64,000 bases of DNA, taken from positions 1 to 64,000 of the forward strand of contig CAJYXJ010000039.1 in NCBI GenBank assembly GCA_913778085.1, given 5' to 3'. The stretch is from an uncultured Chryseobacterium sp. (GTDB lineage Bacteria; Bacteroidota; Bacteroidia; Flavobacteriales; Weeksellaceae). The position numbers and the translations under genes were made by a program. The notes beneath the pieces were generated by a model that worked only from the letters and a program-made list of their open reading frames with translations, searched no databases and was not told the origin of the DNA. This document shows, in pieces, positions 1 through 64,000 of this stretch (position 1 is the first letter of the stretch; each line of letters opens with the position of its first letter).

Positions 1-107
1 TTCTCAATATTCTCTCCGCTTTAGCTGCTTATTCCTTCTTTGATAAAAAACCTTCTATTAACACCAATTCCGACATTATTGATGAAGATAGATTGATTGC
101 TGCTTAA
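1..107 (+). CDS. C-terminal end of an unidentified protein (partial)
   Basis: An open frame enters from the left edge and stops with TAA at 105-107. It gives about 34 residues, ending in IIDEDRLIAA. I do not recognise the family. It converges on, and by two bases overlaps, the stop codon of the truncated epimerase on the other strand. Because the epimerase loses its remaining two-thirds exactly here, this frame may be the 3' end of an inserted gene such as a transposase. That is inference only; the visible part is too short to prove it is coding. Confidence 0.4.
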   Translation, partial: LNILSALAAYSFFDKKPSINTNSDIIDEDRLIAA

Positions 108-469
108 GCCGAACTCACGTTATTTAACTCAGCAAAACTTTTATTTTCAAGCTTTCCGAAGAGATCCCAATATGCGCAATCCAATGCGGAAAGTAAAAAA
201 GGATGAAGAGACAGACCCAGCAGAAACCTGAAAAATTCCTTTGGCGGGACAATTTCCTGGTTTTCGATCCGATGCTGAATTTTCTTTAACGATAAAATAA
301 ATTGAGGTAGGTCTATTTTATAGTAATCTATTGCTATACATTCACCGTAGCCGGAACAATTGTTATGCTGTAATTCTATCAACAGGGCCTCTCTTCTGTC
401 ATAGTTTCCATAAGCAATGGAGAATGTTTCTTTTAACCTGAGCTGTTTTATTTCAAACCGTAATTTCAT
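104..469 (-). pseudogene. Truncated dipeptide (L-Ala-D/L-Glu) epimerase, N-terminal fragment
   Basis: The 121 residues match the N-terminal capping domain of enolase-superfamily dipeptide epimerases. They start with a KLRFEIKQLRLKETFSIAYG-type strand, include the YGECIAI segment, and end in the SALDCAYWDLFGKLENKSFAELN helix region. Family members are usually 320-340 residues, and their catalytic lysines and metal-binding acidic residues lie in the barrel domain, which is absent here. None of the three minus-strand frames of 1-104 restores it, so this is not a simple frameshift. The likely cause is an insertion or rearrangement near position 105-120. It starts 24 bases after the TPR gene and may be the last cistron of the RNA-repair operon. 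An inactive remnant is the best call. Confidence 0.7.
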
Positions 470-493
470 TATTAAATGTATAAAAAAGGAGAC

Positions 494-1009
494 TTATTCC
501 GCCTCCTTCTTCTTTTTAATTTTACTTTTTTTAGACATTTTGGATTTAACGAATTTCCTGCGGGCTTTTATGCTGTTCAGACTGCATTCGGTAAAACAGT
601 ATTTCTCCGCTTCCGTAAGAAACTTTAGGGCATTGGCCAGGCTTCCTCTTTTTTCGGAAAGCATCGACCGGTAGAGCCAAAGCGTCGCTTTATCAATCCC
701 TTTGATTTTCAGTGAATAACTGATCAGCTTTTCCGCTTCGTGCAAGTCTTCGTTATTCAGGAGGCAGATAATATAATACTGAGGCGTATTGACGTTGGTT
801 ACATCATACTGCATGGCTTCTTCAAAATAATGCTTTGCCTGCTCGTAATTGCAGAGCATCTCGCTGTAAATTCTTCCCATCAGGCAAAGCGCATCGGCAT
901 CTTCAGGATCATAAGAGAGCGCATAATTCAAAGCTTCCATACAATCCGGCAGATTGTACGGATAATGGTCCAGCGCTTCAAAATAATATTTACTTTTAGT
1001 TAAGGTCAT
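494..1009 (-). CDS. TPR-repeat protein, last intact gene of the RtcB-PrfH operon
   Basis: This 171-residue protein carries tetratricopeptide-like helical pairs over roughly residues 20-140; examples are DADALCLMGRIYSEM and YEQAKHYFEEAMQYD. It ends in a very basic tail of Lys and Ser (about residues 150-171). There is no signal peptide, so it should be cytosolic. The start ATG overlaps the end of prfH by 14 bases, which indicates translational coupling. TPR proteins scaffold protein contacts; given its neighbours, it might bind PrfH, RtcB or a damaged ribosome, with the basic tail touching RNA. That role is inference. I know of no characterised member of this specific family. Confidence 0.8.
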   Translation of the reverse strand: MTLTKSKYYFEALDHYPYNLPDCMEALNYALSYDPEDADALCLMGRIYSEMLCNYEQAKHYFEEAMQYDVTNVNTPQYYIICLLNNEDLHEAEKLISYSLKIKGIDKATLWLYRSMLSEKRGSLANALKFLTEAEKYCFTECSLNSIKARRKFVKSKMSKKSKIKKKKEAE

Positions 1010-1694
1010 TTCTATAATTTTTTAGTTCGTTTTTCAGGTGATTTCTTTGTTTCTTAAAAGACTTTTCCTGATAATTCTTTTTAAAATCGGTTCCGGAGAA
1101 TATTCTTACCGGGTTTCCGCGCTGTACATTCAGATGGTTGTTCCACCTTTCCTGCATTCTTTTCTGCAGCTGTATTATATTCTGCTCCAGGACTTTTGCT
1201 TTTAACCGTTCCACCGAAAGCTTTTTATTTTCAAGCTGCGAACGGGAGTCCTGTACGAAAACACTTTGCCCGGTCGGGATATGCGTTGCCCGCACGGCCG
1301 TATTTACCTTATTCACATTCTGGCCGCCGCTTCCCTGGCTTCTGACGGTCTGAAACTGGATATCTTTTTCATGAAAGCTGGCTTTCTGCAGGCCTTCCAG
1401 CTCGAAGATCCCGATAAACCAGTTGCTCCGTTTATGCAGTTTCCGGAAGGTGCTTTTACCTGTCCAGCAGATCGTCCCCAGCCAGGATCCTAAGAAATCA
1501 TCCAGGTCTTTTGATTTCAAAAGAAGGGTGACGGATTTCAGCGTCAGGTTTTCATCCCCGTTTTCACGATGGATGATTTCGTATGGGATGCTGTTGTTTT
1601 TTATTTCTTCAAGGAAAATTTTCAGCACTTTGGCGACGACCCACTGGCATTCCAAAGGTCCTTTTCCTGCGGTTATTTGGATGAGTTTTTCCAT
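996..1694 (-). CDS. prfH: Peptide chain release factor homologue PrfH
   Basis: A 232-residue class I release factor relative. The peptidyl-hydrolysis motif GGQ is at about residues 123-125, inside [18 protein letters not shown]. The standard RF1/RF2 codon-reading domain with its PxT or SPF tripeptide is missing, and the N-terminal 100 residues are of the PrfH type. Known PrfH proteins release peptides from ribosomes stalled by cleavage in the 16S decoding centre, after which RtcB reseals the rRNA. The same operon encodes RtcB, which fits that model closely. The gene overlaps the zinc-ribbon gene by 22 bases upstream and the TPR gene by 14 bases downstream. A full-length RF1 is separately present at 14868-15953, so this is not the housekeeping factor. 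Confidence 0.93.
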   Translation of the reverse strand: MEKLIQITAGKGPLECQWVVAKVLKIFLEEIKNNSIPYEIIHRENGDENLTLKSVTLLLKSKDLDDFLGSWLGTICWTGKSTFRKLHKRSNWFIGIFELEGLQKASFHEKDIQFQTVRSQGSGGQNVNKVNTAVRATHIPTGQSVFVQDSRSQLENKKLSVERLKAKVLEQNIIQLQKRMQERWNNHLNVQRGNPVRIFSGTDFKKNYQEKSFKKQRNHLKNELKNYRNDLN

Positions 1695-2260
1695 TTCTGT
1701 AAAATTTTTAAAATGCCTTCTCTGTTTTTAGCTTCCTTAATAAAGGTTGGCAGTCTTTCTACCATATACATTCTGTAAGGAAGCCTTGTTCTCAGGCCGG
1801 AAGAAATATAATTTTCCATTTCCAGCAAATGTTCCGTATTTCTGGCCCAGAAGAGTTTTCCTTTGAAATCTTCCTGGAAATAATACGGACATCCGAAAAC
1901 CGGATCGTGGATCAGGCCCGCTTCTGTTGTATAAGAGTCTAAATATTTCTCTGTTTTAGGCTGAACCTGAAATGAAGCATCACATTCGTCGCATTGTATC
2001 ATGATACTTTTAGATTTTTCTTTTAATCTTCCCTGCTCATAACGGATCGGATGTGCACAGGCAGGACAGTGCAGCTTTATAAACGCTTTGTAGACCACCA
2101 GTTCATTTCCGTTTTTCTTTAAACCGCAATGCCGGCATTCCAGAGAAGCCAGCTTGTAATCATTTACGTTTTTCACAAGGGCATTTTCTCCGCAATTGGG
2201 GCAAACGACCAGAGCGGTATTATAATAGGAAGAATATTGTTGCTTATATCTTTTCTGCAT
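1673..2260 (-). CDS. Double zinc-ribbon protein of the RtcB-PrfH operon
   Basis: The protein has four CxxC knuckles. Counting from the ATG at 2260, they are C20/C23, C42/C45, C65/C68 and C90/C93, which form two consecutive zinc ribbons. The C-terminal 100 residues are of unknown fold and contain a GCPYYFQEDFKGKLFWARN segment. A GTG eight codons upstream (2284) would overlap the nucleotidyltransferase gene by 17 bases; I prefer the ATG, which leaves a 7-base gap. Zinc ribbons commonly bind RNA or ribosomal components. Its place between the nucleotidyltransferase and prfH suggests a role in recognising or holding damaged RNA, but no function is established to my knowledge. Confidence 0.8.
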   Translation of the reverse strand: MQKRYKQQYSSYYNTALVVCPNCGENALVKNVNDYKLASLECRHCGLKKNGNELVVYKAFIKLHCPACAHPIRYEQGRLKEKSKSIMIQCDECDASFQVQPKTEKYLDSYTTEAGLIHDPVFGCPYYFQEDFKGKLFWARNTEHLLEMENYISSGLRTRLPYRMYMVERLPTFIKEAKNREGILKILQKWKNSSK

Positions 2261-2267
2261 TTCTTTA

Positions 2268-2813
2268 TTATTTCGGTATTTCACTTAATTTCGGGTGGCC
2301 GACCGGATCTATTCCTTTTTCCAACAGTTCTTTTGCAGCAGTCACCGCCCAGCATTTGTCGCTGGAATGGATATTTCTGTAAAATGAAAGAAGGACCGGC
2401 GGCCTTACTACGGTAAATCCGTTGGTTTCAATCGTTTCCAGATCATCTTTTTCAAAGAAATCAATCGTGATCCTGTGAGATTTTCCGTTTTCCATTTCTA
2501 CTGTTTTCTCATATCTCCGGAAATTTTCTTCGCTCGGCAGATGATCGTATCTGGTCCAGACTTTCTGAAAACCTTCCTGCTGAAGAATTATTACGACTTC
2601 TGTCACATTTTCTTTTTGTACAAATACATCAATATCCTTGTGGTCATGCGCGTGCTTGTATTCCATATGTCCTGCTTCGGACATAAAGTGCCATGCCCAG
2701 CCGCCCGAAACAATGACTTTCCGTTTTAATTTTTCTAAAATATCGAGTCCGTACCGGATTCTGAATTCCGGCCAGACTTCACCGTATCTTTTTATGTTGT
2801 GTGGTGCTCCCAT
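2268..2813 (-). CDS. Nucleotidyltransferase-fold protein of the RtcB-PrfH operon
   Basis: This 181-residue protein shows the core of the DNA polymerase beta-type nucleotidyltransferase fold. A VIVSGGWAWHF glycine turn is followed by the metal-binding pair in HKDIDVFV, with a third acidic residue in RITIDFF. This pattern resembles small stand-alone and LinA-like nucleotidyltransferases. It is cytosolic, with no signal peptide. In an operon with an RNA ligase and a ribosome-rescue factor, it could add or restore nucleotides at broken RNA 3' ends. Modifying a protein or small molecule cannot be excluded. The gene is 73 bp downstream of rtcB, separated by a perfect palindrome. Confidence 0.8.
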   Translation of the reverse strand: MGAPHNIKRYGEVWPEFRIRYGLDILEKLKRKVIVSGGWAWHFMSEAGHMEYKHAHDHKDIDVFVQKENVTEVVIILQQEGFQKVWTRYDHLPSEENFRRYEKTVEMENGKSHRITIDFFEKDDLETIETNGFTVVRPPVLLSFYRNIHSSDKCWAVTAAKELLEKGIDPVGHPKLSEIPK

Positions 2814-2832
2814 TTTTTATTTTTGTTTAAAT

Positions 2833-2865
2833 AAACCTCATAGGTTTTAAAAACCTATGAGGTTT
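2833..2865. repeat. 33-bp perfect palindrome inside the RNA-repair operon
   Basis: Two 16-base arms (2833-2848 and 2850-2865, beginning AAACCTCATAGG) are exact inverted copies around one central base. It lies in the only sizeable gap of the operon, between rtcB and the nucleotidyltransferase gene. It has short A/T runs at the arm ends but no clear U-tract, so it looks more like a REP-type palindrome than a classical terminator. It could cause partial termination or stabilise the rtcB transcript. Confidence 0.75.
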
Positions 2866-2885
2866 GAAGGCGTTACATCACCCGT

Positions 2886-4277
2886 TTACTTATCCATCCT
2901 TACCATCCTCGGCTGGAAGGTTCCCAGGATATCAACCAGTTCGCTCTGCGCATTCATCACTTCGTTGATGTCTTTATAAGCCATCGGTGCTTCCTCCGCA
3001 TTGCCGCCTATGAGCGTAACATTTTTGAGCTTTAATTCTTTTTTGATGTCGTTCTGGGTAAAAAGATTCCGGCATTCCCCTCTGGAATGGGCTCTTCCGG
3101 CACCATGCGATGCCGAGTTCAGGGAATCCGGGTTTCCTTTTCCGCGGACGATAAAGCCTTTGGCGGTCATGGATCCGGGAATCATTCCCAGCTCATTTTC
3201 ATTGGCCGGCGTTGCGCCTTTCCGGTGGACGATCACTTCTCTGCCGTTGTGGATTTCTTTCCAGGCAAAATTGTGATGGTTTTCGATTCTGGCTTTTACC
3301 CTTCCGCCCACGGCTTTTACCAGCCTGCGGTGGATATCGTCGTGACAGGCGGCAGCATAATCCCCCGCCAGATTCATCGCCGTCCAGTATTCCAGGCCGA
3401 GGTGGGAGCTGAGGTCCAGCCAGGCAAACTGCTGTGCCTCTTTCGGCAGCGGGCATTGGTCCACGGCCATCCTGGAATAATACTGGGCGATCTCTGCTCC
3501 GAGTCCCCGGGAGCCGCTGTGTGAAAGGATTCCCAGGTAGCTTCCTTTCGGAAGCCCGATCTGCGAATCTTCCTCTGTGATTTCCACTTCACCGAATTCT
3601 ACGAAATGGTTTCCGCCGCCGGAACTTCCCATCTGCCTGATGGCTTTTCCTTTAAGCCTCCTCAACAGCGGAATCATGTCGAAAGTATCCCGGTCGAAAA
3701 TCTCATGGTCGACAGGGGATTTATGGGTTTCATACATCCCAAACTTGGTATGCTCGGCAAGCGCTTTTTCGTATTTGTCTCTGGCACCGTCCAGATAGGA
3801 TACCGGGGTATCGAGGATGCTGAGGCTCATTCTGCATCCGATGTCCATCCCGACACCATACGGAATGACTGCATTTTCTACTGCAAGCACCCCACCGATC
3901 GGAAGTCCGTACCCGCTGTGTGCATCGGGCATCAGCGCGCCCTGTACGGAGACGGGCAGCTTCAGTGCGGTATACAGCTGGTTTTTCGCCTCATCCGAAA
4001 TGTTGTTTCCGAAAACCTGAAACGCTGCCCGCTGGGTATTGAGCATTCTCTTTTCCGTTTTTCGGGAGGAAAGCAGGGCTTCCGCGATTTGTCCGAAAGT
4101 AAGATCTTTCTCAAAATTCTCCGGGCTGATCAGGATTTCCTTTAGAAGGGATTTTACGTGATGAATGTTCTTGGTTGCAAAATTCCTTTTCATAACTTCC
4201 AGTGCAATGTTGACGCTCTGGTTGTTCGGATATCCCAGTTTTAATATATCTTTTCCTTTTAGTTTTAAATTTCCCAT
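2886..4277 (-). CDS. rtcB: RNA-splicing ligase RtcB
   Basis: RtcB joins RNA 2',3'-cyclic phosphate (or 3'-phosphate) ends to 5'-OH ends, using GTP and Mn2+. All landmark residues are visible: the metal cysteine in GMDIGCRMS, the GGGNHFVEFG and SHSGSRGLG histidines, HHNFAWKE, and the guanylylated histidine in HRKGATPANENELGM. The ATG at 4277 gives 463 residues beginning MGNLKLKGKD, the usual RtcB start. An ATG at 4310 would add 11 residues and overlap the upstream gene. Co-occurrence with prfH marks it as the RtcB2 type that repairs cleaved 16S rRNA. No archease, RtcA or RtcR gene is nearby. Confidence 0.95.
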   Translation of the reverse strand: MGNLKLKGKDILKLGYPNNQSVNIALEVMKRNFATKNIHHVKSLLKEILISPENFEKDLTFGQIAEALLSSRKTEKRMLNTQRAAFQVFGNNISDEAKNQLYTALKLPVSVQGALMPDAHSGYGLPIGGVLAVENAVIPYGVGMDIGCRMSLSILDTPVSYLDGARDKYEKALAEHTKFGMYETHKSPVDHEIFDRDTFDMIPLLRRLKGKAIRQMGSSGGGNHFVEFGEVEITEEDSQIGLPKGSYLGILSHSGSRGLGAEIAQYYSRMAVDQCPLPKEAQQFAWLDLSSHLGLEYWTAMNLAGDYAAACHDDIHRRLVKAVGGRVKARIENHHNFAWKEIHNGREVIVHRKGATPANENELGMIPGSMTAKGFIVRGKGNPDSLNSASHGAGRAHSRGECRNLFTQNDIKKELKLKNVTLIGGNAEEAPMAYKDINEVMNAQSELVDILGTFQPRMVRMDK

Positions 4278-4287
4278 TGTTTTATTT

Positions 4288-5037
4288 TTAAATTCTGAGG
4301 ATGTTTTCATCCTCTAGCAGGTCTGCAACCGCTGTTGCAGAAATTGTGTAGTGAAAGGCTTTCAGGCTCTTCATCCGATCGCATATGTATTTCTTTTTCC
4401 ATGGACCGGATTTTCCATAAATGGTTTTATGGATGATTCCCTGAACTTTATACCGGTTTAAAAAAGAATCGGTTTCGTCGATTTCTTTTTCCAGATCGGA
4501 TTGCAGTGGTTTGTAGTGGGTAATGATGTTTGGTTTTACTCTTAACACAAACCGCCCTGGTTCAGTAAATTCATAATAAACTTTACGTGACCTTCTGATC
4601 GGACAGTAGTGGTCTTTCATAACGAAATACTGTTTTTCTTTTTCAGTAAGTCCGAACTTCGGGTTATCCCATTCCCAGGGATAGATATTGGCAACACGCT
4701 GTTCTTTGGGAACATAAATTTTCCTTCCGCGTTTCCGTTTTTTCTTAAGGAACTTCCGGTCGGGGGAATACATTTCCGTATTGATCTTTTTCAGGAGTTC
4801 TCCGAAGAATACGCCGTCTTTCGATCTTTTTACGTCATCCCTTACGACAAAGAACCTGACAAAGCCCCTCTGATAAGGTTTTTCCAAAGGAACCAACGGA
4901 ATATTCCGTCTCATTTCCCAAAGCTGATCGCTGTATTTATATTTTTTCCTGATCTGTTTCTCTACATCTCTTTTTATGATTCTTTTTCTGCTTCTCAGGT
5001 TTCTCAGTCTGAAAAACAGGAGGTTGTCTTTTTCCAT
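4288..5037 (-). CDS. Unknown highly basic protein, first gene of the RtcB-PrfH operon
   Basis: I do not recognise this 249-residue protein. It is strongly Lys/Arg-rich throughout, for example RNLRSRKRIIKRDVEKQIRK near the start and KFLKKKRKRGRKIYVPKEQR near residue 100. It is also rich in Tyr, Phe and Trp (YPWEWDNPKFG). It has no signal peptide, membrane helix or Cys pairs. The middle contains RFVLRVKPNIITHYKP. Composition and context suggest an RNA- or ribosome-binding protein, perhaps a damage sensor or substrate receptor for RtcB. The end of the gene is 10 bases before the preferred rtcB start, so the two are co-transcribed. Upstream, 250 bp separate it from the candidate small RNA terminator. 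Confidence 0.8.
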   Translation of the reverse strand: MEKDNLLFFRLRNLRSRKRIIKRDVEKQIRKKYKYSDQLWEMRRNIPLVPLEKPYQRGFVRFFVVRDDVKRSKDGVFFGELLKKINTEMYSPDRKFLKKKRKRGRKIYVPKEQRVANIYPWEWDNPKFGLTEKEKQYFVMKDHYCPIRRSRKVYYEFTEPGRFVLRVKPNIITHYKPLQSDLEKEIDETDSFLNRYKVQGIIHKTIYGKSGPWKKKYICDRMKSLKAFHYTISATAVADLLEDENILRI

Positions 5038-5139
5038 GAATGTTCTGCTCTTAACGCGACATACAAATTGTATATCACCTGATATTCTTAACCTTACCTG
5101 CCTGTAAGACCTGTAAGATGATTTTACGGAACGGCATTA

Positions 5140-5212
5140 TTAGCCCCGATAGCAGTGGAAATCCTTTTTTGAAAAAAAAGATTGCAACGGATAGCGGGAA
5201 ACAGCTCCTGAA
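5140..5212 (+). repeat. Long A/T-cored hairpin element, probably a dispersed intergenic repeat
   Basis: An imperfect hairpin with a left arm starting TTAGCCCCGATAGCAGTGG and a right arm ending CAACGGATAGCGGG. The core is AATCCTTTTTT paired with AAAAAAAAGATT. The sequence style matches intergenic elements I associate with flavobacterial genomes, but only one copy is in this window. It sits 100 bp upstream of the RNA-repair operon. It could be a transcript end, a small RNA or a non-autonomous repeat. Confidence 0.5.
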
Positions 5213-5286
5213 AACTGTCTGAAATTGTTCCTTTATTGTTGAAAAAAAGAGTCCGGGAAAACCTGTAATAAGTTTGAAATATTGCG

Positions 5287-5459
5287 CAATAAAAAACCCG
5301 GAATCTTACGACTCCGGGTGGTTATATTTCATTATACTGTAATTCTAAGAATGTACCCAACCACGAAGCCCTGCCTTTGCAAAAGGCAATCCTGCTGTAG
5401 AAATATGTACTTTACTGAACATTTGCTTCGTTATTTTAAAGGGTTAAAAACTGATTTGA
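5287..5459 (-). ncRNA. Candidate structured small RNA with intrinsic terminator
   Basis: On the minus strand a Bacteroidota -7 element (TAATTTTG, 5464-5471) is followed by about 170 bases without a convincing gene. They include a perfect TGCCTTT-TGC-AAAGGCA hairpin (5376-5392), a closing ACGAAG/CTTCGT pair around it, and an outer GTAC/GTAC pairing. The region ends in a strong CCCGGA/TCCGGG stem followed by TTTTTT. Promoter, folded body and terminator together support an independent RNA. Flavobacterial 6S-like RNA and other flavobacterial RNA motifs are possible identities; I cannot tell which. The RNA-repair operon begins 250 bp further downstream, so a leader or attenuator role is also possible. 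Confidence 0.5.
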
Positions 5460-5463
5460 GCTA

Positions 5464-5471
5464 CAAAATTA
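5464..5471 (-). promoter_or_regulatory. Bacteroidota -7 element (TAATTTTG) for the candidate small RNA
   Basis: Matches TAnnTTTG exactly on the minus strand and would place the transcript start near 5458-5460. No clear -33 TTTG was found, because the upstream DNA is a T-run. Confidence 0.45.
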
Positions 5472-5694
5472 ATTTTTTTTTTGAAACTGCCAAAAAATTT
5501 AAAATAAAATTTCAATTTATACTAAAATTCAAAAAAAGGTATAATATTTGACAATCTAATTCTATACATATGCACGTATAATGATTAAAGCTGTATTTCT
5601 GTAAATAATTTTGTTTACCATAAAGATATGTTTTAAGCTTATTTATGCTGCTTTTAAATGATCTATACCCTAATTTTTCTTTTTAATAATTAAT

Positions 5695-5727
5695 GAAAAC
5701 CGGCTGTTTCTTCTGAAACAGCCGGTT
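5695..5727 (-). terminator. Intrinsic terminator after the stress-protein gene
   Basis: A perfect 13-bp stem (5698-5710 with 5715-5727) has a TTCT loop and is followed on the minus strand by TTTTCATT. The plus-strand side is also T-rich, so it may work in both directions. Confidence 0.7.
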
Positions 5728-5754
5728 TGTTTTTATATATTTTTAATATCTGAA

Positions 5755-6255
5755 TTAGTCTTTTGACCCGAGATCGTCCATCGGATCATCCATTCCTCTG
5801 ATGACATTGGAATGGTATACTCTTTCCGAACCAAGGAAATACAGGTTGTTTTTCGCTTTGGCAATAATCCCATTGTATTGTTCTTCAGTCATGCCTTCCG
5901 GTATATCGGTTTGGTGTTCTGAAGGTTTTCTGTATACTTCCAGTGCCCCGTTTCTGTTTAAAACGGAGTTTGCCGCTGCTGCCTGCTCCATATCATCCGC
6001 ATAAACCACGATGTTATGCTTTCCAACACTGTGTTTACGGTAAGCCTCCAGCATTTCCGCATCGTGGGCAAAGGTATATTCGAAAAATCCTTTGGTTTGC
6101 TCATCTTCCTGATAGTTATCTGCTGTTGCTCCGCTTTCTACATTCGATTTTGAAACAACAATGTTTGCTTCATCGATGCCGTTTTCTTTTAATTGTCTTT
6201 TGATTTCCTCGGTGTCTGCCGTTACCGGAAATACTGAAACTACTGTATAAGCCAT
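5755..6255 (-). CDS. Putative general stress protein (17M/YflT-like)
   Basis: A cytosolic protein of 166 residues from the ATG at 6255 (MAYTVVSVFPV); an upstream start at 6282 would add nine less typical residues. It begins with a beta strand followed by DTEEIKRQLKENGIDEANIVV, the ferredoxin-like opening seen in general stress protein 17M relatives. It contains HNIVVYADDMEQAAAANSVLNRNGA, where short-chain position changes are scored in that family. The acidic C-terminus ends in MDDPMDDLGSKD. The role is probably a stress-induced accessory protein; no enzyme motif is visible. It is a single-gene unit flanked by its own terminator. Confidence 0.65.
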   Translation of the reverse strand: MAYTVVSVFPVTADTEEIKRQLKENGIDEANIVVSKSNVESGATADNYQEDEQTKGFFEYTFAHDAEMLEAYRKHSVGKHNIVVYADDMEQAAAANSVLNRNGALEVYRKPSEHQTDIPEGMTEEQYNGIIAKAKNNLYFLGSERVYHSNVIRGMDDPMDDLGSKD

Positions 6256-6315
6256 AATGAAAATTTTCAATAGGTTATACAAAAGCTGTGCAATTTATTT
6301 CGTTTTAATTTTAAT

Positions 6316-8433
6316 TTAATCTAAAAACCTTTCGAGAATGTCGACGGCACATTTCGGGAGATTGGTCCCCGGCCCAAAGATGAAATCGGCTCCGTTGGCA
6401 TACAAAAATTCATAATCCTGTTGGGGAATAACGCCGCCCACGACAATGGTAATGTCATCGGCACCCAGCTTTTTCAGTTCCCCTACTACCTGAGGAACCA
6501 GTGTTTTATGACCGGCTGCCAGAGAGGAAACTCCTAAAATGTGAATATCATTTTCCACCGCCTGTCTGGCGACTTCTTCCGGGGTCTGGAATAAGGGCGC
6601 CACATCCACATCGAATCCCATGTCGGCAAACGCGGTAGCGACAACTTTGGCACCCCGGTCGTGACCGTCCTGTCCCATTTTGGCCACCATGATCCTTGGC
6701 CGGCGGCCTTCTTCTTCCTCAAATTTCTGGGTAAGGTTAAGGGCTTTTTCAAAATACTCGTTTTTTCCTGCGTTCATGGCGTATACTCCTGAAATGGTTC
6801 TGATGTTGGCTTTGTATCTTCCGAAACTTTCTTCCATGGCATCGCTCATTTCCCCGAGGGTTACCCGTCTGCGGGCGGCTTCGATGCATAAAGCGAGCAG
6901 GTTTCCCTGTCCCGTTTTGGCAGATTCCCTTATTTTATTCAGAATTTCCTCAACGGCTGAAGCATTTCTTTCCGCTTTGATGGTATTGAGTCTTTCGATC
7001 TGCTTTCTGCGCACCTCGGTGTTATCGATATCCAGGATTTCAATCGGGTCCTGTTTCAGCTCTGACCGGAATGAGTTTACCCCAATGATGAATTCTTCGC
7101 CGCTGTCGATTTTAGCCTGTTTTCTGGCTGCTGCTTCCTCAATTCTCATTTTCGGGATCCCGGCTTCGATGGCTTTGGTCATTCCGCCTTCCTGCTCTAC
7201 CTCATCGATGTATTTCATGGCTTCTTCGATCATCTGCTGGGTGAGGCTTTCTATAAGGTTGCTTCCTCCCATCGGATCTACGACATCGCAGATCCCGCTT
7301 TCCTGCTGGAGGATAATCTGCGTATTTCGTGCAATTTTTGCCGAGTAGTCTGTAGGAAGCGCGATCGCTTCATCCAGTGCATTGGTATGAAGGGACTGGG
7401 TTCCGCCCAATGCGGACGATAATGCTTCAATTGCTGTCCGGGTAATATTGTTAAACGGTTCCTGCTCCGTAAGAGACCATCCTGAAGTCTGGGAATGGGT
7501 TCTCAGCGCCAAGGATTTCGGGTTTTGCGGATTAAACTGCTTCAGCAAGTTGGCCCAGATGTATCTTGCGGCCCGCATTTTTGCGATTTCCATAAAATGG
7601 TTCATCCCGATCGCCCAGAAAAAGGAAAGCCTCGGAGCAAACTCGTCGACCTTCATTCCGGCTTTTATTCCTGTTCTCACATATTCCAGTCCGTCTGCCA
7701 GCGTATAAGCCATTTCCAATACCGGTGTTGCTCCGGCTTCCTGCATGTGATAGCCTGAAATGGAGATGGAATTAAACTTCGGTATATTCTGAGCAGTATA
7801 TTCAAAAATATCGGCAATGATTTTCATGGAAGGTGCCGGCGGATAAATGTAGGTATTGCGTACCATGAATTCCTTTAAAATATCATTCTGGATGGTTCCC
7901 GACAGCAATTCCTGGGACACGCCCTGCTCTTCCGCTGCTACGATATAAAAAGAAAGAATCGGCAGCACTGCCCCGTTCATGGTCATCGAAACCGAGATCT
8001 GGTCCAACGGGATTTCATTGAATAAAATTTTCATGTCTTCCACAGAGTCGATGGCCACACCGGCTTTCCCGACATCCCCAACTACTCTTGCATGGTCGGA
8101 ATCATAGCCCCGGTGGGTGGCCAGGTCAAAAGCTACGGAAAGTCCTTTCTGTCCTGCTGCCAGATTCCTTCGGTAGAAAGCATTGGATTCCTCAGCCGTT
8201 GAAAAACCGGCATACTGACGGATAGTCCACGGTTTCTGAACATACATGGTGGAATAAGGTCCTCTAAGGTACGGTTCGATTCCCGGGGAAGTCTGTGTGA
8301 GTTCCGGATTTTTAACATCTTCCGCTTTATAAGAGGATTTCAATGACAGTCCATCTTTTTCAAACGGATAGATTTCCGTTTGCTTTTCAGTTATATTAAA
8401 TTGAGGAGTTTTATTCTGAACTTCCCTTCTCAT
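6316..8433 (-). CDS. scpA: Methylmalonyl-CoA mutase, large (catalytic) subunit
   Basis: This 705-residue adenosylcobalamin enzyme interconverts succinyl-CoA and methylmalonyl-CoA in propionate and branched-chain/odd-chain metabolism. The N-terminal TIM barrel carries the substrate-channel segments [20 protein letters not shown] and [14 protein letters not shown]. The C-terminal Rossmann-like domain holds the cobalamin-binding DxHxxG signature in [11 protein letters not shown] (about residue 590), followed by GVSSLAAGH and the GGVIPQQD loop. Length and motifs are complete. In many relatives the small subunit gene (mutA/scpB-type) sits directly upstream; here the upstream gene is an unrelated secreted protease, so the partner must lie elsewhere if this enzyme is heterodimeric. 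Confidence 0.96.
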
Positions 8434-8544
8434 ACTTTCGGATTTATTAGATGGCTAAAATTAAGCATTTTTGGGATAATAAATTTGTGTTAATTTTTCG
8501 GAAGAAATTTGTGGTATCATTTATAATTTTTTCCTGTTAATGTA

Positions 8545-8578
8545 CAAAAAACAAAATCCGGATAGAATGTATCCGGAT
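8545..8578 (-). terminator. Intrinsic terminator of the metalloprotease gene
   Basis: A 9-bp stem (ATCCGGATA at 8556-8564 with TATCCGGAT at 8570-8578) and a 5-base loop are followed on the minus strand by a T-rich tract. Confidence 0.8.
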
Positions 8579-8604
8579 CTGTAGAGCTATATTTTTAAAA
8601 ATAT

Positions 8605-11600
8605 TTATTTCTTGATAAGTTTTGTGCTGAATGTTCCCGTATTTGTTTTTACCGTTATCACATACACTCCTTTTATCAATGCTGATACATCTATTCTTTG
8701 ACCTTCAACAGCACCGCTCTGTACTAATCTTCCGTCTGCCGTATAAATTTTGTAATCTCCTTTTTCCTTAAGATTTTTTATTTCGATAAACGTATCTGCC
8801 GGATTCGGATAGATGGATATTTCAGATTTTGTCCCTTTCACTTCATCTACGGCAAGAGCACCTGCACTGATTTTGACGGAGAAGTCTTTAAAGGAACCCT
8901 GTGATATTACCCCGCCGCCGCTTACAGGGACAGAAGGACTTCCACACGGTCCGGTAGCCTTATTGAAGAATGTATTGGCAACTCTCATTCTCAATGTTTT
9001 ATCCCCGGAATATGCCGTCGCTGGGACCGTAAATGTAAATGATCCGGTATACTGGCCATTGGCTGGCGGAACTGTACTTACGGAACCTACTTTTTCGGAT
9101 GTTTCAAACACCCCGTTCCTGTTGAAATCGATCCATACTTCCATATTATCATTATAACTTGCCTGGTTACCGATGTTAAAATAAGAGAAAGTATACTGAT
9201 TTCCTTTTGTCAGGTTAATCAGCTTGTTGGCATCATCTGTAAAATCCCTGTATGTATTAAAAATGGTACTGTAATATAATTCAGAGTAGGAAAGGTTACT
9301 TAAATTGAACTGTGCTATACCACTGTTATAAGCGAAACTGGCAAAACTGTTCCCTCCGGTTGTCATCAGACAGTAATCCACACCTGTTCTGAAGCCTTTG
9401 GTTTTGAAAGTATAAGTGGAAGAATAGGTTCCGGCCACTGTATTTACCACCGCTGCAACTTGTGCTTCATAATTCGATTCATCTTCAAGGCCTGATAATA
9501 AAACGGAGCTGGTAGTGCTTGTCGTATTGGACCAGTTGGTCTGCCCCGCCTTTCTGTAATTTATGGAATAGGTCGCCCCTGGTACCGCATTCCATGATAA
9601 TCTAGCCGTGTTCTTAAATATTTCAGAAGTTAAAGCCGATACTCCTGTAGGAGCAGCCGTAGAAGAGGTAGGCGCAGTACCCACATTTATTTGCGGAGAA
9701 ACCGCATAGAACACGTTTCCAACCGCAGAAATTCTAAGTTTAACGGCTCCTGTCAAGCTTGAAGGCATCTGTACAGTATAACTTCCTGTGTTTGGCGTTG
9801 AAGCTACCAATTCCGTCCATGCAGATCCGTTTGTGAGATCGGTGGTATATTCTATTTTTACAGCGGAGGTATTATACGGCGCTGCGTTGGTATTGGCAAC
9901 ATCCCATGTTATGGTATTCTGAGCATTGTTATACAATACGGTAGAAGTGGTAAGCCCAGAAAATTTAAATGGTCCGTCATTTCCAACAGTCAATGTCGTT
10001 TCAGACGAAGCAAGCATTGGCCGTACTGTATTTTCATCCCTTACCGTTACTGCATAATTAAGCGTTCTGGGAATATATGAAACGGTTTCCCATTTAACTT
10101 TATCAGTTAAGTTCCCTGCCATAACACTAGGAAGGCTTGGGAAATATCTTCTTCCGTTCGTAGTTCCGAAAAAGGATCTCGCGATAGCCCCCTGTGCATT
10201 GTATCCCCATCCGCTGTCGCCGGAAATGGAATTGTAAGAATCTACACTGTCATATTGTTCCCACGAATATTTAATGGGATCCGTATCCACTGCAGAAGCC
10301 TCAAGATAATAGGCGGTCCCTTTAGGAATAGTATACGAAGTAAGCGGAGCAATTACCGGAGCCGTATTGTTTGTTATTGTCTGGGATGTTCCGCAGGTAG
10401 TTTTGCTGTCCAGACTATTTAGTATCTGATTGATGGACGAATAATGAAAGTAAGCATCGGTATTGGCCTGTACGTTATCTCCAGTTATTCCTGCATATCC
10501 CATTATGGTGGTCCCTCCTCCCGGCTCCACATTTACTCCCGATCCTTCGGAAACGTGCGAGAATGTATGATTGGCTCCCAGCTGGTGACCCATTTCATGA
10601 GCTACATAATCGATATCAAAAAGATCTCCCGTAGGTGTTGTATTCTGGGTAAAAGCAGATCCTTTGGCCAAAGAGGTAGACGTTGCAGGATTTACACATG
10701 TCGAACCGATAGATCCGGCATTACCATTACCTCCGGCAGCATTGAATACATGGCCCATATCATAATTGGCATTTCCTACCTGAGAAGTTAGCGTCTGCTG
10801 TAACTGTAAATTTAAATTTCCGGTATAGGGATCCGTCGCGGGATCTGTATAAATGATATTTGGCAGATCCTGAATAATAAGTTTAATTCCGAATTCTTTT
10901 TCGAAAACTCCGTTTACACGCGTCATCGTAGCGTTCATCTGAGTGACGGTATTGGTGGTTCCTCCTGACGGATCGAATTTTTTGGTATACTCCCCTGTTG
11001 TGGATAAAGCCAATCTATAGGTTCTGTATTTTGTGATTGCGGGTCTGCTGGTAATTCCGACGTTGGAAAGTTTCTTCTTACCGTAATCTTCCAGCAGTTT
11101 TATATCGTTGCTGTTTTTCTCGTCAGTAGTACATTCAAAGCCGTTATCACTTTCGGTTCTTTTCGTTTTATAGAACACCCCATATGTATTTTTATCATTG
11201 CTGATCGGTTCTATAAACTGAAACACGCCGTCTTTAATAATCATCGACTGAATTTCCGTCGGCGAAGTACTAAATCTGAGATATTTTGAAGGATCATCTA
11301 CTCCTACTCCCACATAAGACCCGAGCCCGTATCTGTCTGCCATGGATTTTTCCATTACAGGATTGCTGTATACTGCAAATTTTTCCACTTTTCCTTCTAC
11401 CGTAGGTAAAGAAATAATAACCGGTTTTGCTCCGTTCCCTGTTTCAACAGCATCTTTCAATAGATTTCTAAGAGAAGGCAAGTCTACTTTGTAAGCATAC
11501 TTTACCTCAACTCCTTTTCTGATTTCAGAAACCTTTTGAGAAGACGGTTCCCATCTTTGCGAATAAGCAGCAGAAGCCGCACCTATTGCACAAACTAGTA

Positions 11601-11616
11601 AAAATTTTCTCTTCAT
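8605..11616 (-). CDS. Secreted reprolysin-like zinc metalloprotease with T9SS sorting tail
   Basis: A 1003-residue exoprotein from the ATG at 11616; a TTG three codons upstream is less likely. Signal peptide is MKRKFLLVCAIGAASAAYSQ. An inhibitory propeptide-like region comes next, then a metzincin domain with the zinc site HEMGHQLGANH near residue 340 and a downstream IMGYAG Met-turn. After it come beta-rich modules, a fibronectin type III-like domain (GATYSINYRKAGQTNW), a GEVED-like domain (VWIDFNRNGVFE) and a C-terminal type IX secretion sorting domain (SIYPNPADTFIEI...GVYVITVKT). It should be exported by T9SS and degrade extracellular protein. It has its own promoter and terminator, so it is monocistronic. 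Confidence 0.94.
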   Translation of the reverse strand: MKRKFLLVCAIGAASAAYSQRWEPSSQKVSEIRKGVEVKYAYKVDLPSLRNLLKDAVETGNGAKPVIISLPTVEGKVEKFAVYSNPVMEKSMADRYGLGSYVGVGVDDPSKYLRFSTSPTEIQSMIIKDGVFQFIEPISNDKNTYGVFYKTKRTESDNGFECTTDEKNSNDIKLLEDYGKKKLSNVGITSRPAITKYRTYRLALSTTGEYTKKFDPSGGTTNTVTQMNATMTRVNGVFEKEFGIKLIIQDLPNIIYTDPATDPYTGNLNLQLQQTLTSQVGNANYDMGHVFNAAGGNGNAGSIGSTCVNPATSTSLAKGSAFTQNTTPTGDLFDIDYVAHEMGHQLGANHTFSHVSEGSGVNVEPGGGTTIMGYAGITGDNVQANTDAYFHYSSINQILNSLDSKTTCGTSQTITNNTAPVIAPLTSYTIPKGTAYYLEASAVDTDPIKYSWEQYDSVDSYNSISGDSGWGYNAQGAIARSFFGTTNGRRYFPSLPSVMAGNLTDKVKWETVSYIPRTLNYAVTVRDENTVRPMLASSETTLTVGNDGPFKFSGLTTSTVLYNNAQNTITWDVANTNAAPYNTSAVKIEYTTDLTNGSAWTELVASTPNTGSYTVQMPSSLTGAVKLRISAVGNVFYAVSPQINVGTAPTSSTAAPTGVSALTSEIFKNTARLSWNAVPGATYSINYRKAGQTNWSNTTSTTSSVLLSGLEDESNYEAQVAAVVNTVAGTYSSTYTFKTKGFRTGVDYCLMTTGGNSFASFAYNSGIAQFNLSNLSYSELYYSTIFNTYRDFTDDANKLINLTKGNQYTFSYFNIGNQASYNDNMEVWIDFNRNGVFETSEKVGSVSTVPPANGQYTGSFTFTVPATAYSGDKTLRMRVANTFFNKATGPCGSPSVPVSGGGVISQGSFKDFSVKISAGALAVDEVKGTKSEISIYPNPADTFIEIKNLKEKGDYKIYTADGRLVQSGAVEGQRIDVSALIKGVYVITVKTNTGTFSTKLIKK

Positions 11617-11648
11617 AATAGCCAATTAATATTTTTAAATATTCTAAA

Positions 11649-11656
11649 CAAATATA
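11649..11656 (-). promoter_or_regulatory. -7 element TATATTTG for the metalloprotease gene
   Basis: An exact TAnnTTTG match 33 bases before the ATG at 11616, giving a leader of about 25-30 bases. Confidence 0.6.
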
Positions 11657-11674
11657 ATTCGGGCAGAAAAATAC

Positions 11675-11712
11675 AAAAAAAATGGCCAATATTTATGATA
11701 CCGGCCATTTTT
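11675..11712 (-). terminator. Intrinsic terminator of the prolyl oligopeptidase gene
   Basis: An AATGGCC/GGCCATT stem (11681-11687 with 11703-11709) with a 15-base loop. T-tracts are present on both sides, so it could be bidirectional. Confidence 0.75.
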
Positions 11713-11724
11713 TAACATTTTCAA

Positions 11725-13836
11725 TTAATTCTTTAATTTCCTGATTCCCATTTCATACAAAGCAAAGGAAAGCAGATCGGCATTTTCCCCGATCACCTGC
11801 TCGGTTGACCTTCCGGCGCCGTGGCCTGCATTTTTTTCAATTCTCAGTAGAATCGGATGGTTACAGGCCTGCTTTTCCTGAAGTTCCGCCCCGAATTTAA
11901 AGGAGTGAGCCGGTACAACGCGGTCGTCGTGATCACTGGTGATGATCATGGTGGAAGGATAACAGGTTCCTGCTTTCACGTTATGCACCGGAGAATATGA
12001 TTTCAGGTATTCAAACATTTCTTTGCTGTCTTCAGCCGTTCCGTAATCATAAGACCAACCTGCACCCGCAGTAAATTTGTTATACCTCAGCATATCCAGA
12101 ACACCAACTCCGGGAAAAGCCACTCTTGCCAGGTCAGGACGCATCGTCATGGTAGCACCGACCAGCAGCCCGCCGTTTGACCTTCCTGAAAGGGCCATAT
12201 ATTCTTTGGAAGTATAACCTTTTGCCTGTAAATATTCACCGGCCGCGATAAAGTCGTTAAAGACATTTTTCTTCTGCTGTTTGGTTCCGGCATCGTGCCA
12301 TTTTTTACCGTATTCCCCACCGCCGCGGATGTTGGGAACGGCATAGATTCCGCCGTTTTCCATCCAGATGGCATTGACTACGGAGAAAGCAGGCTGCAAA
12401 CTGATGTTGAAACCACCGTAAGAATACAGGATCGTCGGATTTTTACCGTCGAGTTTTGTTCCTTTTTTATAATTGATCATCATCGGAATCTTAGTTCCGT
12501 CTTGTGAAGTATAGAACACCTGCTCGGAAACGTAATCTTCCGGATTGAATTTCACTTTCGGTTTCTGGTAGACTTCAGATTTCCCGGTATCGGCATTGAA
12601 TTTATAAGTAGTGCCTGGTGTAATGTAATTACTAAATGAGAAATAAAGTTCTTTCTCTTTTTCCTTACCTCCAAATCCTGAAACGTTTCCTTTGCCGGGA
12701 AGCGTAATTTCTCTCACCAGTTTCCCGTTTTTATCATATTGCTTTACCTGATCGATCGCATCAATCATATAAGTAGCAAAGAAATATCCGCCGCCGGTAG
12801 TAATCCCTAATACATTATCGGTCTGGGGGATTACGTCCTTCCAGGTTTCAGGTGCCGGATTTCCAATAGTCGTTTTTACCAAACGCATATTCGGGGCGTC
12901 CTTGTCCGTAAAGATATACAGGTTGTCACCGTCCGTATCCACAATGCTGGCATTGATGTCAAAACCTTTATTGATCTGGATAAAATCGCCACCATTTTTC
13001 AGGTCTTTGATATACAGCTCATTTCCGTTGGTAGCATTAGCCGCAGAAATGATCAGATACCGCTGGTCTTCGGAAACGCCGGCTCCCAGATATCTTCTCG
13101 GGGTTTTATCGCTGCCGAAGATCAACTTATCCGCCGATTGTTTTGTTCCCAGTTTGTGAAAGTATACTTTGTGCTTGTCCGTCATCCCGGAAAGTACGGT
13201 TCCTTCTTTCGGTTTATCGTAGCTTGAATAATAAAAGCCTTCGTCACCCTTCCAGGAAATCCCACTGAATTTGACATCAATTAAGGTTTCATCGATCGGC
13301 TTTTTGGTAATGGCATCGATGATAATGATCTTATTCCAGTCGCTTCCGCCTTCCGAAATGGAATAGGCCGCCAGGTTTCCTTTTTTATTAAATGAAAGCT
13401 GGGAAAGCGAGGTGGTTCCTTTTTCAGAAAATTTATTGGGATCCAGGAACACTTCCGTCTGCTTCGTTTTATTGTTGGTCCTGTATAAAACCGATTGTGC
13501 CTGGAGGCCATCATTCTTGTAATAGTATGTAAATTCCCCTTCTGTGAAAGGTGCTGAAATTTTTTCGTAATTCCAGATATCTCTCAGCCGGTTTCGTATT
13601 TCGTCTCTGAAAGGTATTTTGGCAAGGTATTCCTGGCTATGCTTTACCTCCTCATCCACCCACTTCCGGGTAGCTTCAGAATCATTTTCAAGATCTCTGA
13701 ACGGATCTGCCACTGCCGTCCCGAAATAGGTATCGGTCTGGCTGCCTTTTATTGCTTTTGGATAATTCATTTTTTGTGCATAGAATGTTGCCGAAAACAA
13801 AACGCCGGCCGTTAATAAAATGGGTCTGAATTTCAT
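11725..13836 (-). CDS. Prolyl oligopeptidase family serine peptidase (S9A), exported
   Basis: A 703-residue protein that cleaves short peptides after proline. A signal peptide (MKFRPILLTAGVLFSATFYAQ) sends it to the periplasm or beyond; no T9SS tail is seen. The N-terminal seven-bladed propeller region covers about residues 80-420. The alpha/beta-hydrolase domain carries the nucleophile in SGRSNGGLLVGA (about residue 553), the acid in ITSDHDDRVVPAHSF and the histidine in NAGHGAGRS. All triad residues are present and the length is normal for S9A. It is flanked by a promoter and terminators of its own. Confidence 0.95.
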   Translation of the reverse strand: MKFRPILLTAGVLFSATFYAQKMNYPKAIKGSQTDTYFGTAVADPFRDLENDSEATRKWVDEEVKHSQEYLAKIPFRDEIRNRLRDIWNYEKISAPFTEGEFTYYYKNDGLQAQSVLYRTNNKTKQTEVFLDPNKFSEKGTTSLSQLSFNKKGNLAAYSISEGGSDWNKIIIIDAITKKPIDETLIDVKFSGISWKGDEGFYYSSYDKPKEGTVLSGMTDKHKVYFHKLGTKQSADKLIFGSDKTPRRYLGAGVSEDQRYLIISAANATNGNELYIKDLKNGGDFIQINKGFDINASIVDTDGDNLYIFTDKDAPNMRLVKTTIGNPAPETWKDVIPQTDNVLGITTGGGYFFATYMIDAIDQVKQYDKNGKLVREITLPGKGNVSGFGGKEKEKELYFSFSNYITPGTTYKFNADTGKSEVYQKPKVKFNPEDYVSEQVFYTSQDGTKIPMMINYKKGTKLDGKNPTILYSYGGFNISLQPAFSVVNAIWMENGGIYAVPNIRGGGEYGKKWHDAGTKQQKKNVFNDFIAAGEYLQAKGYTSKEYMALSGRSNGGLLVGATMTMRPDLARVAFPGVGVLDMLRYNKFTAGAGWSYDYGTAEDSKEMFEYLKSYSPVHNVKAGTCYPSTMIITSDHDDRVVPAHSFKFGAELQEKQACNHPILLRIEKNAGHGAGRSTEQVIGENADLLSFALYEMGIRKLKN

Positions 13837-13851
13837 AGTAAGCTATTTTCC

Positions 13852-13859
13852 CAAAAATA
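13852..13859 (-). promoter_or_regulatory. -7 element TATTTTTG for the prolyl oligopeptidase gene
   Basis: An exact TAnnTTTG match 16 bases before the ATG at 13836, so the leader would be only about 8-12 bases. Confidence 0.55.
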
Positions 13860-13873
13860 AGGAATCTGTTTAA

Positions 13874-13901
13874 ATAAAAAAAGCTGCCAGAACCGGCAGC
13901 T
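13874..13901 (-). terminator. Intrinsic terminator of the 13.9-14.6 kb gene
   Basis: A perfect AGCTGCC/GGCAGCT stem (13882-13888 with 13895-13901), followed on the minus strand by TTTTTTTATTT. Confidence 0.85.
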
Positions 13902-13912
13902 ATCATTTATGA

Positions 13913-14578
13913 TTAATTTATATTTTTAAAATAAAACTCGTTCAGCTTCCAGGCCATTTCCTGCGGACCACCGTTCCAGTAATAGGTATCGGTCCCGTAT
14001 TTCACCTGATACATGTTGAATTTCTGACGCGTAGAGACGATTTTATCTGCTTTTTTGAGATCATTTGTGATATCAATGAGATATTTTTTCATTTCCCCGG
14101 CTCCTATTTTTTTAATATCTCCGACATTGATCCGGGAGGCAACAGCCGGAACCTTAAAGTTTACTTCATAATCCACTTCCGAAATTTCCTGATTTGTGGC
14201 CTGATCGCCTGGTACTGTTTTTATGTCTTTAATGCGGTAAGTTGCATTTTTAAAATTTCCGATCAGGACTCTAAAATATTCCCTGGCTTCATTTTTACAG
14301 ACTCCGGAAACCTCCGGTGAAAGATTTGAAAGGAAGATGTCGGTAAAGCTGTTCACCTTCTCGTCATAAGATTCCTGAAGACTCATCTTATGGGTATTTT
14401 CTTTTCCTAGAAAGTTTATAAGATAACTGTTGAGCTCTTTCAGAGAATCGTCATTATACTTAACAAAGGAATCAAAATAAAGATTAAATACTTTTTGTGG
14501 CGGTAAAATGTTTTGAGAACGTAAGTTTTGTGCAAAACATAGCATTGCTACCAGAAAAGCAGCCGTAAGGTTTTTCAT
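13913..14578 (-). CDS. Unknown exported protein
   Basis: I do not recognise this family. From the ATG at 14578 it has 221 residues and begins with a clear signal peptide (MKNLTAAFLVAMLCFAQNLRSQ). The mature part is mixed alpha/beta with no Cys cluster and no T9SS tail. It contains FDSFVKYNDDSLKELNSYLINF near the start and ends YYWNGGPQEMAWKLNEFYFKN. The 200-residue exported domain could be an NTF2-like or DUF-type domain, but I cannot support either. It has its own terminator; a TTG four codons upstream is an unlikely start. The 290 bp upstream show no other gene. Confidence 0.75.
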   Translation of the reverse strand: MKNLTAAFLVAMLCFAQNLRSQNILPPQKVFNLYFDSFVKYNDDSLKELNSYLINFLGKENTHKMSLQESYDEKVNSFTDIFLSNLSPEVSGVCKNEAREYFRVLIGNFKNATYRIKDIKTVPGDQATNQEISEVDYEVNFKVPAVASRINVGDIKKIGAGEMKKYLIDITNDLKKADKIVSTRQKFNMYQVKYGTDTYYWNGGPQEMAWKLNEFYFKNIN

Positions 14579-14815
14579 GAGTATATTCAAATTAGCGTAT
14601 TATTTATTCCCCGGCTTCGGATAAATCCGGAAGCATTTTATAAATGTACCTATTATTTTAATAATATTCCTTTATTTATTATAAAACTTTACGGATGACA
14701 GCCTTTAAAAATTCAGTCTCTACCTAAAGTATTCAATTAAAACAACTTGTCATTCAAAAAGCCGTCCTTTTTTGTGGCAGTCATAAAACAATGGCTGTTC
14801 TTATCTTATTATCAT

Positions 14816-14841
14816 TAAAAAAGTCCCCGAAATACGGAGAC
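14816..14841 (-). terminator. Intrinsic terminator of prfA
   Basis: A 7-bp stem (14823-14829 with 14835-14841, one G-U pair in the RNA) with loop AAATA is followed on the minus strand by TTTTTTAAT. Confidence 0.75.
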
Positions 14842-14867
14842 CTTCTAAAGATTTTATGATAAAGATT

Positions 14868-15953
14868 TTATAAATTTTCTTCTTCGCCTTTCATTTTTTC
14901 AGCATTTTCTGCCATGATCACGGCATCGATCATTTCAGAAATATCGCCGTTCATATAAGCGTCCAGATTATACATAGATTTGTTGATCCTGTGATCCGTA
15001 ACCCTTCCCTGAGGATAGTTGTAGGTTTTGATCTTCGCAGAACGGTCTCCTGTGGATACCATGGATTTACGCTGGGCGGCAATGTCTCCCTGGACTTTCT
15101 GAAGCTCGATATCATAGAGCTTTGTTCTCAGCATTTCCATCGCGAGCTCACGGTTGGCCAACTGAGAACGGGCCTGCTGACAAACCACGACCAATCCTGA
15201 AGGTTTGTGCGTCAACTGAACCTTGGTTTCCACCTTGTTTACGTTCTGACCTCCGGCTCCTCCTGATCTTGAGGTCTGCATTTCAATATCAGCAGGATTC
15301 AGTTCAAAATCCACTTCTTCGGCTTCCGGAAGAACTGCTACGGTAATAGCTGAGGTATGAACCCTTCCCTGGGACTCGGTTTCCGGAACACGCTGTACCC
15401 GGTGAACCCCGGACTCGAATTTCATGATTCCGTAAACGCCTTCCCCTTCTACCTTCATGATCAGTTCTTTGTAGCCTTTGGCCGCTTCATTGGAATCCGT
15501 CACTTCATGCCTCCAGCCTTTCGTTTTGAAATACATGGAATACATTCTGTAAATATCTTCTACGAAAATCGCCGCTTCGTCTCCTCCGGTCCCGGCACGA
15601 AGTTCCACGATGACGTTTTTGTCGTCCGCAGGATCTTTCGGAATCAGCAGGACTTTCAACTCTTCTTCAAGTCCCGGAATTTTTTCCAACGCTTCGTTTT
15701 TTTCGATTTTGGCGAGCTCCACAAAATCTTTGTCTGATCCGTCAGCAATGATTTCGTCGGACTCTTCGATCGTATCCAAAGCGCCTTTATATTGGTCGTA
15801 AACTCTTACAATTTTGCCCAAATCACTATATTCTTTGTTCAAAGAAGAATATCTTTTTTGGTCTGAAATAACATCAGGCTGTATAATAAGGTCGGCCACC
15901 TCATTATATCTCTGTTTTATAGCTTCTAGTTTCGGAATTAATGATTTAGCCAT
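14868..15953 (-). CDS. prfA: Peptide chain release factor 1
   Basis: A 361-residue class I release factor that reads UAA and UAG and hydrolyses peptidyl-tRNA. The codon-reading tripeptide PxT appears as P190-E-T in [19 protein letters not shown]. The GGQ motif is at about residues 234-236 ([20 protein letters not shown]). [10 protein letters not shown], also typical, is near residue 121. Length and domains are complete. It is monocistronic, with a -7 element 20 bases before the ATG and a terminator after it. Its GGQ domain is clearly related to, but distinct from, that of PrfH at 996-1694. Confidence 0.97.
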
Positions 15954-15972
15954 TATGAAAATTTTGTGGGGG

Positions 15973-15980
15973 CAAAGATA
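15973..15980 (-). promoter_or_regulatory. -7 element TATCTTTG for prfA
   Basis: An exact TAnnTTTG match 20 bases before the ATG at 15953. Confidence 0.6.
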
Positions 15981-16180
15981 CGGATTATTAATTCAATTGT
16001 AAAACGAATCGTTTGTGATTGTGAATGAAACGAATGCCTATTAAGTTTTGCCGTTTAAGTGGCATTCTGTAGGAACACCTGTTTTTTGAAATCGTAAATA
16101 ACAGCCTCATTTTTAAGCCCTCCTGTTCTGGGAAAAGCAACACCAATACCTTTAATATAAATTCCATTATTTGCAGCCGT

Positions 16181-16981
16181 TTATATTTCCTTTCTTTCTT
16201 TACTGAATATCACGGCTGCAAAGGCAATCACAACAATTTCATATACCAGCGTGAAGAAAAGCCCGTTGATATTGGATGTGGCAAATTTAATTCGGAATAT
16301 CCCATTGCCTGCTCCATCGAAGCCCAAAGTATGCAAAAGAAGGTTTAGGGTTATGTGAAGGGTAACCGCTGTCCAAATTGATTCCGTGTAATGGATGACC
16401 GCAATAAAAAGCAATGACATGGTAAAAGTCGTTAGAGCCATACTTAATCCTTGTTTTGTTAATCCAAATCCCGGCAAATGAAAAAGCCCGAACAGCAATG
16501 AAACCAAAAGAATGGCACCTGTCTTTCCAAAGAGTCTCACCGAAGCAAGCAACAAAAAGCCTCTGAATAATAACTCTTCGAGGATACTACCCAAACCGTA
16601 AGAAACAATATCCATTACCGGGACAATTTTCGAACCGGGATTTTTTAGTATTTCTAAAGGATAGATCAGATATAAGATTCCCCACATGATTGCTATTAGT
16701 AAGAATCCTAAAATGCTTCCACTGAAATATTTTTTTATAAATTCTGATTTAAATTTTAAGATCCCTTCGTTCAGTTTATTTTTTTTAGCAAACTTATCAT
16801 TTAGATAATAAGATAGTACCAGAAGCCCTGCTAATATTAATGAACGAATAAAAAATGGAAAAAAAACATTTCCATGAAAACTAATCTGTCCTAAAACATT
16901 TATTGTCCAAATAAGGGTACCCAATAATAGATACAAGATAAAATGGATTACTAAAACTTTGTTTTGTTGTGTGATGCTCAT
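16181..16981 (-). CDS. CPBP family intramembrane glutamic endopeptidase
   Basis: A 266-residue polytopic membrane protein from the ATG at 16981; a TTG at 17008 is less likely. It has about eight hydrophobic helices. The CPBP (CAAX protease and bacteriocin-processing) signature is present as SILEELLFRGFLL, with the following histidine motif FGLFHLPGFG and a later conserved-helix Asn in LHITLNLLLH. Such proteins act as membrane proteases in prenyl-protein processing, bacteriocin self-immunity or signalling; the substrate here is unknown. It is a single gene, immediately downstream of the DnaA-box cluster. Confidence 0.88.
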   Translation of the reverse strand: MSITQQNKVLVIHFILYLLLGTLIWTINVLGQISFHGNVFFPFFIRSLILAGLLVLSYYLNDKFAKKNKLNEGILKFKSEFIKKYFSGSILGFLLIAIMWGILYLIYPLEILKNPGSKIVPVMDIVSYGLGSILEELLFRGFLLLASVRLFGKTGAILLVSLLFGLFHLPGFGLTKQGLSMALTTFTMSLLFIAVIHYTESIWTAVTLHITLNLLLHTLGFDGAGNGIFRIKFATSNINGLFFTLVYEIVVIAFAAVIFSKERKEI

Positions 16982-17125
16982 TTTGGTTAAGGTTTTAATT
17001 GTTAACAATATTCGGATTTGCGCATTGCGTCCATCTGATTTAACTTTTCTAAAGTTGTTTTGACATTAATATAAAATTTATTTTGGCCGGATACACATCA
17101 GGTCACTACTATTTATTTTTCCAGT

Positions 17126-17434
17126 TGTGAATAAGTTGTGGATAACCTGTTAATTCCCTCTTGGGAAACTGTGAATTGGATATGAGTAGACATGGAAACA
17201 ATGAGGATAAAAATTTTAATCGCTGTTAATAAAATATGGATAATGTATGTATAAGTTATTAATAAGGCATGGATAACCATGAATTCCAATGCGGAAAAAG
17301 ATGTGGAAAACGTATGGATAAGCGGTTAATATTGCGAGGATAACCCCGGACTTTGCCGGGAATAAAGTATGGATAAATGAAAAGGAGATCATTTTCATGA
17401 CCTCCCTTCGGATTAACTTTAAGCTTTATCCACA
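17126..17434. other. DnaA-box cluster: candidate replication origin or DnaA-binding locus
   Basis: A 455-bp gene-free gap (16982-17436) holds at least nine DnaA-box-like 9-mers. Exact TTATNCACA matches are at 17126-17134 (-), 17137-17145 (-) and 17426-17434 (+). One- or two-mismatch copies (TTATCCATA, TTATCCTCA and similar) are at 17202-17210, 17235-17243, 17268-17276, 17313-17321, 17335-17343 and 17368-17376, with TTTTCCACA at 17302-17310. All but the last box point the same way. Two pairs are spaced exactly 11 bp, one helical turn. No dnaA or dnaN is in the window. A DnaA-titration or regulatory site is the main alternative. Confidence 0.55.
17380..17405 (-). terminator. Probable intrinsic terminator of the amylase gene
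   Basis: An 8-bp stem (17384-17391 with 17398-17405, one G-U pair) followed on the minus strand by TTTTCATTT. It lies inside the DnaA-box cluster. Confidence 0.55.
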
Positions 17435-17436
17435 GT

Positions 17437-20277
17437 TTATTTAACAATCATTTTCTGAATGGCAATTCCCGTATCTGATTTTAAATGAACAAGATAGATT
17501 CCTGCCGGATAATTTATTTTCAGTTCATAAGCTCCGTTTTCACCGGTAAGCTTAAATGAATCCATCTTTCTGCCGCTTAAATCATAGATCAGGATTTCCC
17601 CATTCTTCACTTTGTGGTAAATAAATTTAGCCAAACTATTTTTCACCGGGTTATCCGCAATCTGAAGAGAAAGCTTATTTTCGGCATTTACATCGGCTGT
17701 GGATAAATTAGTCGTGTAATTCCCAAGAATCCTGAACTCTCCAGGCTGCAGGCTTATGGGTGCCGTGGTAGATGTTACGCTGATTACAGAATTATCCATC
17801 AGGTTCTGCCACTGTCCGGTATAAGGGAAGTAAGGAACCACATTCTGGGTCGCTGTAGTGTAGTTTGCTATTACAACTACATTTTTCATTCCTGACGTTA
17901 ACAAATTATCATAAACGTAAATTCGGGTGATCAGCCCATTAGGATCGTTGGTCAGGTTGTTGGATTCTACAGAATAGGTTTTTGATTTGAAAACCGGATA
18001 CAGATTCCTGAAATTAATAATTTTCGCCCAGATATCATAAACTGCTTTCCTACCGGTATTTGTATCATAGTTTAAAGTAAATGCAATCGGCTTCTGATCT
18101 GTTCTGCATCCGTTATTAATGGTACCGTCCTGACATCGGTTGATGCTGAATTCATACCCCAGTTCTCCAAACTGCCAGATCATTTTCGGACCCGGAATTG
18201 TAAAGAAGGTCGCCCCGAAAGTTTTCATTCGGTCAAGCGCCGTATTTAAGTTTTTCACATCATAGCTTCCGTTTACTGCACCATATGCCAGGTTTTTAAA
18301 CATCAGCCTTTCTTCATCGTGACTTTCGCCATATCCCACTGCCGACATATTGGTGAAGCCGTGCAGAGAATGATTCATCCTGTCATAGTTGCTGTTTTCC
18401 TTATAGCCCATCGTATTCTGGTTGTAAGAACCATTCTGGTTGTTCCACAGCATGACACCTTTTCCTTCGGCAATTCTATAGTTTGCCCACTGCTGCTCTT
18501 CCGCATCGGTTCCCAAATGCTCAAAGATCATGTAAGAATTCGGATCCAGGGCCCATTGTCTGTCGGCATAATATTTTAAAATATCTACCCTGTCCTGCTG
18601 ATAGGCATTGGTGCAGGCCTCATCATTTTCGGAGCAGCTTTGCGTAAAACCTTTGGTTAAATCCCAACGGAAACCATCGATACGATATTCTGTAAGCCAT
18701 TGCTGAAGACATCTTTCAACGTAATATTTCGTTGAAGCACTGGTGTGGTTGAAATCGTTAAAGACATTATAGGAATGTTTAGGCACCTGATTGAAGTAAG
18801 GATTGTTTGCGGCAATATCGCCGTAGCCGTCTCCATCCGGATCAATATTCCACAGTCTGGCCAATGGAGAACGCCCTGTAGCATGGTTGAAAGCAACGTC
18901 CAGAATCACGGCGATCCCATTCTGATGACACAGATCTACAAATTCCTTGAATTTCTCAGGAGTTCCGTATGCTTTGTCTAAAGCATAATGAAAAGATGTA
19001 TTGTACCCCCATGACAGATTTCCTTCAAATTCCATGATCGGCATCAGTTCGATCGCGTTGATGTTTAATCCTTTTAAATAAGTGATTTTATTGATGAGCG
19101 ACTGCCAGTTTTTCTCTTGTGTAAAATCCCTCAGCAATAATTCATAAACCACAAGATTTTCTTTGGCCGGACGCTGGAAATTCGTCACCTGCCAGTTGTA
19201 CGGTACCTGCCCGGTTTTAAACATCGAAACCTCAAAACCCTGGCCAGCCGGGAATGGAGGTAAGTTAGGATAAGTGGAGGCCGCAATATACTGGTCATCA
19301 TAAGAAGACAAAATCTGCGGAGAATAAGGATCTGCCACTTTTCTCAAATCGTTGGTTCTGTATTGAAAAGTATACAGCTGCTGCGGGGTGAGGCCGCTGA
19401 GCTCGATCCAGTATAAATCAGGATTCGCTGTATCTCTTTTCATTAAATAAGCATCATTAACCGTCCAATTGTTGAAACTTCCGATCACGTGAACGAAATT
19501 TTTAAACGGAGCATATAAAGCCAATCCTACTTTTGTATTATCATTCGGATTGTAATTGATCCCCTGCCTGATCCAACTCGGGATAGCCTGTGAAACCACA
19601 TTCCGGGGAACCTGCAACGTGAATGTTGCATTTTTAACAGTTGAATTGGCATCCGTTGCGATAAGCTCCATATTGGCATCCTGTGTTACAGTATAGCTGT
19701 AGGCATAGGAAGTAGAAGGTGTTGAGGTAGAGTTTACTACCGTTCCGTTGGCTTTCAGCTGGAAGGTGGCATTTACATTTGTTGTCGCCGTAACATTGAT
19801 CGAATTTCCTACCGGAACGGATGTTAAGCTGTTTGCCGCAGGATTGGTCATCGTTAGGTTTAAGATTCCGACATTGACGTAAATATCCGGTGAGGTCTGG
19901 TGAGCGCCCGTCTTGTCTTTTAATAAAAACCCGAATCTTCCGATCCCTGTTCTCCCGTAAAAAGCAGTAGGGGTAAACGATAAGGAATACGTATCGGTCG
20001 TAGCATTATAATTAAGCCTGTTCAACTCGTTGGAGTTGTTCCAACTCCCATTGGTAGGACAATCCTGACTGTTTTGGTAATTGGTATCCAACGACCAGGA
20101 CCAGATGTAAATGGCATTGTTTGAAACTCCCCAAGCCGCTTCATCAATCTGGTTCCCGGGAACAGTCAGCGTAATGGCGTTCGTCTCATTGAACGGGTTT
20201 GGGGTAATCGTATAGCTGATCTGGCCGAATGCAAAAGCAACCATCAGCAATAAGAGACCTGAATAAAACTTTCTCAT
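17437..20277 (-). CDS. Secreted alpha-amylase family GH13 enzyme with T9SS sorting tail
   Basis: A 946-residue exoenzyme with signal peptide MRKFYSGLLLLMVAFAFGQ. N-terminal beta domains include a CBM48-like stretch (VHVIGSFNNWTVNDAYLMKR). The GH13 barrel shows all four conserved regions: DVAFNHATG, the nucleophile in DGFRWDLTKGF (about residue 534), the acid/base in FEHLG (about 584) and GESHDEERL (about 652). The C-terminal sorting domain (NGEILIYDLSGRKMDSFKL...GIYLVHLKSD) directs type IX secretion. It should hydrolyse alpha-1,4-glucans outside the cell. The subtype (amylase versus branching or pullulanase-like) is not certain. Confidence 0.93.
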   Translation of the reverse strand: MRKFYSGLLLLMVAFAFGQISYTITPNPFNETNAITLTVPGNQIDEAAWGVSNNAIYIWSWSLDTNYQNSQDCPTNGSWNNSNELNRLNYNATTDTYSLSFTPTAFYGRTGIGRFGFLLKDKTGAHQTSPDIYVNVGILNLTMTNPAANSLTSVPVGNSINVTATTNVNATFQLKANGTVVNSTSTPSTSYAYSYTVTQDANMELIATDANSTVKNATFTLQVPRNVVSQAIPSWIRQGINYNPNDNTKVGLALYAPFKNFVHVIGSFNNWTVNDAYLMKRDTANPDLYWIELSGLTPQQLYTFQYRTNDLRKVADPYSPQILSSYDDQYIAASTYPNLPPFPAGQGFEVSMFKTGQVPYNWQVTNFQRPAKENLVVYELLLRDFTQEKNWQSLINKITYLKGLNINAIELMPIMEFEGNLSWGYNTSFHYALDKAYGTPEKFKEFVDLCHQNGIAVILDVAFNHATGRSPLARLWNIDPDGDGYGDIAANNPYFNQVPKHSYNVFNDFNHTSASTKYYVERCLQQWLTEYRIDGFRWDLTKGFTQSCSENDEACTNAYQQDRVDILKYYADRQWALDPNSYMIFEHLGTDAEEQQWANYRIAEGKGVMLWNNQNGSYNQNTMGYKENSNYDRMNHSLHGFTNMSAVGYGESHDEERLMFKNLAYGAVNGSYDVKNLNTALDRMKTFGATFFTIPGPKMIWQFGELGYEFSINRCQDGTINNGCRTDQKPIAFTLNYDTNTGRKAVYDIWAKIINFRNLYPVFKSKTYSVESNNLTNDPNGLITRIYVYDNLLTSGMKNVVVIANYTTATQNVVPYFPYTGQWQNLMDNSVISVTSTTAPISLQPGEFRILGNYTTNLSTADVNAENKLSLQIADNPVKNSLAKFIYHKVKNGEILIYDLSGRKMDSFKLTGENGAYELKINYPAGIYLVHLKSDTGIAIQKMIVK

Positions 20278-20489
20278 ATAGTTTCTATTTTTTTAGTACA
20301 GTATAATAAAGATAATTTATTTTTCATCACCTTTTCATTCCGAACAAAAAAAATATTGTTTAAACTATTGAAATAGTATGCATTGGCTATCAATCTTATA
20401 AGAAAACCCTGGTAAACCATTATCATAAAATGAAACAGGCCCGGAACTTTGCACCGTGCCGTGTTTAAAAATAATTTATAATTAACTTA

Positions 20490-20525
20490 AACAAAACAGA
20501 AGACTCTTTTTACAAAGCCTTCTGT
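20490..20525 (-). terminator. Intrinsic terminator of the FISUMP-domain gene
   Basis: An ACAGAAG/CTTCTGT stem (20496-20502 with 20519-20525) followed on the minus strand by TTTGTTT. The rest of the 273-bp gap up to the amylase start shows nothing recognisable. Confidence 0.65.
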
Positions 20526-20550
20526 CAATCAACTAAATATGGACGAAAAT

Positions 20551-22587
20551 TTAATTCTTGATCACTTTCTTGGAAATCGTCTGCTCTTGTCCTTTTAATT
20601 TTATTTCAATCATATACAATCCTTTCGGAAAACCTTGTAAATTCAGCTGGTTTCCTGAAAAATCTGCCGGTATTTTCTGGCCTGCGGCATTTATAACATG
20701 TATAGCCTCAACGGATGAATCTGCTTTTACGTATACAATGCCCGTGGTTGGGTTTGGATATACCTGCACCGGTTTTATAGAAAGGGCTACATCAGAAGTG
20801 GCCAGTGCGGAAAGATCTTTTACACATCTTACCGATTCTCCCTGACCTCGCGGACCTCCGGAAGCCGGCGTTACGATTGAGGATCCTACATATAAAAATT
20901 TACCTCCGGAATTCGCTGTATCGGAACTCCAGAAATACCCACGCTGCCCAACAAAGGTAAAAGCCCCGGTTGTATTGCTTCTGTATCCGCCTGCCGGCAG
21001 CTTCAGAGAACTTGCATAAGCCGTTGCCGGATTATTGATTCCTTCTGCTCCCACCAGGGTTATCCACTCTGCTGACGTAGGCAGCCTCCAACCTTGTCCC
21101 ACTGCTTTACATGGATCTGCACCCTTTGCCGACGTTACCGAAGATGAGGAATCTGCATTCCATCCGTCACTCGTTGCATTTGTTGCCCACCAGGAAGAAC
21201 TGCTTGAACCAACGACAAAAGCATTGGTTCCGGCTAAGCCATCCGGTGAATTTGCAGACGGCGCCGCTATTGTGGCGGAGTTTCTCAGCTGATGGCCGTC
21301 ATCCCACCTGCCCCACTGAAAAAGATCTCCGTAAGCATTGGCATCATCGAAAGAAGCTGCTACCTGAGTGCTTCCCAGATTCTGCTGAAGCCACACTTTT
21401 CCATCTGCGGCTCTTACCGTAGTATAATTTACCTGCTGGCCTCTGTAATTGAATCGTACACAGCCCAGGTCTCCCGGATTGTTCCCAGGATCCGTATTAT
21501 TGCAGACCGGAGTAAGAGAAATCCTCTTCACTCTTGTTCCGCTCTGGGAATACGCCAATACCAGATAATTATTGGTTTTATCGTAAGCCAGATCATTATA
21601 AACTGCCTGCCCATCGGAAATGAAACTGCCTCCGAATACGCTCCAGGCCTGGGTAACAGCATCCAGCTTATACACCGTATTTCTCGAAAAATTATCATTC
21701 TCCCAGCGGCTGGCTACCACATAAGGTATTCCCGCAGGTGTAACGGCAATGGCCACATGTTGTACCCTGCCACTGGAAAAGTTAGCATTCCCCACTTGCA
21801 CCCAGGCTGTTCCGTTGAATTTTTTTACATTTAATTTCTGTCCGTTGGTGGAATTGGAAACATAAGCCACATACAGGTTATTATTCTCATCAATCGCAAG
21901 GTCCGAATTATACTGCTCACTGGATGATGCAGCGTCCACAATACTTCCGCCTACCAGGGTCCAGCTGTCTGAAGCCGTTGCCGTTGTTGTATTTTCATAT
22001 ACTTTTACACCGCTGGCTACGTTGCAGGTATAGACTTTATCGTTGCTGCCGATCACCATTTCCGCAAAAGCAGCTCCTCCGGAAAACCCAGTATTTCCCA
22101 CCTGCTCCCAAGCTCCATTTACAAAACGCTGAACCGCTCCCGAGTTATGAGTGGCATAGGTGAACAGAACATTAGACGGAGAAACGGCAGAAGCCTGATA
22201 ATTTACCGTAGAAGTTGTAGGGCTGGGCAACTGCGACCAGGCAGCCCCGTTAAACTCACGAACCTCCAGTCCGGTTCCCTGATTCGTATAATAGATATTT
22301 CCGTTCGGGGCCCATGACAGGGAATTAAAAGCTGCATAACTGTTGGTAATCCCGGGACTACCCCCCACGTAAGACCATGAATTTCCATCAAACATCTGTA
22401 CCGAACCTTTGGCTGCTGCAACATCATAATAAGAAATAAAATATTTCCCCGTCGCACTGATACATAAATTATTAAAACTTGAACCTCCTGTAGAAATAAC
22501 CGATCCTCCTACACTTTCCCATTGCTGGGCATAAGAATAACTTCCAGCGACAACCAACAGTAACAGACCGGCAGTGATTTTCCGCAT
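20551..22587 (-). CDS. Secreted beta-propeller-like protein with FISUMP domain and T9SS tail
   Basis: 678 residues from the ATG at 22587, whose signal peptide (MRKITAGLLLLVVAGSYSYAQQ) starts there; ATG and TTG sites 8-10 codons upstream add an unsuitable leader. Residues about 20-370 repeat units ending in xxWxxVGxxxF or VGN, typical of a beta-propeller. About residues 385-600 match the Fibrobacter succinogenes major paralogous (FISUMP) domain, shown by VRFNYRGQQVNYTTVRAADGKVW, GDLFQWGRWDDGHQ and the closing GESVRCVKD. The last 70 residues are a T9SS sorting domain (VYPNPTTGIVYVKAD). A surface or adhesive role is likely; no enzyme motif is seen. Confidence 0.85.
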   Translation of the reverse strand: MRKITAGLLLLVVAGSYSYAQQWESVGGSVISTGGSSFNNLCISATGKYFISYYDVAAAKGSVQMFDGNSWSYVGGSPGITNSYAAFNSLSWAPNGNIYYTNQGTGLEVREFNGAAWSQLPSPTTSTVNYQASAVSPSNVLFTYATHNSGAVQRFVNGAWEQVGNTGFSGGAAFAEMVIGSNDKVYTCNVASGVKVYENTTTATASDSWTLVGGSIVDAASSSEQYNSDLAIDENNNLYVAYVSNSTNGQKLNVKKFNGTAWVQVGNANFSSGRVQHVAIAVTPAGIPYVVASRWENDNFSRNTVYKLDAVTQAWSVFGGSFISDGQAVYNDLAYDKTNNYLVLAYSQSGTRVKRISLTPVCNNTDPGNNPGDLGCVRFNYRGQQVNYTTVRAADGKVWLQQNLGSTQVAASFDDANAYGDLFQWGRWDDGHQLRNSATIAAPSANSPDGLAGTNAFVVGSSSSSWWATNATSDGWNADSSSSVTSAKGADPCKAVGQGWRLPTSAEWITLVGAEGINNPATAYASSLKLPAGGYRSNTTGAFTFVGQRGYFWSSDTANSGGKFLYVGSSIVTPASGGPRGQGESVRCVKDLSALATSDVALSIKPVQVYPNPTTGIVYVKADSSVEAIHVINAAGQKIPADFSGNQLNLQGFPKGLYMIEIKLKGQEQTISKKVIKN

Positions 22588-22646
22588 TGTAAAATATAAT
22601 CTTTCAAACATGGGCAATATTATTTTTATTTATTCTAAATTATAAT

Positions 22647-22654
22647 TATTTTTG
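22647..22654 (+). promoter_or_regulatory. -7 element TATTTTTG for the AraC-family gene
   Basis: An exact TAnnTTTG match about 100 bases before the ATG at 22756, in the divergent gap with the FISUMP gene. Confidence 0.5.
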
Positions 22655-22755
22655 CGCAAAAGTATTCGACTTGTTTAACATCAGGTTATCATTAACAAAC
22701 TTTTTGTTATCTCCAGTCAATCCGTCAATTGTACTTACCTATAAAAACCGCCCGT

Positions 22756-23616
22756 ATGAAGAATCAATCTTACCGGGGATTGTTGTTCAGTTCCGAAAAC
22801 ATTAAAATTTTTCTGCAGGAAGACTTGTATTCAGGAAAATCGAGGATGATCGAGAGTAAATCGAGTTTTAACCTGCTTTTCATCCTAAGCGATCATGTTG
22901 TTCTGGAAGCAGAGGACTGCAGAACGAATTTTTTATTTGATAAAAACCAATACATCCTGCATTACTCCCGGGAAAAAAGCACGGCGGAACTCCGTTCGGA
23001 TGGCCGGGAACTTCTGAAATATCTTCAGATTCAGATCAATTACGATTATATTTTAAACCTCATCAACCCGGAATCCAACAAAGAAAATGCAGACATCCTG
23101 GAAAATATGATCGGAAATAATTATATCTTCCTTTATAAACACACGCCGCCTTTCATGACCGTTGAAATGCATATGATCTTAAAGGAGATCATCAGCTACT
23201 CCAAAAAAGGTGTTTTGCAGAAATTATTTGTCGAGGCTAAAATCATCAAGCTGCTGCTGCTGATCTTCGAACAGTTCAACGAAAGAAATACAATGGAAGA
23301 AACTCCCCAGACTCCTTCGTTGATTAAAAAGTTTGTCGATGAAAATTACCATAGAAATATAAAAGTGGAAGAAATCGGAAGGCTGATCGGCATCAACCAA
23401 AACAAAATCCGGAAAGAATTTAAAGCGCAATACCATATTACCGTCAGCGATTATATGGCAGAGCTGAGAATGCTGAAAGCTAAAAAACTGATTGTTGATA
23501 AAGAAATGATGATCAAAGAAATTGCCATAGAATGCGGGTATGAATATGTTCAGAACTTTACCCGGGCTTTCAAGAAAAAATTCGGCGTTTCACCGGAAAA
23601 GCTCAGGACGGAGTAG
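22756..23616 (+). CDS. AraC-family transcriptional regulator
   Basis: 286 residues from the ATG at 22756; a TTG nine codons upstream is a weaker candidate. The N-terminal 190 residues are a sensing domain without a recognised ligand motif. The C-terminal 100 residues are a two-helix-turn-helix AraC DNA-binding domain, shown by NYHRNIKVEEIGRLIGINQN and the signature IKEIAIECGYEYVQNFTRAFKKKFGVSPEKLR. It is the only plus-strand gene among neighbours transcribed the other way. It is divergent from the FISUMP exoprotein gene, which is a possible target. The target and ligand are unknown. Confidence 0.93.
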   Translation: MKNQSYRGLLFSSENIKIFLQEDLYSGKSRMIESKSSFNLLFILSDHVVLEAEDCRTNFLFDKNQYILHYSREKSTAELRSDGRELLKYLQIQINYDYILNLINPESNKENADILENMIGNNYIFLYKHTPPFMTVEMHMILKEIISYSKKGVLQKLFVEAKIIKLLLLIFEQFNERNTMEETPQTPSLIKKFVDENYHRNIKVEEIGRLIGINQNKIRKEFKAQYHITVSDYMAELRMLKAKKLIVDKEMMIKEIAIECGYEYVQNFTRAFKKKFGVSPEKLRTE

Positions 23617-23634
23617 TTTAGCAGGGACCAGGTT

Positions 23635-23672
23635 AAAAAGGCTGGAAGAGAGGAGCCGGATGCTGGAAGTTC
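23635..23672 (+). repeat. Intergenic repeat family A, copy 1 (GCTGGAAG units)
   Basis: Runs of GCTGGAAGAG and GATGCTGGAAGTT match the copy at 33321-33358. The rest of this 320-bp gap holds only the terminator at 23843. Confidence 0.6.
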
Positions 23673-23842
23673 AGTTGATAAATGTATTATTAATAGTCTT
23701 ACCTATTAAACAATCTTGTTACTTTTTTTAAAGGTAAACTTTATTTAGAAATTTATGATCATCCTCCTACTTTTCAGTTTATTTACTTTTTAAGTTATCT
23801 AAAATCAGGTAATGCTGTTGATTTCACGTTAGTTTATTAATT

Positions 23843-23872
23843 AAAAAAACCACTTAAAAATAAGTGGTTTTA
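23843..23872. terminator. Bidirectional intrinsic terminator
   Basis: An AACCACTTA/TAAGTGGTT stem (23848-23856 with 23861-23869) with A/T tracts on both sides. It lies between the convergent AraC gene and the 102-residue membrane protein gene. Confidence 0.8.
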
Positions 23873-23936
23873 ATATATGTTGTTTTGCTTTGATATTGCT
23901 TTTTCAGAATTCAGGTGAAAAAGCAATGACAATCAA

Positions 23937-24245
23937 TTAATGATGTCCTTTTTCGTGGATATCGTGCCCATGACCGTGATCGTGGATGAACGGACCGTGT
24001 CCTTTAGGCTCGTTATAGATCACCTCTACACCTTCCTGTTCATACACCATTTTGCTTCTGATGTCTTCAGGATTGAAGGGCTTCACTTTTCCGAAGTATT
24101 CTTTTAAACCTTCCGTTAACCATAACGGGATAACAAATCCGAAGAACATGAAAATACACCAGAACCCTACAAGGAACATCATGATGAAAAATACGGTCCA
24201 AAGGAACTGATAAAACGGCCAAAATGCTGATAAAATCGTTATCAT
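23937..24245 (-). CDS. Small membrane protein with His-rich tail, unknown function
   Basis: 102 residues. One or two membrane helices span about residues 8-45 (FWPFYQFLWTVFFIMMFLVGFWCIFMFFGFVIP). A soluble region follows (EYFGKVKPFNPEDIRSKMVYEQ) and the protein ends in a histidine-rich tail, HDHGHGHDIHEKGHH. The tail could bind Ni, Zn or Co, but no metal enzyme is encoded nearby. The family is unknown to me. A -7 element lies 20 bases upstream and the shared terminator 65 bases downstream, so it is transcribed alone. Confidence 0.75.
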   Translation of the reverse strand: MITILSAFWPFYQFLWTVFFIMMFLVGFWCIFMFFGFVIPLWLTEGLKEYFGKVKPFNPEDIRSKMVYEQEGVEVIYNEPKGHGPFIHDHGHGHDIHEKGHH

Positions 24246-24264
24246 TTTTCTTAAAGATTTTAGG

Positions 24265-24272
24265 CAAAAATA
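24265..24272 (-). promoter_or_regulatory. -7 element TATTTTTG for the His-tail membrane protein gene
   Basis: An exact TAnnTTTG match 20 bases before the ATG at 24245. Confidence 0.55.
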
Positions 24273-24363
24273 GGACTTTTTATTTTTTTACACAAAATAT
24301 ACACCTCCTATTTTATTATTTATTTTGATTTTAAACTAATCAGGAGCGAATACTGTTCCGTTA

Positions 24364-25425
24364 TTACGGGTTCTTCACGATAAGCCCTGCCATATCTTTT
24401 ATGATCTGGGTCGGAGAATGGCAGTCGCAATTGCTGAATCCTACAACATAGATGTCTTTTTCCGGGATATAGACCGCCATGGATTTGAATCCGAAAACAC
24501 TTCCTCCGTGCTCCCTGTCGGGTACTCCAATAATTTCTTTCAGATGCCATCCGTAGCCATAGGAAAATTCCTCACCGCTGTTGAGCTTATATTTGGTAAA
24601 TGCTTTTCGGGTATGGGCTGCATCCAGGATAAGGTTGTTGTTGATGGCTTTCTGCCACCTCAGCATATCTTCTACCGTAGACATCAGCGAACCGGACGCA
24701 AACGGAATGCTGAAGTTAATAACTGTTTTATTCACAAAGCCGTCGCTTTTTTCATGATAGCCATATGCCCTGTTTTTAATAAGTTTCCGATCGCTCGCAT
24801 AAAAAGAATGGTTCATTCCTGCTTTGTCAAAGATGTTTTTCTTAACGAAATCTTCATATTTTTCACCGGAAACCAGTTCGATCAGGTATCCCAGCAATAC
24901 ATAGCCGGAATTGTTATAGTCAAACTTCTCCCCGGGTTGAAAATCTACCGGCTCATTTTTAAAAAAGTCTACCATCATTTTTGGAGACATTTCTTTCTGG
25001 GCAATTTCCGAAAGGGCTTTCATTTTGGTGAAATCCTTAATACCCGAAGTATGCGTTAAAAGCTGATGAATTGTAATAGAATTCCCCGAGGGATAATCCG
25101 GAATATATTTGGAAACAGGATCACTTACCTTCAGCTTTCCCTGTGCTTCCAGAATGAGAATTGAAACTGCCGTAAACTGCTTGGTCATGGAACCGATCTG
25201 AAAAACATTATCGGTAGTCATGTCGACATTCAATTCAAGATTGGCTTTTCCAAAAGCTTTTTCATAAATAATGTTACCTTTTCTTGAAACCAGAAAGGCT
25301 CCGCCCGGAGCATTCGGATCCTTAAATCCGGTTTGTATAATGCTGTCGATCTTTTGGGTAAGCTGAGCAAATGAGAGATTAACAAGAACAATGCTTAGCA
25401 GTAAAGCGAGAAATATTTTTTTCAT
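24364..25425 (-). CDS. Serine hydrolase, class C beta-lactamase family
   Basis: 353 residues from the ATG at 25425; a TTG 16 codons upstream has no signal peptide before it and is rejected. The signal peptide is MKKIFLALLLSIVLVNLSFAQ. The beta-lactamase/transpeptidase-like fold shows the SxxK site in QIGSMTKQFTAV, a YxN site in FDYNNSGYVLLG and an HGG box in REHGGSVFGF. Such proteins act as D-amino-acid peptidases, esterases or peptidoglycan-related hydrolases. True beta-lactamase activity is uncertain. A -7 element lies 18 bases upstream. Confidence 0.9.
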   Translation of the reverse strand: MKKIFLALLLSIVLVNLSFAQLTQKIDSIIQTGFKDPNAPGGAFLVSRKGNIIYEKAFGKANLELNVDMTTDNVFQIGSMTKQFTAVSILILEAQGKLKVSDPVSKYIPDYPSGNSITIHQLLTHTSGIKDFTKMKALSEIAQKEMSPKMMVDFFKNEPVDFQPGEKFDYNNSGYVLLGYLIELVSGEKYEDFVKKNIFDKAGMNHSFYASDRKLIKNRAYGYHEKSDGFVNKTVINFSIPFASGSLMSTVEDMLRWQKAINNNLILDAAHTRKAFTKYKLNSGEEFSYGYGWHLKEIIGVPDREHGGSVFGFKSMAVYIPEKDIYVVGFSNCDCHSPTQIIKDMAGLIVKNP

Positions 25426-25442
25426 GATACTATTTTGTATTG

Positions 25443-25450
25443 CAAAAGTA
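25443..25450 (-). promoter_or_regulatory. -7 element TACTTTTG for the serine hydrolase gene
   Basis: An exact TAnnTTTG match 18 bases before the ATG at 25425. Confidence 0.55.
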
Positions 25451-25504
25451 GCTTTTAAAAAAGTACCATGCAATACAAAGTAGCATTTATTTTATAGATC
25501 TCTT

Positions 25505-27112
25505 TTAGTGAGCGAGATCTGCAAAGAAATCATTCCCTTTATCATCGGTGATGATGAATGCCGGGAAATCTTTCACTTCGATCTTCCGCACCGCTTCCAT
25601 CCCAAGTTCCGGGAAATCCACCACCTCAACGGAAAGAATATTGTCTTTCGCTAAGATCGCTGCAGGCCCTCCGATGGATCCTAGATAGAACCCTCCATAT
25701 TTACCACAGGCGTTGGTAACATCCTTGGTTCTGTTTCCTTTTGCCAGCATGATCATGCTTCCGCCGTGGCTCTGGAACTCGTCTACATATACATCCATTC
25801 TCCCTGCGGTGGTAGGTCCAAAGCTTCCTGAAGCCATTCCTTCCGGCGTTTTCGCAGGTCCTGCATAATAGATCGGATGGTTTTTGAAATATTCCGGCAT
25901 CGGCTGTCCGCTGTCGAGGATCTCCTTGATCTTTGCGTGGGCAATATCCCTCGCTACGATCAGTGTTCCATTTAATTTTAATCTTGTCTTGATCGGATAT
26001 TTTGAAAGTTCGGCTAAAATTTCCGGCATCGGTTTGTTCAGATCGATCTCAACAGCTTCTTCCAGGTGAGGCGGTGTCGCGGGTAAAAATCTTTTCGGAT
26101 CTACTTCCAGCTGCTCCAGGAAAATACCGTCTCTGGTAATTTTCCCTTTGATGTTCCGGTCTGCTGAACAGGAAACACCCATTCCTACCGGGCAGGATGC
26201 TGCGTGACGCGGAAGCCTGATAACTCTAACGTCGTGCGTCAGGTATTTCCCTCCGAATTGTGCTCCGATGGCACTTTCCTGGCAGATCTTCTGTACTTTT
26301 GCCTCCCATTCCAGGTCTCTGAAAGCCTGTCCTGCTTCATTTCCTTCCGTTGGAAGGTTATCGTAATATTTTGCGGATGCTTTTTTCACGGCAGCCAGGT
26401 TCGCTTCAGCGGAAGTCCCTCCGATCACCAATGCCAAATGGTAAGGTGGACAGGCCGCAGTTCCAAGATCCGAAATTTTTTCTTTGATGAATTCCTCCAG
26501 GGATTTTTCGTTCAGCAATGATTTTGTCTTTTGGTACAGGAACGTCTTATTGGCCGAACCACCTCCTTTCGTTAAGAATAAAAATTCATAATAATCTCCT
26601 TTTTTTGCATAGATGTCGATCTGTGCCGGAAGGTTAGAACCGGAATTCTTTTCATCGAACATCGTTAAAGGAACAACTTGGGAATACCGTAAGTTTCTTT
26701 TCTGATAGGTATTGTATATTCCTTTGCTCAAATATTCTCCGTCATCCACTCCTGTGTACACATTCTCCCCCTTTTTTCCCATTACGATGGCTGTTCCGGT
26801 ATCCTGGCAGGAAGGTAAAGCTCCTTCTGCCGCCACCGCAGCGTTCTGTAAAAGGTTATAGGCAACAAAACGGTCGTTATCCGTTGCTTCAGGATCATCA
26901 ATAATTCTTTTCAGGCTTTCCAGGTGTGAGGAACGAAGCATAAATGAAACGTCTGCCATCGCCTCTTCCGCCAGTAATTCCAGCCCTTTCGGATCAATGG
27001 TTAAAATCTCGCGGTCTCCCAGCTGCTCTACTTTTACATACGCTGAGGTAAGTTTCTTGTACACCGTATCATCTTTCTGAATCGGATACGGATCCTGATA
27101 TCTAAATTCCAT
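25505..27112 (-). CDS. Fumarate hydratase, class I (4Fe-4S)
   Basis: A cytosolic iron-sulfur hydro-lyase that interconverts fumarate and malate in the TCA cycle. From the ATG at 27112 ([16 protein letters not shown]) it has 535 residues, normal for the fused-domain class I enzymes; a start at 27220 would add 36 unrelated residues. The three cluster cysteines are visible in [33 protein letters not shown] and [13 protein letters not shown]. The C-terminal domain contains [17 protein letters not shown] and [12 protein letters not shown]. It is divergent from a class II fumarase at 27441, so the cell has both an oxygen-sensitive and an oxygen-stable enzyme. Confidence 0.95.
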
Positions 27113-27129
27113 TCTCTTTTCTTTGGCTG

Positions 27130-27137
27130 CAAAAATA
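27130..27137 (-). promoter_or_regulatory. -7 element TATTTTTG for the class I fumarase gene
   Basis: An exact TAnnTTTG match 18 bases before the ATG at 27112, with TTTTG at 27161-27165 on the minus strand as a possible -33 element (23-bp spacer). Confidence 0.55.
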
Positions 27138-27234
27138 AAACATCGCGAAAAAAGCATGAGCAAAATCAGCGACTTAGGATGATATTTATAATGATTATAA
27201 ATTGCGAATGTTTCGGGCAATGATTAACTTTAGG

Positions 27235-27420
27235 AAAACTTTTTAAACCACAATAGTCACAAAAGTTTTTTGACACATTAGTCACATAAATTTTAAGTTA
27301 AAAACCTTTGAAAATAAAAGAACACATCAGTGAAAATCAAAGATTTTCATTTTTGGGAACTTTACCGATTTTAAAATCGATCTTAAAATTTAAACTGAAT
27401 CTTTTGTGCCTTTTGCGGTT
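27235..27420 (+). repeat. Intergenic repeat family C, copy 1
   Basis: A degenerate A/T-rich stretch containing AACCACAATAGTCAC, ACATTAGTCACATAAA, AAAATCAAAGATTTT and a closing TTTTGTGCCTTTTGCGGTT. The first and last phrases are imperfect inverted copies. A similar arrangement recurs at 29105-29200. It fills most of the gap between the two fumarase genes. Confidence 0.5.
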
Positions 27421-27440
27421 AAATTAAAAATTCCATCACA

Positions 27441-28835
27441 ATGAATTACAGAATAGAGAAAGACACCATGGGTGAAGTGCAGGTTCCTGCCGACAAATTC
27501 TGGGGTGCCCAGACCGAACGTTCCAGAAACAACTTCAAGATTGGACCTGAAGGATCCATGCCACATGAAATCATCGAAGCTTTTGCTTATTTAAAAAAGG
27601 CCGCTGCTTTTACTAACACGGATCTGGGTGTCCTGCCTGCTGAAAAAAGAGACATGATTGCCAACGTCTGTGATGAGATCTTGGAAGGAAAACTGAATGA
27701 TCAGTTCCCGCTCGTGATCTGGCAGACCGGCTCCGGAACCCAATCCAATATGAACGTTAACGAAGTAATTTCCAATCGGTCGCATGTAAACAACGGCGGT
27801 ACGCTGGGAGAAAAAGCAGAAGTTCACCCGAATGACGACGTCAACAAGTCCCAGTCTTCCAACGATACTTATCCTACTGCGATGCATATTGCTGCTTATA
27901 AAAAAGTAATTGAAGTAACGGTTCCTGCGGTTGAAAAATTACGGCATACTCTGGCGCAGAAGTCGGAAGCATTTAAAGACATCGTTAAAATCGGAAGGAC
28001 CCACCTGATGGATGCCACCCCGCTGACTCTGGGACAGGAATTCTCCGGATATGTCGCCCAGCTGAACTACGGGATTAAAGCACTGAAAAATACCTTACCT
28101 CATCTTTCCGAGCTGGCATTGGGCGGAACCGCCGTAGGCACGGGTTTGAATACCCCACAGGGTTATGACGTGAAAGTAGCGGAATACATTTCACAATTTA
28201 CCGGACTTCCTTTTGTAACGGCAGAAAATAAATTTGAAGCATTAGCGGCCCACGATGCTATCGTGGAATCTCATGGTGCATTAAAGCAACTGGCCGTTTC
28301 ATTATTTAAAATTGCCCAGGATATCCGTTTGCTGGCTTCCGGGCCGCGTTCGGGAATCGGGGAAATCCACATTCCGGAAAACGAGCCGGGATCGTCTATT
28401 ATGCCGGGAAAAGTGAACCCTACACAGAATGAAGCCATGACCATGGTCTGTGCGCAGGTATTAGGAAATGATACGACCATCTCATTTGCCGGAACCCAGG
28501 GAAATTATGAGCTGAATGTTTTTAAACCGGTGATGGCTTATAACTTTCTGCAGTCGGCCCAGCTGATTGCCGATGCCTGTATTTCATTCAACGATCATTG
28601 TGCAGTGGGCATCGAACCGAACCATGAAAGAATTAAAGAACTGGTGGATAAATCGTTGATGCTGGTTACCGCTCTGAATACGCATATCGGTTATGAAAAT
28701 GCAGCCAAAATCGCAAAGACGGCCCACAAGAACGGCACCACTTTGAAAGAGGAAGCTGTGAATCTGGGGCTTCTGACTGCGGAACAGTTTGATGAATGGG
28801 TGAAGCCTGAAGATATGGTGGGAAGCCTGAAGTAG
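27441..28835 (+). CDS. fumC: Fumarate hydratase, class II
   Basis: A 464-residue member of the aspartase/fumarase superfamily that catalyses fumarate to malate without an iron-sulfur cluster. The superfamily signature [16 protein letters not shown] is intact. Substrate-site segments [17 protein letters not shown] and [19 protein letters not shown] are also present, as are the catalytic H and S regions. The N-terminus [28 protein letters not shown] is the standard start. It is a single gene with a strong terminator after it. Its class I counterpart lies 330 bp away on the opposite strand. Confidence 0.97.
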
Positions 28836-28877
28836 ATTTGCTGCAAAAGCACTTCATTAAAATTCATTATCCTATTA

Positions 28878-28908
28878 AACTCCGGTATTTCAGCCGGAGT
28901 TTGTTTTT
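28878..28908 (+). terminator. Intrinsic terminator of fumC
   Basis: An AACTCCGG/CCGGAGTT stem (28878-28885 with 28894-28901) followed by TGTTTTTATTTTT. Confidence 0.9.
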
Positions 28909-29104
28909 ATTTTTACAACTTAATTTGGTTACCTTTAAAATTCATGCTGATGATTTCCGGAAATCATCAGCATGAATCGTTTGACTTATCCTGATGAATT
29001 TTAGGGTTTACCTTGATAAATTTTTCTGACCATACCAATCTCTGAAAATGTTGTATTGTTAACAAATATATAAAAGGCAGTTCATTCATAAAAAATGTTT
29101 CTGT

Positions 29105-29200
29105 CTGCATATAATTTTTAATACATGAGTCACAGAAGATTATTTTGAATACTTTGAAAATATTTCAGACCACACAAGGGAAAATCAAAGATTTTTTTAA
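29105..29200 (+). repeat. Intergenic repeat family C, copy 2
   Basis: Shares TGAGTCACAGAAGATT, CTTTGAAAATA, a CCACAC phrase and AAAATCAAAGATTTT with 27235-27420. It is more degraded than the first copy. Nothing gene-like is seen in 28910-29270. Confidence 0.4.
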
Positions 29201-29270
29201 TTTATTTTACCGTGATTTCGATGTTAAAACAGAATTAGATGTCTGATATTCAATTTATTATATTTCATCA

Positions 29271-29360
29271 ATTGCGTCGGGCTTTAGCCCGATGTGAAAT
29301 TCTAATTCCAAATTGGCTTTAGCCCAAATTTATTGTAGGTTTCAGCTAGAGCCGCTCATT
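29271..29360 (+). repeat. Intergenic repeat family B, copy 1 (GGCTTTAGCC palindromes)
   Basis: Two palindromic cores, GTCGGGCTTTAGCCCGAT (29275-29292) and TTGGCTTTAGCCCAA (29313-29327), lie about 36 bp apart. The family recurs in degraded form at 33511-33600. Confidence 0.6.
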
Positions 29361-29439
29361 ATCCGACATAGGATAAATGGCTCACTTCCCTTCGTCAAGA
29401 TCGGGATAAACTCAGGCTACAGAATTGGTCGGTTGATTA

Positions 29440-29472
29440 CAAGAAACGCCGGAGAAGAAGTTTCCCGGCGTT
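29440..29472 (-). terminator. Probable intrinsic terminator of the outer-membrane protein gene
   Basis: An AACGCCGG/CCGGCGTT stem (29445-29452 with 29465-29472) with a 12-base loop and a weak TTTCTTG tail on the minus strand. Confidence 0.5.
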
Positions 29473-29506
29473 ATCATTTAAATATGAATAAAAATCAGGT
29501 ATATTT

Positions 29507-30544
29507 TTACCACCATAGGGCCAGTCCGAAGATCAAAGCTTTATCATTTTCAAAAGTTCCGTTTTTAAAGAAATTCCCGAAATCTTTTTTTACAAAGATG
29601 CTGAAATCGTTGTAGGAAACAGTGAACTGTCCTCCGTAGATGAATGGGCTTACCTGGTACTCGCCCCGGTCGCGGCGGCTGATCCCGTCGCCTTTGATGA
29701 TGTTGTTCGTCGACATTTTTATCCCTCCGTAGATGTTCGCCCCTACTTTGAATCCTTTGGAATAATCCAGGTACTGAACATCCATCCCTGCATTTTTCAG
29801 CTTTGAAAAATTATACTGAAGACCAAGCGGAACGATAATATATCCGGTTCTCAGCTTGCTTTTGCTCAATCCTTTGTCATAGTCTGCCAGATATACGTTG
29901 GCATTTGTATCTTTTGCAACAAACCTATTGTTGTCGATGCTCAGCGTTCTCCATGAAAAGCCGATTCCGGAAATCAGCCCAAGACGGCTTGTCCTTCCAA
30001 ACTGATAATTAAATTTAAGGCCGAATTCAAAATTTCCTGCATAGCGTAAATTTGTATCCAGTGCATTGTCCGGCTTATCGTTGGTAAGGTTCATGATTCC
30101 ATAGGAGATATAAGGAGAAAGGTCTTTTGTAGATCTGAATTTTTTCAAAAGCCTTTCTTTTACTTCTTCATTGGAAGTTACGTCGGAATTTAATAAAGAA
30201 TAACGTACCTGCTTCTGGATCACGGCATCCATATCAAATCCAAGTGCTTCGATCCGCTCATCTATTTTTTGAGAATACGTGTCTGCAATTACCGACTTCT
30301 GCTTATCAAACTCCGCCTTGTCCAGATTTTTTGACTGAAGCTGAAGAAGTTCGGCCTCCATCATTTTTTTCTCTTCCTGGATAATGGCATCGATCTTTTT
30401 GGCATATTCATCCACTTTTTCCTTGACGATCGGACTTACTCCTGTATCTTCTTTCGGCTGAAGGTTTAGGACCGGCTTTCTCTGTGCATAGGCAGTTGTT
30501 GATAAAAGGCATACAAAGCCCATCATGATAAATTTCTTAATCAT
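29507..30544 (-). CDS. Outer-membrane beta-barrel protein, unknown function
   Basis: 345 residues with signal peptide MIKKFIMMGFVCLLSTTAYAQ. About residues 35-110 form a charged helical, coiled-coil-like segment (KVDEYAKKIDAIIQEEKKMMEAELLQLQ). Residues 140-345 alternate hydrophobic and polar residues and contain typical barrel strands (FEFGLKFNYQFG, LRTGYIIVPLGLQYNF). The last residue pair WW and the final LIFGLALWW strand fit outer-membrane insertion. It resembles PorT-type barrels. It is the third gene after an ECF sigma factor and an anti-sigma-like protein, so it is likely controlled by them. Confidence 0.8.
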   Translation of the reverse strand: MIKKFIMMGFVCLLSTTAYAQRKPVLNLQPKEDTGVSPIVKEKVDEYAKKIDAIIQEEKKMMEAELLQLQSKNLDKAEFDKQKSVIADTYSQKIDERIEALGFDMDAVIQKQVRYSLLNSDVTSNEEVKERLLKKFRSTKDLSPYISYGIMNLTNDKPDNALDTNLRYAGNFEFGLKFNYQFGRTSRLGLISGIGFSWRTLSIDNNRFVAKDTNANVYLADYDKGLSKSKLRTGYIIVPLGLQYNFSKLKNAGMDVQYLDYSKGFKVGANIYGGIKMSTNNIIKGDGISRRDRGEYQVSPFIYGGQFTVSYNDFSIFVKKDFGNFFKNGTFENDKALIFGLALWW

Positions 30545-30576
30545 ATTTTACGTTTTTGATTGTTAAAAATAAAGGG

Positions 30577-31206
30577 TTAGTTTCCGTTCAGATCAATCGT
30601 GGCGACATTGCTTTTTCCTTTGGTTTTCTCAATCACATCTTTGTGCTCAACTGAAAAAAGTAAGGTAGAAGGATCCACATATCGTTTCTTTTTTACCTGG
30701 ATTTTAGCAGAATCTGCCTGCGCAATAGCTTTTTCCGCTTTAATGGGTGAGATTTCCGATATGATCTGTGCTGAATTCTGTTTTAGGGCAGGAAGATCTT
30801 CCGGTTCTGTGAAATCCTGTGAAGCCTGCTTCTGAAGATTATTTTTTTTATCCGCTAATCCGTTTCCCACAGCTATTCTTTCTTCCCGATTTTCAACGGT
30901 CACCTCAGTATCTTCTTTTTGGGCAGCGTTTTCTACAGGATTCTGGACGGAAGGTTTAATACTTGTGTGCACCATATCTTCAGAGTTTCCGGCAGGCTTG
31001 CTTTCTATATTGAAGAAGAGCACAATCCCCAAACTTGCTGTTAAAACGAGACAGGCTGCAGCCAGAAGCAAGCTTACAACAGGTTTGGATTTTTTAGTCA
31101 CAGACTGGCTTTCGATTTCAGACCAGAGATCTCTTGAAGGGGTAATCTCCCTTTCTCCGATCTGTTTTCTGATCTGCTGTTCTATATTGCTTTTAATAGT
31201 GTTCAT
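30577..31206 (-). CDS. Probable anti-sigma factor-like membrane protein
   Basis: 209 residues with a short N-terminal cytoplasmic region (about residues 1-43, including ITPSRDLWSEIES). One membrane helix follows (VVSLLLAAACLVLTASLGIVLFF) and then a 140-residue acidic, disordered-looking periplasmic part. The gene overlaps the ECF sigma factor gene by 14 bases, as sigma/anti-sigma pairs often do. No zinc-binding anti-sigma motif (HxxxCxxC) is visible, so the assignment rests on topology and context. The barrel protein gene follows 32 bases later. Confidence 0.7.
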   Translation of the reverse strand: MNTIKSNIEQQIRKQIGEREITPSRDLWSEIESQSVTKKSKPVVSLLLAAACLVLTASLGIVLFFNIESKPAGNSEDMVHTSIKPSVQNPVENAAQKEDTEVTVENREERIAVGNGLADKKNNLQKQASQDFTEPEDLPALKQNSAQIISEISPIKAEKAIAQADSAKIQVKKKRYVDPSTLLFSVEHKDVIEKTKGKSNVATIDLNGN

Positions 31207-31753
31207 TTTGCAGTGTTTTTTGCTGTTGAAAATAAATTTTTCTCATCTTTTCTTTTGCGCGGAACAGCTGTGTTTTGCTTACGGCTGTAGAGATCTGTAA
31301 GGCATCCGCGATTTCCTGATGCGAATAGTCTTCAAAAACATACAGGTTAAAAACCATGCGATAAGCATCCGGAAGCTGGTCCAGCAGCTCTTGGGCATTG
31401 AAATTAAAAACCAGGTCTTCCTCATATATTTCCTCCAGATAAGCCGGGTTGATATCATCCAGGTAAAAAACCGTTTTATGGCTTTTGATAAAATTAAGGC
31501 ATTCATTTACCACAATCCTTCTCGCCCAGCCATCAAAACTTCCCTCGTTCCTGAAACTTTCCATGTTTTTAAAGATCTTGCAGAATGCTTTGATCACACA
31601 GTCTTCTGCCTGGTAAAGATCGGTAATATAACTTCTGCTGATGCTCAGAAATTTCTTTACGTTCTGATCATAAAAAATTTTCTGCGCTGCCGGATCCTGC
31701 CTTTTCAGACGGCTCAGCAAATCATCTTTTTTATTTCCAAACAGAAGCTTCAT
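31193..31753 (-). CDS. ECF-type RNA polymerase sigma factor
   Basis: 186 residues with both sigma-70 domains. Region 2 spans about residues 20-95 (YITDLYQAEDCVIKAFCKIFKNM, GSFDGWARRIVVNECLNF). Region 4 spans about residues 120-175 (LDQLPDAYRMVFNLYVFEDYSHQEIADALQISTAVSKTQLFRAKEKMRK). Spacing is typical of small extracytoplasmic-function sigma factors. It heads an operon with an anti-sigma-like membrane protein and an outer-membrane protein, suggesting an envelope-sensing circuit. The upstream gap holds no clear TAnnTTTG, so it may be self-regulated. Confidence 0.93.
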   Translation of the reverse strand: MKLLFGNKKDDLLSRLKRQDPAAQKIFYDQNVKKFLSISRSYITDLYQAEDCVIKAFCKIFKNMESFRNEGSFDGWARRIVVNECLNFIKSHKTVFYLDDINPAYLEEIYEEDLVFNFNAQELLDQLPDAYRMVFNLYVFEDYSHQEIADALQISTAVSKTQLFRAKEKMRKIYFQQQKTLQNEHY

Positions 31754-31900
31754 AATTATCTTGTTTCTATTAGTAAGACAAAGAAAAACAGAAAAGGTTA
31801 CAGGATTGGAAAAAAAATTTATTTTTTATTAATTATTTTGATTTTACAGAGAGCATAAACAATTTAAACCAATGAAATGCATCCCTTTAAAACAAATTAA

Positions 31901-31932
31901 ATAAAAAACAGCCAGAAAAAATTCCTGACTGT
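31901..31932 (-). terminator. Intrinsic terminator of sufS
   Basis: An ACAGCCAG/CTGACTGT stem (31908-31915 with 31925-31932, one mismatch) followed on the minus strand by TTTTTTATTT. Confidence 0.7.
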
Positions 31933-31958
31933 TCTATCTTGTATTGTAACTTTAAATA

Positions 31959-33179
31959 TCAGCCCAGCATTTTCTGTGCTTTTTTAACGCCTTCCACCAA
32001 TACATCAATTTCATTGAAGGTATTGTACACGGCAAAACTTGCACGTACGGTTCCTGCAATATTAAAGAAACTCATGATAGGCTGCGTACAGTGATGCCCC
32101 GTTCTTACGGCTATTCCCAGTTTATCGAGGATCATTCCTACGTCCGAAGCGATTCCGATTCCTTCCAAGTTGAAAGAAACAACCCCGGTACGGTTTGCTT
32201 TTTCACCATATACTTTTAGCCCTTCAATTTCCAGGAGTAGTCTTTGAGCATATTCCAGCAAAGCATTTTCATGGGCTCTGATGTTTTCATGACCTGTCTG
32301 CAGGATGAAATCTACTGCGGCTCCCAATGCAATATTTCCGCCGACATTCGGGGTGCCCGCCTCATATTTGAACGGGAGTCCGGCATAGGTCGTTTCTTCA
32401 AATGAGCAGGTTGCGATCATTTCCCCACCTCCATGAAACGGCGGCAGCTCTTCAAGAATTTCCTGTTTTCCGTATAAAATCCCGGTTCCCATGGGCGCAT
32501 ACATTTTATGGCCTGAGAATACGAAAAAGTCACAGTCCATCGCCTGGACATCAATGGTAAAATGCGGTACCGACTGAGCTCCGTCGATCACGATATACGC
32601 ATCCGTATGCTTACGTGTTTTTGCAATAATCTCTTCTACCGGATTGATCACCCCCAAGGCATTGGAGACCTGGTTCATGGAAACAATCTTCGTTTTTTCG
32701 TTCAACAGCGTATCGAAAACGTCCATCTGAAGAATTCCGTTTTCATCCATCGGGATTACTTTCAATTTGGCTCCCGTCCTTTCGCAAAGGAGTTGCCACG
32801 GTACAATATTCGAGTGGTGCTCCAGATAGGAAATGATGATCTCGTCGTCTTTTTTTAATTTCGTGGTTAAAATATAAGAGATCAGATTTAATCCCTCGGT
32901 CGTCCCTTTTGTAAAAATAACTTCAAAATCATGCTTTGCGTTGATGAATTTCTGGATTTTCCTTCTGGAAAGCTCCATTTCTTCCGTTGCCAGCTGGCTC
33001 AGGGTATGGATTCCCCGATGTACGTTGGCATTAAGCTCTTTGTAATAGTTTTCCCAAACTTTCAGTACCGAATCCGGTTTTTGAGAGGTCGCTGCATTGT
33101 CCAGGTAAACCAACGGTTTACCGTTCACCTTCTGGTCTAATATAGAAAACTGACTTCTGATTTCCTGAATGTCAAACAT
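31959..33179 (-). CDS. sufS: Cysteine desulfurase SufS
   Basis: A 406-residue class V aminotransferase fold enzyme. It uses pyridoxal phosphate to take sulfur from cysteine for iron-sulfur cluster assembly. The PLP lysine is in FVFSGHKMYAPMGTGILYGK and the persulfide cysteine in RTGHHCTQPIMSF, with the short loop typical of the SufS group. The start MFDIQEIRSQFSILD and length are standard. No other suf genes are adjacent. It is monocistronic, with a -7 element 42 bases upstream and a terminator after it. Confidence 0.95.
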   Translation of the reverse strand: MFDIQEIRSQFSILDQKVNGKPLVYLDNAATSQKPDSVLKVWENYYKELNANVHRGIHTLSQLATEEMELSRRKIQKFINAKHDFEVIFTKGTTEGLNLISYILTTKLKKDDEIIISYLEHHSNIVPWQLLCERTGAKLKVIPMDENGILQMDVFDTLLNEKTKIVSMNQVSNALGVINPVEEIIAKTRKHTDAYIVIDGAQSVPHFTIDVQAMDCDFFVFSGHKMYAPMGTGILYGKQEILEELPPFHGGGEMIATCSFEETTYAGLPFKYEAGTPNVGGNIALGAAVDFILQTGHENIRAHENALLEYAQRLLLEIEGLKVYGEKANRTGVVSFNLEGIGIASDVGMILDKLGIAVRTGHHCTQPIMSFFNIAGTVRASFAVYNTFNEIDVLVEGVKKAQKMLG

Positions 33180-33220
33180 TTATTAAATTTTAAATTAAAA
33201 CGTCCTTATTTAGAACTCTT

Positions 33221-33228
33221 CAAATTTA
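33221..33228 (-). promoter_or_regulatory. -7 element TAAATTTG for sufS
   Basis: An exact TAnnTTTG match 42 bases before the ATG at 33179. Confidence 0.55.
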
Positions 33229-33320
33229 CGGCTTTTTTTCCAAAAGAAAACTGACGGTTGTTAGCAATACCCTGTAAACCAATAGAAAGATTCAATGAAT
33301 TTAATGTAAATCGTTTAAGA

Positions 33321-33358
33321 CTGAAAGCTGGAAGAGGGATGCTGGAAGCTGGAAGTTT
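33321..33358 (+). repeat. Intergenic repeat family A, copy 2 (GCTGGAAG units)
   Basis: Three GCTGGAAG words, one followed by AGGGAT, match the copy at 23635-23672. It lies in the 526-bp gap between sufS and rplY. Confidence 0.6.
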
Positions 33359-33404
33359 ATCCCGGTAAAAATCAGACAATGAGCTTTGATATGTTATGAG
33401 TTTA

Positions 33405-33450
33405 TAGAGCTACTTCGATAGGCTCAGCATAAACTTTTCTACTGATCGAA
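33405..33450 (+). repeat. Intergenic phrase resembling a common flavobacterial spacer repeat
   Basis: GAGCTACTTCGATAGGCTCA and CATAAACTTTTC form a phrase of a type I associate with flavobacterial intergenic DNA. There is a single copy here, with CTGATCGAAGAA as a partial inverted match. Support is weak from this window alone. Confidence 0.3.
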
Positions 33451-33510
33451 GAATACAAAGATTTTTAATTAATCTGACTTAAATTATTTGATATATAATT
33501 AAAATTACTA

Positions 33511-33600
33511 GTGTCGGTTTTAGCCTGATATAATAACGAATTAAGTTTGGCTGAAGCCGGTTGCAGTACACCATAAAGTATAATGGACTAAAGCTTATTT
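33511..33600 (+). repeat. Intergenic repeat family B, copy 2 (degraded)
   Basis: GTCGGTTTTAGCCTGAT (33512-33528) and TTGGCTGAAGCCGG (33547-33560) correspond to the two palindromic cores at 29275 and 29313, with mutations in the arms. Confidence 0.5.
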
Positions 33601-33649
33601 CTATTGATATCGTACTCACTTTTACGTTTGGTTTTTTTCCTTTTTTAAC

Positions 33650-33679
33650 CAAAAAAACCTGCCAGTAATCTGACAGGTT
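33650..33679 (-). terminator. Intrinsic terminator of rplY
   Basis: An AACCTGCCAG/CTGACAGGTT stem (33656-33665 with 33670-33679, one mismatch) followed on the minus strand by TTTTTTGG. Confidence 0.75.
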
Positions 33680-33705
33680 CTGTATATTTAAATAAGCAAT
33701 AATTC

Positions 33706-34347
33706 TTATTCTGCTGCAGTTTCTTCAGCTGCCGGAGCTGCTCCTTCTTCTGCAACTTCTTCTTCATCTTCATCGTCCATTGCTGCGGCACCTCCTTTCA
33801 TTGCATTTCTAGACATCTTCACAGCTACAACAACTGCATTGTCCGGGTGCATGAAAGAATACCCTTCTGTCTTGATTCCTCCTACATAAAGTTTGTTACC
33901 GATTCTTAACGGCGTAACGTCCACAACGATTTCGTCCGGTAAGTTTGCAGGGATCGCTTTTACTTTCAGCTTTCTGAAAGACTGACGAAGAACACCACCA
34001 GCTACTACCCCTTTAGAACGACCTGTTATTCTTACAGGAACTTCCATAATTACCGCCTTGTCTTCCGCTAACTGATAGAAATCCGCGTGAAGGATTTTGT
34101 CTGTAATCGGGTGGAACTGAATATCCTGAAGAACAGCCGGAATTGTCTGACCGTCAACCTCAATAGATACCGTGTGTGCTTCAGGAGTATATACCAAACC
34201 TTTGAACGATTTCTCTGTAGCAGAGAAGTTCAATGGCTCACCACCTCCGTAAACAACACAAGGAACTAATTCAGCATCACGTAAAGCTTTTGTAGACTTT
34301 TTGCCCACGCTTTCTCTTTTTGTACCTTGAATTGTAATAGATTTCAT
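33706..34347 (-). CDS. rplY: 50S ribosomal protein L25/general stress protein Ctc
   Basis: 213 residues of the long (TL5/CTC) form of L25, which binds 5S rRNA. The N-terminal L25 domain ([30 protein letters not shown]) is followed by a beta-barrel CTC domain. The protein ends in a disordered acidic tail, [19 protein letters not shown]. The terminal tail is longer and more acidic than in E. coli L25. It is 56 bp downstream of prs on the same strand, a pairing found in many bacteria, so the two are probably co-transcribed. Confidence 0.95.
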
Positions 34348-34403
34348 TTATAAAAATTTAAAAAATTGTTTCAGTTTTAAATTTGCAAACCTTTAAATAT
34401 CAG

Positions 34404-35342
34404 TTAAATAACAAATTTGCTGCTAATTGACTGATGCTCATGAACCATCTTCATAACGTCCGCAAATAATGGGGCGCAAGATAGCACTTTTATTTTAGAT
34501 GACAAATTATTTTTCACAGGAATTGAGTCAGTTACAATCACTTCCAGCAATTTCGAGTTCTCGATATTCTCGTAAGCCTTTCCTGAAAGTACTCCGTGAG
34601 TGGCCATTGCCCGTACGGATTTTGCTCCTTTTTCTATTAGGATATCCGCAGCTTTACAAAGCGTTCCTGCCGTATCAATCATGTCATCGATCAGGATTAC
34701 GTTCTTTCCGACCACATCCCCGATCAGGAACATTTCTTCCACAACGTTTGCCTTTTTTCTTTCCTTGTAGGCAATTACCACATCTGCACCCAGGTGGCCG
34801 GCATAGTTTTTCGCTCTTTTGGCTCCTCCCATATCCGGGGAAGCGATGGTAAGGTTTTCCAGATTCAGGTCTCTGATATAGTCTACGAAGATCGTGGAGG
34901 CATACAGGTGATCCACCGGAATTTCAAAGAATCCCTGAATCTGGTCTGCGTGAAGATCCATCGTCATAATTCTTGTAGCCCCTGCTGCGGTTAAAAGATT
35001 GGCAACCAATTTGGCACCGATCGGCGCTCTCGGCTTGTCTTTACGGTCCTGTCTGGCAAGCCCGAAATAAGGTAGCACTACCGTGATGCTTTTGGCAGAA
35101 GCTCTTTTTGCAGCATCAATGATTAGAAGAAGCTCCAATAAATTGTCTGCCGGCGGGAATGTAGATGCTATCAGAAAAACCCTTCCTCCTCTTACGGATT
35201 CGTCCAGAACCGGCTCGAATTCTCCGTCGCTGAAGGTCTGAAAGTTGATTTTCCCTAGTTCCTTCCCATAATATTGGGCAATTTTTTCTGCCAAGTCCCG
35301 GCTGGTCCTTGTGCAAAATAGATAACTTAACTGATCGGCCAT
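34404..35342 (-). CDS. prs: Ribose-phosphate pyrophosphokinase
   Basis: A 312-residue PRPP synthetase. It transfers pyrophosphate from ATP to ribose 5-phosphate, feeding purine, pyrimidine, histidine and NAD synthesis. Diagnostic segments are SDGEFEPVLDESVRGGRVFL, the divalent-metal site MDLHADQIQGFFEIPVDHL, the flexible-loop VVIAYKERKKAN and the PRPP-binding LIDDMIDTAGTLCKAA. Length is standard. It heads a probable two-gene unit with rplY. Confidence 0.96.
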   Translation of the reverse strand: MADQLSYLFCTRTSRDLAEKIAQYYGKELGKINFQTFSDGEFEPVLDESVRGGRVFLIASTFPPADNLLELLLIIDAAKRASAKSITVVLPYFGLARQDRKDKPRAPIGAKLVANLLTAAGATRIMTMDLHADQIQGFFEIPVDHLYASTIFVDYIRDLNLENLTIASPDMGGAKRAKNYAGHLGADVVIAYKERKKANVVEEMFLIGDVVGKNVILIDDMIDTAGTLCKAADILIEKGAKSVRAMATHGVLSGKAYENIENSKLLEVIVTDSIPVKNNLSSKIKVLSCAPLFADVMKMVHEHQSISSKFVI

Positions 35343-35363
35343 TTTTACTTTTTAAAGATTTTG

Positions 35364-35371
35364 CAAATTTA
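35364..35371 (-). promoter_or_regulatory. -7 element TAAATTTG for prs
   Basis: An exact TAnnTTTG match 22 bases before the ATG at 35342. It touches the T-tract of the preceding gene's terminator. Confidence 0.6.
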
Positions 35372-35400
35372 AAAAAAAACCACAAGAATTACTCCTGTGG
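35371..35400 (-). terminator. Intrinsic terminator of the SGNH-FadL operon
   Basis: A CCACAAG/CCTGTGG stem (35380-35386 with 35394-35400, one G-U pair in the RNA) followed on the minus strand by nine T residues. Confidence 0.8.
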
Positions 35401-35425
35401 CTTCTAAGTTTTTATTTACCTGTTA

Positions 35426-36958
35426 TTATGGGAATTTAACGCCTGAATATTTATTCGGATCTACCTGAGGTAAAGTTGATTTATACTTATCATTAATTGC
35501 TTTGATAAATTCATTGGCAATTAAGGCATATCCTCTTCCAGTAAGGTGTACTCCATCCAGAGAGAAGGTTCCTCCGGTTACGAATTTAGCAGAATATTTT
35601 ACTCCATCCCATGAAATCCCGGATTGCCCGTTCAGTTCCGTCATTTTTTTATTGGCATCTACGAAAGCAAGTCCGTAAGTATCAGCTAACCCTTTAATGG
35701 ATGAGTTATAGGCATCAACCGCTGTTTTTACACCCGCAGCTTCAGTTTTCGTTAAGATATGCTGGTTCTGCAGCGGATAGGAAATTCCGTATACATTTAA
35801 TCCGGCTGGTACCCCTGTAGCCGTAGTTCCGATTACCGCTCTGGTTGTAAGCAGTACAAAATCTTCAGCAGTCGCCTGTCTTGCCTGACCATAAATCTGA
35901 CCATAAGCTGTAGCTGCAGCCAGACCGATAGCTGGAGTAAGTGCAGCTCTGATCTGATCATTGTAATCGATCAGGGTTGCATCTTTAATCAAAACAGGAT
36001 TTGCAGATGTTGCAGAAAGCAGATTAAGTCTGGATCCTGCTCCTAAAGCAGTAAGCACCTGCTTTAAAGGACCGTAGATATTCGTGTTTAAGGCTGTAAT
36101 ATTTGAACCCAGCAATGTTGGAGTCAAAGGATTATAAGGTACTGTGGTAAAAAACGGAATGGATGTTACGTAAGGAATATTGGCAATAACCCCTTTTGTT
36201 GCACCTCCTGCTTTTAATTTATCCAGACCTGCCTTTATGGCACCTGCTACCACATTAGGATCTGAAATATCATTAGCTCCGTAAACCGCAACATTGGTAT
36301 TGCCGGTTTGGTTGGTCCCCGATCCTCCGGTAGTGGCATAGCTCAGTACATCATTGTTTCCGATCCAGTAAGAGAAGAAAGTAGGCTTCTGCAATACCGC
36401 ATCGTCAACCACCGTAGAAGTTGTACTGGTAGAGAATCTTACATAATAAGGATTCGCTGTTCCCAGTAAAATCCCTGATGTATTCCCGTATCCCGGAGCA
36501 ACCAGATGGAATGATTTTGCTCCCGGAACACCGAAGTTATTCAGCTTTCCGGTAATTTTTGTCAGCACGTTGGTGGTAGGTGTTGCGGAAACGTTGGTAA
36601 TATCCGGAGAACCGTTGGTAAATGATTTAATATAAAGCTTGGTCCCCTGAATGGTATTTCCCAACAATACCAATCCTCCATTGTTGTCAGCCATTAACGG
36701 CTGTACAAAACTTCCTCCTCCTGCAAGCATCATCTGCCCGGCAATAATGTTCGGATAAGATTCGTTTTGTCCGTCCTGGTAAAGAGCGCCATCCCTGTAT
36801 CCTGAAGTCAGGGAATTTCCAATGGAAATATAATTGGAGAAATCTGCGTCACCTTTCGTTACCACAATATCCTTCACATCATTATCGAATTCATCTTCGC
36901 AGCTCGTCGTAAAAAGCAGTGCGGAAATAGCGAATGTAGAAATTATAAATTTTTTCAT
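35426..36958 (-). CDS. SGNH/GDSL-hydrolase family lipoprotein
   Basis: 510 residues from the ATG at 36958; a TTG three codons upstream is less likely. The lipoprotein signal MKKFIISTFAISALLFTTSC ends in a Cys followed by EDEFDND, which favours outer-membrane export. The SGNH blocks are visible: SIGNSLTSGYRDGA (catalytic Ser), an Asn region in FFSYWIGNNDVLSYATTGG, and a closing DGVHLTGRGYALIANEF (catalytic Asp and His). It probably hydrolyses esters of lipids or glycans at the cell surface. It follows a FadL-family channel by 10 bases, so hydrolysis and uptake of lipid may be linked. Confidence 0.88.
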   Translation of the reverse strand: MKKFIISTFAISALLFTTSCEDEFDNDVKDIVVTKGDADFSNYISIGNSLTSGYRDGALYQDGQNESYPNIIAGQMMLAGGGSFVQPLMADNNGGLVLLGNTIQGTKLYIKSFTNGSPDITNVSATPTTNVLTKITGKLNNFGVPGAKSFHLVAPGYGNTSGILLGTANPYYVRFSTSTTSTVVDDAVLQKPTFFSYWIGNNDVLSYATTGGSGTNQTGNTNVAVYGANDISDPNVVAGAIKAGLDKLKAGGATKGVIANIPYVTSIPFFTTVPYNPLTPTLLGSNITALNTNIYGPLKQVLTALGAGSRLNLLSATSANPVLIKDATLIDYNDQIRAALTPAIGLAAATAYGQIYGQARQATAEDFVLLTTRAVIGTTATGVPAGLNVYGISYPLQNQHILTKTEAAGVKTAVDAYNSSIKGLADTYGLAFVDANKKMTELNGQSGISWDGVKYSAKFVTGGTFSLDGVHLTGRGYALIANEFIKAINDKYKSTLPQVDPNKYSGVKFP

Positions 36959-36967
36959 AGTCTTCAA

Positions 36968-38200
36968 TTAAAATGGATTGTAAGATAAACCAAGACCCAG
37001 ATAGAAAGCGGTTGCTTTAGCCTGTCCGTAGAAACCAAGGTTTTTATTGTTCACATTTCTTGCCTGTGGCATGGCATAACCTCCGGCCACATCAACACCA
37101 AACTGCTTCAGTTTGAAACCAACCCCACCGGTTACCACGTAGGTATTGAAAGAAGGCGTTTCCGGGATAAAATGGTCATCAGAATAAGGTGATTCATCGT
37201 AGTATGCCCCCAGACGCCCATAGATCATATTGGTAAATGCATACTGGGTTCCCAGTCTGAACGTTTTGGAATTTCTGAAATTTTTAGGAGAAACAGAAAC
37301 TGTAGGATCTGCCTGGTTTCCAACCGGTGCACTGGCAAAATCCAGCGTCAGCTGTGAATATCTGGACCATCCATGATAGTTAAAATCTGCAGACACCAAC
37401 CATTTCGGAGTTACTTTGTAGGTTAAACCAACCGTATATTCTTCAACCAAAGGTAGGGTTGCGGTAAAGCTGTCTTTTCCGGATGTATCCAACCCTAACA
37501 GCGGATAAATGGACGTTGACGGGAATTTAAAGGTCGCTGTTCCGTCTTTTGCTTTCATGTCAACCGGAGAACGGTAAGCCACGCTTACATCCAGTTTAGG
37601 ATCGGGTCTGAAATAAAAACCGAATCCGTATCCGTGCCCGCTTGCTTTACTGTCCAGGTTAAGCTGTCCGCCGAACTGCGTCACCGCTTTGTCCCAGTTT
37701 ACAGTTCCCCTCGCATAAATATAGCTTGCCCCGAAAGCCAGCCAGTCGTTGAATTTATAAGAAACCATGGGCTGGAAATAGAAACTTTTCAGCTCAAGCC
37801 GCTGAACCATTTCTTTACCTTCCCAATCATTCGGCCACTCGATGGTGCTTCCGAAAGGAGTGGAAAAGCTGAAACCTACGGATAATTTTTCTATTGGCTT
37901 ATAGGCAATCGCCGCATAAAGCGGTGTTCCTATCGGATTATCCGTTTCCGTACTTTGCAAAGTATTCAAATTCTGGAACGTTACTTTATTGCTCGCTCCG
38001 AATCCACCTGCTACAATGCTTAGCCTGGAAGGAATGAATGACATCCCTGCAGGGTTGAAGAACGTTACACTCGCATCTTCAGCATGCGCACTGGTATGTG
38101 CCATGGCCAATTGCTTTACCCCCTGCAGAGAAACCCTGAAGCCTCCTGCGTAAGATAGAACGCCTGCCAGTAATGCAGTTGATACTAATATTTTTTTCAT
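36968..38200 (-). CDS. OmpP1/FadL-family outer-membrane transporter
   Basis: A 410-residue outer-membrane protein with signal peptide MKKILVSTALLAGVLSYAGG. The N-terminal hatch contains AHTSAHAEDASVTFFNPAGM, with the NPA motif typical of FadL. About fourteen barrel strands follow, many ending in aromatic residues, with a terminal LGLGLSYNPF. Known members carry long-chain fatty acids or other hydrophobic compounds. It is the first gene of a two-gene operon with the SGNH lipoprotein. Its promoter lies in the divergent gap with ricT. Confidence 0.92.
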   Translation of the reverse strand: MKKILVSTALLAGVLSYAGGFRVSLQGVKQLAMAHTSAHAEDASVTFFNPAGMSFIPSRLSIVAGGFGASNKVTFQNLNTLQSTETDNPIGTPLYAAIAYKPIEKLSVGFSFSTPFGSTIEWPNDWEGKEMVQRLELKSFYFQPMVSYKFNDWLAFGASYIYARGTVNWDKAVTQFGGQLNLDSKASGHGYGFGFYFRPDPKLDVSVAYRSPVDMKAKDGTATFKFPSTSIYPLLGLDTSGKDSFTATLPLVEEYTVGLTYKVTPKWLVSADFNYHGWSRYSQLTLDFASAPVGNQADPTVSVSPKNFRNSKTFRLGTQYAFTNMIYGRLGAYYDESPYSDDHFIPETPSFNTYVVTGGVGFKLKQFGVDVAGGYAMPQARNVNNKNLGFYGQAKATAFYLGLGLSYNPF

Positions 38201-38219
38201 AGACTATTATTATATAACC

Positions 38220-38227
38220 CAAATATA
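38220..38227 (-). promoter_or_regulatory. -7 element TATATTTG for the fadL-type gene
   Basis: An exact TAnnTTTG match 20 bases before the ATG at 38200. The 38.2-38.5 kb gap is where gene direction changes for most of the window. Confidence 0.6.
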
Positions 38228-38446
38228 AAATTATTTTGGTTACACCTGTTAATAAATCATAAAATTTTAAACGTTATTACAAAAGAAAACTATGTTTAAA
38301 ATAACAACTAAACCCGGCTGCCGCTAAAACCATCATTAGTAAGTGATTAAAGAAAGTCAAATTATCAAGCCTGGAATTCGTTTAACATTAAACATGCCAC
38401 TTCCCGATTATTTGATTATTTTAGACCTCATAAAGATAAAAATCAT

Positions 38447-38454
38447 AAATTTGC
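38447..38454 (+). promoter_or_regulatory. -7 element TAAATTTG for the ricT-gldH-PBP1A operon
   Basis: An exact TAnnTTTG match 20 bases before the ATG at 38474. Confidence 0.6.
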
Positions 38455-38473
38455 AAATTAAATATATCATTAT

Positions 38474-39919
38474 ATGAGTTGTGGATGTAAAACATCCGGC
38501 GATTCTGCACATTCTTGCGGACCCAAGAAGACCGCGAATGGCTGTGAAAATGTAAATACCTGTGGTAATAGTTATAAATTAAGTGTATTTGACTGGCTTT
38601 CCAACATCAATAATCCCGCACCGAACCGATGCGATTTTGTTGAAGTTAGATTTAAAAATGACAGAAAATCGTTTTATAAAAATGTAAACAATATCCCTTT
38701 ACATATAGGTAGCGTCGTAACAGTAGAATCAAGTCCCGGACACGATGTAGGTGTAGTAAGTCTCACCGGAGAATTGGTAAAGATTCAGATGAAAAAGAAA
38801 AAATGTTCTGAAGAATCGGCACTGAAAATATACCGACTGGCCAATCAGAAAGACCTTGAGGTCTGGCAGGAGGCGAGAAAAAAAGAAGATAACGTAAAGA
38901 TAGAAGCCCGTAAAATCGCTCACCGCCTGAATCTTGAAATGAAGATTACAGATGTTGAGTATCAGGGAGATGCTTCCAAGGTTACGTTTTATTATACGGC
39001 GGACAACCGCGTGGATTTCAGGCAGCTGATTAAAGAATATGCCGGTTCTTTCCGAACGAAAATCGATATGAAACAGATCGGGTTCAGACAGGAAGCGGCC
39101 AAAGTGGGCGGAATCGGATCCTGCGGAAGAGAACTTTGCTGCTCGACATGGCTTACGGATTTCAGGTCTGTAAATACCAATGTAGCCCGATACCAGCAGT
39201 TGAGCATCAATCCCCAGAAACTTGCCGGACAGTGCGGTAAGCTGAAATGTTGCCTTAATTATGAGCTGGATAGCTATCTGGATGCACTAAGCAATTTCCC
39301 CTCTTCTTCAACCACTTTGGACACGGAAAAAGGAAGGGCTTTCTGCATCAAAATCGATGTTTTCAAAAAGAAAATGTGGTTTGCTTATGTAGAAAATTCC
39401 ATTGCCTGGTATGACTTTGATATCGACCTGGTTAAAAAACTGATTTCCAAAAACAAACGCGGCGAAAAGACTCTTCCGCTTGAAGAGCTGAAACAGCCTG
39501 AAACCCCGTTTGCAAGCATTGATCTGATCCAGGAAAATAATGTTGACCGTTTCGAGAAGAAAAACAGGAACAACAGGAATAAAAACCAGAACCGTTCAAA
39601 CAATAACAACGGCCAGAACAATCCCAACCAGCAGGCTCAGAAAAAGAACACCAACAGGCCCGAGAGAAAAGACCGCCCGGAAAGAAACGACAAGTCTGAA
39701 CGTCCTCAAAGACAGGAAAGGCAGCCGCAAAACCCTAAAGGCAATGCAGCCGGCAACAACCCACCGAGACAGCAGAAGCCGCAACAAAAGCCTCAGCAGC
39801 AGAACCCCCAGCTTGAAAAAGCAGAGGCAGCAACCGGCTCTGAAGCAGAAAAGAAAACCAACCCTAACAAAAAGAAATTTAAAAAGAAGTTTCCTCCAAA
39901 AAAAGACAACAATGCGTAA
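38474..39919 (+). CDS. ricT: PSP1-domain protein RicT (YaaT-like) with Asn/Gln-rich tail
   Basis: 481 residues. The N-terminus is Cys-rich (MSCGCKTSGDSAHSCG). The PSP1 domain covers about residues 50-270, with Cys motifs in SCGRELCCSTWL and AGQCGKLKCCLNYELD. In Bacillus, RicT forms an iron-sulfur complex with RicA and RicF that affects RNA processing; the role here may be similar. Residues 355-481 form a long low-complexity tail of Asn, Gln, Arg, Pro and Lys, likely disordered and RNA-binding. The stop overlaps the gldH start by 8 bases. The ricT-gldH-PBP1A order is common in this phylum. Confidence 0.92.
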   Translation: MSCGCKTSGDSAHSCGPKKTANGCENVNTCGNSYKLSVFDWLSNINNPAPNRCDFVEVRFKNDRKSFYKNVNNIPLHIGSVVTVESSPGHDVGVVSLTGELVKIQMKKKKCSEESALKIYRLANQKDLEVWQEARKKEDNVKIEARKIAHRLNLEMKITDVEYQGDASKVTFYYTADNRVDFRQLIKEYAGSFRTKIDMKQIGFRQEAAKVGGIGSCGRELCCSTWLTDFRSVNTNVARYQQLSINPQKLAGQCGKLKCCLNYELDSYLDALSNFPSSSTTLDTEKGRAFCIKIDVFKKKMWFAYVENSIAWYDFDIDLVKKLISKNKRGEKTLPLEELKQPETPFASIDLIQENNVDRFEKKNRNNRNKNQNRSNNNNGQNNPNQQAQKKNTNRPERKDRPERNDKSERPQRQERQPQNPKGNAAGNNPPRQQKPQQKPQQQNPQLEKAEAATGSEAEKKTNPNKKKFKKKFPPKKDNNA

Positions 39920-40376
39920 CATTTTAGGATTATGTACTCTTATTCTTTTCTTCAGCTGCAAATCTTCTTCGGAAGAAGAAGTCTTCATGAATGCCGTTGA
40001 TAACAAATGGAATAAGAAAAGTGAACAAAAATTTAATCTTGAAATTTCAGATCCGCAAAATCCTAAAAATATTATATTTGTTGTAAGAAACAACAACGAT
40101 TATCCTTACAGCAACATCCGGTTTATTGTGAATTTCACAGACCTTCAAAGTAAGAAAAAGCAAACCGATACGTTGAACTATGTATTGGCGAAACCCAACG
40201 GCGAATGGCTTGGTACAGGATTCGGCGATACCAAGGAAACGTTGTTTCAATACAAACTGAATTATAAATTTCCGGCCAAAGGAAAATATGAAATCGGCCT
40301 TACCCAGGCGATGAGGAACGATAACCTTCCGGGAATTGAAGATATTGGAGTAAAAATAGAAACGGCTAAACCGTAA
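39912..40376 (+). CDS. gldH: Gliding motility lipoprotein GldH
   Basis: 154 residues, starting at the ATG at 39912 inside the end of ricT. The lipoprotein signal is MRNILGLCTLILFFSCKSSSEEE, with Cys16 as the lipidation site. The body is a single beta-sandwich-like domain (NIIFVVRNNNDYPYSNIRFIVNF, GKYEIGLTQAMRNDNLPGIEDIG) that matches GldH. GldH is required for gliding and type IX secretion in Flavobacterium johnsoniae. In Chryseobacterium-like non-gliders it is kept with the secretion system. Overlap with ricT and a 6-base gap to the PBP1A gene indicate one transcript. Confidence 0.93.
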   Translation: MRNILGLCTLILFFSCKSSSEEEVFMNAVDNKWNKKSEQKFNLEISDPQNPKNIIFVVRNNNDYPYSNIRFIVNFTDLQSKKKQTDTLNYVLAKPNGEWLGTGFGDTKETLFQYKLNYKFPAKGKYEIGLTQAMRNDNLPGIEDIGVKIETAKP

Positions 40377-40382
40377 TCATCA

Positions 40383-42761
40383 ATGGAAGTGAACAAACAG
40401 AATACAGGAAACCAGGGGAAAACCTTCCCTCTTCCTCCTAAAAAGAAAAATACCGCCTGGAAAAGGTGGGTAAAATTTATCTGGATCGGATTTTTTGCTG
40501 TAGTTTTAGGTATTTCAGGACTTTTTTTCGCAGTATCCCAGGGCTTTATCGGGGAAATGCCGGATGTAAAGGAGCTTGAAAACCCTGATATTTATGTGGC
40601 CTCCCAGATTTATTCTTCGGATGGGGTGCTGCTGGGAAAATTCGAAAAGGAAAAGACTCAGCCTATCATTTATAAAGACCTTCCGCCTTATCTTATTTAT
40701 GCTTTACAGGCAAAAGAAGATGAGCGCTTCAAAGAACACTCCGGAATCGATCTGCAATCTGTTGCAAGGGCTGTCGTTTACGGAGGAGGCCGTGGTGGAG
40801 GTTCTACTATTACTCAGCAGTTGGCAAAACTGCTTTTCACAGGCGGAGCTTCTCAGAATAAAATTCAAAGAGCGTTTCAGAAGCTGAAAGAATGGGTAGT
40901 AGCCGTAAGTCTTGAAAAAAGATATACCAAAGAAGAAATTATTACTTTGTATTTTAATAAGTTTGATTTCCTTTTTAATGCCAACGGAATTGAAATGGCT
41001 TCAAAGATCTACTTCAATAAGAAGACTTCTGAGCTAACCTTACCTGAAGCAGCAACATTTGTTGCCATGCTGGAAAATCCAAGAAAAAATAATCCTTACA
41101 GAAATCCTGAAAGAGCAAAGATCAGAAGAGATGTTGTACTGGATCAGATGCTGAAGACAGGATATATTGACCAGGCTACTTTTGATAAAGCTGTAGCAAC
41201 TCCAATTACTGTTGATTTTCATCCTATCAATAATATCACAGAAGGTTATTCTGCTTATTATAAATTTTACCTGAAAAAAGAAATCGATAAGTATCTTGAC
41301 GATTACGAAAAGGACACCGGAAAGAAGATGAATCTTTACAAAGATGGGCTTAAAATATATGTTACGCTGGATTCCAGGATGCAGAAATATGCAGAAGATG
41401 CTATAAGAGAGCACTTAACCGATCTTCAGAAAAGATTTGATGCCGAACAGAGAGGCCGCAAAAACTGGCCGTTCTACTTCCTGAATGATAAACAGGCCAA
41501 TGATCTGATGCTTCAGGCCATGAGAAGAACAGGCCGTTATAAATTGCTGAAAGCAGACAAAATGCCGGAAGATTCTATTTTAATGGAATTCAAAAAGCCG
41601 ATTAAGATGTCAAGATTTACCTGGGCAGGAGAAGAAGAAGTGGAAATGTCACCGTGGGATTCCATCAGATGGCATAAGAAAGTCGCACAGGCAGGCCTGA
41701 TGTCGATGGTTCCGGGAACCGGGGAAATCAAAGCCTGGGTGGGCGGTATCGACTGGCAGCATTTCCAGTACGACCACATCAAGCAGGGTAAAAGACAGGT
41801 AGGTTCTACCTTCAAGCCTTTTGTATACGCAACAGCCATTATGAAATTAGGACTTACGCCTTGTTCTACCATCTCCAATGCAAGTTTCAATAAAGGAACG
41901 TATCACGTTCCGGGAAGAGGAGGCATGCTGACGCTAAAAGACGCCCTTGCACATTCGCAAAACCCGGTAGCCCTTCGTCTTGCTGAAATGACCGGGACAC
42001 AAAGCGTGATCCAGACGGCAAGAGACCTTGGCGTAACGGAAGAGATTTCCACCAGCTTACCGATGGCGCTGGGTGCTTCAGATATTACCATCTATGAAAT
42101 GGTGGGTGCTTACAGTACTTTCGCCAACTACGGAAACTACAACAAACCGGAAATGATCTGGAGGATTGAAGATGCCAACAGCAGGGTCATTAAAGAAGTG
42201 AATGTAGAGCCTAAAGAAGTAATGAATCCGCTATACGCTTACACCATGATCGAGCTGATGAAAGGCGTAGCGCAGTACGGAACCGCTTCGGGAGAATTAG
42301 GCAGAAAAGGAATTTCAAAAGATATCGAAATTGCCGGTAAAACCGGAACTACGCAGAACAACTCTGACGGATGGTTTATGGGAATCGTACCTAAGCTGGC
42401 CACAGGAGCCTGGGTAGGATGGGAAGACCGGGCTACTCACTTCTTCGGAACGGGAGAAGGCCAGGGTGCAAAAATGGCATTGCCGATCTGGGCCATCTAC
42501 ATGAAGAAGGTATGGGCCGACAAAAGCCTGAAGATTTCTCCGGATGATAAGTTTGTGAAACCTTCGGAATGGAAAGACGGATGTTCGAATCTTAACGGAT
42601 TGCGTTCAGGATATGGAGATGATGGCGGCCTGCAGACGCTCGACGAGATCAAGAATCCGAAACCAGTCGATCCGAGCGGACCGAAAAACCCCGGGAAGAA
42701 AGAGGAAAATATCAATGAAAACCTGAATACAGGGGAAGATATCGACTTCAATAATAAATAG
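40383..42761 (+). CDS. Class A penicillin-binding protein (PBP1A-type)
   Basis: A 792-residue bifunctional peptidoglycan synthase. A membrane helix at about residues 32-52 anchors a glycosyltransferase domain with the catalytic E112 in QAKEDERFKEHSG and GGSTITQQLAKLLF. The transpeptidase domain has the SxxK serine in GSTFKPFVYATAI (about residue 475), SQN in AHSQNPVALRLA and KTGTTQNNSDGWFMG (about 651). The tail is Asn/Pro/Lys-rich. All three transpeptidase motifs are intact. It is the last gene of the ricT-gldH operon and ends at a strong terminator. Confidence 0.96.
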   Translation: MEVNKQNTGNQGKTFPLPPKKKNTAWKRWVKFIWIGFFAVVLGISGLFFAVSQGFIGEMPDVKELENPDIYVASQIYSSDGVLLGKFEKEKTQPIIYKDLPPYLIYALQAKEDERFKEHSGIDLQSVARAVVYGGGRGGGSTITQQLAKLLFTGGASQNKIQRAFQKLKEWVVAVSLEKRYTKEEIITLYFNKFDFLFNANGIEMASKIYFNKKTSELTLPEAATFVAMLENPRKNNPYRNPERAKIRRDVVLDQMLKTGYIDQATFDKAVATPITVDFHPINNITEGYSAYYKFYLKKEIDKYLDDYEKDTGKKMNLYKDGLKIYVTLDSRMQKYAEDAIREHLTDLQKRFDAEQRGRKNWPFYFLNDKQANDLMLQAMRRTGRYKLLKADKMPEDSILMEFKKPIKMSRFTWAGEEEVEMSPWDSIRWHKKVAQAGLMSMVPGTGEIKAWVGGIDWQHFQYDHIKQGKRQVGSTFKPFVYATAIMKLGLTPCSTISNASFNKGTYHVPGRGGMLTLKDALAHSQNPVALRLAEMTGTQSVIQTARDLGVTEEISTSLPMALGASDITIYEMVGAYSTFANYGNYNKPEMIWRIEDANSRVIKEVNVEPKEVMNPLYAYTMIELMKGVAQYGTASGELGRKGISKDIEIAGKTGTTQNNSDGWFMGIVPKLATGAWVGWEDRATHFFGTGEGQGAKMALPIWAIYMKKVWADKSLKISPDDKFVKPSEWKDGCSNLNGLRSGYGDDGGLQTLDEIKNPKPVDPSGPKNPGKKEENINENLNTGEDIDFNNK

Positions 42762-42780
42762 ATTCTCTTTTAGAAATATA

Positions 42781-42818
42781 CAGGACCTTTCAATGATTTG
42801 GAAGGTCCTTTCTTTTTT
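42781..42818 (+). terminator. Intrinsic terminator of the ricT-gldH-PBP1A operon
   Basis: An AGGACCTT/AAGGTCCT stem (42782-42789 with 42802-42809) followed by TTCTTTTTT. Confidence 0.9.
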
Positions 42819-42824
42819 AATTAA

Positions 42825-42832
42825 TACCTTTG
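42825..42832 (+). promoter_or_regulatory. -7 element TACCTTTG for selO, start codon almost at the predicted +1
   Basis: An exact TAnnTTTG match ending 4 bases before the ATG at 42837, so the transcript may be leaderless. A TTTG at 42797-42800, inside the terminator loop, could be the -33 element (24-bp spacer). Confidence 0.5.
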
Positions 42833-42836
42833 AAGT

Positions 42837-44378
42837 ATGAATATTGAAAACATAACTCAACCTTTTATAAAAAAATTTCCCGGAGATTTTTCTGGCAATA
42901 CCATGCAGCGGAATACCCCAAAAGTTCTTTTTTCCACTGTTGCGCCTGCCGGTTTCGATCGTCCGCAACTGATTGTTTTTAATGAAAAACTTTCTGAGGA
43001 AATCGGGCTGGGAAAGTTCGAAGAGAAAGATTTAAATTTCCTGGTAGGCAATCAGCTTCCTGAAAATATTAAACCCTATGCAACCGCTTATGCGGGACAC
43101 CAGTTTGGTAATTGGGCCGGGCAGCTGGGTGACGGACGGGCCATCCTGGCCGGAGAAATCACCAATCCTTCAGGCGAAAGAAACGAGATTCAATGGAAAG
43201 GTGCCGGAGCGACTCCTTATTCCAGGCATGCCGACGGACGGGCTGTGCTGCGTTCCTCTGTAAGGGAATATCTAATGAGTGAGGCCATGTTTCACCTGGG
43301 AATTCCGACCACCCGTGCATTAAGCCTCGCATTTACCGGAGAGGATGTTCTCCGGGACATCATGTATAATGGCAATCCTGAACTGGAAAAAAGTGCGGTG
43401 GTCATTAGAACGGCCGGGAGTTTTCTCCGCTTCGGACATTTTGAACTAATGTCCGCCCAGCAGGAATACAAGACCCTGCAGGAACTTGTGGATTTTACCA
43501 TTGAAAACTATTTTAAAGAAATCACCTCTGCAGGCGAACAGAAATACAGGGACTTTTTTGAAAATGTCTGCCGGAAAACCGCTGACCTGATGGTGGAATG
43601 GTATCGCGTAGGATTTGTTCACGGGGTGATGAATACGGATAATATGTCGGTTCTGGGATTAACGATCGATTATGGTCCTTATTCCATGATGGATGAATAC
43701 AATTTAAACTTTACTCCCAATACCACCGATCTTCCGGGAAGGAGATATGCTTTTGGAAAACAGGGACAGGTTTCGCAATGGAACCTCTGGCAGTTGGCGA
43801 ATGCACTTCACCCATTAATAAAAGACGAAAAATTCCTGGAAGAAATACTAAATGACTATGGAAGCTATTTCTGGGAGACCCATGACCGGATGCTTTGCAG
43901 AAAATTCGGGTTTGATCAGTTGCTAACGAGTGATGAGAAGTTTTTTACCTCTTGGCAGAGCTTAATGCAGGATCTTCAGCTCGATTATACATTGTTTTTT
44001 AATCAGCTTGAAAAATATGATACAACCTTGGATCTTAAAAAACAGTTTGAGCATGTTTCGTATACGTTTTTAAATGAAGAGGATGTAACAAAGCTTGAGG
44101 ATTTTATAAAGAGCTACCAATCCAGACTTGAGAAAAATATTATCTCCAAAGAAAAATCTCTTGAGTTGATGCGCAAAACCAATCCGAAATTCATTCTGAG
44201 AAATTATCTGCTGTATCAATGTATCGAAGAAATTAACGACGGAAAAATGAAAATGCTTGACAAGCTGACCCGGGCGCTGGAAAATCCTTACCAGGAAATC
44301 TACCCCGACTTTTCTGTAAAAAGACCTTCCGGCTATGATGATATTTCAGGATGCTCCATGCTTTCATGCAGCTCTTAA
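42837..44378 (+). CDS. selO: Protein adenylyltransferase SelO (YdiU/UPF0061)
   Basis: A 513-residue pseudokinase-fold enzyme that transfers AMP from ATP onto Ser, Thr or Tyr of proteins in redox control. Signature segments are present: AYAGHQFGNWAGQLGDGRAI, QWKGAGATPYSRHADGRAVLRSS and REYLMSEAMFHLGIPTTRAL. The metal-binding part GVMNTDNMSVLGLTIDYGPY is also there. The C-terminus ends in LSCSS; eukaryotic SelO has selenocysteine at the equivalent third position, while here it is Cys. Length is near the bacterial norm. It is monocistronic. Confidence 0.95.
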   Translation: MNIENITQPFIKKFPGDFSGNTMQRNTPKVLFSTVAPAGFDRPQLIVFNEKLSEEIGLGKFEEKDLNFLVGNQLPENIKPYATAYAGHQFGNWAGQLGDGRAILAGEITNPSGERNEIQWKGAGATPYSRHADGRAVLRSSVREYLMSEAMFHLGIPTTRALSLAFTGEDVLRDIMYNGNPELEKSAVVIRTAGSFLRFGHFELMSAQQEYKTLQELVDFTIENYFKEITSAGEQKYRDFFENVCRKTADLMVEWYRVGFVHGVMNTDNMSVLGLTIDYGPYSMMDEYNLNFTPNTTDLPGRRYAFGKQGQVSQWNLWQLANALHPLIKDEKFLEEILNDYGSYFWETHDRMLCRKFGFDQLLTSDEKFFTSWQSLMQDLQLDYTLFFNQLEKYDTTLDLKKQFEHVSYTFLNEEDVTKLEDFIKSYQSRLEKNIISKEKSLELMRKTNPKFILRNYLLYQCIEEINDGKMKMLDKLTRALENPYQEIYPDFSVKRPSGYDDISGCSMLSCSS

Positions 44379-44441
44379 AAGCGTTCAGTTTACAGTAGTT
44401 TTTTTCTGATATTAATTTGATAATCCGGATATAAATCAGCC

Positions 44442-44470
44442 ATCCTTTCAGCTTATGGAAGGATTTTTTA
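44442..44470 (+). terminator. Intrinsic terminator of selO
   Basis: An ATCCTT/AAGGAT stem (44442-44447 with 44459-44464) followed by TTTTTTA. Apart from it and the promoter at 44661, the 397-bp gap shows nothing recognisable. Confidence 0.75.
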
Positions 44471-44660
44471 TTTCAGACCAAAAGTAGCTGTAGGTCCTAT
44501 GAATATTGATAATAGAAAGCCATGTATTCCTTATTGATGAATTTCAGGCAGTTAGACAAAAACAAATTATTAAATTCATGTTTTAAACATCTATTTATTA
44601 ATTATTTATTAACCATATAAAAATATCATTACAATACCTGCTATAATAAAAGTTAATTAT

Positions 44661-44668
44661 TATATTTG
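44661..44668 (+). promoter_or_regulatory. -7 element TATATTTG for the 44.8 kb exoprotein gene
   Basis: An exact TAnnTTTG match giving a leader of about 105 bases before the ATG at 44776. Confidence 0.5.
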
Positions 44669-44775
44669 TTACACCAACTCATAAATTTTATTAAGTGATC
44701 CGTACGTTGAATTGAATAATATTCATAAATCGTATTCGCGCTGTGCAAATAAACTTACTTTATAAAATTTTAAAC

Positions 44776-45837
44776 ATGAAAAAACAAGCTTCTATTGCTG
44801 CTGCACTTCTTCTTTCTACACTTATTTACTCCCAAGTTGGGATTAACACACAAACCCCTAAAGCTACCCTGGATGTGACCGCAAGGAACAACAACGGAAC
44901 CACTCCTGAAGGAATGATCCCGCCAAGGCTTACCGGAGACCAGATCAAATCTGCTGACGGCCAGTATGGAGCCGACCAGACAGGTGCAGTGATCTACGCT
45001 ACCGCTGCCGTAACGACATCGAGCACGAAAACCGTTAACATTAATGCTCCGGGATATTACTATTTTGACGGAAATATTTGGCAAAAGCTGGGAAGAACTT
45101 ACACGACAAGCAACGGAATCTCCTTGTCAGGTAACGATATGCGTCTCGGAGGCGCACTTTCACAAACTACCACCATCAATAACAATGGGAACAATTTAAA
45201 TATTACAGGATCCGCTGCTGCCACAACTTTTGACCCGACAGGGAACGTAGGAATTGGAATCGCTTCTCCTTCGCAGCCCCTGGATGTAAACGGAACGGCC
45301 CGCCTTCGGAATATTCCTTCCACCGGAGGTACAGTGATGCTTACTGCAGATAACAACGGCGTTATCCGCAAACAGGCACTTCCTACCGCTTCCGCACCAG
45401 TCATACAGGCTAGCTTTTCGGCAAATGGTGTTAATTTAAACCCCTCCAACTGGGCCAATTACAATTATACCGGCACTTCCATTACCATCCCAGCAAACAG
45501 TAAATACATCATTAATTCCACACAGCTTATTACAAATTTTACTTTGATGCCATCCAACCAGTCGATCTGGGTAAGAAGCAGCTTTTCGGACAGCTCCAGT
45601 TCTTTTGCTCTCAGCCCGGACATTGTCGGCTCAAACCTTATGAGCGGCATCTGGGCACCTTCCACTAAATTCGGGCTTCTTTCCGGCGCCATTATCCTTA
45701 ACAACACTTCTTCAAGTGCAAAAACATACTATTACTGGGCCGGACAGGTTGACAATAACGGCTACACCGGTACCATTGATCAATTCGGAGGATCATCATG
45801 GGCAGAGAACCAGCTGTACGCCATTCCTGTTAACTAA
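44776..45837 (+). CDS. Secreted protein of unknown function, coat/tail-fibre-like composition
   Basis: 353 residues from the ATG at 44776; an upstream TTG at 44743 is less likely. Signal peptide is MKKQASIAAALLLSTLIYSQ. The mature protein begins VGINTQTPKATLDVTARNNNG, a phrase common to a large group of Bacteroidota surface proteins. It continues with GNVGIGIASPSQPLDVNGTARL, again of that group. It is rich in Asn, Ser, Thr and Gly and has no Cys cluster or T9SS tail. The C-terminal 130 residues are a jelly-roll-like beta domain by appearance. Function is unknown. Confidence 0.8.
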   Translation: MKKQASIAAALLLSTLIYSQVGINTQTPKATLDVTARNNNGTTPEGMIPPRLTGDQIKSADGQYGADQTGAVIYATAAVTTSSTKTVNINAPGYYYFDGNIWQKLGRTYTTSNGISLSGNDMRLGGALSQTTTINNNGNNLNITGSAAATTFDPTGNVGIGIASPSQPLDVNGTARLRNIPSTGGTVMLTADNNGVIRKQALPTASAPVIQASFSANGVNLNPSNWANYNYTGTSITIPANSKYIINSTQLITNFTLMPSNQSIWVRSSFSDSSSSFALSPDIVGSNLMSGIWAPSTKFGLLSGAIILNNTSSSAKTYYYWAGQVDNNGYTGTIDQFGGSSWAENQLYAIPVN

Positions 45838-45905
45838 CGGGAATGTATAATAATCGTTAGCATTAACATTTGCTCAGTAATTATACCAAATATGCTTTAT
45901 AATAC

Positions 45906-45932
45906 AAAAACCCGTCATTTCTGATGGGTTTT
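45906..45932 (+). terminator. Intrinsic terminator of the 44.8 kb gene
   Basis: An AAACCCGTCA/TGATGGGTTT stem with one mismatch (about 45908-45917 with 45922-45931), followed by a T-rich tract. Confidence 0.7.
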
Positions 45933-45937
45933 ATCTT

Positions 45938-45945
45938 TATTTTTG
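45938..45945 (+). promoter_or_regulatory. -7 element TATTTTTG that decides the start of the 46 kb membrane protein
   Basis: An exact TAnnTTTG match. An apparent TTG start at 45943 falls inside this element, so the GTG at 45961 is the better start and the leader is only about 10 bases. Confidence 0.55.
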
Positions 45946-45960
45946 CAAAAACTTCCAAGC

Positions 45961-47235
45961 GTGTCAAAGTTCAAAATAAAATTCGTCGATTTTTTTAAGC
46001 TGATTTTTCCTTCTACGGGGATCGAGCTGATCGTTTTCCTGTTCTTCCTGGTAGTATATGGATATTTAGGATCTTATATTGCGATTCACCACAAAATTAT
46101 TTTCGACGCCCGGATTCCCTGGGATGCGTATTTCAGCTTTGACAACAAATCAATCGTCATGACGGGCGGGAGCTTTGAAAGACATCCCCTGTCCTATTAT
46201 TTCTTCAACTGGATCCGTGAACTGGCATTGCTGTTTTCCGATGGGAAAATGGATGGCAATTTCCGCTTTGTCCTGGCCTGGCTCAGCAATCTTGCCGTAA
46301 GCTTAAGTGTTCTTCAGGTTTTTAAATATCTTAAGAATATCATCGGCCTGCCTTTAATTTTTACGGTCCCTCTGATCCTGTTTTTCGGAAGCTTTTCTAC
46401 AACGATTTTACTTTCGTTTACCCCGGAAAATTTCACTTATACTCTTTTTCTCTTGACCTTATTTCATCATTACGCGGCCATCAAACTAAAAAGGGAGGAG
46501 AAAATTCCGGCACTGGCACTGGTTCTTTCAGGAATTACCATCGGCGGTTTAACGGTAACTAATATTATGAAGGTTTTTATTCCCGTTGCTTTTGAAAAGG
46601 GCCTTTTCAGGAGCTGGAAAAAATTCGGAAATGCAGCTTTCAGGGTTATTTTCACTTGTACTTGCTTTATTCTTTTGTATCTGAACAGAATTGATTTTAA
46701 ATATGAAAATATATTCAGCAAAACCAATGAACAGTATGAAAAGTTTTCCAATGTAAATGCAACACCAACCTGGGATATGATCTTATCGTACTTTTTCGGG
46801 GGAAATATCCTTTTCTCAAATTTCATTATCCGCGATAAGCACAATATGCATGGCTATCATTATAAAGGCATTATTATGGATGTTTACACTTCATGGATTC
46901 CTTATATTTTCATTGCCGCATCATTAGCACTGATTTTTTGGAGTTACTTTAAAAATTTCAGAAATAAACTGATTCAGGTGCTGATGATTTCCTTCATAGT
47001 GGATATCATCATACACTGCATCATGAGATTTGGACTTCACACTTCATTTATTTACGGCGGGCACTTTGTTTTTGTATACCCGCTACTGCTGGGCTGGCTG
47101 TTTTATAGCTACCGGCAATCCCCTAAAATGCTGTCTTTTTTAACGGCCTTATGCTGTATTCTATTCGTCTATCTTACAGCCAATAACTATCTGCGAATGA
47201 CTGAATTTTTCTGGTTTCTGAAAATGTATTATTAA
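45961..47235 (+). CDS. Polytopic membrane protein, unknown function (DUF6080-like)
   Basis: 424 residues from the GTG at 45961 (MSKFKIKFVDFFKLIFP). It has roughly ten to twelve hydrophobic helices, beginning IELIVFLFFLVVYGYLGSYIA. Between the first two helices lies a conserved-looking loop, DARIPWDAYFSFDNKS...RHPLSYYF. The layout of a short loop after helix 1 and many helices resembles GT-C type glycosyltransferases, but no clear DxD or ExD motif can be confirmed. I believe the group is DUF6080, without certainty. It is single and convergent with the SPOR protein gene. Confidence 0.75.
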   Translation: MSKFKIKFVDFFKLIFPSTGIELIVFLFFLVVYGYLGSYIAIHHKIIFDARIPWDAYFSFDNKSIVMTGGSFERHPLSYYFFNWIRELALLFSDGKMDGNFRFVLAWLSNLAVSLSVLQVFKYLKNIIGLPLIFTVPLILFFGSFSTTILLSFTPENFTYTLFLLTLFHHYAAIKLKREEKIPALALVLSGITIGGLTVTNIMKVFIPVAFEKGLFRSWKKFGNAAFRVIFTCTCFILLYLNRIDFKYENIFSKTNEQYEKFSNVNATPTWDMILSYFFGGNILFSNFIIRDKHNMHGYHYKGIIMDVYTSWIPYIFIAASLALIFWSYFKNFRNKLIQVLMISFIVDIIIHCIMRFGLHTSFIYGGHFVFVYPLLLGWLFYSYRQSPKMLSFLTALCCILFVYLTANNYLRMTEFFWFLKMYY

Positions 47236-47268
47236 AATTTTCATCTTAAAGCTCAGCCGGAATACAAA

Positions 47269-47295
47269 CAAAAAAGCTGAGAAAACCCCAGCTTC
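47269..47295 (-). terminator. Intrinsic terminator of the SPOR-domain gene
   Basis: An AAGCTG/CAGCTT stem (47274-47279 with 47289-47294) followed on the minus strand by TTTTTGTTTG. Confidence 0.65.
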
Positions 47296-47316
47296 TGTTA
47301 TTTATTTTATATTAAA

Positions 47317-47856
47317 TTATTTTGCTTCTGCACAGAAAATTCTGTATTGAACCGCTACTGCCGATTTAAAATATTCCCTGATCCTGGAAAGGTCGGAAGC
47401 GGCACTCTGTTTCGTGAAATAGCTTCCTGCCAGAATTTTATAATTGGGTCTCAGAGACGCATCCGTTTCTACTTTGAGGTTAGGAAAACGTTTTCTGAAA
47501 TAGGCTTTCACTTCATTGGCTTCTTCATTGCTTTTCACGATGGTGATCTGGATCTTATACCCTAAAATCCTTGGATTTTTCCTGCAGATTTCAGCATTGG
47601 TAAGCTCTCTGTTGGGAACATAAATCTTCGTAGGTTTTGAGGACGCATAATCATCATCACTATCTCTTGAAATTATTGAAACTGAGCTTTTTAAACACTT
47701 ATCTTCAATGCTTTCCAGAGCCGCATTTATTTTAGAATCCATCGTCATTGTAAGTTCAGTACCTGCCAGTGTGTCTTTTTTGACAACCTGCTGTGCATCA
47801 ATACGGTAAAATAAAGACAAAAGCAGGATCGAAAATACTTTAATCAAATTTTTCAT
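47317..47856 (-). CDS. SPOR-domain protein, exported
   Basis: 179 residues with signal peptide MKNLIKVFSILLLSLFYRIDAQ. A linker covers about residues 25-95. The C-terminal SPOR-like domain (about residues 95-170) contains GYKIQITIVKSNEEANEVKAYF, KVETDASLRPNYKILAGSYFTKQSA and ASDLSRIREYF. SPOR domains bind glycan strands of peptidoglycan that lack peptide side chains, usually at division sites. A periplasmic cell-wall role is likely. It has its own promoter and terminator. Confidence 0.85.
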   Translation of the reverse strand: MKNLIKVFSILLLSLFYRIDAQQVVKKDTLAGTELTMTMDSKINAALESIEDKCLKSSVSIISRDSDDDYASSKPTKIYVPNRELTNAEICRKNPRILGYKIQITIVKSNEEANEVKAYFRKRFPNLKVETDASLRPNYKILAGSYFTKQSAASDLSRIREYFKSAVAVQYRIFCAEAK

Positions 47857-47871
47857 TTAAAGTTGTTTGCG

Positions 47872-47879
47872 CAAATTTA
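47872..47879 (-). promoter_or_regulatory. -7 element TAAATTTG for the SPOR-domain gene
   Basis: An exact TAnnTTTG match 16 bases before the ATG at 47856. Confidence 0.55.
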
Positions 47880-47986
47880 GACAAATTAAAAAATTATACC
47901 AAATTCAGTTATTTAGAATAGTTACAAATTAAATGGAAATGACATTTTCCCCTTTCTATATACCGTTAAATTCCTGTTAAAAATAT

Positions 47987-47994
47987 TATTTTTG
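47987..47994 (+). promoter_or_regulatory. -7 element TATTTTTG for the alternative complex III operon
   Basis: An exact TAnnTTTG match giving a leader of about 40 bases before actA (48041). No consensus -33 TTTG is clear. Confidence 0.6.
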
Positions 47995-48040
47995 CGGGAT
48001 TGATTGAATGTTCAATATTTACTAACATAAGATAATTTAA

Positions 48041-49402
48041 ATGATTAGTTGGAGAAAGCATTATAGACAAACGTTGATCGCAATAGGCTTATTGCTATCA
48101 ACCAGTGCTTCAATTTACGGGCAGGACGGCGATCCTAAGAATGGTGAAAAGCTTTTCAAAGCAAATTGTACTGCATGTCACGCACTAGACAAACAAGTTG
48201 TAGGACCACCCCTTAAGGGCGTTGTAGAACGGGTAAAGACAGAAGGTGGCGTAGACAAGGACTGGCTTCACAAGTGGATCAAAAACAACAAGGAGCTCAG
48301 GGCTTCCGGAGACAAGTACGCCAATGAAATTTTTGAGAAGTTCAACAAGACGGAGATGCAGGTCTTTCCAAATCTTAGTGATAAGGATATTGACGACATC
48401 TTAGCTTACACCACTAATCCACCTGAGCCGACAAAAACGGATGCTGCAAAAGAAACTCCTGCTGCCGGAACGGCAAATGCAGCACCCCAAAGCTCTACAA
48501 CAACCAACGTAGTGATCATTTCCCTTTTAGCGATTGCAGGCCTACTGGTTTGGATCTTGGTTAAACTGAGACAATTGGTAAAACTAGGCCAGTCTGAGGA
48601 TCTTGCCGGGCTTAACGAATCAAGGGTAAAATCTTTCAGTGAAATCTACGAGAAATACCATTATATCGGAAAAGGACTTATTGCCATTCTGGCCATTTTA
48701 GCGGCTTACGGGGTATGGAACTGGCTGATGTGGATCGGGGTTTACAAAGGGTACAAACCGGAGCAACCGATTTATTTCTCCCACAAAATCCACGCCGGTG
48801 AACAGAAAATCGACTGTCAGCTTTGTCACTCCAGTGCCAAATACGGAAAAGTATCTGAAATCCCTTCCATGAACGTTTGTATGAACTGTCACCGAACAAT
48901 TTCCGAATACAACGCGGAGCACTATATGGAGCCAGGAAAAGACAAAGCATTCTACGACGGGGAAATCCAGAAGATCTATGCGGCTACAGGCTGGGATCCT
49001 GCAAAACAGCAGTACACCGGAAAAACACAGCCGGTTGAATGGACAAGAATCCACAACATGCCGGACTTCGTATACTTCAACCACGCTCAGCACGTAGTAG
49101 CAGGAGAACAGGCGATCATCAACTCTTTCAACAAAAAGAATCCTGACAACAAAATCGATGTGGTATGTAAAGCATGTCACGGTAAAATCGACACCATGAA
49201 CGTGGTGCAGATGGCAAACGACTTTACAATGGGATGGTGTATCGAATGCCACAGAACAACAGAAGTTGACATGAACAACGGTTATAATAAAGAATACTTC
49301 AAGAATCTACACGACAAGCTGAAAAAGCAGTACCCTAAAGACGGTGGTAAGATTACGGTAGATGCAATTGGAGGTATTGAGTGTGGTAAATGTCATTATT
49401 AA
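48041..49402 (+). CDS. actA: Alternative complex III multihaem cytochrome ActA, fused to a monohaem domain
   Basis: 453 residues. It has an N-terminal export signal (about residues 8-29) and a monohaem cytochrome c domain (about 30-125, NCTACHALDKQVVGPPLKG). Two membrane helices follow (about 165-185 and 215-235), then a C-terminal pentahaem domain with CQLCH, CMNCH, CKACH, CIECH and CGKCH. Six CxxCH haem sites are therefore present. Classic ActA has five; the extra N-terminal domain is an additional electron carrier. ActA passes electrons from the quinol-oxidising part of the complex. It is the first gene of the actABCDEF operon. Confidence 0.94.
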   Translation: MISWRKHYRQTLIAIGLLLSTSASIYGQDGDPKNGEKLFKANCTACHALDKQVVGPPLKGVVERVKTEGGVDKDWLHKWIKNNKELRASGDKYANEIFEKFNKTEMQVFPNLSDKDIDDILAYTTNPPEPTKTDAAKETPAAGTANAAPQSSTTTNVVIISLLAIAGLLVWILVKLRQLVKLGQSEDLAGLNESRVKSFSEIYEKYHYIGKGLIAILAILAAYGVWNWLMWIGVYKGYKPEQPIYFSHKIHAGEQKIDCQLCHSSAKYGKVSEIPSMNVCMNCHRTISEYNAEHYMEPGKDKAFYDGEIQKIYAATGWDPAKQQYTGKTQPVEWTRIHNMPDFVYFNHAQHVVAGEQAIINSFNKKNPDNKIDVVCKACHGKIDTMNVVQMANDFTMGWCIECHRTTEVDMNNGYNKEYFKNLHDKLKKQYPKDGGKITVDAIGGIECGKCHY

Positions 49403-49425
49403 TAACTAAAAATTAGAAGTATCAA

Positions 49426-52400
49426 ATGGCTTCAAACAAAATACAATTTAGAAGTATTCATGAACTTAAAAATCCGGCTTTAAACAATAAGCTGGCTCAA
49501 AAAGAGTTCCAGGAAGAAATTCCTGTAGAAGATTTCCTTGAAGACGCGGAAACTAACGGTTCCGGTACTTCAAGAAGAGATTTCTTAAAACTATTAGGGT
49601 TTTCTACAGCAGCCGTAACCCTGGCTGCCTGTGAAGCTCCGGTAATCAAAACGATTCCTTATGTGGTAAAGCCGCATGACATCATCCCGGGGATTCCAAA
49701 CTATTATGCTTCCACTTATTTCGACGGGTTCGATTTTGCAAGCGTTCTGGTAAAGACAAGAGAAGGAAGACCGATCAAAATAGAACCGAACCCGGCAGCG
49801 GGCGATTTAGGGAAGACCAACGCAAGAGCTCAGGCCAGCGTACTTTCACTTTACGATAATGATAAAGTAAAGCAGCCTAAATTTGAAGGGAAAGACGAAA
49901 CTTTCGACAAAGTAGACAGCTACGTCATCAAAGGATTGGAAGAAGCTAAAGCTGCAGGAAAAAGAATCGTATTGTTATCGCATTCTTTCGCTTCCCCTAC
50001 TTTCAAAAAACTATTCGCTGAATTTAAAGCAAAATATCCTACTGCAGAACTGGTAACCTACGATGCATATCCATATGCTGCAGGACTGGACGCAGCCCAG
50101 GAAGTTTTCGGAACAAGAGCACTGCCTGTTTACGACCTTAAAGGAACTGAACTGGTAGTAGCTTTCCAGGCAGATTTCTTAGGAGACTACAACGGAGGAG
50201 GTCTGGAATCTTCTTACGCTGCAGCAAGAAAGCCGGGAGCAAATATGTTGAGACACATTCAGGTGGAATCCAACATGTCTCTGACTGGTGCTAACTCCGA
50301 TGAAAGAATCAGATTGAAACCTAGCCAGGTAAACAAAACCCTGGTTGAAGTATACAATGCTATCGTTGGCGGCGGTTCTTCCGATAAAACAGCTAATGAA
50401 ATTGCAAAAGAACTTCAGACCAAAGGAAGCAAAGCGGTTGTTTTCGCTGACGGTTCCAAAGGGGCTCAGGTTTTAGCCCACTTAATCAACCAGAAATTAG
50501 GATCAGTAGCTTTCACTGGAAAGGCGAACTTCCTTAAAGATTTCGACAAGGCAAGATTCCAGGAATTCCTGGGATGGGTAAATGCAGGTCAGGTTGGCGT
50601 ATTGATCGCAAACAATGTAGACCCGATTTATTCTTATTACAAAGGAGAAGATTTCAAAAAATCTTTAACTAAAGTTCCTTATGTAATCGCCGTTGCCGAT
50701 AAGAAAAATGAAATGTACAAAGCCGCAAAAGCGGTAATCCCCGTAGCCAACTGGCTTGAATCATGGGGAGATATCGAGCCTCAGAGCGGAGTATATTCAT
50801 TAATGCAGCCTACCATCCAGAAAATCTACAAATCAAGACAGATCGAAGAATCTCTATTGGTTTGGAAAAACGGTAAAAACAATGCTGCCAACAATTATTA
50901 TGATTATTTAAAAGCAAGTGCAACTTCTATCTTGGGAGCCACCTCTTTTAATAAAGCATTATATAACGGGTTCAATACTTCAAATAATACAACAATGTTG
51001 TCTTATGCCGGAGGAAACGGAGCCCAGGCTGTTGCCGAAGTTAGCGGATTCAAACCTTCCGACCTGGAATTGGTATTGTACACGAAAACAGCAATGGGTG
51101 ACGGTACACAGGCCAACAACCCTTGGTTGCAGGAATTACCGGATCCGATCACGAGAATGTCTTGGGATAACTACCTGACGATGTCTCCGAAAGATGCTGA
51201 AAAACTAGGTATCGACAACGATCTTAATGCGAGAATGCAGCTTGACGGCTCTATCGTTAACCTTACCGTAAACGGAGTAACCATCAAAGATGTTCCTGTA
51301 TTTGTTCAGCCGGGACAAGCAGAAGGATCAGTAGGTCTTGCACTGGGTTACGGTAAGAAAAACTCAGGAGCTACCGCAGATACAGGGGTAAATGCTTATC
51401 CTTTATTCGACGGTTCCAACCTGGCGGTTTCAAATGTTAAAATCGAAAAGACCGGTGAAGACCACGAATTTGCTGGGATCCAGCTTCAGAACACCCTAAT
51501 GGGACGTTACGAAATCGCAAAAGAAGTTCCTTTAGCTGATTTCCTAAACGTAGCATTCGACGATGAGCACAAAGGATGGAACAGACCTTTGGAATATCAT
51601 ACCATCAGCGGAGCACTTCCTGCAAGAAAAATCGATCTTTGGGATGCTTTCGATGATACCGACGGGCCTCACTTCAACATGTCGATCGACTTGAACTCTT
51701 GTACAGGTTGTGGATCTTGTATCATCGCTTGCCAGGCAGAGAACAACGTTCCTGTTGTAGGAAAAGACGAGATCAGAATGTCCAGAGATATGTACTGGTT
51801 AAGAATCGACCGTTATTATTCTGCAAGACAGAAAGTAGAAGTATACGAAGGATTAAAAGAAGGAATGGCCGTTCCGGAATTATACGGAACAGCTTTCAAT
51901 AAAGAAGGCGGTGCATTGAACCACCCAGCGGATAATCCTGATGTGATCTTCCAGCCGGTAATGTGCCAGCACTGTAACCACGCCCCTTGTGAAACAGTAT
52001 GTCCGGTAGCGGCAACTTCACACGGTAAGCAGGGACAGAACCATATGGCTTACAACAGATGTATCGGTACAAGATATTGTGCGAACAACTGTCCTTATAA
52101 AGTAAGACGTTTCAACTGGTTTACGTATAACCTGAATGACAAGTTCGATTTCAATATGAATAACGATCTTGGAAGAATGGTACTGAACCCGGATGTAGTG
52201 GTAAGAACGAGAGGGGTAATGGAGAAATGTTCATTATGTATCCAGATGACTCAAACGACTATTCTCGAAGCTAAAAAAGAAGGTAGAATCGTAAAAGACG
52301 GAGAGTTCCAGACGGCATGTTCAAAAGCTTGTACTACAGGATCGATCCAGTTCGGAGACATGAATGACAAAGAATCTGAAATCAGAAAATTATACGCTGA

Positions 52401-52488
52401 TAACAGAAGATATTATTTACTTGAAGAGATCGGAACCAAGCCAAACGTGTTCTATCATACGAAGGTAAGAAACAGAGTAGAAAAATAA
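49426..52488 (+). CDS. actB: Alternative complex III iron-sulfur subunit ActB
   Basis: A 1020-residue subunit that fuses a molybdopterin-oxidoreductase-like domain lacking cofactor ligands (about residues 90-730) to a ferredoxin-type domain. A Tat-type signal with a lipobox is visible: SRRDFLKLLGFSTAAVTLAAC. Iron-sulfur clusters are set by SCTGCGSCIIACQAEN, CQHCNHAPCETVCPVAA, RCIGTRYCANNCPYKVRR and CSLCIQM with a later CSKACTTG. Four clusters are expected. It lies 23 bases after actA and 25 before actC. The gene is intact and full-length. Confidence 0.96.
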   Translation: MASNKIQFRSIHELKNPALNNKLAQKEFQEEIPVEDFLEDAETNGSGTSRRDFLKLLGFSTAAVTLAACEAPVIKTIPYVVKPHDIIPGIPNYYASTYFDGFDFASVLVKTREGRPIKIEPNPAAGDLGKTNARAQASVLSLYDNDKVKQPKFEGKDETFDKVDSYVIKGLEEAKAAGKRIVLLSHSFASPTFKKLFAEFKAKYPTAELVTYDAYPYAAGLDAAQEVFGTRALPVYDLKGTELVVAFQADFLGDYNGGGLESSYAAARKPGANMLRHIQVESNMSLTGANSDERIRLKPSQVNKTLVEVYNAIVGGGSSDKTANEIAKELQTKGSKAVVFADGSKGAQVLAHLINQKLGSVAFTGKANFLKDFDKARFQEFLGWVNAGQVGVLIANNVDPIYSYYKGEDFKKSLTKVPYVIAVADKKNEMYKAAKAVIPVANWLESWGDIEPQSGVYSLMQPTIQKIYKSRQIEESLLVWKNGKNNAANNYYDYLKASATSILGATSFNKALYNGFNTSNNTTMLSYAGGNGAQAVAEVSGFKPSDLELVLYTKTAMGDGTQANNPWLQELPDPITRMSWDNYLTMSPKDAEKLGIDNDLNARMQLDGSIVNLTVNGVTIKDVPVFVQPGQAEGSVGLALGYGKKNSGATADTGVNAYPLFDGSNLAVSNVKIEKTGEDHEFAGIQLQNTLMGRYEIAKEVPLADFLNVAFDDEHKGWNRPLEYHTISGALPARKIDLWDAFDDTDGPHFNMSIDLNSCTGCGSCIIACQAENNVPVVGKDEIRMSRDMYWLRIDRYYSARQKVEVYEGLKEGMAVPELYGTAFNKEGGALNHPADNPDVIFQPVMCQHCNHAPCETVCPVAATSHGKQGQNHMAYNRCIGTRYCANNCPYKVRRFNWFTYNLNDKFDFNMNNDLGRMVLNPDVVVRTRGVMEKCSLCIQMTQTTILEAKKEGRIVKDGEFQTACSKACTTGSIQFGDMNDKESEIRKLYADNRRYYLLEEIGTKPNVFYHTKVRNRVEK

Positions 52489-52513
52489 AGTTTAAATAAT
52501 AAATAGGTAAAAA

Positions 52514-53911
52514 ATGTCAGGACATTACGAAGCTCCGATAAGGGAACCTCTAATTATTGGTCACAAAACTTATCACGATATCACGGAAGATATTGCACGA
52601 CCTATCGAAGAAAGAGCAGGCAAACTATGGTGGATTTCACTATATGCAGCCCTGGTTCTATTCATCTACGGATTCGGGTGTATCGCCTACACGATCGGAA
52701 CAGGTATTGGAGCATGGGGACTTAACAGAACTATTAACTGGGGTTGGGATATCACTAACTTTGTATGGTGGGTAGGTATCGGTCACGCCGGAACACTAAT
52801 CTCAGCGGTATTATTATTATTTAGACAGCGTTGGAGAATGTCTGTAAACCGATCTGCGGAGGCGATGACGATCTTTGCGGTAGTACAGGCAGCGATCTTC
52901 CCAGTTATTCACATGGGTAGAGTTTGGGTAGGATATTGGGTATTCCCTTTACCGAACCAGTTCGGTTCTCTTTGGGGGAACTTCAACTCTCCGCTGCTTT
53001 GGGACGTATTTGCAATCTCCACATATTTCTCAGTATCTACGGTATTCTGGTTCATGGGACTGATTCCTGACTTTGCAATGATCAGAGACAGAGCAAAAAC
53101 ACCTTGGACTAAAAAGATTTATACATTCCTGGCTTTCGGTTGGGGAGGTAAAGCAAAACACTGGCAGAGATTCGAAGAGCTTTCTTTGGTTCTTGCAGGT
53201 TTGGCGACACCACTTGTATTCTCGGTACACACCACGGTATCATTTGACTTCGCCACATCGGTAATTAAAGGATGGCACTCTACGATCTATCCTCCTTACT
53301 TCGTTGCCGGTGCAATCTTCTCAGGATTCGCGATGGTACAGACGCTTTTGCTTGTTGCAAGAAAAGTTTGTCACCTTGAAGACTACATCACCATGTACCA
53401 TATTGAAATTATGAACATCGTAATCATCTTAACCGGTGGTATGGTAACGGTAGCTTATGCTACGGAATATTTCATCGGATGGTATTCGGGATCAAGATTT
53501 GAAGATTTTACCTATCTTTCTCCGGGTGCTGCCGTAGGTCCTTACTGGTGGGCATTCTGGTCACTGATCATCTGTAACCTTGTTGTTCCTGCTTCTTTCT
53601 GGTTCAAAAAACTGAGAACGAATATTATCTGGACATTCATCGTTGCTTTGATCATCAACATCGGGATGTGGTTCGAGCGTTTCGACATTATCGTAATTAA
53701 CCTTTCAAGAGACTACTTGCCTGGATCTTGGACGATGTTTAAGCCGACCATCATTGATGTGGGGGTATATTTAGGAACAATCGGGTTCTTCTCCGTATTA
53801 TTCTTATTGTACGCAAGAACATTCCCTGTAATCGCACAGGCCGAATTAAAATCGATTTTGAAAATCTCAGGTGAAACTTATAAAGCAAAAGAAGGAGATG
53901 AGCACCACTAA
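52514..53911 (+). CDS. actC: Alternative complex III quinol-binding membrane subunit ActC (NrfD family)
   Basis: 465 residues, NrfD/PsrC family, with about ten membrane helices. It begins with a soluble N-terminus (EAPIREPLIIGHKTYHDITEDI). The conserved helix segments include WWVGIGHAGTLISAVLLLFRQRWR and AVVQAAIFPVIHMGRVWV, where His and Arg/Asp residues sit near the quinol pocket. It is paralogous in fold to ActF. The last 14 bases overlap actD. Confidence 0.95.
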   Translation: MSGHYEAPIREPLIIGHKTYHDITEDIARPIEERAGKLWWISLYAALVLFIYGFGCIAYTIGTGIGAWGLNRTINWGWDITNFVWWVGIGHAGTLISAVLLLFRQRWRMSVNRSAEAMTIFAVVQAAIFPVIHMGRVWVGYWVFPLPNQFGSLWGNFNSPLLWDVFAISTYFSVSTVFWFMGLIPDFAMIRDRAKTPWTKKIYTFLAFGWGGKAKHWQRFEELSLVLAGLATPLVFSVHTTVSFDFATSVIKGWHSTIYPPYFVAGAIFSGFAMVQTLLLVARKVCHLEDYITMYHIEIMNIVIILTGGMVTVAYATEYFIGWYSGSRFEDFTYLSPGAAVGPYWWAFWSLIICNLVVPASFWFKKLRTNIIWTFIVALIINIGMWFERFDIIVINLSRDYLPGSWTMFKPTIIDVGVYLGTIGFFSVLFLLYARTFPVIAQAELKSILKISGETYKAKEGDEHH

Positions 53912-54419
53912 AATTGTATACGGACTTTATGCCGACGACGACGATTTGATGAACGGCGTTAAGGCATTCAACGATAAAGGAATCGCAATTAACGAAGTAT
54001 ATACTCCGTTTCCGGTTCACGGGCTAGACAAAGCTTTAGGTTTAAAGAAAACAAGAATTTCCGATGCCGCCTTTCTTTACGCTCTATATGGGGTAACGAT
54101 CGGAGCTACTTTAACCTGGTACGTCATGAACCACGACTGGCCTCAGAATATCGGTGGTAAACCGGCTTTCGACTGGGCTCACAACATGCCGGCATTCGTA
54201 GTACCGATGTTCGAGCTTATGGTATTCTGTGCCGCCCACATGATGTCATTAACGTTCCTGGTAAGAAACAAAATGTATCCCGGAGCACCGGCACAAAACC
54301 CGGATCCGAGAACAACGGATGATAAATTCATGATGGAATTTGTAACTGAGGATGTAGAATCCGTAAAGCAGTTGCTTATTGAAACGGGAGTTGAAGAAAT
54401 AACGGTTAAAGATGCTTAA
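53898..54419 (+). CDS. actD: Alternative complex III subunit ActD (DUF3341)
   Basis: 173 residues from the ATG at 53898, inside the end of actC; a GTG at 53871 is rejected. The soluble N-terminal domain begins MSTTKIVYGLYADDDDLM. Two membrane helices follow (about residues 55-75 and 100-125), and a basic loop ends in a C-terminal segment FVTEDVESVKQLLIETG. ActD is a membrane subunit with no cofactors. The actE start overlaps its stop. Confidence 0.94.
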   Translation: MSTTKIVYGLYADDDDLMNGVKAFNDKGIAINEVYTPFPVHGLDKALGLKKTRISDAAFLYALYGVTIGATLTWYVMNHDWPQNIGGKPAFDWAHNMPAFVVPMFELMVFCAAHMMSLTFLVRNKMYPGAPAQNPDPRTTDDKFMMEFVTEDVESVKQLLIETGVEEITVKDA

Positions 54420-54420
54420 A

Positions 54421-55152
54421 ATGAAAAAGAATGTATTAAGAATTACAGCAGTTTTAGGTTTAACAACCATTTTACTTAACTCTTGCGGACCGAAAGACAA
54501 TACACCGCTGGTTTATTTCCCGGACATGTATTTCCCGGTAGCTTATGATCCTTTGATGAAAGCGCAGGATGCTTATTCGGATCATGAGAATGAAATCCCG
54601 GCTTTCGTAAGAAATAACGGAGCTACAGGGCTTACCCCGGTAGAAGGATCTGTTGCACAGAACAAAGACGGTATTTTTGAAGAAGCCTTGCTTCCTAAAA
54701 ACCCGGATCAATATAACGCAGGTTACGATGCTTCCAAAACAATCACTACTTCTCCTTTGAATCCTGCCAATGCAGCAAAGGATCTTGAAAGAGGGAAAAA
54801 CCTTTTTGAAAAGACCTGTGGCGCTTGTCACGGTGTAGGTGGAGACGGACAGGGGCCGATCGTACAATCCGGAGCATTCTCCGGTGTGCCGAACTATGCT
54901 GACAGAGAAATTACTGTAGGATCTGTTCATTATGTAATAACAAACGGTAGAAACGCGATGGGATCGTATGCTGGCCAGCTGAATGCGGGAGACCGATGGA
55001 GAGTAGCCATGTATGTGATCAATGCCTTCAAAAAAGGTGCTGCCGCTCCTGCTGCTGCAACCGCTACGGCTACAGCCACTACGGCATCTGCAACTGCAGC
55101 CCCGGCTACTGCTGCAGCGAAACCAGAAACGACTACCGAAACTAAAAAATAA
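54421..55152 (+). CDS. actE: Alternative complex III monohaem cytochrome c lipoprotein ActE
   Basis: 243 residues from the ATG at 54421; an ATG at 54412, overlapping the actD stop, is nearly as good. The lipoprotein signal ends in LLNSCGPKDN, so Cys lipidation is expected. The single haem site is CGACHGVGGDGQGP, and the axial Met is probably in GRNAMGSYAGQL. The last 40 residues are an Ala/Thr/Pro-rich linker with repeated ATATAT-like stretches. It carries electrons from the complex to a terminal oxidase or soluble cytochrome. It is followed by actF 8 bases later. Confidence 0.93.
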   Translation: MKKNVLRITAVLGLTTILLNSCGPKDNTPLVYFPDMYFPVAYDPLMKAQDAYSDHENEIPAFVRNNGATGLTPVEGSVAQNKDGIFEEALLPKNPDQYNAGYDASKTITTSPLNPANAAKDLERGKNLFEKTCGACHGVGGDGQGPIVQSGAFSGVPNYADREITVGSVHYVITNGRNAMGSYAGQLNAGDRWRVAMYVINAFKKGAAAPAAATATATATTASATAAPATAAAKPETTTETKK

Positions 55153-55160
55153 GAAAAGAA

Positions 55161-56492
55161 ATGTATAGTTTTTCACCAAAATTAAAATCAACTTCTATAA
55201 TCCTTCTTGTTGTAGGTTTAGTTCTGTTTGGTATCGGTTTCTTTTTAAATAAAGGAATTTCTACAGAAAAAATAGAACATATGATGGAAGCGGTACATGC
55301 TTCAGGTCATGACGCTCCTACGCACTCAAGTGAAATGGTAGGTCCTCAGGATCATGCGGCTCACCTTGAGCACGCTGAACTTCAGGTACACAACCAGCCT
55401 TTAGCGGCCATACATTTTGTAGCTGTATTTTTCTTCGGCGTAAGCTGCTGCGTATTGTTCTTCTACTCTATTCAGCATGCGGCCCACGCAGGATGGCCGA
55501 TCATCATTACCCGGGTAATGGAAGCTATTGCTTCTTACATTCCTTACGGTGGAGCAATCCTGATCATCCTGATGCTATTGAACATTACCCACCAGGGACA
55601 TCTTTTCCACTGGATGGATCCGGAGCTTACCGATCCTGAGTCACCTCATTTTGATGTGATCCTGTTTGAAAAGAGAATCTTCTTAAATATTCCTTTTTAT
55701 GCCGTAAGAACGTTTATCTATGTACTGGGTGCTTCTTTCTTCGCATGGAAACTGAAGGCTCAGTCTAAGAAAGTAGACGAAACAAAATCAAGAACCGAGT
55801 ATCAGATGCTTTACAGATGGGCAGTAGGATATATCGCATTCTTCGGTTTTGCTTCTGCAGCCTGGGCTTGGGACTGGTTGATGTCTATCGACCCACACTG
55901 GTACTCTACCATGTATATCTGGTATTCTATGGTGAGCTGCCTTTCAAGTGGTATTGCAGTAATCATCCTTTTAAGTGTTTATTTAAAGAAGAATGGATTC
56001 CTTCCTCAGTTCAATGATAACCACTTACACGATTTAGGAGTATTCTTATTCGCTACAAGTATGCTCTGGACATATACCTGGTTTGCACAGTTCATGCTGT
56101 ACTGGTATGCGAATATCCCGGAAGAGGTAAATTACTTCTTCGGAAGATTCCAGCACTACTCTCCTACTTTCTTACCGATGCTGATCGTAAACTTCTTATT
56201 ACCATTATTGGTATTGGTGAGCAGCAGCATTAAAAGAAACTACAAGGTGGTTACCATCATGGCTATCGTAGTGATCTGCGGTCACATCCTCGATTACTTC
56301 AACATGGTAATGCCCGGAACGGTAGGACCATACTGGAAAACCCCTGAAGTATTTATCCTGATTTTAGGAGCGCTTCTTTTCGTAGTTGGATTGTTTATGT
56401 TTACCGTGCTTTCCGCATTATCTAAACTTAAGCTTATCCCTACAGGAAACCCTTACCTACACGAATCTGAAATTTATGAGTATCCTTTCTAA
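55161..56492 (+). CDS. actF: Alternative complex III membrane subunit ActF (NrfD-like)
   Basis: 443 residues with about ten membrane helices. The first helix (STSIILLVVGLVLFGIGFFL) is followed by a periplasmic-type His-rich loop (HASGHDAPTHSSEMVG...HLEHAELQVHN). Later helices include SAAWAWDWLMSIDPHWYSTMYIWY, a segment conserved in ActF, and LWTYTWFAQFMLYWYANIPEE. It completes the complex. It ends the operon at a strong terminator; terminal-oxidase genes often follow in other genomes but none is present here. Confidence 0.95.
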   Translation: MYSFSPKLKSTSIILLVVGLVLFGIGFFLNKGISTEKIEHMMEAVHASGHDAPTHSSEMVGPQDHAAHLEHAELQVHNQPLAAIHFVAVFFFGVSCCVLFFYSIQHAAHAGWPIIITRVMEAIASYIPYGGAILIILMLLNITHQGHLFHWMDPELTDPESPHFDVILFEKRIFLNIPFYAVRTFIYVLGASFFAWKLKAQSKKVDETKSRTEYQMLYRWAVGYIAFFGFASAAWAWDWLMSIDPHWYSTMYIWYSMVSCLSSGIAVIILLSVYLKKNGFLPQFNDNHLHDLGVFLFATSMLWTYTWFAQFMLYWYANIPEEVNYFFGRFQHYSPTFLPMLIVNFLLPLLVLVSSSIKRNYKVVTIMAIVVICGHILDYFNMVMPGTVGPYWKTPEVFILILGALLFVVGLFMFTVLSALSKLKLIPTGNPYLHESEIYEYPF

Positions 56493-56516
56493 GGGAACTG
56501 ATAATGAGATATAATT

Positions 56517-56549
56517 AAAAGACTGATCAAACCGATCAGTCTTTTTTTT
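56517..56549 (+). terminator. Intrinsic terminator of the alternative complex III operon
   Basis: An AAAAGACTGATC/GATCAGTCTTTT stem (56517-56528 with 56534-56545) runs into eight T residues. Confidence 0.9.
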
Positions 56550-56655
56550 GCTGGAATAAAAAAATTTTAAAGGATGGTGCAACCTTTTTCCGTTTTTAGC
56601 TGTCTTAGTATTAAGAACTGATTTTAATTCAAATATTAATTTTAAATCCAACACC

Positions 56656-57666
56656 ATGAAGAAGATTTTCTTTTTATTTTTCTACGTCTTATTATTCCAG
56701 GTCGCCCATGCGCAAACCATTACCTTTATTTCTGAAAAAACCAATAAGCCTTTACCAAAAGTATCCGTTTTCGGGAAAGACGGAAGCATTGTAGCATTCT
56801 CGGATATTGACGGTAAAATCAATAAACAATCCTTAAAGCCGGAGCAGGAAAAATTTCAGCTGGTATATGATAATATCTCTGTCGCCACATTAGCCTACTC
56901 GGATTTTAATCAGGAGGTGATTAAAATCAATGACCGGATTAAAGACATTGAGACGGTTGTTATTAAAAAGGAGAAACCGGCAAAATATATTTTTGTGAAA
57001 GGAAACTTCAACGCCTATGTTACCCTTAACAATAAATTGAATTCCTACACAGATGGAATTGTAACTTATATTTTTGATAACAAGACCAGAAAGCTGAAAA
57101 GCATGCAAGTTGAACAATACAGGATCTTCAGGCTGGAGAATGCAGAAATGGACCGTAAAAAACTTTCTTCCTGGGATTACGGAATGTTTTTAAAAATTCC
57201 GAAACTAAAAAACATCGAAAATGTTGATAAGTACAGAAGCATGAAAGATGTTGTTTTCAAAGAAATGAAAAGCGAAAAGAAAGACCAGATCGAACTATCC
57301 CAGATAACCAATGATGAAGAAATTGGATTATTCGGATACCGTATTTCTGATGCTAAAAATGTTCTGAATCTTGCCTTTGTCCCAAATTCACGAAAAGAAC
57401 TCAGAGATCTTCTGGAATACAGCCGTACCGAATTTCTGAAATTAAAACATAAAAGCGAACCTCAATATAACGACATTGCCATTTACAACAATTTTTATCC
57501 TATTGATATAGACTTCGGTAATGAGAAAATGGAGAAAATGCAGTTTGACATCAACAGCAGCCACTATACTTCAAAATATTGGGAAGACCCTGCTTTCCCA
57601 AACATGCAGCCGGTTTTCAGCAGCTTTTTCAAAGAAGATCTAAAAGAAAAACCCAATCAAAAGTAA
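56656..57666 (+). CDS. Exported protein with carboxypeptidase-regulatory-like N-domain, paralogue 1
   Basis: 336 residues with signal peptide MKKIFFLFFYVLLFQVAHAQ. Residues about 22-90 resemble a carboxypeptidase-regulatory-like domain (NKPLPKVSVFGKDGSIVAFSDIDGKI), usual in Bacteroidota surface proteins. The remaining 245 residues form an uncharacterised domain. Its recognisable blocks are KGNFNAYVTLNNKLNSYTDGIVTYIFD and a closing YTSKYWEDPAFPNMQ. A shorter tandem paralogue follows at 57892. There is no T9SS tail and no lipobox. Function is unknown. Confidence 0.8.
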   Translation: MKKIFFLFFYVLLFQVAHAQTITFISEKTNKPLPKVSVFGKDGSIVAFSDIDGKINKQSLKPEQEKFQLVYDNISVATLAYSDFNQEVIKINDRIKDIETVVIKKEKPAKYIFVKGNFNAYVTLNNKLNSYTDGIVTYIFDNKTRKLKSMQVEQYRIFRLENAEMDRKKLSSWDYGMFLKIPKLKNIENVDKYRSMKDVVFKEMKSEKKDQIELSQITNDEEIGLFGYRISDAKNVLNLAFVPNSRKELRDLLEYSRTEFLKLKHKSEPQYNDIAIYNNFYPIDIDFGNEKMEKMQFDINSSHYTSKYWEDPAFPNMQPVFSSFFKEDLKEKPNQK

Positions 57667-57771
57667 TAGGCCTGCCTTTTCAGCATTTAATTTTAAAAAA
57701 TGTTCCGAAGAGATTTTCTAAATACCTAAAATTTTAAATATCCTTGTATAGAATACATCGGAATATAACTG

Positions 57772-57803
57772 AAAAGACTGATGATGTTCATCGGTCTTTT
57801 TTA
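57772..57803 (+). terminator. Intrinsic terminator after paralogue 1
   Basis: An AAAAGACTGATGA/TCATCGGTCTTTT stem with a short loop, followed by TTTATT. Its stem sequence resembles that of the terminator at 56517. Confidence 0.8.
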
Positions 57804-57891
57804 TTAACAATAAAATATTTATTTTTTGAAACCTTTTTGATTTTAAAGCTGTCCTTATAAATATACATCAATCACCAATAAAGAATATCCT

Positions 57892-58794
57892 ATGAAAAAA
57901 AGTACACTGCTATTCTTAATGATCACATTGTACAGCCTGATCCATGCACAGAGCATCACCTCCGTTTCTGAGAAAATCGATTTATCACTGCCAAAAGTTT
58001 CTATGGCTTACGATTTCGATCAGCCCATCACTAAAATCAATAACCCGGCAAAAGACATTGATACTATACCCATCAGAAGAAATAAACCCGGGAAGTACCT
58101 CTATATGAAAGGAAACTTTACAACTTATGCCACGCTCAACAACACCATCAACGGATATGCCGATGGAATTATCACCTATATTTTTGACCGTAAAACCAAA
58201 AAACTTAAAAGCACCCGGATTGAACAATACCGTATTTTCAGAATGCCGAAACCAGAATGGGATCCCCAGAAATTTTCTTCCTGGGATTATGCCATTTATA
58301 TGCATGTTCCTCGAATGAAAGGATTGGTAAATATTAACTCACACAAAAAGACCAAAAACCCGGTTTTCTATAAATCGGAGAATGGAAAAAGAGATAAAAT
58401 TGAAATAAAAGAAGAACGCCTTCAGGAAAAGGGCTTCGCAATATTGGGCTACCATCTTTTTGATGTCAGACACAGTACCGATATTATCTATACCGGAAAT
58501 TCCAGAAAACAACCAGAAGATCTGCTGGAATATAAGGAAAGTTCTTCCATGAAGGTGAAATACAAAAACGAACCGATGTATAATATCGTCAATGTCTTTA
58601 CTAATTTCTATCCGACAGCTGTTGATTCCGACGACAATAAGAATACGAATAAAATAAAGTTTGATATCAACCAAAGCTGTTATACCGCAGAATATTGGAA
58701 AGATCCTTCTTTTCCGAATATGCAGTCTGCGCTTAATGCTTTCCTGAAAGAAGAATTAATAGAAAAGCAAAATATAAATTCACTTAATACATAA
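57892..58794 (+). CDS. Exported protein, tandem paralogue 2 lacking the N-terminal regulatory-like domain
   Basis: 300 residues with signal peptide MKKSTLLFLMITLYSLIHAQ. It aligns with the gene at 56656 over its whole length except for a gap of about 36 residues, right where the carboxypeptidase-regulatory-like domain should be. Shared blocks include the LPKVS opening, KGNFTTYATLNNTINGYADGIITYIFDRKTKKLKS, FSSWDYAIYM and SCYTAEYWKDPSFPNMQ. Divergence is high, so duplication is not recent. It is followed 28 bases later by the GLPGLI gene. Function is unknown. Confidence 0.8.
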   Translation: MKKSTLLFLMITLYSLIHAQSITSVSEKIDLSLPKVSMAYDFDQPITKINNPAKDIDTIPIRRNKPGKYLYMKGNFTTYATLNNTINGYADGIITYIFDRKTKKLKSTRIEQYRIFRMPKPEWDPQKFSSWDYAIYMHVPRMKGLVNINSHKKTKNPVFYKSENGKRDKIEIKEERLQEKGFAILGYHLFDVRHSTDIIYTGNSRKQPEDLLEYKESSSMKVKYKNEPMYNIVNVFTNFYPTAVDSDDNKNTNKIKFDINQSCYTAEYWKDPSFPNMQSALNAFLKEELIEKQNINSLNT

Positions 58795-58822
58795 ATAAAA
58801 TTTAAACTCAAAAACTTCTGTC

Positions 58823-59692
58823 ATGAAAAAAGTACTTCAGATCATTCTTGCAACAACCATTGTTTTACTCAATGCACAGAATTCGGCAAACCGGTTTTTC
58901 TATGAATTAACCTATAAACCCAATAAGGATTCTGCTAAGCTGGAAAAAGAAATGATGGTTTTAGATATTGATCAGAACAGATCCCTCTATCAATCCTATA
59001 CAAACATTCAGATGGATTCGATAGCAAATGTAATTATAAAAGAAGCTTCAAATACGGGATTCCCGGATTTCAAGAGAATGGGTAATAGACGTACGCAATT
59101 TATGCATCAGATTGCAAAAAGCTACCCGATCCATGAAGTGCTGTATAAGGACCGCATTGGCATGGATTATTATTCCTACCGCGAAAATCCAAGCCTGATC
59201 TGGAAAATTTCAGAGGAGAAACAAAAAATAGGGATCTATAATACACAGAAAGCAACAACCGATTTCGGCGGAAGAAAATGGATCGCCTGGTTTACCACAG
59301 AAATCCCTTTCCAAGACGGGCCATATAAATTTTACGGGCTGCCGGGATTAATTGTAAAAATCGGCGATGAAGCAGGGAACTATTCCTGGGAACTGAAAGA
59401 CAACAGGAAAACAGATCATATCGCGGAAGCTTCAGCGGTAGAAGGATTAATGAAACAGACTGGACTATTTGTTTCCAAAGAAATCACAAAAGAAAAGTTT
59501 ACGGAAAAATACAACCAACATAAAAAAGATCCCCTTGCAGGGATCAGACAGATGATGGGCCAGATTCCCTCAGATGTAAAAATATCTGATGACTTCTCCC
59601 TGTCGAAAGAAATGAGGGATGCAGAAAAACAAATGAAGGAACACATTGCGAAAAACAACAACAGCATTGAGCTTGCCGTTACGAATAAATAA
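58823..59692 (+). CDS. GLPGLI family protein
   Basis: 289 residues with signal peptide MKKVLQIILATTIVLLNAQ. The family name motif appears as KFYGLPGLIVKI near residue 175, preceded by AWFTTEIPFQDGPY. Length and layout fit TIGR01200, a Bacteroidota-only family of exported proteins, often with several copies per genome. No function is established for the family. It probably shares a transcript with the upstream paralogue gene (28-bp gap, no terminator). Confidence 0.9.
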   Translation: MKKVLQIILATTIVLLNAQNSANRFFYELTYKPNKDSAKLEKEMMVLDIDQNRSLYQSYTNIQMDSIANVIIKEASNTGFPDFKRMGNRRTQFMHQIAKSYPIHEVLYKDRIGMDYYSYRENPSLIWKISEEKQKIGIYNTQKATTDFGGRKWIAWFTTEIPFQDGPYKFYGLPGLIVKIGDEAGNYSWELKDNRKTDHIAEASAVEGLMKQTGLFVSKEITKEKFTEKYNQHKKDPLAGIRQMMGQIPSDVKISDDFSLSKEMRDAEKQMKEHIAKNNNSIELAVTNK

Positions 59693-59730
59693 AAAGAAAA
59701 TAAAAACACGTACACATAAACGGTTTTTAC

Positions 59731-59738
59731 TAAATTTG
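59731..59738 (+). promoter_or_regulatory. -7 element TAAATTTG for the 59.8 kb lipoprotein and apt
   Basis: An exact TAnnTTTG match 17 bases before the ATG at 59755. Confidence 0.6.
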
Positions 59739-59754
59739 TGGCAAACGGAAAAAA

Positions 59755-60960
59755 ATGAAAAAATTGTCCTTTCTACTCATCTTCAGCCTGTTGCTTTTTA
59801 CAGCATGCAAGAAAGATCATGTAGATGCTACCAATACCAAAACTTTACAGTCGAGTATCAACGATATGACGGCAAGTCTTCCTACCATTAAACAGATCAA
59901 ATTTAATGAAGCACTTTATATCCTCAAAACTTTTGGAGTGGAGGCAGACGGCGATGTTGCGGAACTGAAAGCGCTCGGAAAGCTGATCGACGGAAAAAAA
60001 GTTCCTGAAATCATGGTCATGGCAGACCAGGTAGCCCAGAAAAACGGAATCGAATGGGCAAGTACCGCTCCACCATCTCTTGGAGAAATGAATATTTTCG
60101 GAGATGATAAAGCAAAAGAAAGTGATCCGAACGACATTAAAGCAAATTCTTTAAGTATTACAACAAGACCTACCGGCGATGACGGGCTGGGCGCACCTAC
60201 AGCGATCCAGATTATCCCAAGGCTGGTGGACAATGCGGGAAATCCCGTATCCTTTACAGGAGCCGGACTTGAAGCGACTCTGGAAGTCTTCAGCAACGGC
60301 ATAAAATTATTAACGGCAAAAAACTTAATGCAGGATAATAATTTCAAAGGATTTAATCTGAAATTCTCTTCCATTCCGGCAGCCAAAGTAATGGATAACA
60401 AAATAGACATCACCGTTTCCGTGAAAACAACGGCGAAAACATTCAAGATGACAAAAGTCGGATTGGACGTAAATCCTGACCTCCTGAAAGTTCCTGCTCC
60501 ACCTAAAGTGGATTCCCTGGCAGCTCCCCAGGATCCTGCGGTAATCGATCCGAACAATCCAAATGCCACGATCCCGGCAACCGGTACCGATCCCAATGCT
60601 ACGACCCCGGCCACAACCCCGGCTACCCCGAAGCAGCTGGCAGCAGATCCTAAAACAACGGTAACCGGATTTTTAAACAATGTTAGTGCTCAGAATCTGA
60701 AAGCAGCTTACAGTGCAGCCAGCAATCCAAACTGGGGAAGTTATGAATCATTTGCCAATCCTACTTCAGGTTTCGGATCGGTAAAAAACGTAAGTGTAAA
60801 AAATATTACCACCAATGCTGCCAATGCCAATTCAGCAAGCGTAAACGCAACCTATGACGTTACGGATAAAAGCGGTAAAACCACCGCTCTGAAAGTAACG
60901 TTCGGACTTAAAAATGTAAACGGAGACTGGAAAATTTCCAGCTACAGAATCAATCCATAA
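59755..60960 (+). CDS. Lipoprotein with Pro/Thr/Ala linker and C-terminal NTF2-like domain
   Basis: 401 residues. The lipoprotein signal is MKKLSFLLIFSLLLFTAC, with lipidation at Cys18 followed by KKDHVD. Residues about 25-240 are a domain I do not recognise. It contains IKFNEALYILKTFGVEADGD, DIKANSLSITTRPTGDDGLG and the SIPAAKVMDNKIDITVSV strand set. A low-complexity linker rich in Pro, Thr, Ala and Asn covers about residues 265-295. The last 100 residues look NTF2-like (KTTVTGFLNNVSAQNLKAAY, KVTFGLKNVNGDWKISSYRI). apt follows 5 bases later, so the two are co-transcribed. Confidence 0.8.
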   Translation: MKKLSFLLIFSLLLFTACKKDHVDATNTKTLQSSINDMTASLPTIKQIKFNEALYILKTFGVEADGDVAELKALGKLIDGKKVPEIMVMADQVAQKNGIEWASTAPPSLGEMNIFGDDKAKESDPNDIKANSLSITTRPTGDDGLGAPTAIQIIPRLVDNAGNPVSFTGAGLEATLEVFSNGIKLLTAKNLMQDNNFKGFNLKFSSIPAAKVMDNKIDITVSVKTTAKTFKMTKVGLDVNPDLLKVPAPPKVDSLAAPQDPAVIDPNNPNATIPATGTDPNATTPATTPATPKQLAADPKTTVTGFLNNVSAQNLKAAYSAASNPNWGSYESFANPTSGFGSVKNVSVKNITTNAANANSASVNATYDVTDKSGKTTALKVTFGLKNVNGDWKISSYRINP

Positions 60961-60965
60961 AAAGA

Positions 60966-61502
60966 ATGGCATCACAGGAATTAATCCGGAAACTGGAAGA
61001 CACTATAGAAAATATCCCCGACTTTCCGATCCCGGGAATTCAGTTTAAGGATATTTCCCCTGTTTTCCTGGATTCAAAGTTATATGAAGAAGTTATTGCA
61101 GATCTGGCAGCAGTGAGCAGAGGAAAAGTAGATGCCGTATGCGGAATTGAAAGCCGCGGTTATCTTTTCGGGATTGCCATTGCAGTCGCTCTGGAAGTTC
61201 CGTTCATCCTGATCAGGAAAGCAGGAAAACTGCCACCGCCGGTAATCTCGGAAAAATATGACCTGGAATACGGAAGCGCCGTGATCGAAACCCGCGAAGG
61301 GCAGATTAAACCCGGACAGAGAATTCTGATCCATGACGATTTGCTGGCTACCGGCGGAACGACCGAAGCAGCAGCCAAGTTGGTGGAAAAACAGGGCGCC
61401 ACGGTCGCACAATTCAGCTTCCTGATTGGTTTAAAAGACCTGAATGGAAAGGAAAAACTCAAAAAATTTAACGCGGAAGTTTATCATATTTTAGAATATT
61501 AA
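60966..61502 (+). CDS. apt: Adenine phosphoribosyltransferase
   Basis: A 178-residue purine salvage enzyme: adenine plus PRPP gives AMP and pyrophosphate. Motifs seen are FPIPGIQFKDISPVF near the N-terminus, GIESRGYLFGIAIA, the RKAGKLPPPVISEKYDLEYG loop and the PRPP-binding ILIHDDLLATGGTTEAAAK. Length is normal. It is the second gene of a unit headed by the lipoprotein at 59755 and ends at a terminator. Confidence 0.97.
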   Translation: MASQELIRKLEDTIENIPDFPIPGIQFKDISPVFLDSKLYEEVIADLAAVSRGKVDAVCGIESRGYLFGIAIAVALEVPFILIRKAGKLPPPVISEKYDLEYGSAVIETREGQIKPGQRILIHDDLLATGGTTEAAAKLVEKQGATVAQFSFLIGLKDLNGKEKLKKFNAEVYHILEY

Positions 61503-61521
61503 AACTTTTCACCATCTCTTC

Positions 61522-61560
61522 AAAAATGCTTTATGAATATACTTCATGAAGCATTTTTTG
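61522..61560 (+). terminator. Intrinsic terminator of apt
   Basis: A long imperfect hairpin, AAAATGCTTTATGAA against TTCATGAAGCATTTT (61523-61557), ends in TTTTTTG. Confidence 0.75.
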
Positions 61561-61632
61561 TAACGGAAAAACAGAATCCGGTAGCTGGCAACTCACATTT
61601 CGTAATATTTCGTCAATAATACGCAGAAAGTA

Positions 61633-61664
61633 TTTTGTAAATCATTCAGAAACAATTAAATTTG
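61633..61664 (+). promoter_or_regulatory. Full Bacteroidota promoter (-33 TTTTG, -7 TAAATTTG) for the YfgM-like gene and ribH
   Basis: The -33 element TTTTG (61633-61637) and the -7 element TAAATTTG (61657-61664) are 19 bp apart. This is the best complete match to the phylum consensus in the window. Confidence 0.65.
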
Positions 61665-61685
61665 CATTTCAATTTTTAACAATTT

Positions 61686-62381
61686 ATGGCAAAACTTACA
61701 AACGAGCAAGAGGGAAAAGAAACGGTTGAGTTTTTTAAAGATCTTGACAGAGAAGCTTTAAACACGGAAAGATTCATCGAAAAATATTCAAAGCCTTTGG
61801 CGGTTGTTTTCGGATTACTTGTGCTGGGAGTTCTGGGTTTCTTCGGTTACAAACAATTTGTTGTAGCTCCTAAAAACGTGGAAGCCGTAAAAGGTTTCTT
61901 GGCAGCTCAGAAAAATCTTGCTGAAGGAAAAGATAAAGAAGCATTGGGCGGTAAATCTGCTGCGAATCCAGGATTCTTAGGAACCTACAATGAATATTCC
62001 GGGACGGCAATCGGCGAGCTTTCGGCTTACAATGCCGGTTTATTGAAGTTTAAAGAAGGGAAATTCCAGGAAGCCTATGATCTTCTGGACAAATTTTCAT
62101 CGGACAACAAAACATTGATGGCCATGAAGTACGGAGCTATGGCTGATGCAAAATCCGGACTGAACAAAAATGACGAAGCATTACAGCTTCTTGATAAAGC
62201 AGCATCTGCTTCAGATGACCCTTACACCACTTATTATTTTACAAGAAAAGCAGGGATTTTGGCATTAGGATTAAAGAAAAATGCAGAAGCTAAAAAGTAT
62301 TTTGCAACCATAGATGAAAAATATCAGGATTACGACAACGGAATGTCTGATTCTTATATCGAAATGACTAAATATTACTAA
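61686..62381 (+). CDS. Membrane-anchored TPR protein (YfgM-like)
   Basis: 231 residues. A cytoplasmic N-terminus (about 1-40) is followed by one membrane helix (PLAVVFGLLVLGVLGFFGYKQF). The soluble part has TPR-like helical pairs, including AYNAGLLKFKEGKFQEAYDLLDKF, MADAKSGLNKNDEALQLLDKAA and ARKAGI-type repeats. This one-helix-plus-TPR plan matches YfgM relatives that work near the SecYEG translocon as chaperone adaptors. The exact role here is not shown. It lies 3 bases before ribH. Confidence 0.85.
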   Translation: MAKLTNEQEGKETVEFFKDLDREALNTERFIEKYSKPLAVVFGLLVLGVLGFFGYKQFVVAPKNVEAVKGFLAAQKNLAEGKDKEALGGKSAANPGFLGTYNEYSGTAIGELSAYNAGLLKFKEGKFQEAYDLLDKFSSDNKTLMAMKYGAMADAKSGLNKNDEALQLLDKAASASDDPYTTYYFTRKAGILALGLKKNAEAKKYFATIDEKYQDYDNGMSDSYIEMTKYY

Positions 62382-62384
62382 ATA

Positions 62385-62903
62385 ATGGCAACAGTTAATC
62401 TTTCAGATTACAAGCCACTTCATATAACCAATGCCGATGAGTTTTCTATCGGCATTGTTTTTTCTGAGTGGAATGATTTTGTAACCTACAATCTTCGTGA
62501 CGCGGCACTGGAAATCCTTCATAAAGAAGGGGTAAAACCTGAGAATATCAAACTTTTTCCGGTTCCGGGAGCTTTTGAACTGAATTATGCAAGCATGCAG
62601 CTGTGTAAGGAACGTAAATTCGACGCGGTAATTTCAATCGGATGTGTTATCCGTGGTGAGACCCCCCACTTTGATTACGTCTGTTCGGCAGTAGCTCAGG
62701 GAATTAAAGATTGCAACATCTTAACCGACACCCCGACCATTTTCTGTGTGTTAACGGATGATACCAAAGAACAATCCATTGCAAGAAGCGGCGGAGATCT
62801 TGGAAACAAAGGCGTTGAAGCAGCAGTTACTGCCCTGAGAATGATTGATTTCAGGAAAAATCTTTCCGGTAAAAAAGGAAATATTGGTTTCGGCCATTCT
62901 TAA
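62385..62903 (+). CDS. ribH: 6,7-Dimethyl-8-ribityllumazine synthase
   Basis: 172 residues. RibH condenses 5-amino-6-ribitylamino-uracil with dihydroxybutanone phosphate, the penultimate step of riboflavin synthesis. Signature parts are IGIVFSEWNDFVTYNLRDAAL, FPVPGAFELNYASMQL, SIGCVIRGETPHFDYVCSAV with the catalytic histidine, and CVLTDDTKEQSIARSGG. Other rib genes are not adjacent. It is the second gene after the YfgM-like protein (3-base gap). Confidence 0.96.
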   Translation: MATVNLSDYKPLHITNADEFSIGIVFSEWNDFVTYNLRDAALEILHKEGVKPENIKLFPVPGAFELNYASMQLCKERKFDAVISIGCVIRGETPHFDYVCSAVAQGIKDCNILTDTPTIFCVLTDDTKEQSIARSGGDLGNKGVEAAVTALRMIDFRKNLSGKKGNIGFGHS

Positions 62904-62930
62904 TTTAACCGTTTTTAGCAATACCATATG

Positions 62931-62960
62931 GAGGACTATCGAAAATAGTCCTCTTTTATT
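62931..62960 (+). terminator. Intrinsic terminator of ribH
   Basis: A GAGGACTAT/ATAGTCCTC stem (62931-62939 with 62945-62953) followed by TTTTATTTATT. Confidence 0.85.
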
Positions 62961-63093
62961 TATTGATATTATAAAAAAAGAGTCTGATCCTACTTTTAAA
63001 ATAGTAATCTTTTAATTTTTTTTTAACCATTTATAAAGTTTCTAATTTTTAGGAGATTTTTAAAATATCAGTAGAAAAATAATCCCTAATTAT

Positions 63094-63101
63094 TACTTTT
63101 G
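63094..63101 (+). promoter_or_regulatory. -7 element TACTTTTG for the LTA-synthase-family gene
   Basis: An exact TAnnTTTG match 25 bases before the ATG at 63127. Confidence 0.55.
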
Positions 63102-63126
63102 TGAAATTAATATTCAGTTCACACAG

Positions 63127-64000
63127 ATGTTTGCTCAGAAAATCAGACCTTTTCTCTATTTAGGGGCTTTATACCTCACCATTTCCCTGATCACAAGAAT
63201 CGTTTTTTTATTCCACCCGATTACTACGGCAAGTTTCGGTATTTTCGAAATCCTGAAAATCCTGCTGACCGGGGTATTGAATGACGTGCTGGTTTTTATT
63301 ATCACCTGCCCTTTTCTGGCTTTGTATTTTTTATTTTTATCCAATTCAAAATATCAGAAACCCTACGGACAGATTATTTTAGGCCTGCTCATCCTGCTGT
63401 TTCTGTACATTCTTTTTATCCCGAATAATATCTTTAAACAGTACGGCGGATCGATTGCGGAAATCGCCCTGGCATTTATAGGCCTGAAAATCATATTCTT
63501 TGCCCTGATGTTCTTTCTTCCTGAAAGACGGCAGCAAATACGGAACAGCTTGTATTTCATCACCCTTTTTTTGTATGTATTATTAATTGTTTTCAATGCC
63601 GTAAGCGAATATTTCTTCTATAATGAATTCGGACTGCGATATAATTTCATCGCCGTTGATTACCTCATCTACACCAATGAAGTTATCGGAAACATTATGG
63701 AAAGTTATCCGGTAGCTCCTTTATTTCTGGCCATTGCTGCGGTAACGCTTACCATTACGTTTTTTATTTACAGAAAAACAAAGAATGAACTGTCTGAACT
63801 TCCAAACTTAAAACAAAAAACCCTTTTGATGGGTTCCTATCTGATCTTATGCGGGATCAGCATATTCGGGCTGAATTTTACCACAAAAATAAAAGGTGAT
63901 GATGTTTTTGAAGAAGAAATCCAGGCCAACGGACTACCGAAATTCTATTGGGCATTCACCCATAATGAGCTTGATTATTTCCAGTTTTACCCCGAAATCA
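63127..64000 (+). CDS. LTA synthase (sulfatase-fold) family protein, N-terminal part
   Basis: The frame is open from the ATG at 63127 to the window edge, giving 291 residues. It has five or so N-terminal membrane helices, starting MFAQKIRPFLYLGALYLTIS and including GVLNDVLVFIITCPFLALYFLF. Between helices lies NAVSEYFFYNEFGLRYNFIAVDYLIYTNEVIGN, a segment typical of LTA-synthase-family proteins. The extracytoplasmic sulfatase-like catalytic domain lies beyond the window. In Gram-negative Bacteroidota these proteins transfer phosphoglycerol or phosphoethanolamine-like groups rather than making teichoic acid. Confidence 0.85.
   Translation, partial: MFAQKIRPFLYLGALYLTISLITRIVFLFHPITTASFGIFEILKILLTGVLNDVLVFIITCPFLALYFLFLSNSKYQKPYGQIILGLLILLFLYILFIPNNIFKQYGGSIAEIALAFIGLKIIFFALMFFLPERRQQIRNSLYFITLFLYVLLIVFNAVSEYFFYNEFGLRYNFIAVDYLIYTNEVIGNIMESYPVAPLFLAIAAVTLTITFFIYRKTKNELSELPNLKQKTLLMGSYLILCGISIFGLNFTTKIKGDDVFEEEIQANGLPKFYWAFTHNELDYFQFYPEI

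What the first reader, a model, noticed from the sequence alone, without database searches (positions are those of the whole stretch)
494..5037. Six-gene RtcB-PrfH cassette with three or four undescribed partners
Seen: six adjacent minus-strand genes, four of the five junctions overlapping or within about 10 bases. They encode an unknown basic protein, RtcB, a nucleotidyltransferase, a double zinc-ribbon protein, PrfH and a TPR protein. Known: RtcB-PrfH pairs rescue ribosomes whose 16S decoding centre was cut by a toxin, with PrfH releasing the peptide and RtcB resealing the rRNA. Inference: the four extra proteins extend this into a multi-part system for damage recognition, end repair and 30S handling.
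Basis: partly seen in the sequence, partly recalled or inferred. Interest (0 to 1): 0.75.

Follow-up and report, generated by a model that had tools for sequence, protein, structure and literature searches.

The report
Ribosome-repair operon with stall-sensing leader
A six-gene bacterial operon that probably releases and re-seals damaged ribosomes is real and mostly already described, but just upstream of it lies a conserved short reading frame and RNA switch that probably turns the repair genes on when ribosomes get stuck.

Summary
The six genes are there as described: basic protein, RtcB, nucleotidyltransferase, double zinc ribbon, PrfH, TPR. The partners are not undescribed: Burroughs & Aravind 2019 (PMC6514570, passages) list all four accessory kinds beside RFH-RtcB. 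Linkage holds. Of 296 Bacteroidota genomes, PrfH passes its cut-off in 22; the basic gene occurs in 9 and the nucleotidyltransferase in 7, all among those 22 and near the pair. Gene order is fixed; accessories come and go.

It precedes 88 of 91 loci examined; a profile scan of the 296 genomes gives strong matches in 20, all among the 22. Segments covary between distant loci. P. aeruginosa PA5471.1, before armZ (RtcB-like) and prfH, is a tested precedent; my searches found no Bacteroidota report. Likely logic: a ribosome held at the leader's start prevents termination and switches repair on. No wet test was possible; accessory roles remain inference.

The parts
5464..5493 (-). Promoter-like site of the operon: TTG (5491-5493), 19 nt spacer, TAATTTTG (5464-5471), matching the Bacteroidota consensus TTG-N17-23-TAnnTTTG (consensus recalled)
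   Evidence: within 120 nt upstream of the leader, TAnnTTTG is present in 74 of 74 Weeksellaceae-type leaders and the two-part match in 62 of 74; in Flavobacterium-type leaders only 7 of 13 and 3 of 13, and in L120 at another position.
5425..5431 (-). Segment 1 (ACGAAGC), just 5' of the leader start codon; pairs with segment 2
   Evidence: CGAAG starts 7-10 nt before the start codon in 87 of 87 leaders; native 1:2 duplex mean -10.8 / -11.0 kcal/mol in the two groups against -7.6 / -7.2 with partners swapped between groups.
5345..5422 (-). Leader ORF, 25 codons, MFSKVHISTAGLPFAKAGLRGWVHS*
   Evidence: intact ORF with LRG near its end in 87 of 91 loci, 54 distinct peptides; among 334 close (non-independent) pairs, differences by codon position 307/376/1049; 55% of single changes synonymous against 25% expected.
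5359..5369 (-). Segment 2 (GCTTCGTGGTT), the Leu-Arg-Gly codons of the leader; pairs with segment 1 or segment 3
   Evidence: CTTCGnGG in 87 of 87 leaders.
5312..5324 (-). Segment 3 (TAACCACCCGGAG); pairs with segment 2 (antiterminator) or segment 4 (terminator)
   Evidence: antiterminator pairs form in 98.2% of 340 cells (34 sequences); 12 cells with changes on both sides, shuffles 3.0 +/- 1.2.
5291..5319 (-). Intrinsic terminator: segment 3 with segment 4 (TTCCGGGT) and a T run
   Evidence: 10-bp stem 5319-5296 with T tail, second longest of 12 terminator-like stems in 1-6400 (shuffles mean 7.2); stem in the minimum-energy fold of 87 of 87 free full-length leaders.
4288..5037 (-). Basic protein (249 aa, pI 10.0, charge about +29); member of a family seen next to rtcB
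   Evidence: no Pfam or NCBIfam match over cut-off and no PADLOC match; AlphaFold2 mean pLDDT 77.9, no confident PDB match.
2886..4277 (-). RtcB RNA ligase (463 aa from the likely start at 4277; the ORF runs to 4310)
   Evidence: DIGC, GNHF, HSGSRG, HHNF and HGAGR motifs present; aligns to T. thermophilus TTHA1785 and P. horikoshii RtcB.
2268..2813 (-). Minimal nucleotidyltransferase (181 aa): GG, DxD and third Asp conserved
1673..2260 (-). Double zinc-ribbon protein (four CxxC) with basic C-terminal domain (195 aa from the likely start at 2260; the ORF runs to 2284)
996..1694 (-). PrfH, peptide release factor H (GGQ at residues 123-125)
   Evidence: TIGR03072 212.1 bits; closest PDB sequence 9mor (335.8 bits).
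494..1009 (-). TPR protein (171 aa)
   Evidence: follows PrfH in 64 of 67 named loci and 18 of 20 phylum-sample loci.

Best explanation
This is a Flavobacteriales version of the RtcB-PrfH ribosome rescue and repair operon, with optional accessory genes, controlled by a leader-peptide transcription attenuator that senses ribosomes. Shown by sequence: a promoter-like site, a 25-codon ORF, and three mutually exclusive helices: 1:2 (segment 1 beside the leader's start codon with the Leu-Arg-Gly codons), 2:3 (antiterminator) and 3:4 (terminator). Inferred: with no ribosome, 1:2 forms and the terminator stops transcription; a ribosome that finishes the leader covers segment 2, and the terminator again forms; a ribosome held at the start or first codons covers segment 1, so 2:3 forms before segment 4 is made and RNA polymerase reads into the cassette. 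So the operon should be on when ribosomes can initiate but not elongate, the state expected after a decoding-centre cut (recalled). PrfH then frees the peptide and RtcB re-seals the rRNA (inferred from the families). The basic and zinc-ribbon proteins most likely bind ribosomal RNA, the TPR protein acts as scaffold, and the nucleotidyltransferase extends an RNA end or modifies another target (weakest inference). My estimates: attenuator 0.85; cassette does rescue plus RNA repair 0.75; trigger is early stalling 0.6.
For: Attenuator: leader ORF in 87 of 91 loci plus a diverged copy in L134. It is intact in all 85 loci (of 90 searched) that an ORF-blind nucleotide search had found. A profile gives strong matches in 20 of 296 genomes, all among the 22 with PrfH, about 1.5-3.6 kb upstream of it on the same contig and strand; 6 of these 20 had no member in the profile. 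In the genus 98 of 99 genomes have the leader and 95 of 99 have PrfH; the one leaderless genome also lacks PrfH. It moves with the cassette: Flavobacterium-type cassettes with other neighbours carry it. Covariation: GGTTT:AAACC:GGGT (Weeksellaceae), GGCTT:AAGCC:GGGC (Flavobacterium type), GACTT:AAGTC:GGAT (L134), so segments 2, 3 and 4 change together; 12 double-change cells against 3.0 in shuffles, 0 of 500 reaching it; swapping partners between groups weakens all three helices. Folding: in 87 of 87, 2:3 forms before segment 4 exists when the start is occupied; with the stop occupied 2:3 forms in 1 of 87 and the terminator in 87 of 87. Precedent: in P. aeruginosa PA5471.1 attenuates armZ (RtcB-like), which adjoins prfH. 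Enzymes look active: GGQ in 85 of 85 PrfH, ligase motifs DxxC, GNHF and HGAGR in 87 of 87 RtcB ORFs of 400 aa or more.
Against: No expression data. At equilibrium, with the start codon occupied, the finished transcript still prefers the terminator in 77 of 87, so the model needs kinetic trapping. Before segment 4 exists, even the ribosome-free fold prefers 2:3 (87 of 87; 1:2 in only 3), so 1:2 must form first and hold. The ribosome footprints used are assumed. Segment 2 lies inside codons, so pairing and coding conservation are partly confounded; the number of pairs with double changes (2) and of further pair types (5) are not above shuffles (247 and 214 of 500). 14 of the 20 strong genome matches belong to genomes whose leaders trained the profile. 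Two PrfH loci outside the order (L131, L132) and the Emticicia locus L087 lack the leader; three genus genomes have the leader but no PrfH at E 1e-45. The RtcB is below the TIGR03073 cut-off of the operon's named subfamily (139.6 against 271.8). Accessory genes are often absent, so none is essential to the system.
Confidence: 0.72

Rival explanations
1. The upstream element is an independent small RNA or small-protein gene that merely sits beside the cassette and does not control it.
For: It has its own promoter-like site and terminator; about 250 nt separate it from the basic gene, with a Flavo-1 RNA match between them on the other strand. Three genus genomes have it without a PrfH match at E 1e-45.
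Against: In the phylum sample strong matches occur only in PrfH genomes (20 of 20), among different neighbours and upstream of whichever gene is first, basic or rtcB. The terminator arm also pairs with the ORF's last codons and covaries with them, which an sRNA with a plain terminator would not need.
Confidence: 0.1
2. The leader works as an arrest peptide: its conserved C-terminus stalls ribosomes in response to a particular drug or factor, rather than reporting early-stalled or damaged ribosomes.
For: The C-terminal LRG motif is nearly invariant (the search required it, L134 is an exception) and the ORF is under purifying selection.
Against: Stalling at the LRG codons would cover segment 2 and favour termination (stop-codon footprint). 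The invariant codons are explained by pairing: L134 has LRD with compensating changes in segments 3 and 4. The remaining residues vary (54 distinct peptides).
Confidence: 0.12
3. The operon is mainly a response to ribosome-binding antibiotics: the nucleotidyltransferase is an ANT/Lnu-like drug-modifying enzyme and the leader a drug-sensing attenuator.
For: The nearest solved folds are ANT(2'')-Ia and LnuA; PF10706 just passes its cut-off (21.4 against 21); PA5471.1 responds to ribosome-targeting drugs.
Confidence: 0.15
4. The accessory genes are passengers of a mobile or defence-like locus with no part in ribosome repair.
For: They come and go; the basic gene is split in 4 of 67 named loci; the ZnR family also exists elsewhere (11 of its 16 genomes hold only a copy that is not beside PrfH); in L087 the basic gene lies 2 kb from an RtcB with no PrfH seen.
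Against: Fixed slots: basic before RtcB, nucleotidyltransferase and ZnR between RtcB and PrfH, TPR after PrfH; no other order in any of 91 loci. In the 296-genome sample basic and nucleotidyltransferase occur only near the pair. Nucleotidyltransferase alignment mean identity 78% over 22 chosen members.
Confidence: 0.15

Closest known systems
RFH/PrfH-RtcB neighbourhoods with accessory genes (Burroughs & Aravind 2019, PMC6514570; passages seen)
   Same: Same core pair and, by description, the same four accessory kinds: TPR, Pol-beta nucleotidyltransferase, one or two zinc ribbons with a basic C-terminus, and a highly charged helical protein.
   Different: Their supplement could not be opened, so identity is by description. 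The passages seen mention no leader ORF, attenuator or fixed slots, nor the two rarer genes found here (162 and about 206 aa).
E. coli RtcB2-PrfH operon, protects against colicin E3 (PMC9223846; abstract and passages)
   Same: Release factor H plus an RtcB ligase in one operon, with GGQ and ligase motifs intact here.
   Different: Two genes only; this RtcB falls below the TIGR03073 cut-off. The words leader and terminator do not occur in that paper's main text.
P. aeruginosa PA5471.1-armZ(PA5471)-prfH(PA5470) (PMC12057347 section 8 read and passages; PMC13041342 passages)
   Same: Leader ORF, RNA segments 3 and 4 form a terminator after complete translation, stalling gives readthrough; armZ is RtcB-like and adjoins prfH.
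   Different: Different phylum; ArmZ's studied role is anti-repressor of MexZ. Sequence relation of the two leaders was not tested.
ANT(2'')-Ia, LnuA and MenT nucleotidyltransferases (PDB 4wqk, 4fo1, 8an5 and others)
   Different: About 14-16% identity over the aligned residues for ANT, LnuA and MenT1; conserved stretches of this family (MGAPHN, ENFRRYEK, NIHSSDKCWAV) not compared with theirs one by one; substrate unknown.

Membership tests
RtcB-PrfH ribosome rescue/repair operon | PrfH release factor over the curated cut-off, GGQ present | tested here: met
   TIGR03072 212.1 bits against 166.65; GGQ at residues 123-125, and in 85 of 85 PrfH ORFs of 190-299 aa.
RtcB-PrfH ribosome rescue/repair operon | RtcB ligase gene beside prfH with metal- and GMP-binding residues | tested here: met
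   PF01139 E 3.2e-79; motifs present and aligned to P. horikoshii RtcB; which residues bind metal and GMP is recalled.
TIGR03073 (release_rtcB, the named RtcB subfamily of this operon) | Score over the curated cut-off of 271.8 bits | tested here: not met
   139.6 bits. So it is an RtcB beside PrfH, not a TIGR03073 member.
RtcB-PrfH ribosome rescue/repair operon | Releases peptide from cut ribosomes and re-ligates 16S rRNA | not testable with these tools
   No biochemistry possible; the abstract of PMC9223846 reports it for the E. coli proteins (passage).
Burroughs-Aravind RFH-RtcB accessory set | TPR, Pol-beta nucleotidyltransferase, ZnR with basic C-terminus, highly charged helical protein | tested here: met
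   All four kinds present by description only. Sequence identity with their proteins could not be checked.
Leader-peptide transcription attenuator | Short ORF upstream of the operon, conserved as a reading frame | tested here: met
   87 of 91 loci; third-position excess and synonymous excess. Translation itself not shown.
Leader-peptide transcription attenuator | Intrinsic terminator and a mutually exclusive antiterminator overlapping the ORF | tested here: met
   By sequence and folding only.
Leader-peptide transcription attenuator | Readthrough rises when ribosomes stall on the leader | not testable with these tools
   Needs reporter or RNA-seq; reported for PA5471.1.
Lincosamide nucleotidyltransferase (NCBIfam Lnu models) | Score over the curated cut-off | tested here: not met
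   Best 20.1 bits against 300.
RlaP RNA-ligase-associated nucleotidyltransferase | RlaP family membership | not tested
   PMC6514570 says the RFH-associated enzyme does not appear specifically related to RlaP (passage).

The most novel reading that the evidence does not exclude
Damaged ribosomes switch on their own repair: a ribosome cut in the decoding centre still initiates on the leader ORF but cannot elongate, sits over segment 1, allows the antiterminator and so induces the whole cassette. The same logic evolved or persisted in Flavobacteriales and Pseudomonas (PA5471.1), and perhaps in E. coli, where a 15-codon ORF with a strong Shine-Dalgarno precedes rtcB2-prfH, so leader-ORF sensing is a general feature of RtcB-PrfH systems.
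Probability: 0.35. Interest if true: 0.8.

Novelty: new variant of a known kind. Interest (0 to 1): 0.58.

Why it matters
What turns RtcB-PrfH repair on did not complete in the passages seen here for the E. coli system. A conserved, cassette-bound attenuator gives a concrete answer to test with a single reporter, and links these operons to the P. aeruginosa armZ leader, which has been studied for efflux control although armZ and its neighbour are an RtcB-like gene and prfH. It also suggests that the ribosome itself is the damage sensor, so that no separate recognition protein is needed for induction. The fixed-slot, mix-and-match accessory genes, two of them not in the list seen in print, show which partners to test first.

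Tried and rejected
Regular expression too strict: one search looked for the leader peptide with AGLP/RGW-type motifs and found it in few loci, which suggested a non-coding RNA. Rejected after alignment A5 and the broader searches.

Known RNA family for the leader: Rfam gives none above threshold; the L20_leader match (22.3 bits against 58.7) is below its cut-off.

Plasmid carriage: no plasmid match for the basic protein or the nucleotidyltransferase. One distant match (42%) for the 162-aa gene on an Alkaliphilus plasmid, with no rtcB or prfH in the listed features, which are incomplete for plasmids. PADLOC gave weak matches only, best 7.9e-5 for the zinc ribbon and 0.013 for RtcB.

ZnR as a cassette-specific family: rejected; 5 of its 16 genomes hold the cassette copy (261-342 bits) and 11 hold other, lower-scoring copies (51-183 bits) that are not beside PrfH; their neighbours were looked at by eye only.

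Selection and dropping, stated: the 67 named loci were found through the basic gene, so its presence there is by selection; the 20 phylum loci were found through PrfH (22 found; the other two are the window's genome and G002, not refetched). The search required LRG near the end. Model R1 and the pair count used 34 of the 87 leaders, chosen for diversity; 14 of the 20 strong genome matches come from genomes in that training set, 6 do not (G002, G320, G277, G038, G344, G144), and that scan used stricter filters that lose weak matches. L067 was left out of both groups in the swap test; L134 was added by hand. Alignments A1-A4 used 15, 27, 16 and 22 chosen members; members with stops or frameshifts were left out. 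In one search ORFs shorter than 400 aa (RtcB), 190 aa (PrfH), 170 aa (nucleotidyltransferase) and 180 aa (ZnR), and PrfH-profile ORFs of 300 aa or more, were dropped; the motif H[ST]GSRG was in 85 of 87 RtcB.

E. coli: the 15-codon ORF upstream of rtcB2-prfH has hairpins but no clear terminator was established; left as a lead.

Not in print: the claim rests on searches, 134 of an open-access library; Tian et al. 2022 (recalled) and Burroughs & Aravind 2016 are not held. Supplements could not be opened, including the table of 64 structured 5' regions of a flavobacterial transcriptome paper (PMC9723704, passages).
Full report
Observation. The six minus-strand genes are present at the stated coordinates and their identities hold: RtcB (PF01139, E 3.2e-79), PrfH (TIGR03072, 212.1 bits against 166.65), a TPR protein, a four-CxxC zinc-ribbon protein, a weakly matched nucleotidyltransferase and a basic protein with no useful family match. 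Start codons of RtcB and the zinc-ribbon protein are probably 4277 and 2260, by comparison with relatives. Four of five junctions are then overlaps or gaps of at most 10 nt.

Host. The nearest named relatives of the basic gene are Chryseobacterium and a Weeksellaceae MAG, so the window is inferred to be Chryseobacterium-like. The window is the first 64,000 bases of a 75,928-base contig.

Linkage. In an even sample of 296 Bacteroidota genomes PrfH passes its cut-off in 22 (all 296 have some match at E 0.001, the weaker ones listed lying in open frames of about 340-470 aa, so probably ordinary release factors). The basic protein is found in 9 of 296 and the nucleotidyltransferase in 7 of 296, always in genomes among those 22 and near the pair (hypergeometric p 1e-11 and 5e-9, without correction for shared ancestry). 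The zinc-ribbon family is broader: 16 of 296, of which 5 hold the cassette copy. In a closer sample the basic gene is in 25 of 60 genomes, all 25 among the 37 of the genus. Of 67 named loci that carry the basic gene, 66 have RtcB next downstream (in 4 of them after a 162-aa gene) and PrfH after it; the exception is L087, where RtcB is 2 kb away and no PrfH was seen in the held stretch. Across those 67, the nucleotidyltransferase is in 54, the zinc ribbon in 12, TPR in 64, and all six kinds in 10, counting split genes. In the 20 PrfH loci fetched from the phylum sample RtcB is adjacent in 20, TPR in 18, basic in 7, nucleotidyltransferase in 6, zinc ribbon in 4. The slots never change order: basic, (162 aa), RtcB, (nucleotidyltransferase), (206 aa), (zinc ribbon), PrfH, TPR.

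Two further accessory genes. A 162-aa gene between basic and RtcB (4 of 67 named loci) and a 206-209-aa gene between the nucleotidyltransferase and zinc ribbon or PrfH (4 of 67) appear in the same slots. In the genus each occurs in 2 of 99 genomes, each time in a cassette. Neither has a Pfam match over a cut-off.

Already described. Burroughs & Aravind 2019 state that RFH-RtcB neighbourhoods accrete a TPR gene, a Pol-beta nucleotidyltransferase, a protein of one or two zinc ribbons with a basic C-terminus, and a highly charged helical protein without detectable homologues, and propose scaffold, end repair and rRNA contact (passages). So the title's 'undescribed partners' does not stand.

The upstream element. 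Aligning regions upstream of the basic gene revealed a conserved block ending in a terminator. An iterated nucleotide search found it in 85 of 90 cassette loci, including Flavobacterium-type loci among other neighbours and loci without the basic gene, where it precedes rtcB. An early, too strict test of the reading frame was wrong. The corrected search found an intact ORF of 25 codons (Weeksellaceae; 27 in L067) or 27-28 codons (Flavobacterium type) with LRG near its end in 87 of 91 loci, two of them with a GTG start (L129, L130), and in all 85 of the loci found without regard to the ORF. L134 has a diverged copy ending LRDFIHK. L087, L131 and L132 have none.

It looks coding: among 334 close, non-independent pairs of the 53 distinct 78-nt ORFs, differences fall 307/376/1049 on codon positions and 55% of single changes are synonymous against 25% expected. 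It is also structural: all 87 contain four segments. Segment 1, starting 7-10 nt before the start codon, pairs with segment 2, the Leu-Arg-Gly codons; segment 2 pairs with segment 3; segment 3 pairs with segment 4 to make a terminator with a T run. Segments 2, 3 and 4 change together between groups: GGTTT, AAACC, GGGT; GGCTT, AAGCC, GGGC; and in L134 GACTT, AAGTC, GGAT. On 34 sequences the 2:3 helix pairs in 98.2% of cells, sliding drops this to at most 62.9%, and 12 cells show double changes against 3.0 in shuffles; the number of pairs with double changes and of further pair types are not above shuffles. Native partners beat partners swapped between groups for all three helices, least so for Weeksellaceae segment 2 with Flavobacterium segment 3 (-15.6 against -13.8 kcal/mol).

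Folding states (assumed footprints). In free full-length leaders 1:2 forms in 85 of 87 and the terminator in 87 of 87; before segment 4 exists the free fold is 2:3 in 87 of 87. With a ribosome on the stop codon 2:3 forms in 1 of 87 before segment 4 and the terminator in 87 of 87; with a ribosome on the start codon 2:3 forms in 87 of 87 before segment 4, but the finished transcript at equilibrium prefers the terminator in 77 of 87. The switch therefore needs the kinetic order usual for attenuators.

Specificity. A profile of the leader gives strong matches (30 bits or more) in 20 of 296 genomes, all among the 22 PrfH genomes and about 1.5-3.6 kb upstream of PrfH on its strand; all other listed matches are 22.5 bits or less. 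Fourteen of the 20 are genomes whose leaders trained the profile; six are not, and none of the 274 genomes without PrfH gives a strong match. The two PrfH genomes without it are outside the order (L131, L132). In the genus 98 of 99 genomes have it and 95 of 99 have PrfH; G391 lacks both; G003, G354 and G376 have the leader but no PrfH at E <= 1e-45.

Precedent. In P. aeruginosa the leader PA5471.1 controls armZ, called an RtcB-like RNA ligase, which adjoins prfH (PA5470): complete translation gives a terminator between segments 3 and 4, and stalling gives readthrough (section 8 and passages of PMC12057347; passages of PMC13041342). Searches for a Bacteroidota counterpart in print found none; a flavobacterial transcriptome paper reports leader-peptide attenuation before amino-acid biosynthesis operons in the passage seen, and its table of 64 structured 5' regions was not seen.

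Mechanism. The ribosome is the sensor: held early, it leaves segment 2 free for segment 3 and the cassette is transcribed; finishing or absent, it lets the terminator form. This state, initiation without elongation, is what a decoding-centre cut is expected to cause (recalled), and the genes switched on are those that release the peptide and re-seal RNA. The step from early stalling to rRNA damage as the natural trigger is inference.

Verdict. Genes confirmed; linkage confirmed; partners previously described in kind; per-gene roles untested; a leader-peptide attenuator bound to the cassette is the new part.

Noticed in passing
L198 3740-3787 (E. coli K-12) and L199 1551-1598: A 15-codon ORF (MTNPLSMTLCRPFQD*) with a strong Shine-Dalgarno lies between yafP and rtcB2-prfH, with hairpins overlapping its end; possibly a third leader of this kind.
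   Followed up: partly
L026, L028, L029, L037 (162 aa) and L028, L032, L037, L076 (206-209 aa): Two rare extra cassette genes in fixed slots, each in 2 of 99 genus genomes and there only in cassettes.
   Followed up: partly
window 5138-5205, + strand: Flavo-1 RNA (RF01705, 72.6 bits) between the attenuator and the basic gene, on the opposite strand.
   Followed up: no
window 2833-2865: Perfect inverted repeat AAACCTCATAGGTTTT/AAAACCTATGAGGTTT in the RtcB-nucleotidyltransferase gap; a near-identical one lies near the second rtcB of the genome, L022 about 853-885.
   Followed up: no
window 1-469: A 121-aa ORF (104-469) resembles the start of a 330-aa protein encoded downstream of TPR in L135; it looks like a decayed or frameshifted gene (by eye).
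   Followed up: no
L022 (G000:C16): A second, distant RtcB (30% identity) in the same genome with a tRNA-like stretch and a further gene downstream; a similar downstream gene also follows the L134 cassette (by eye).
   Followed up: no
L134 11583-12275 and 13033-13704, minus strand: Two diverged basic-protein copies flank the leader of this cassette; a cysteine-rich 190-aa ORF sits between its RtcB and nucleotidyltransferase.
   Followed up: partly
L169 8749-9357: An unlinked zinc-ribbon homologue starts 8 nt after an ffh-like gene on the same strand (gene name by eye).
   Followed up: no
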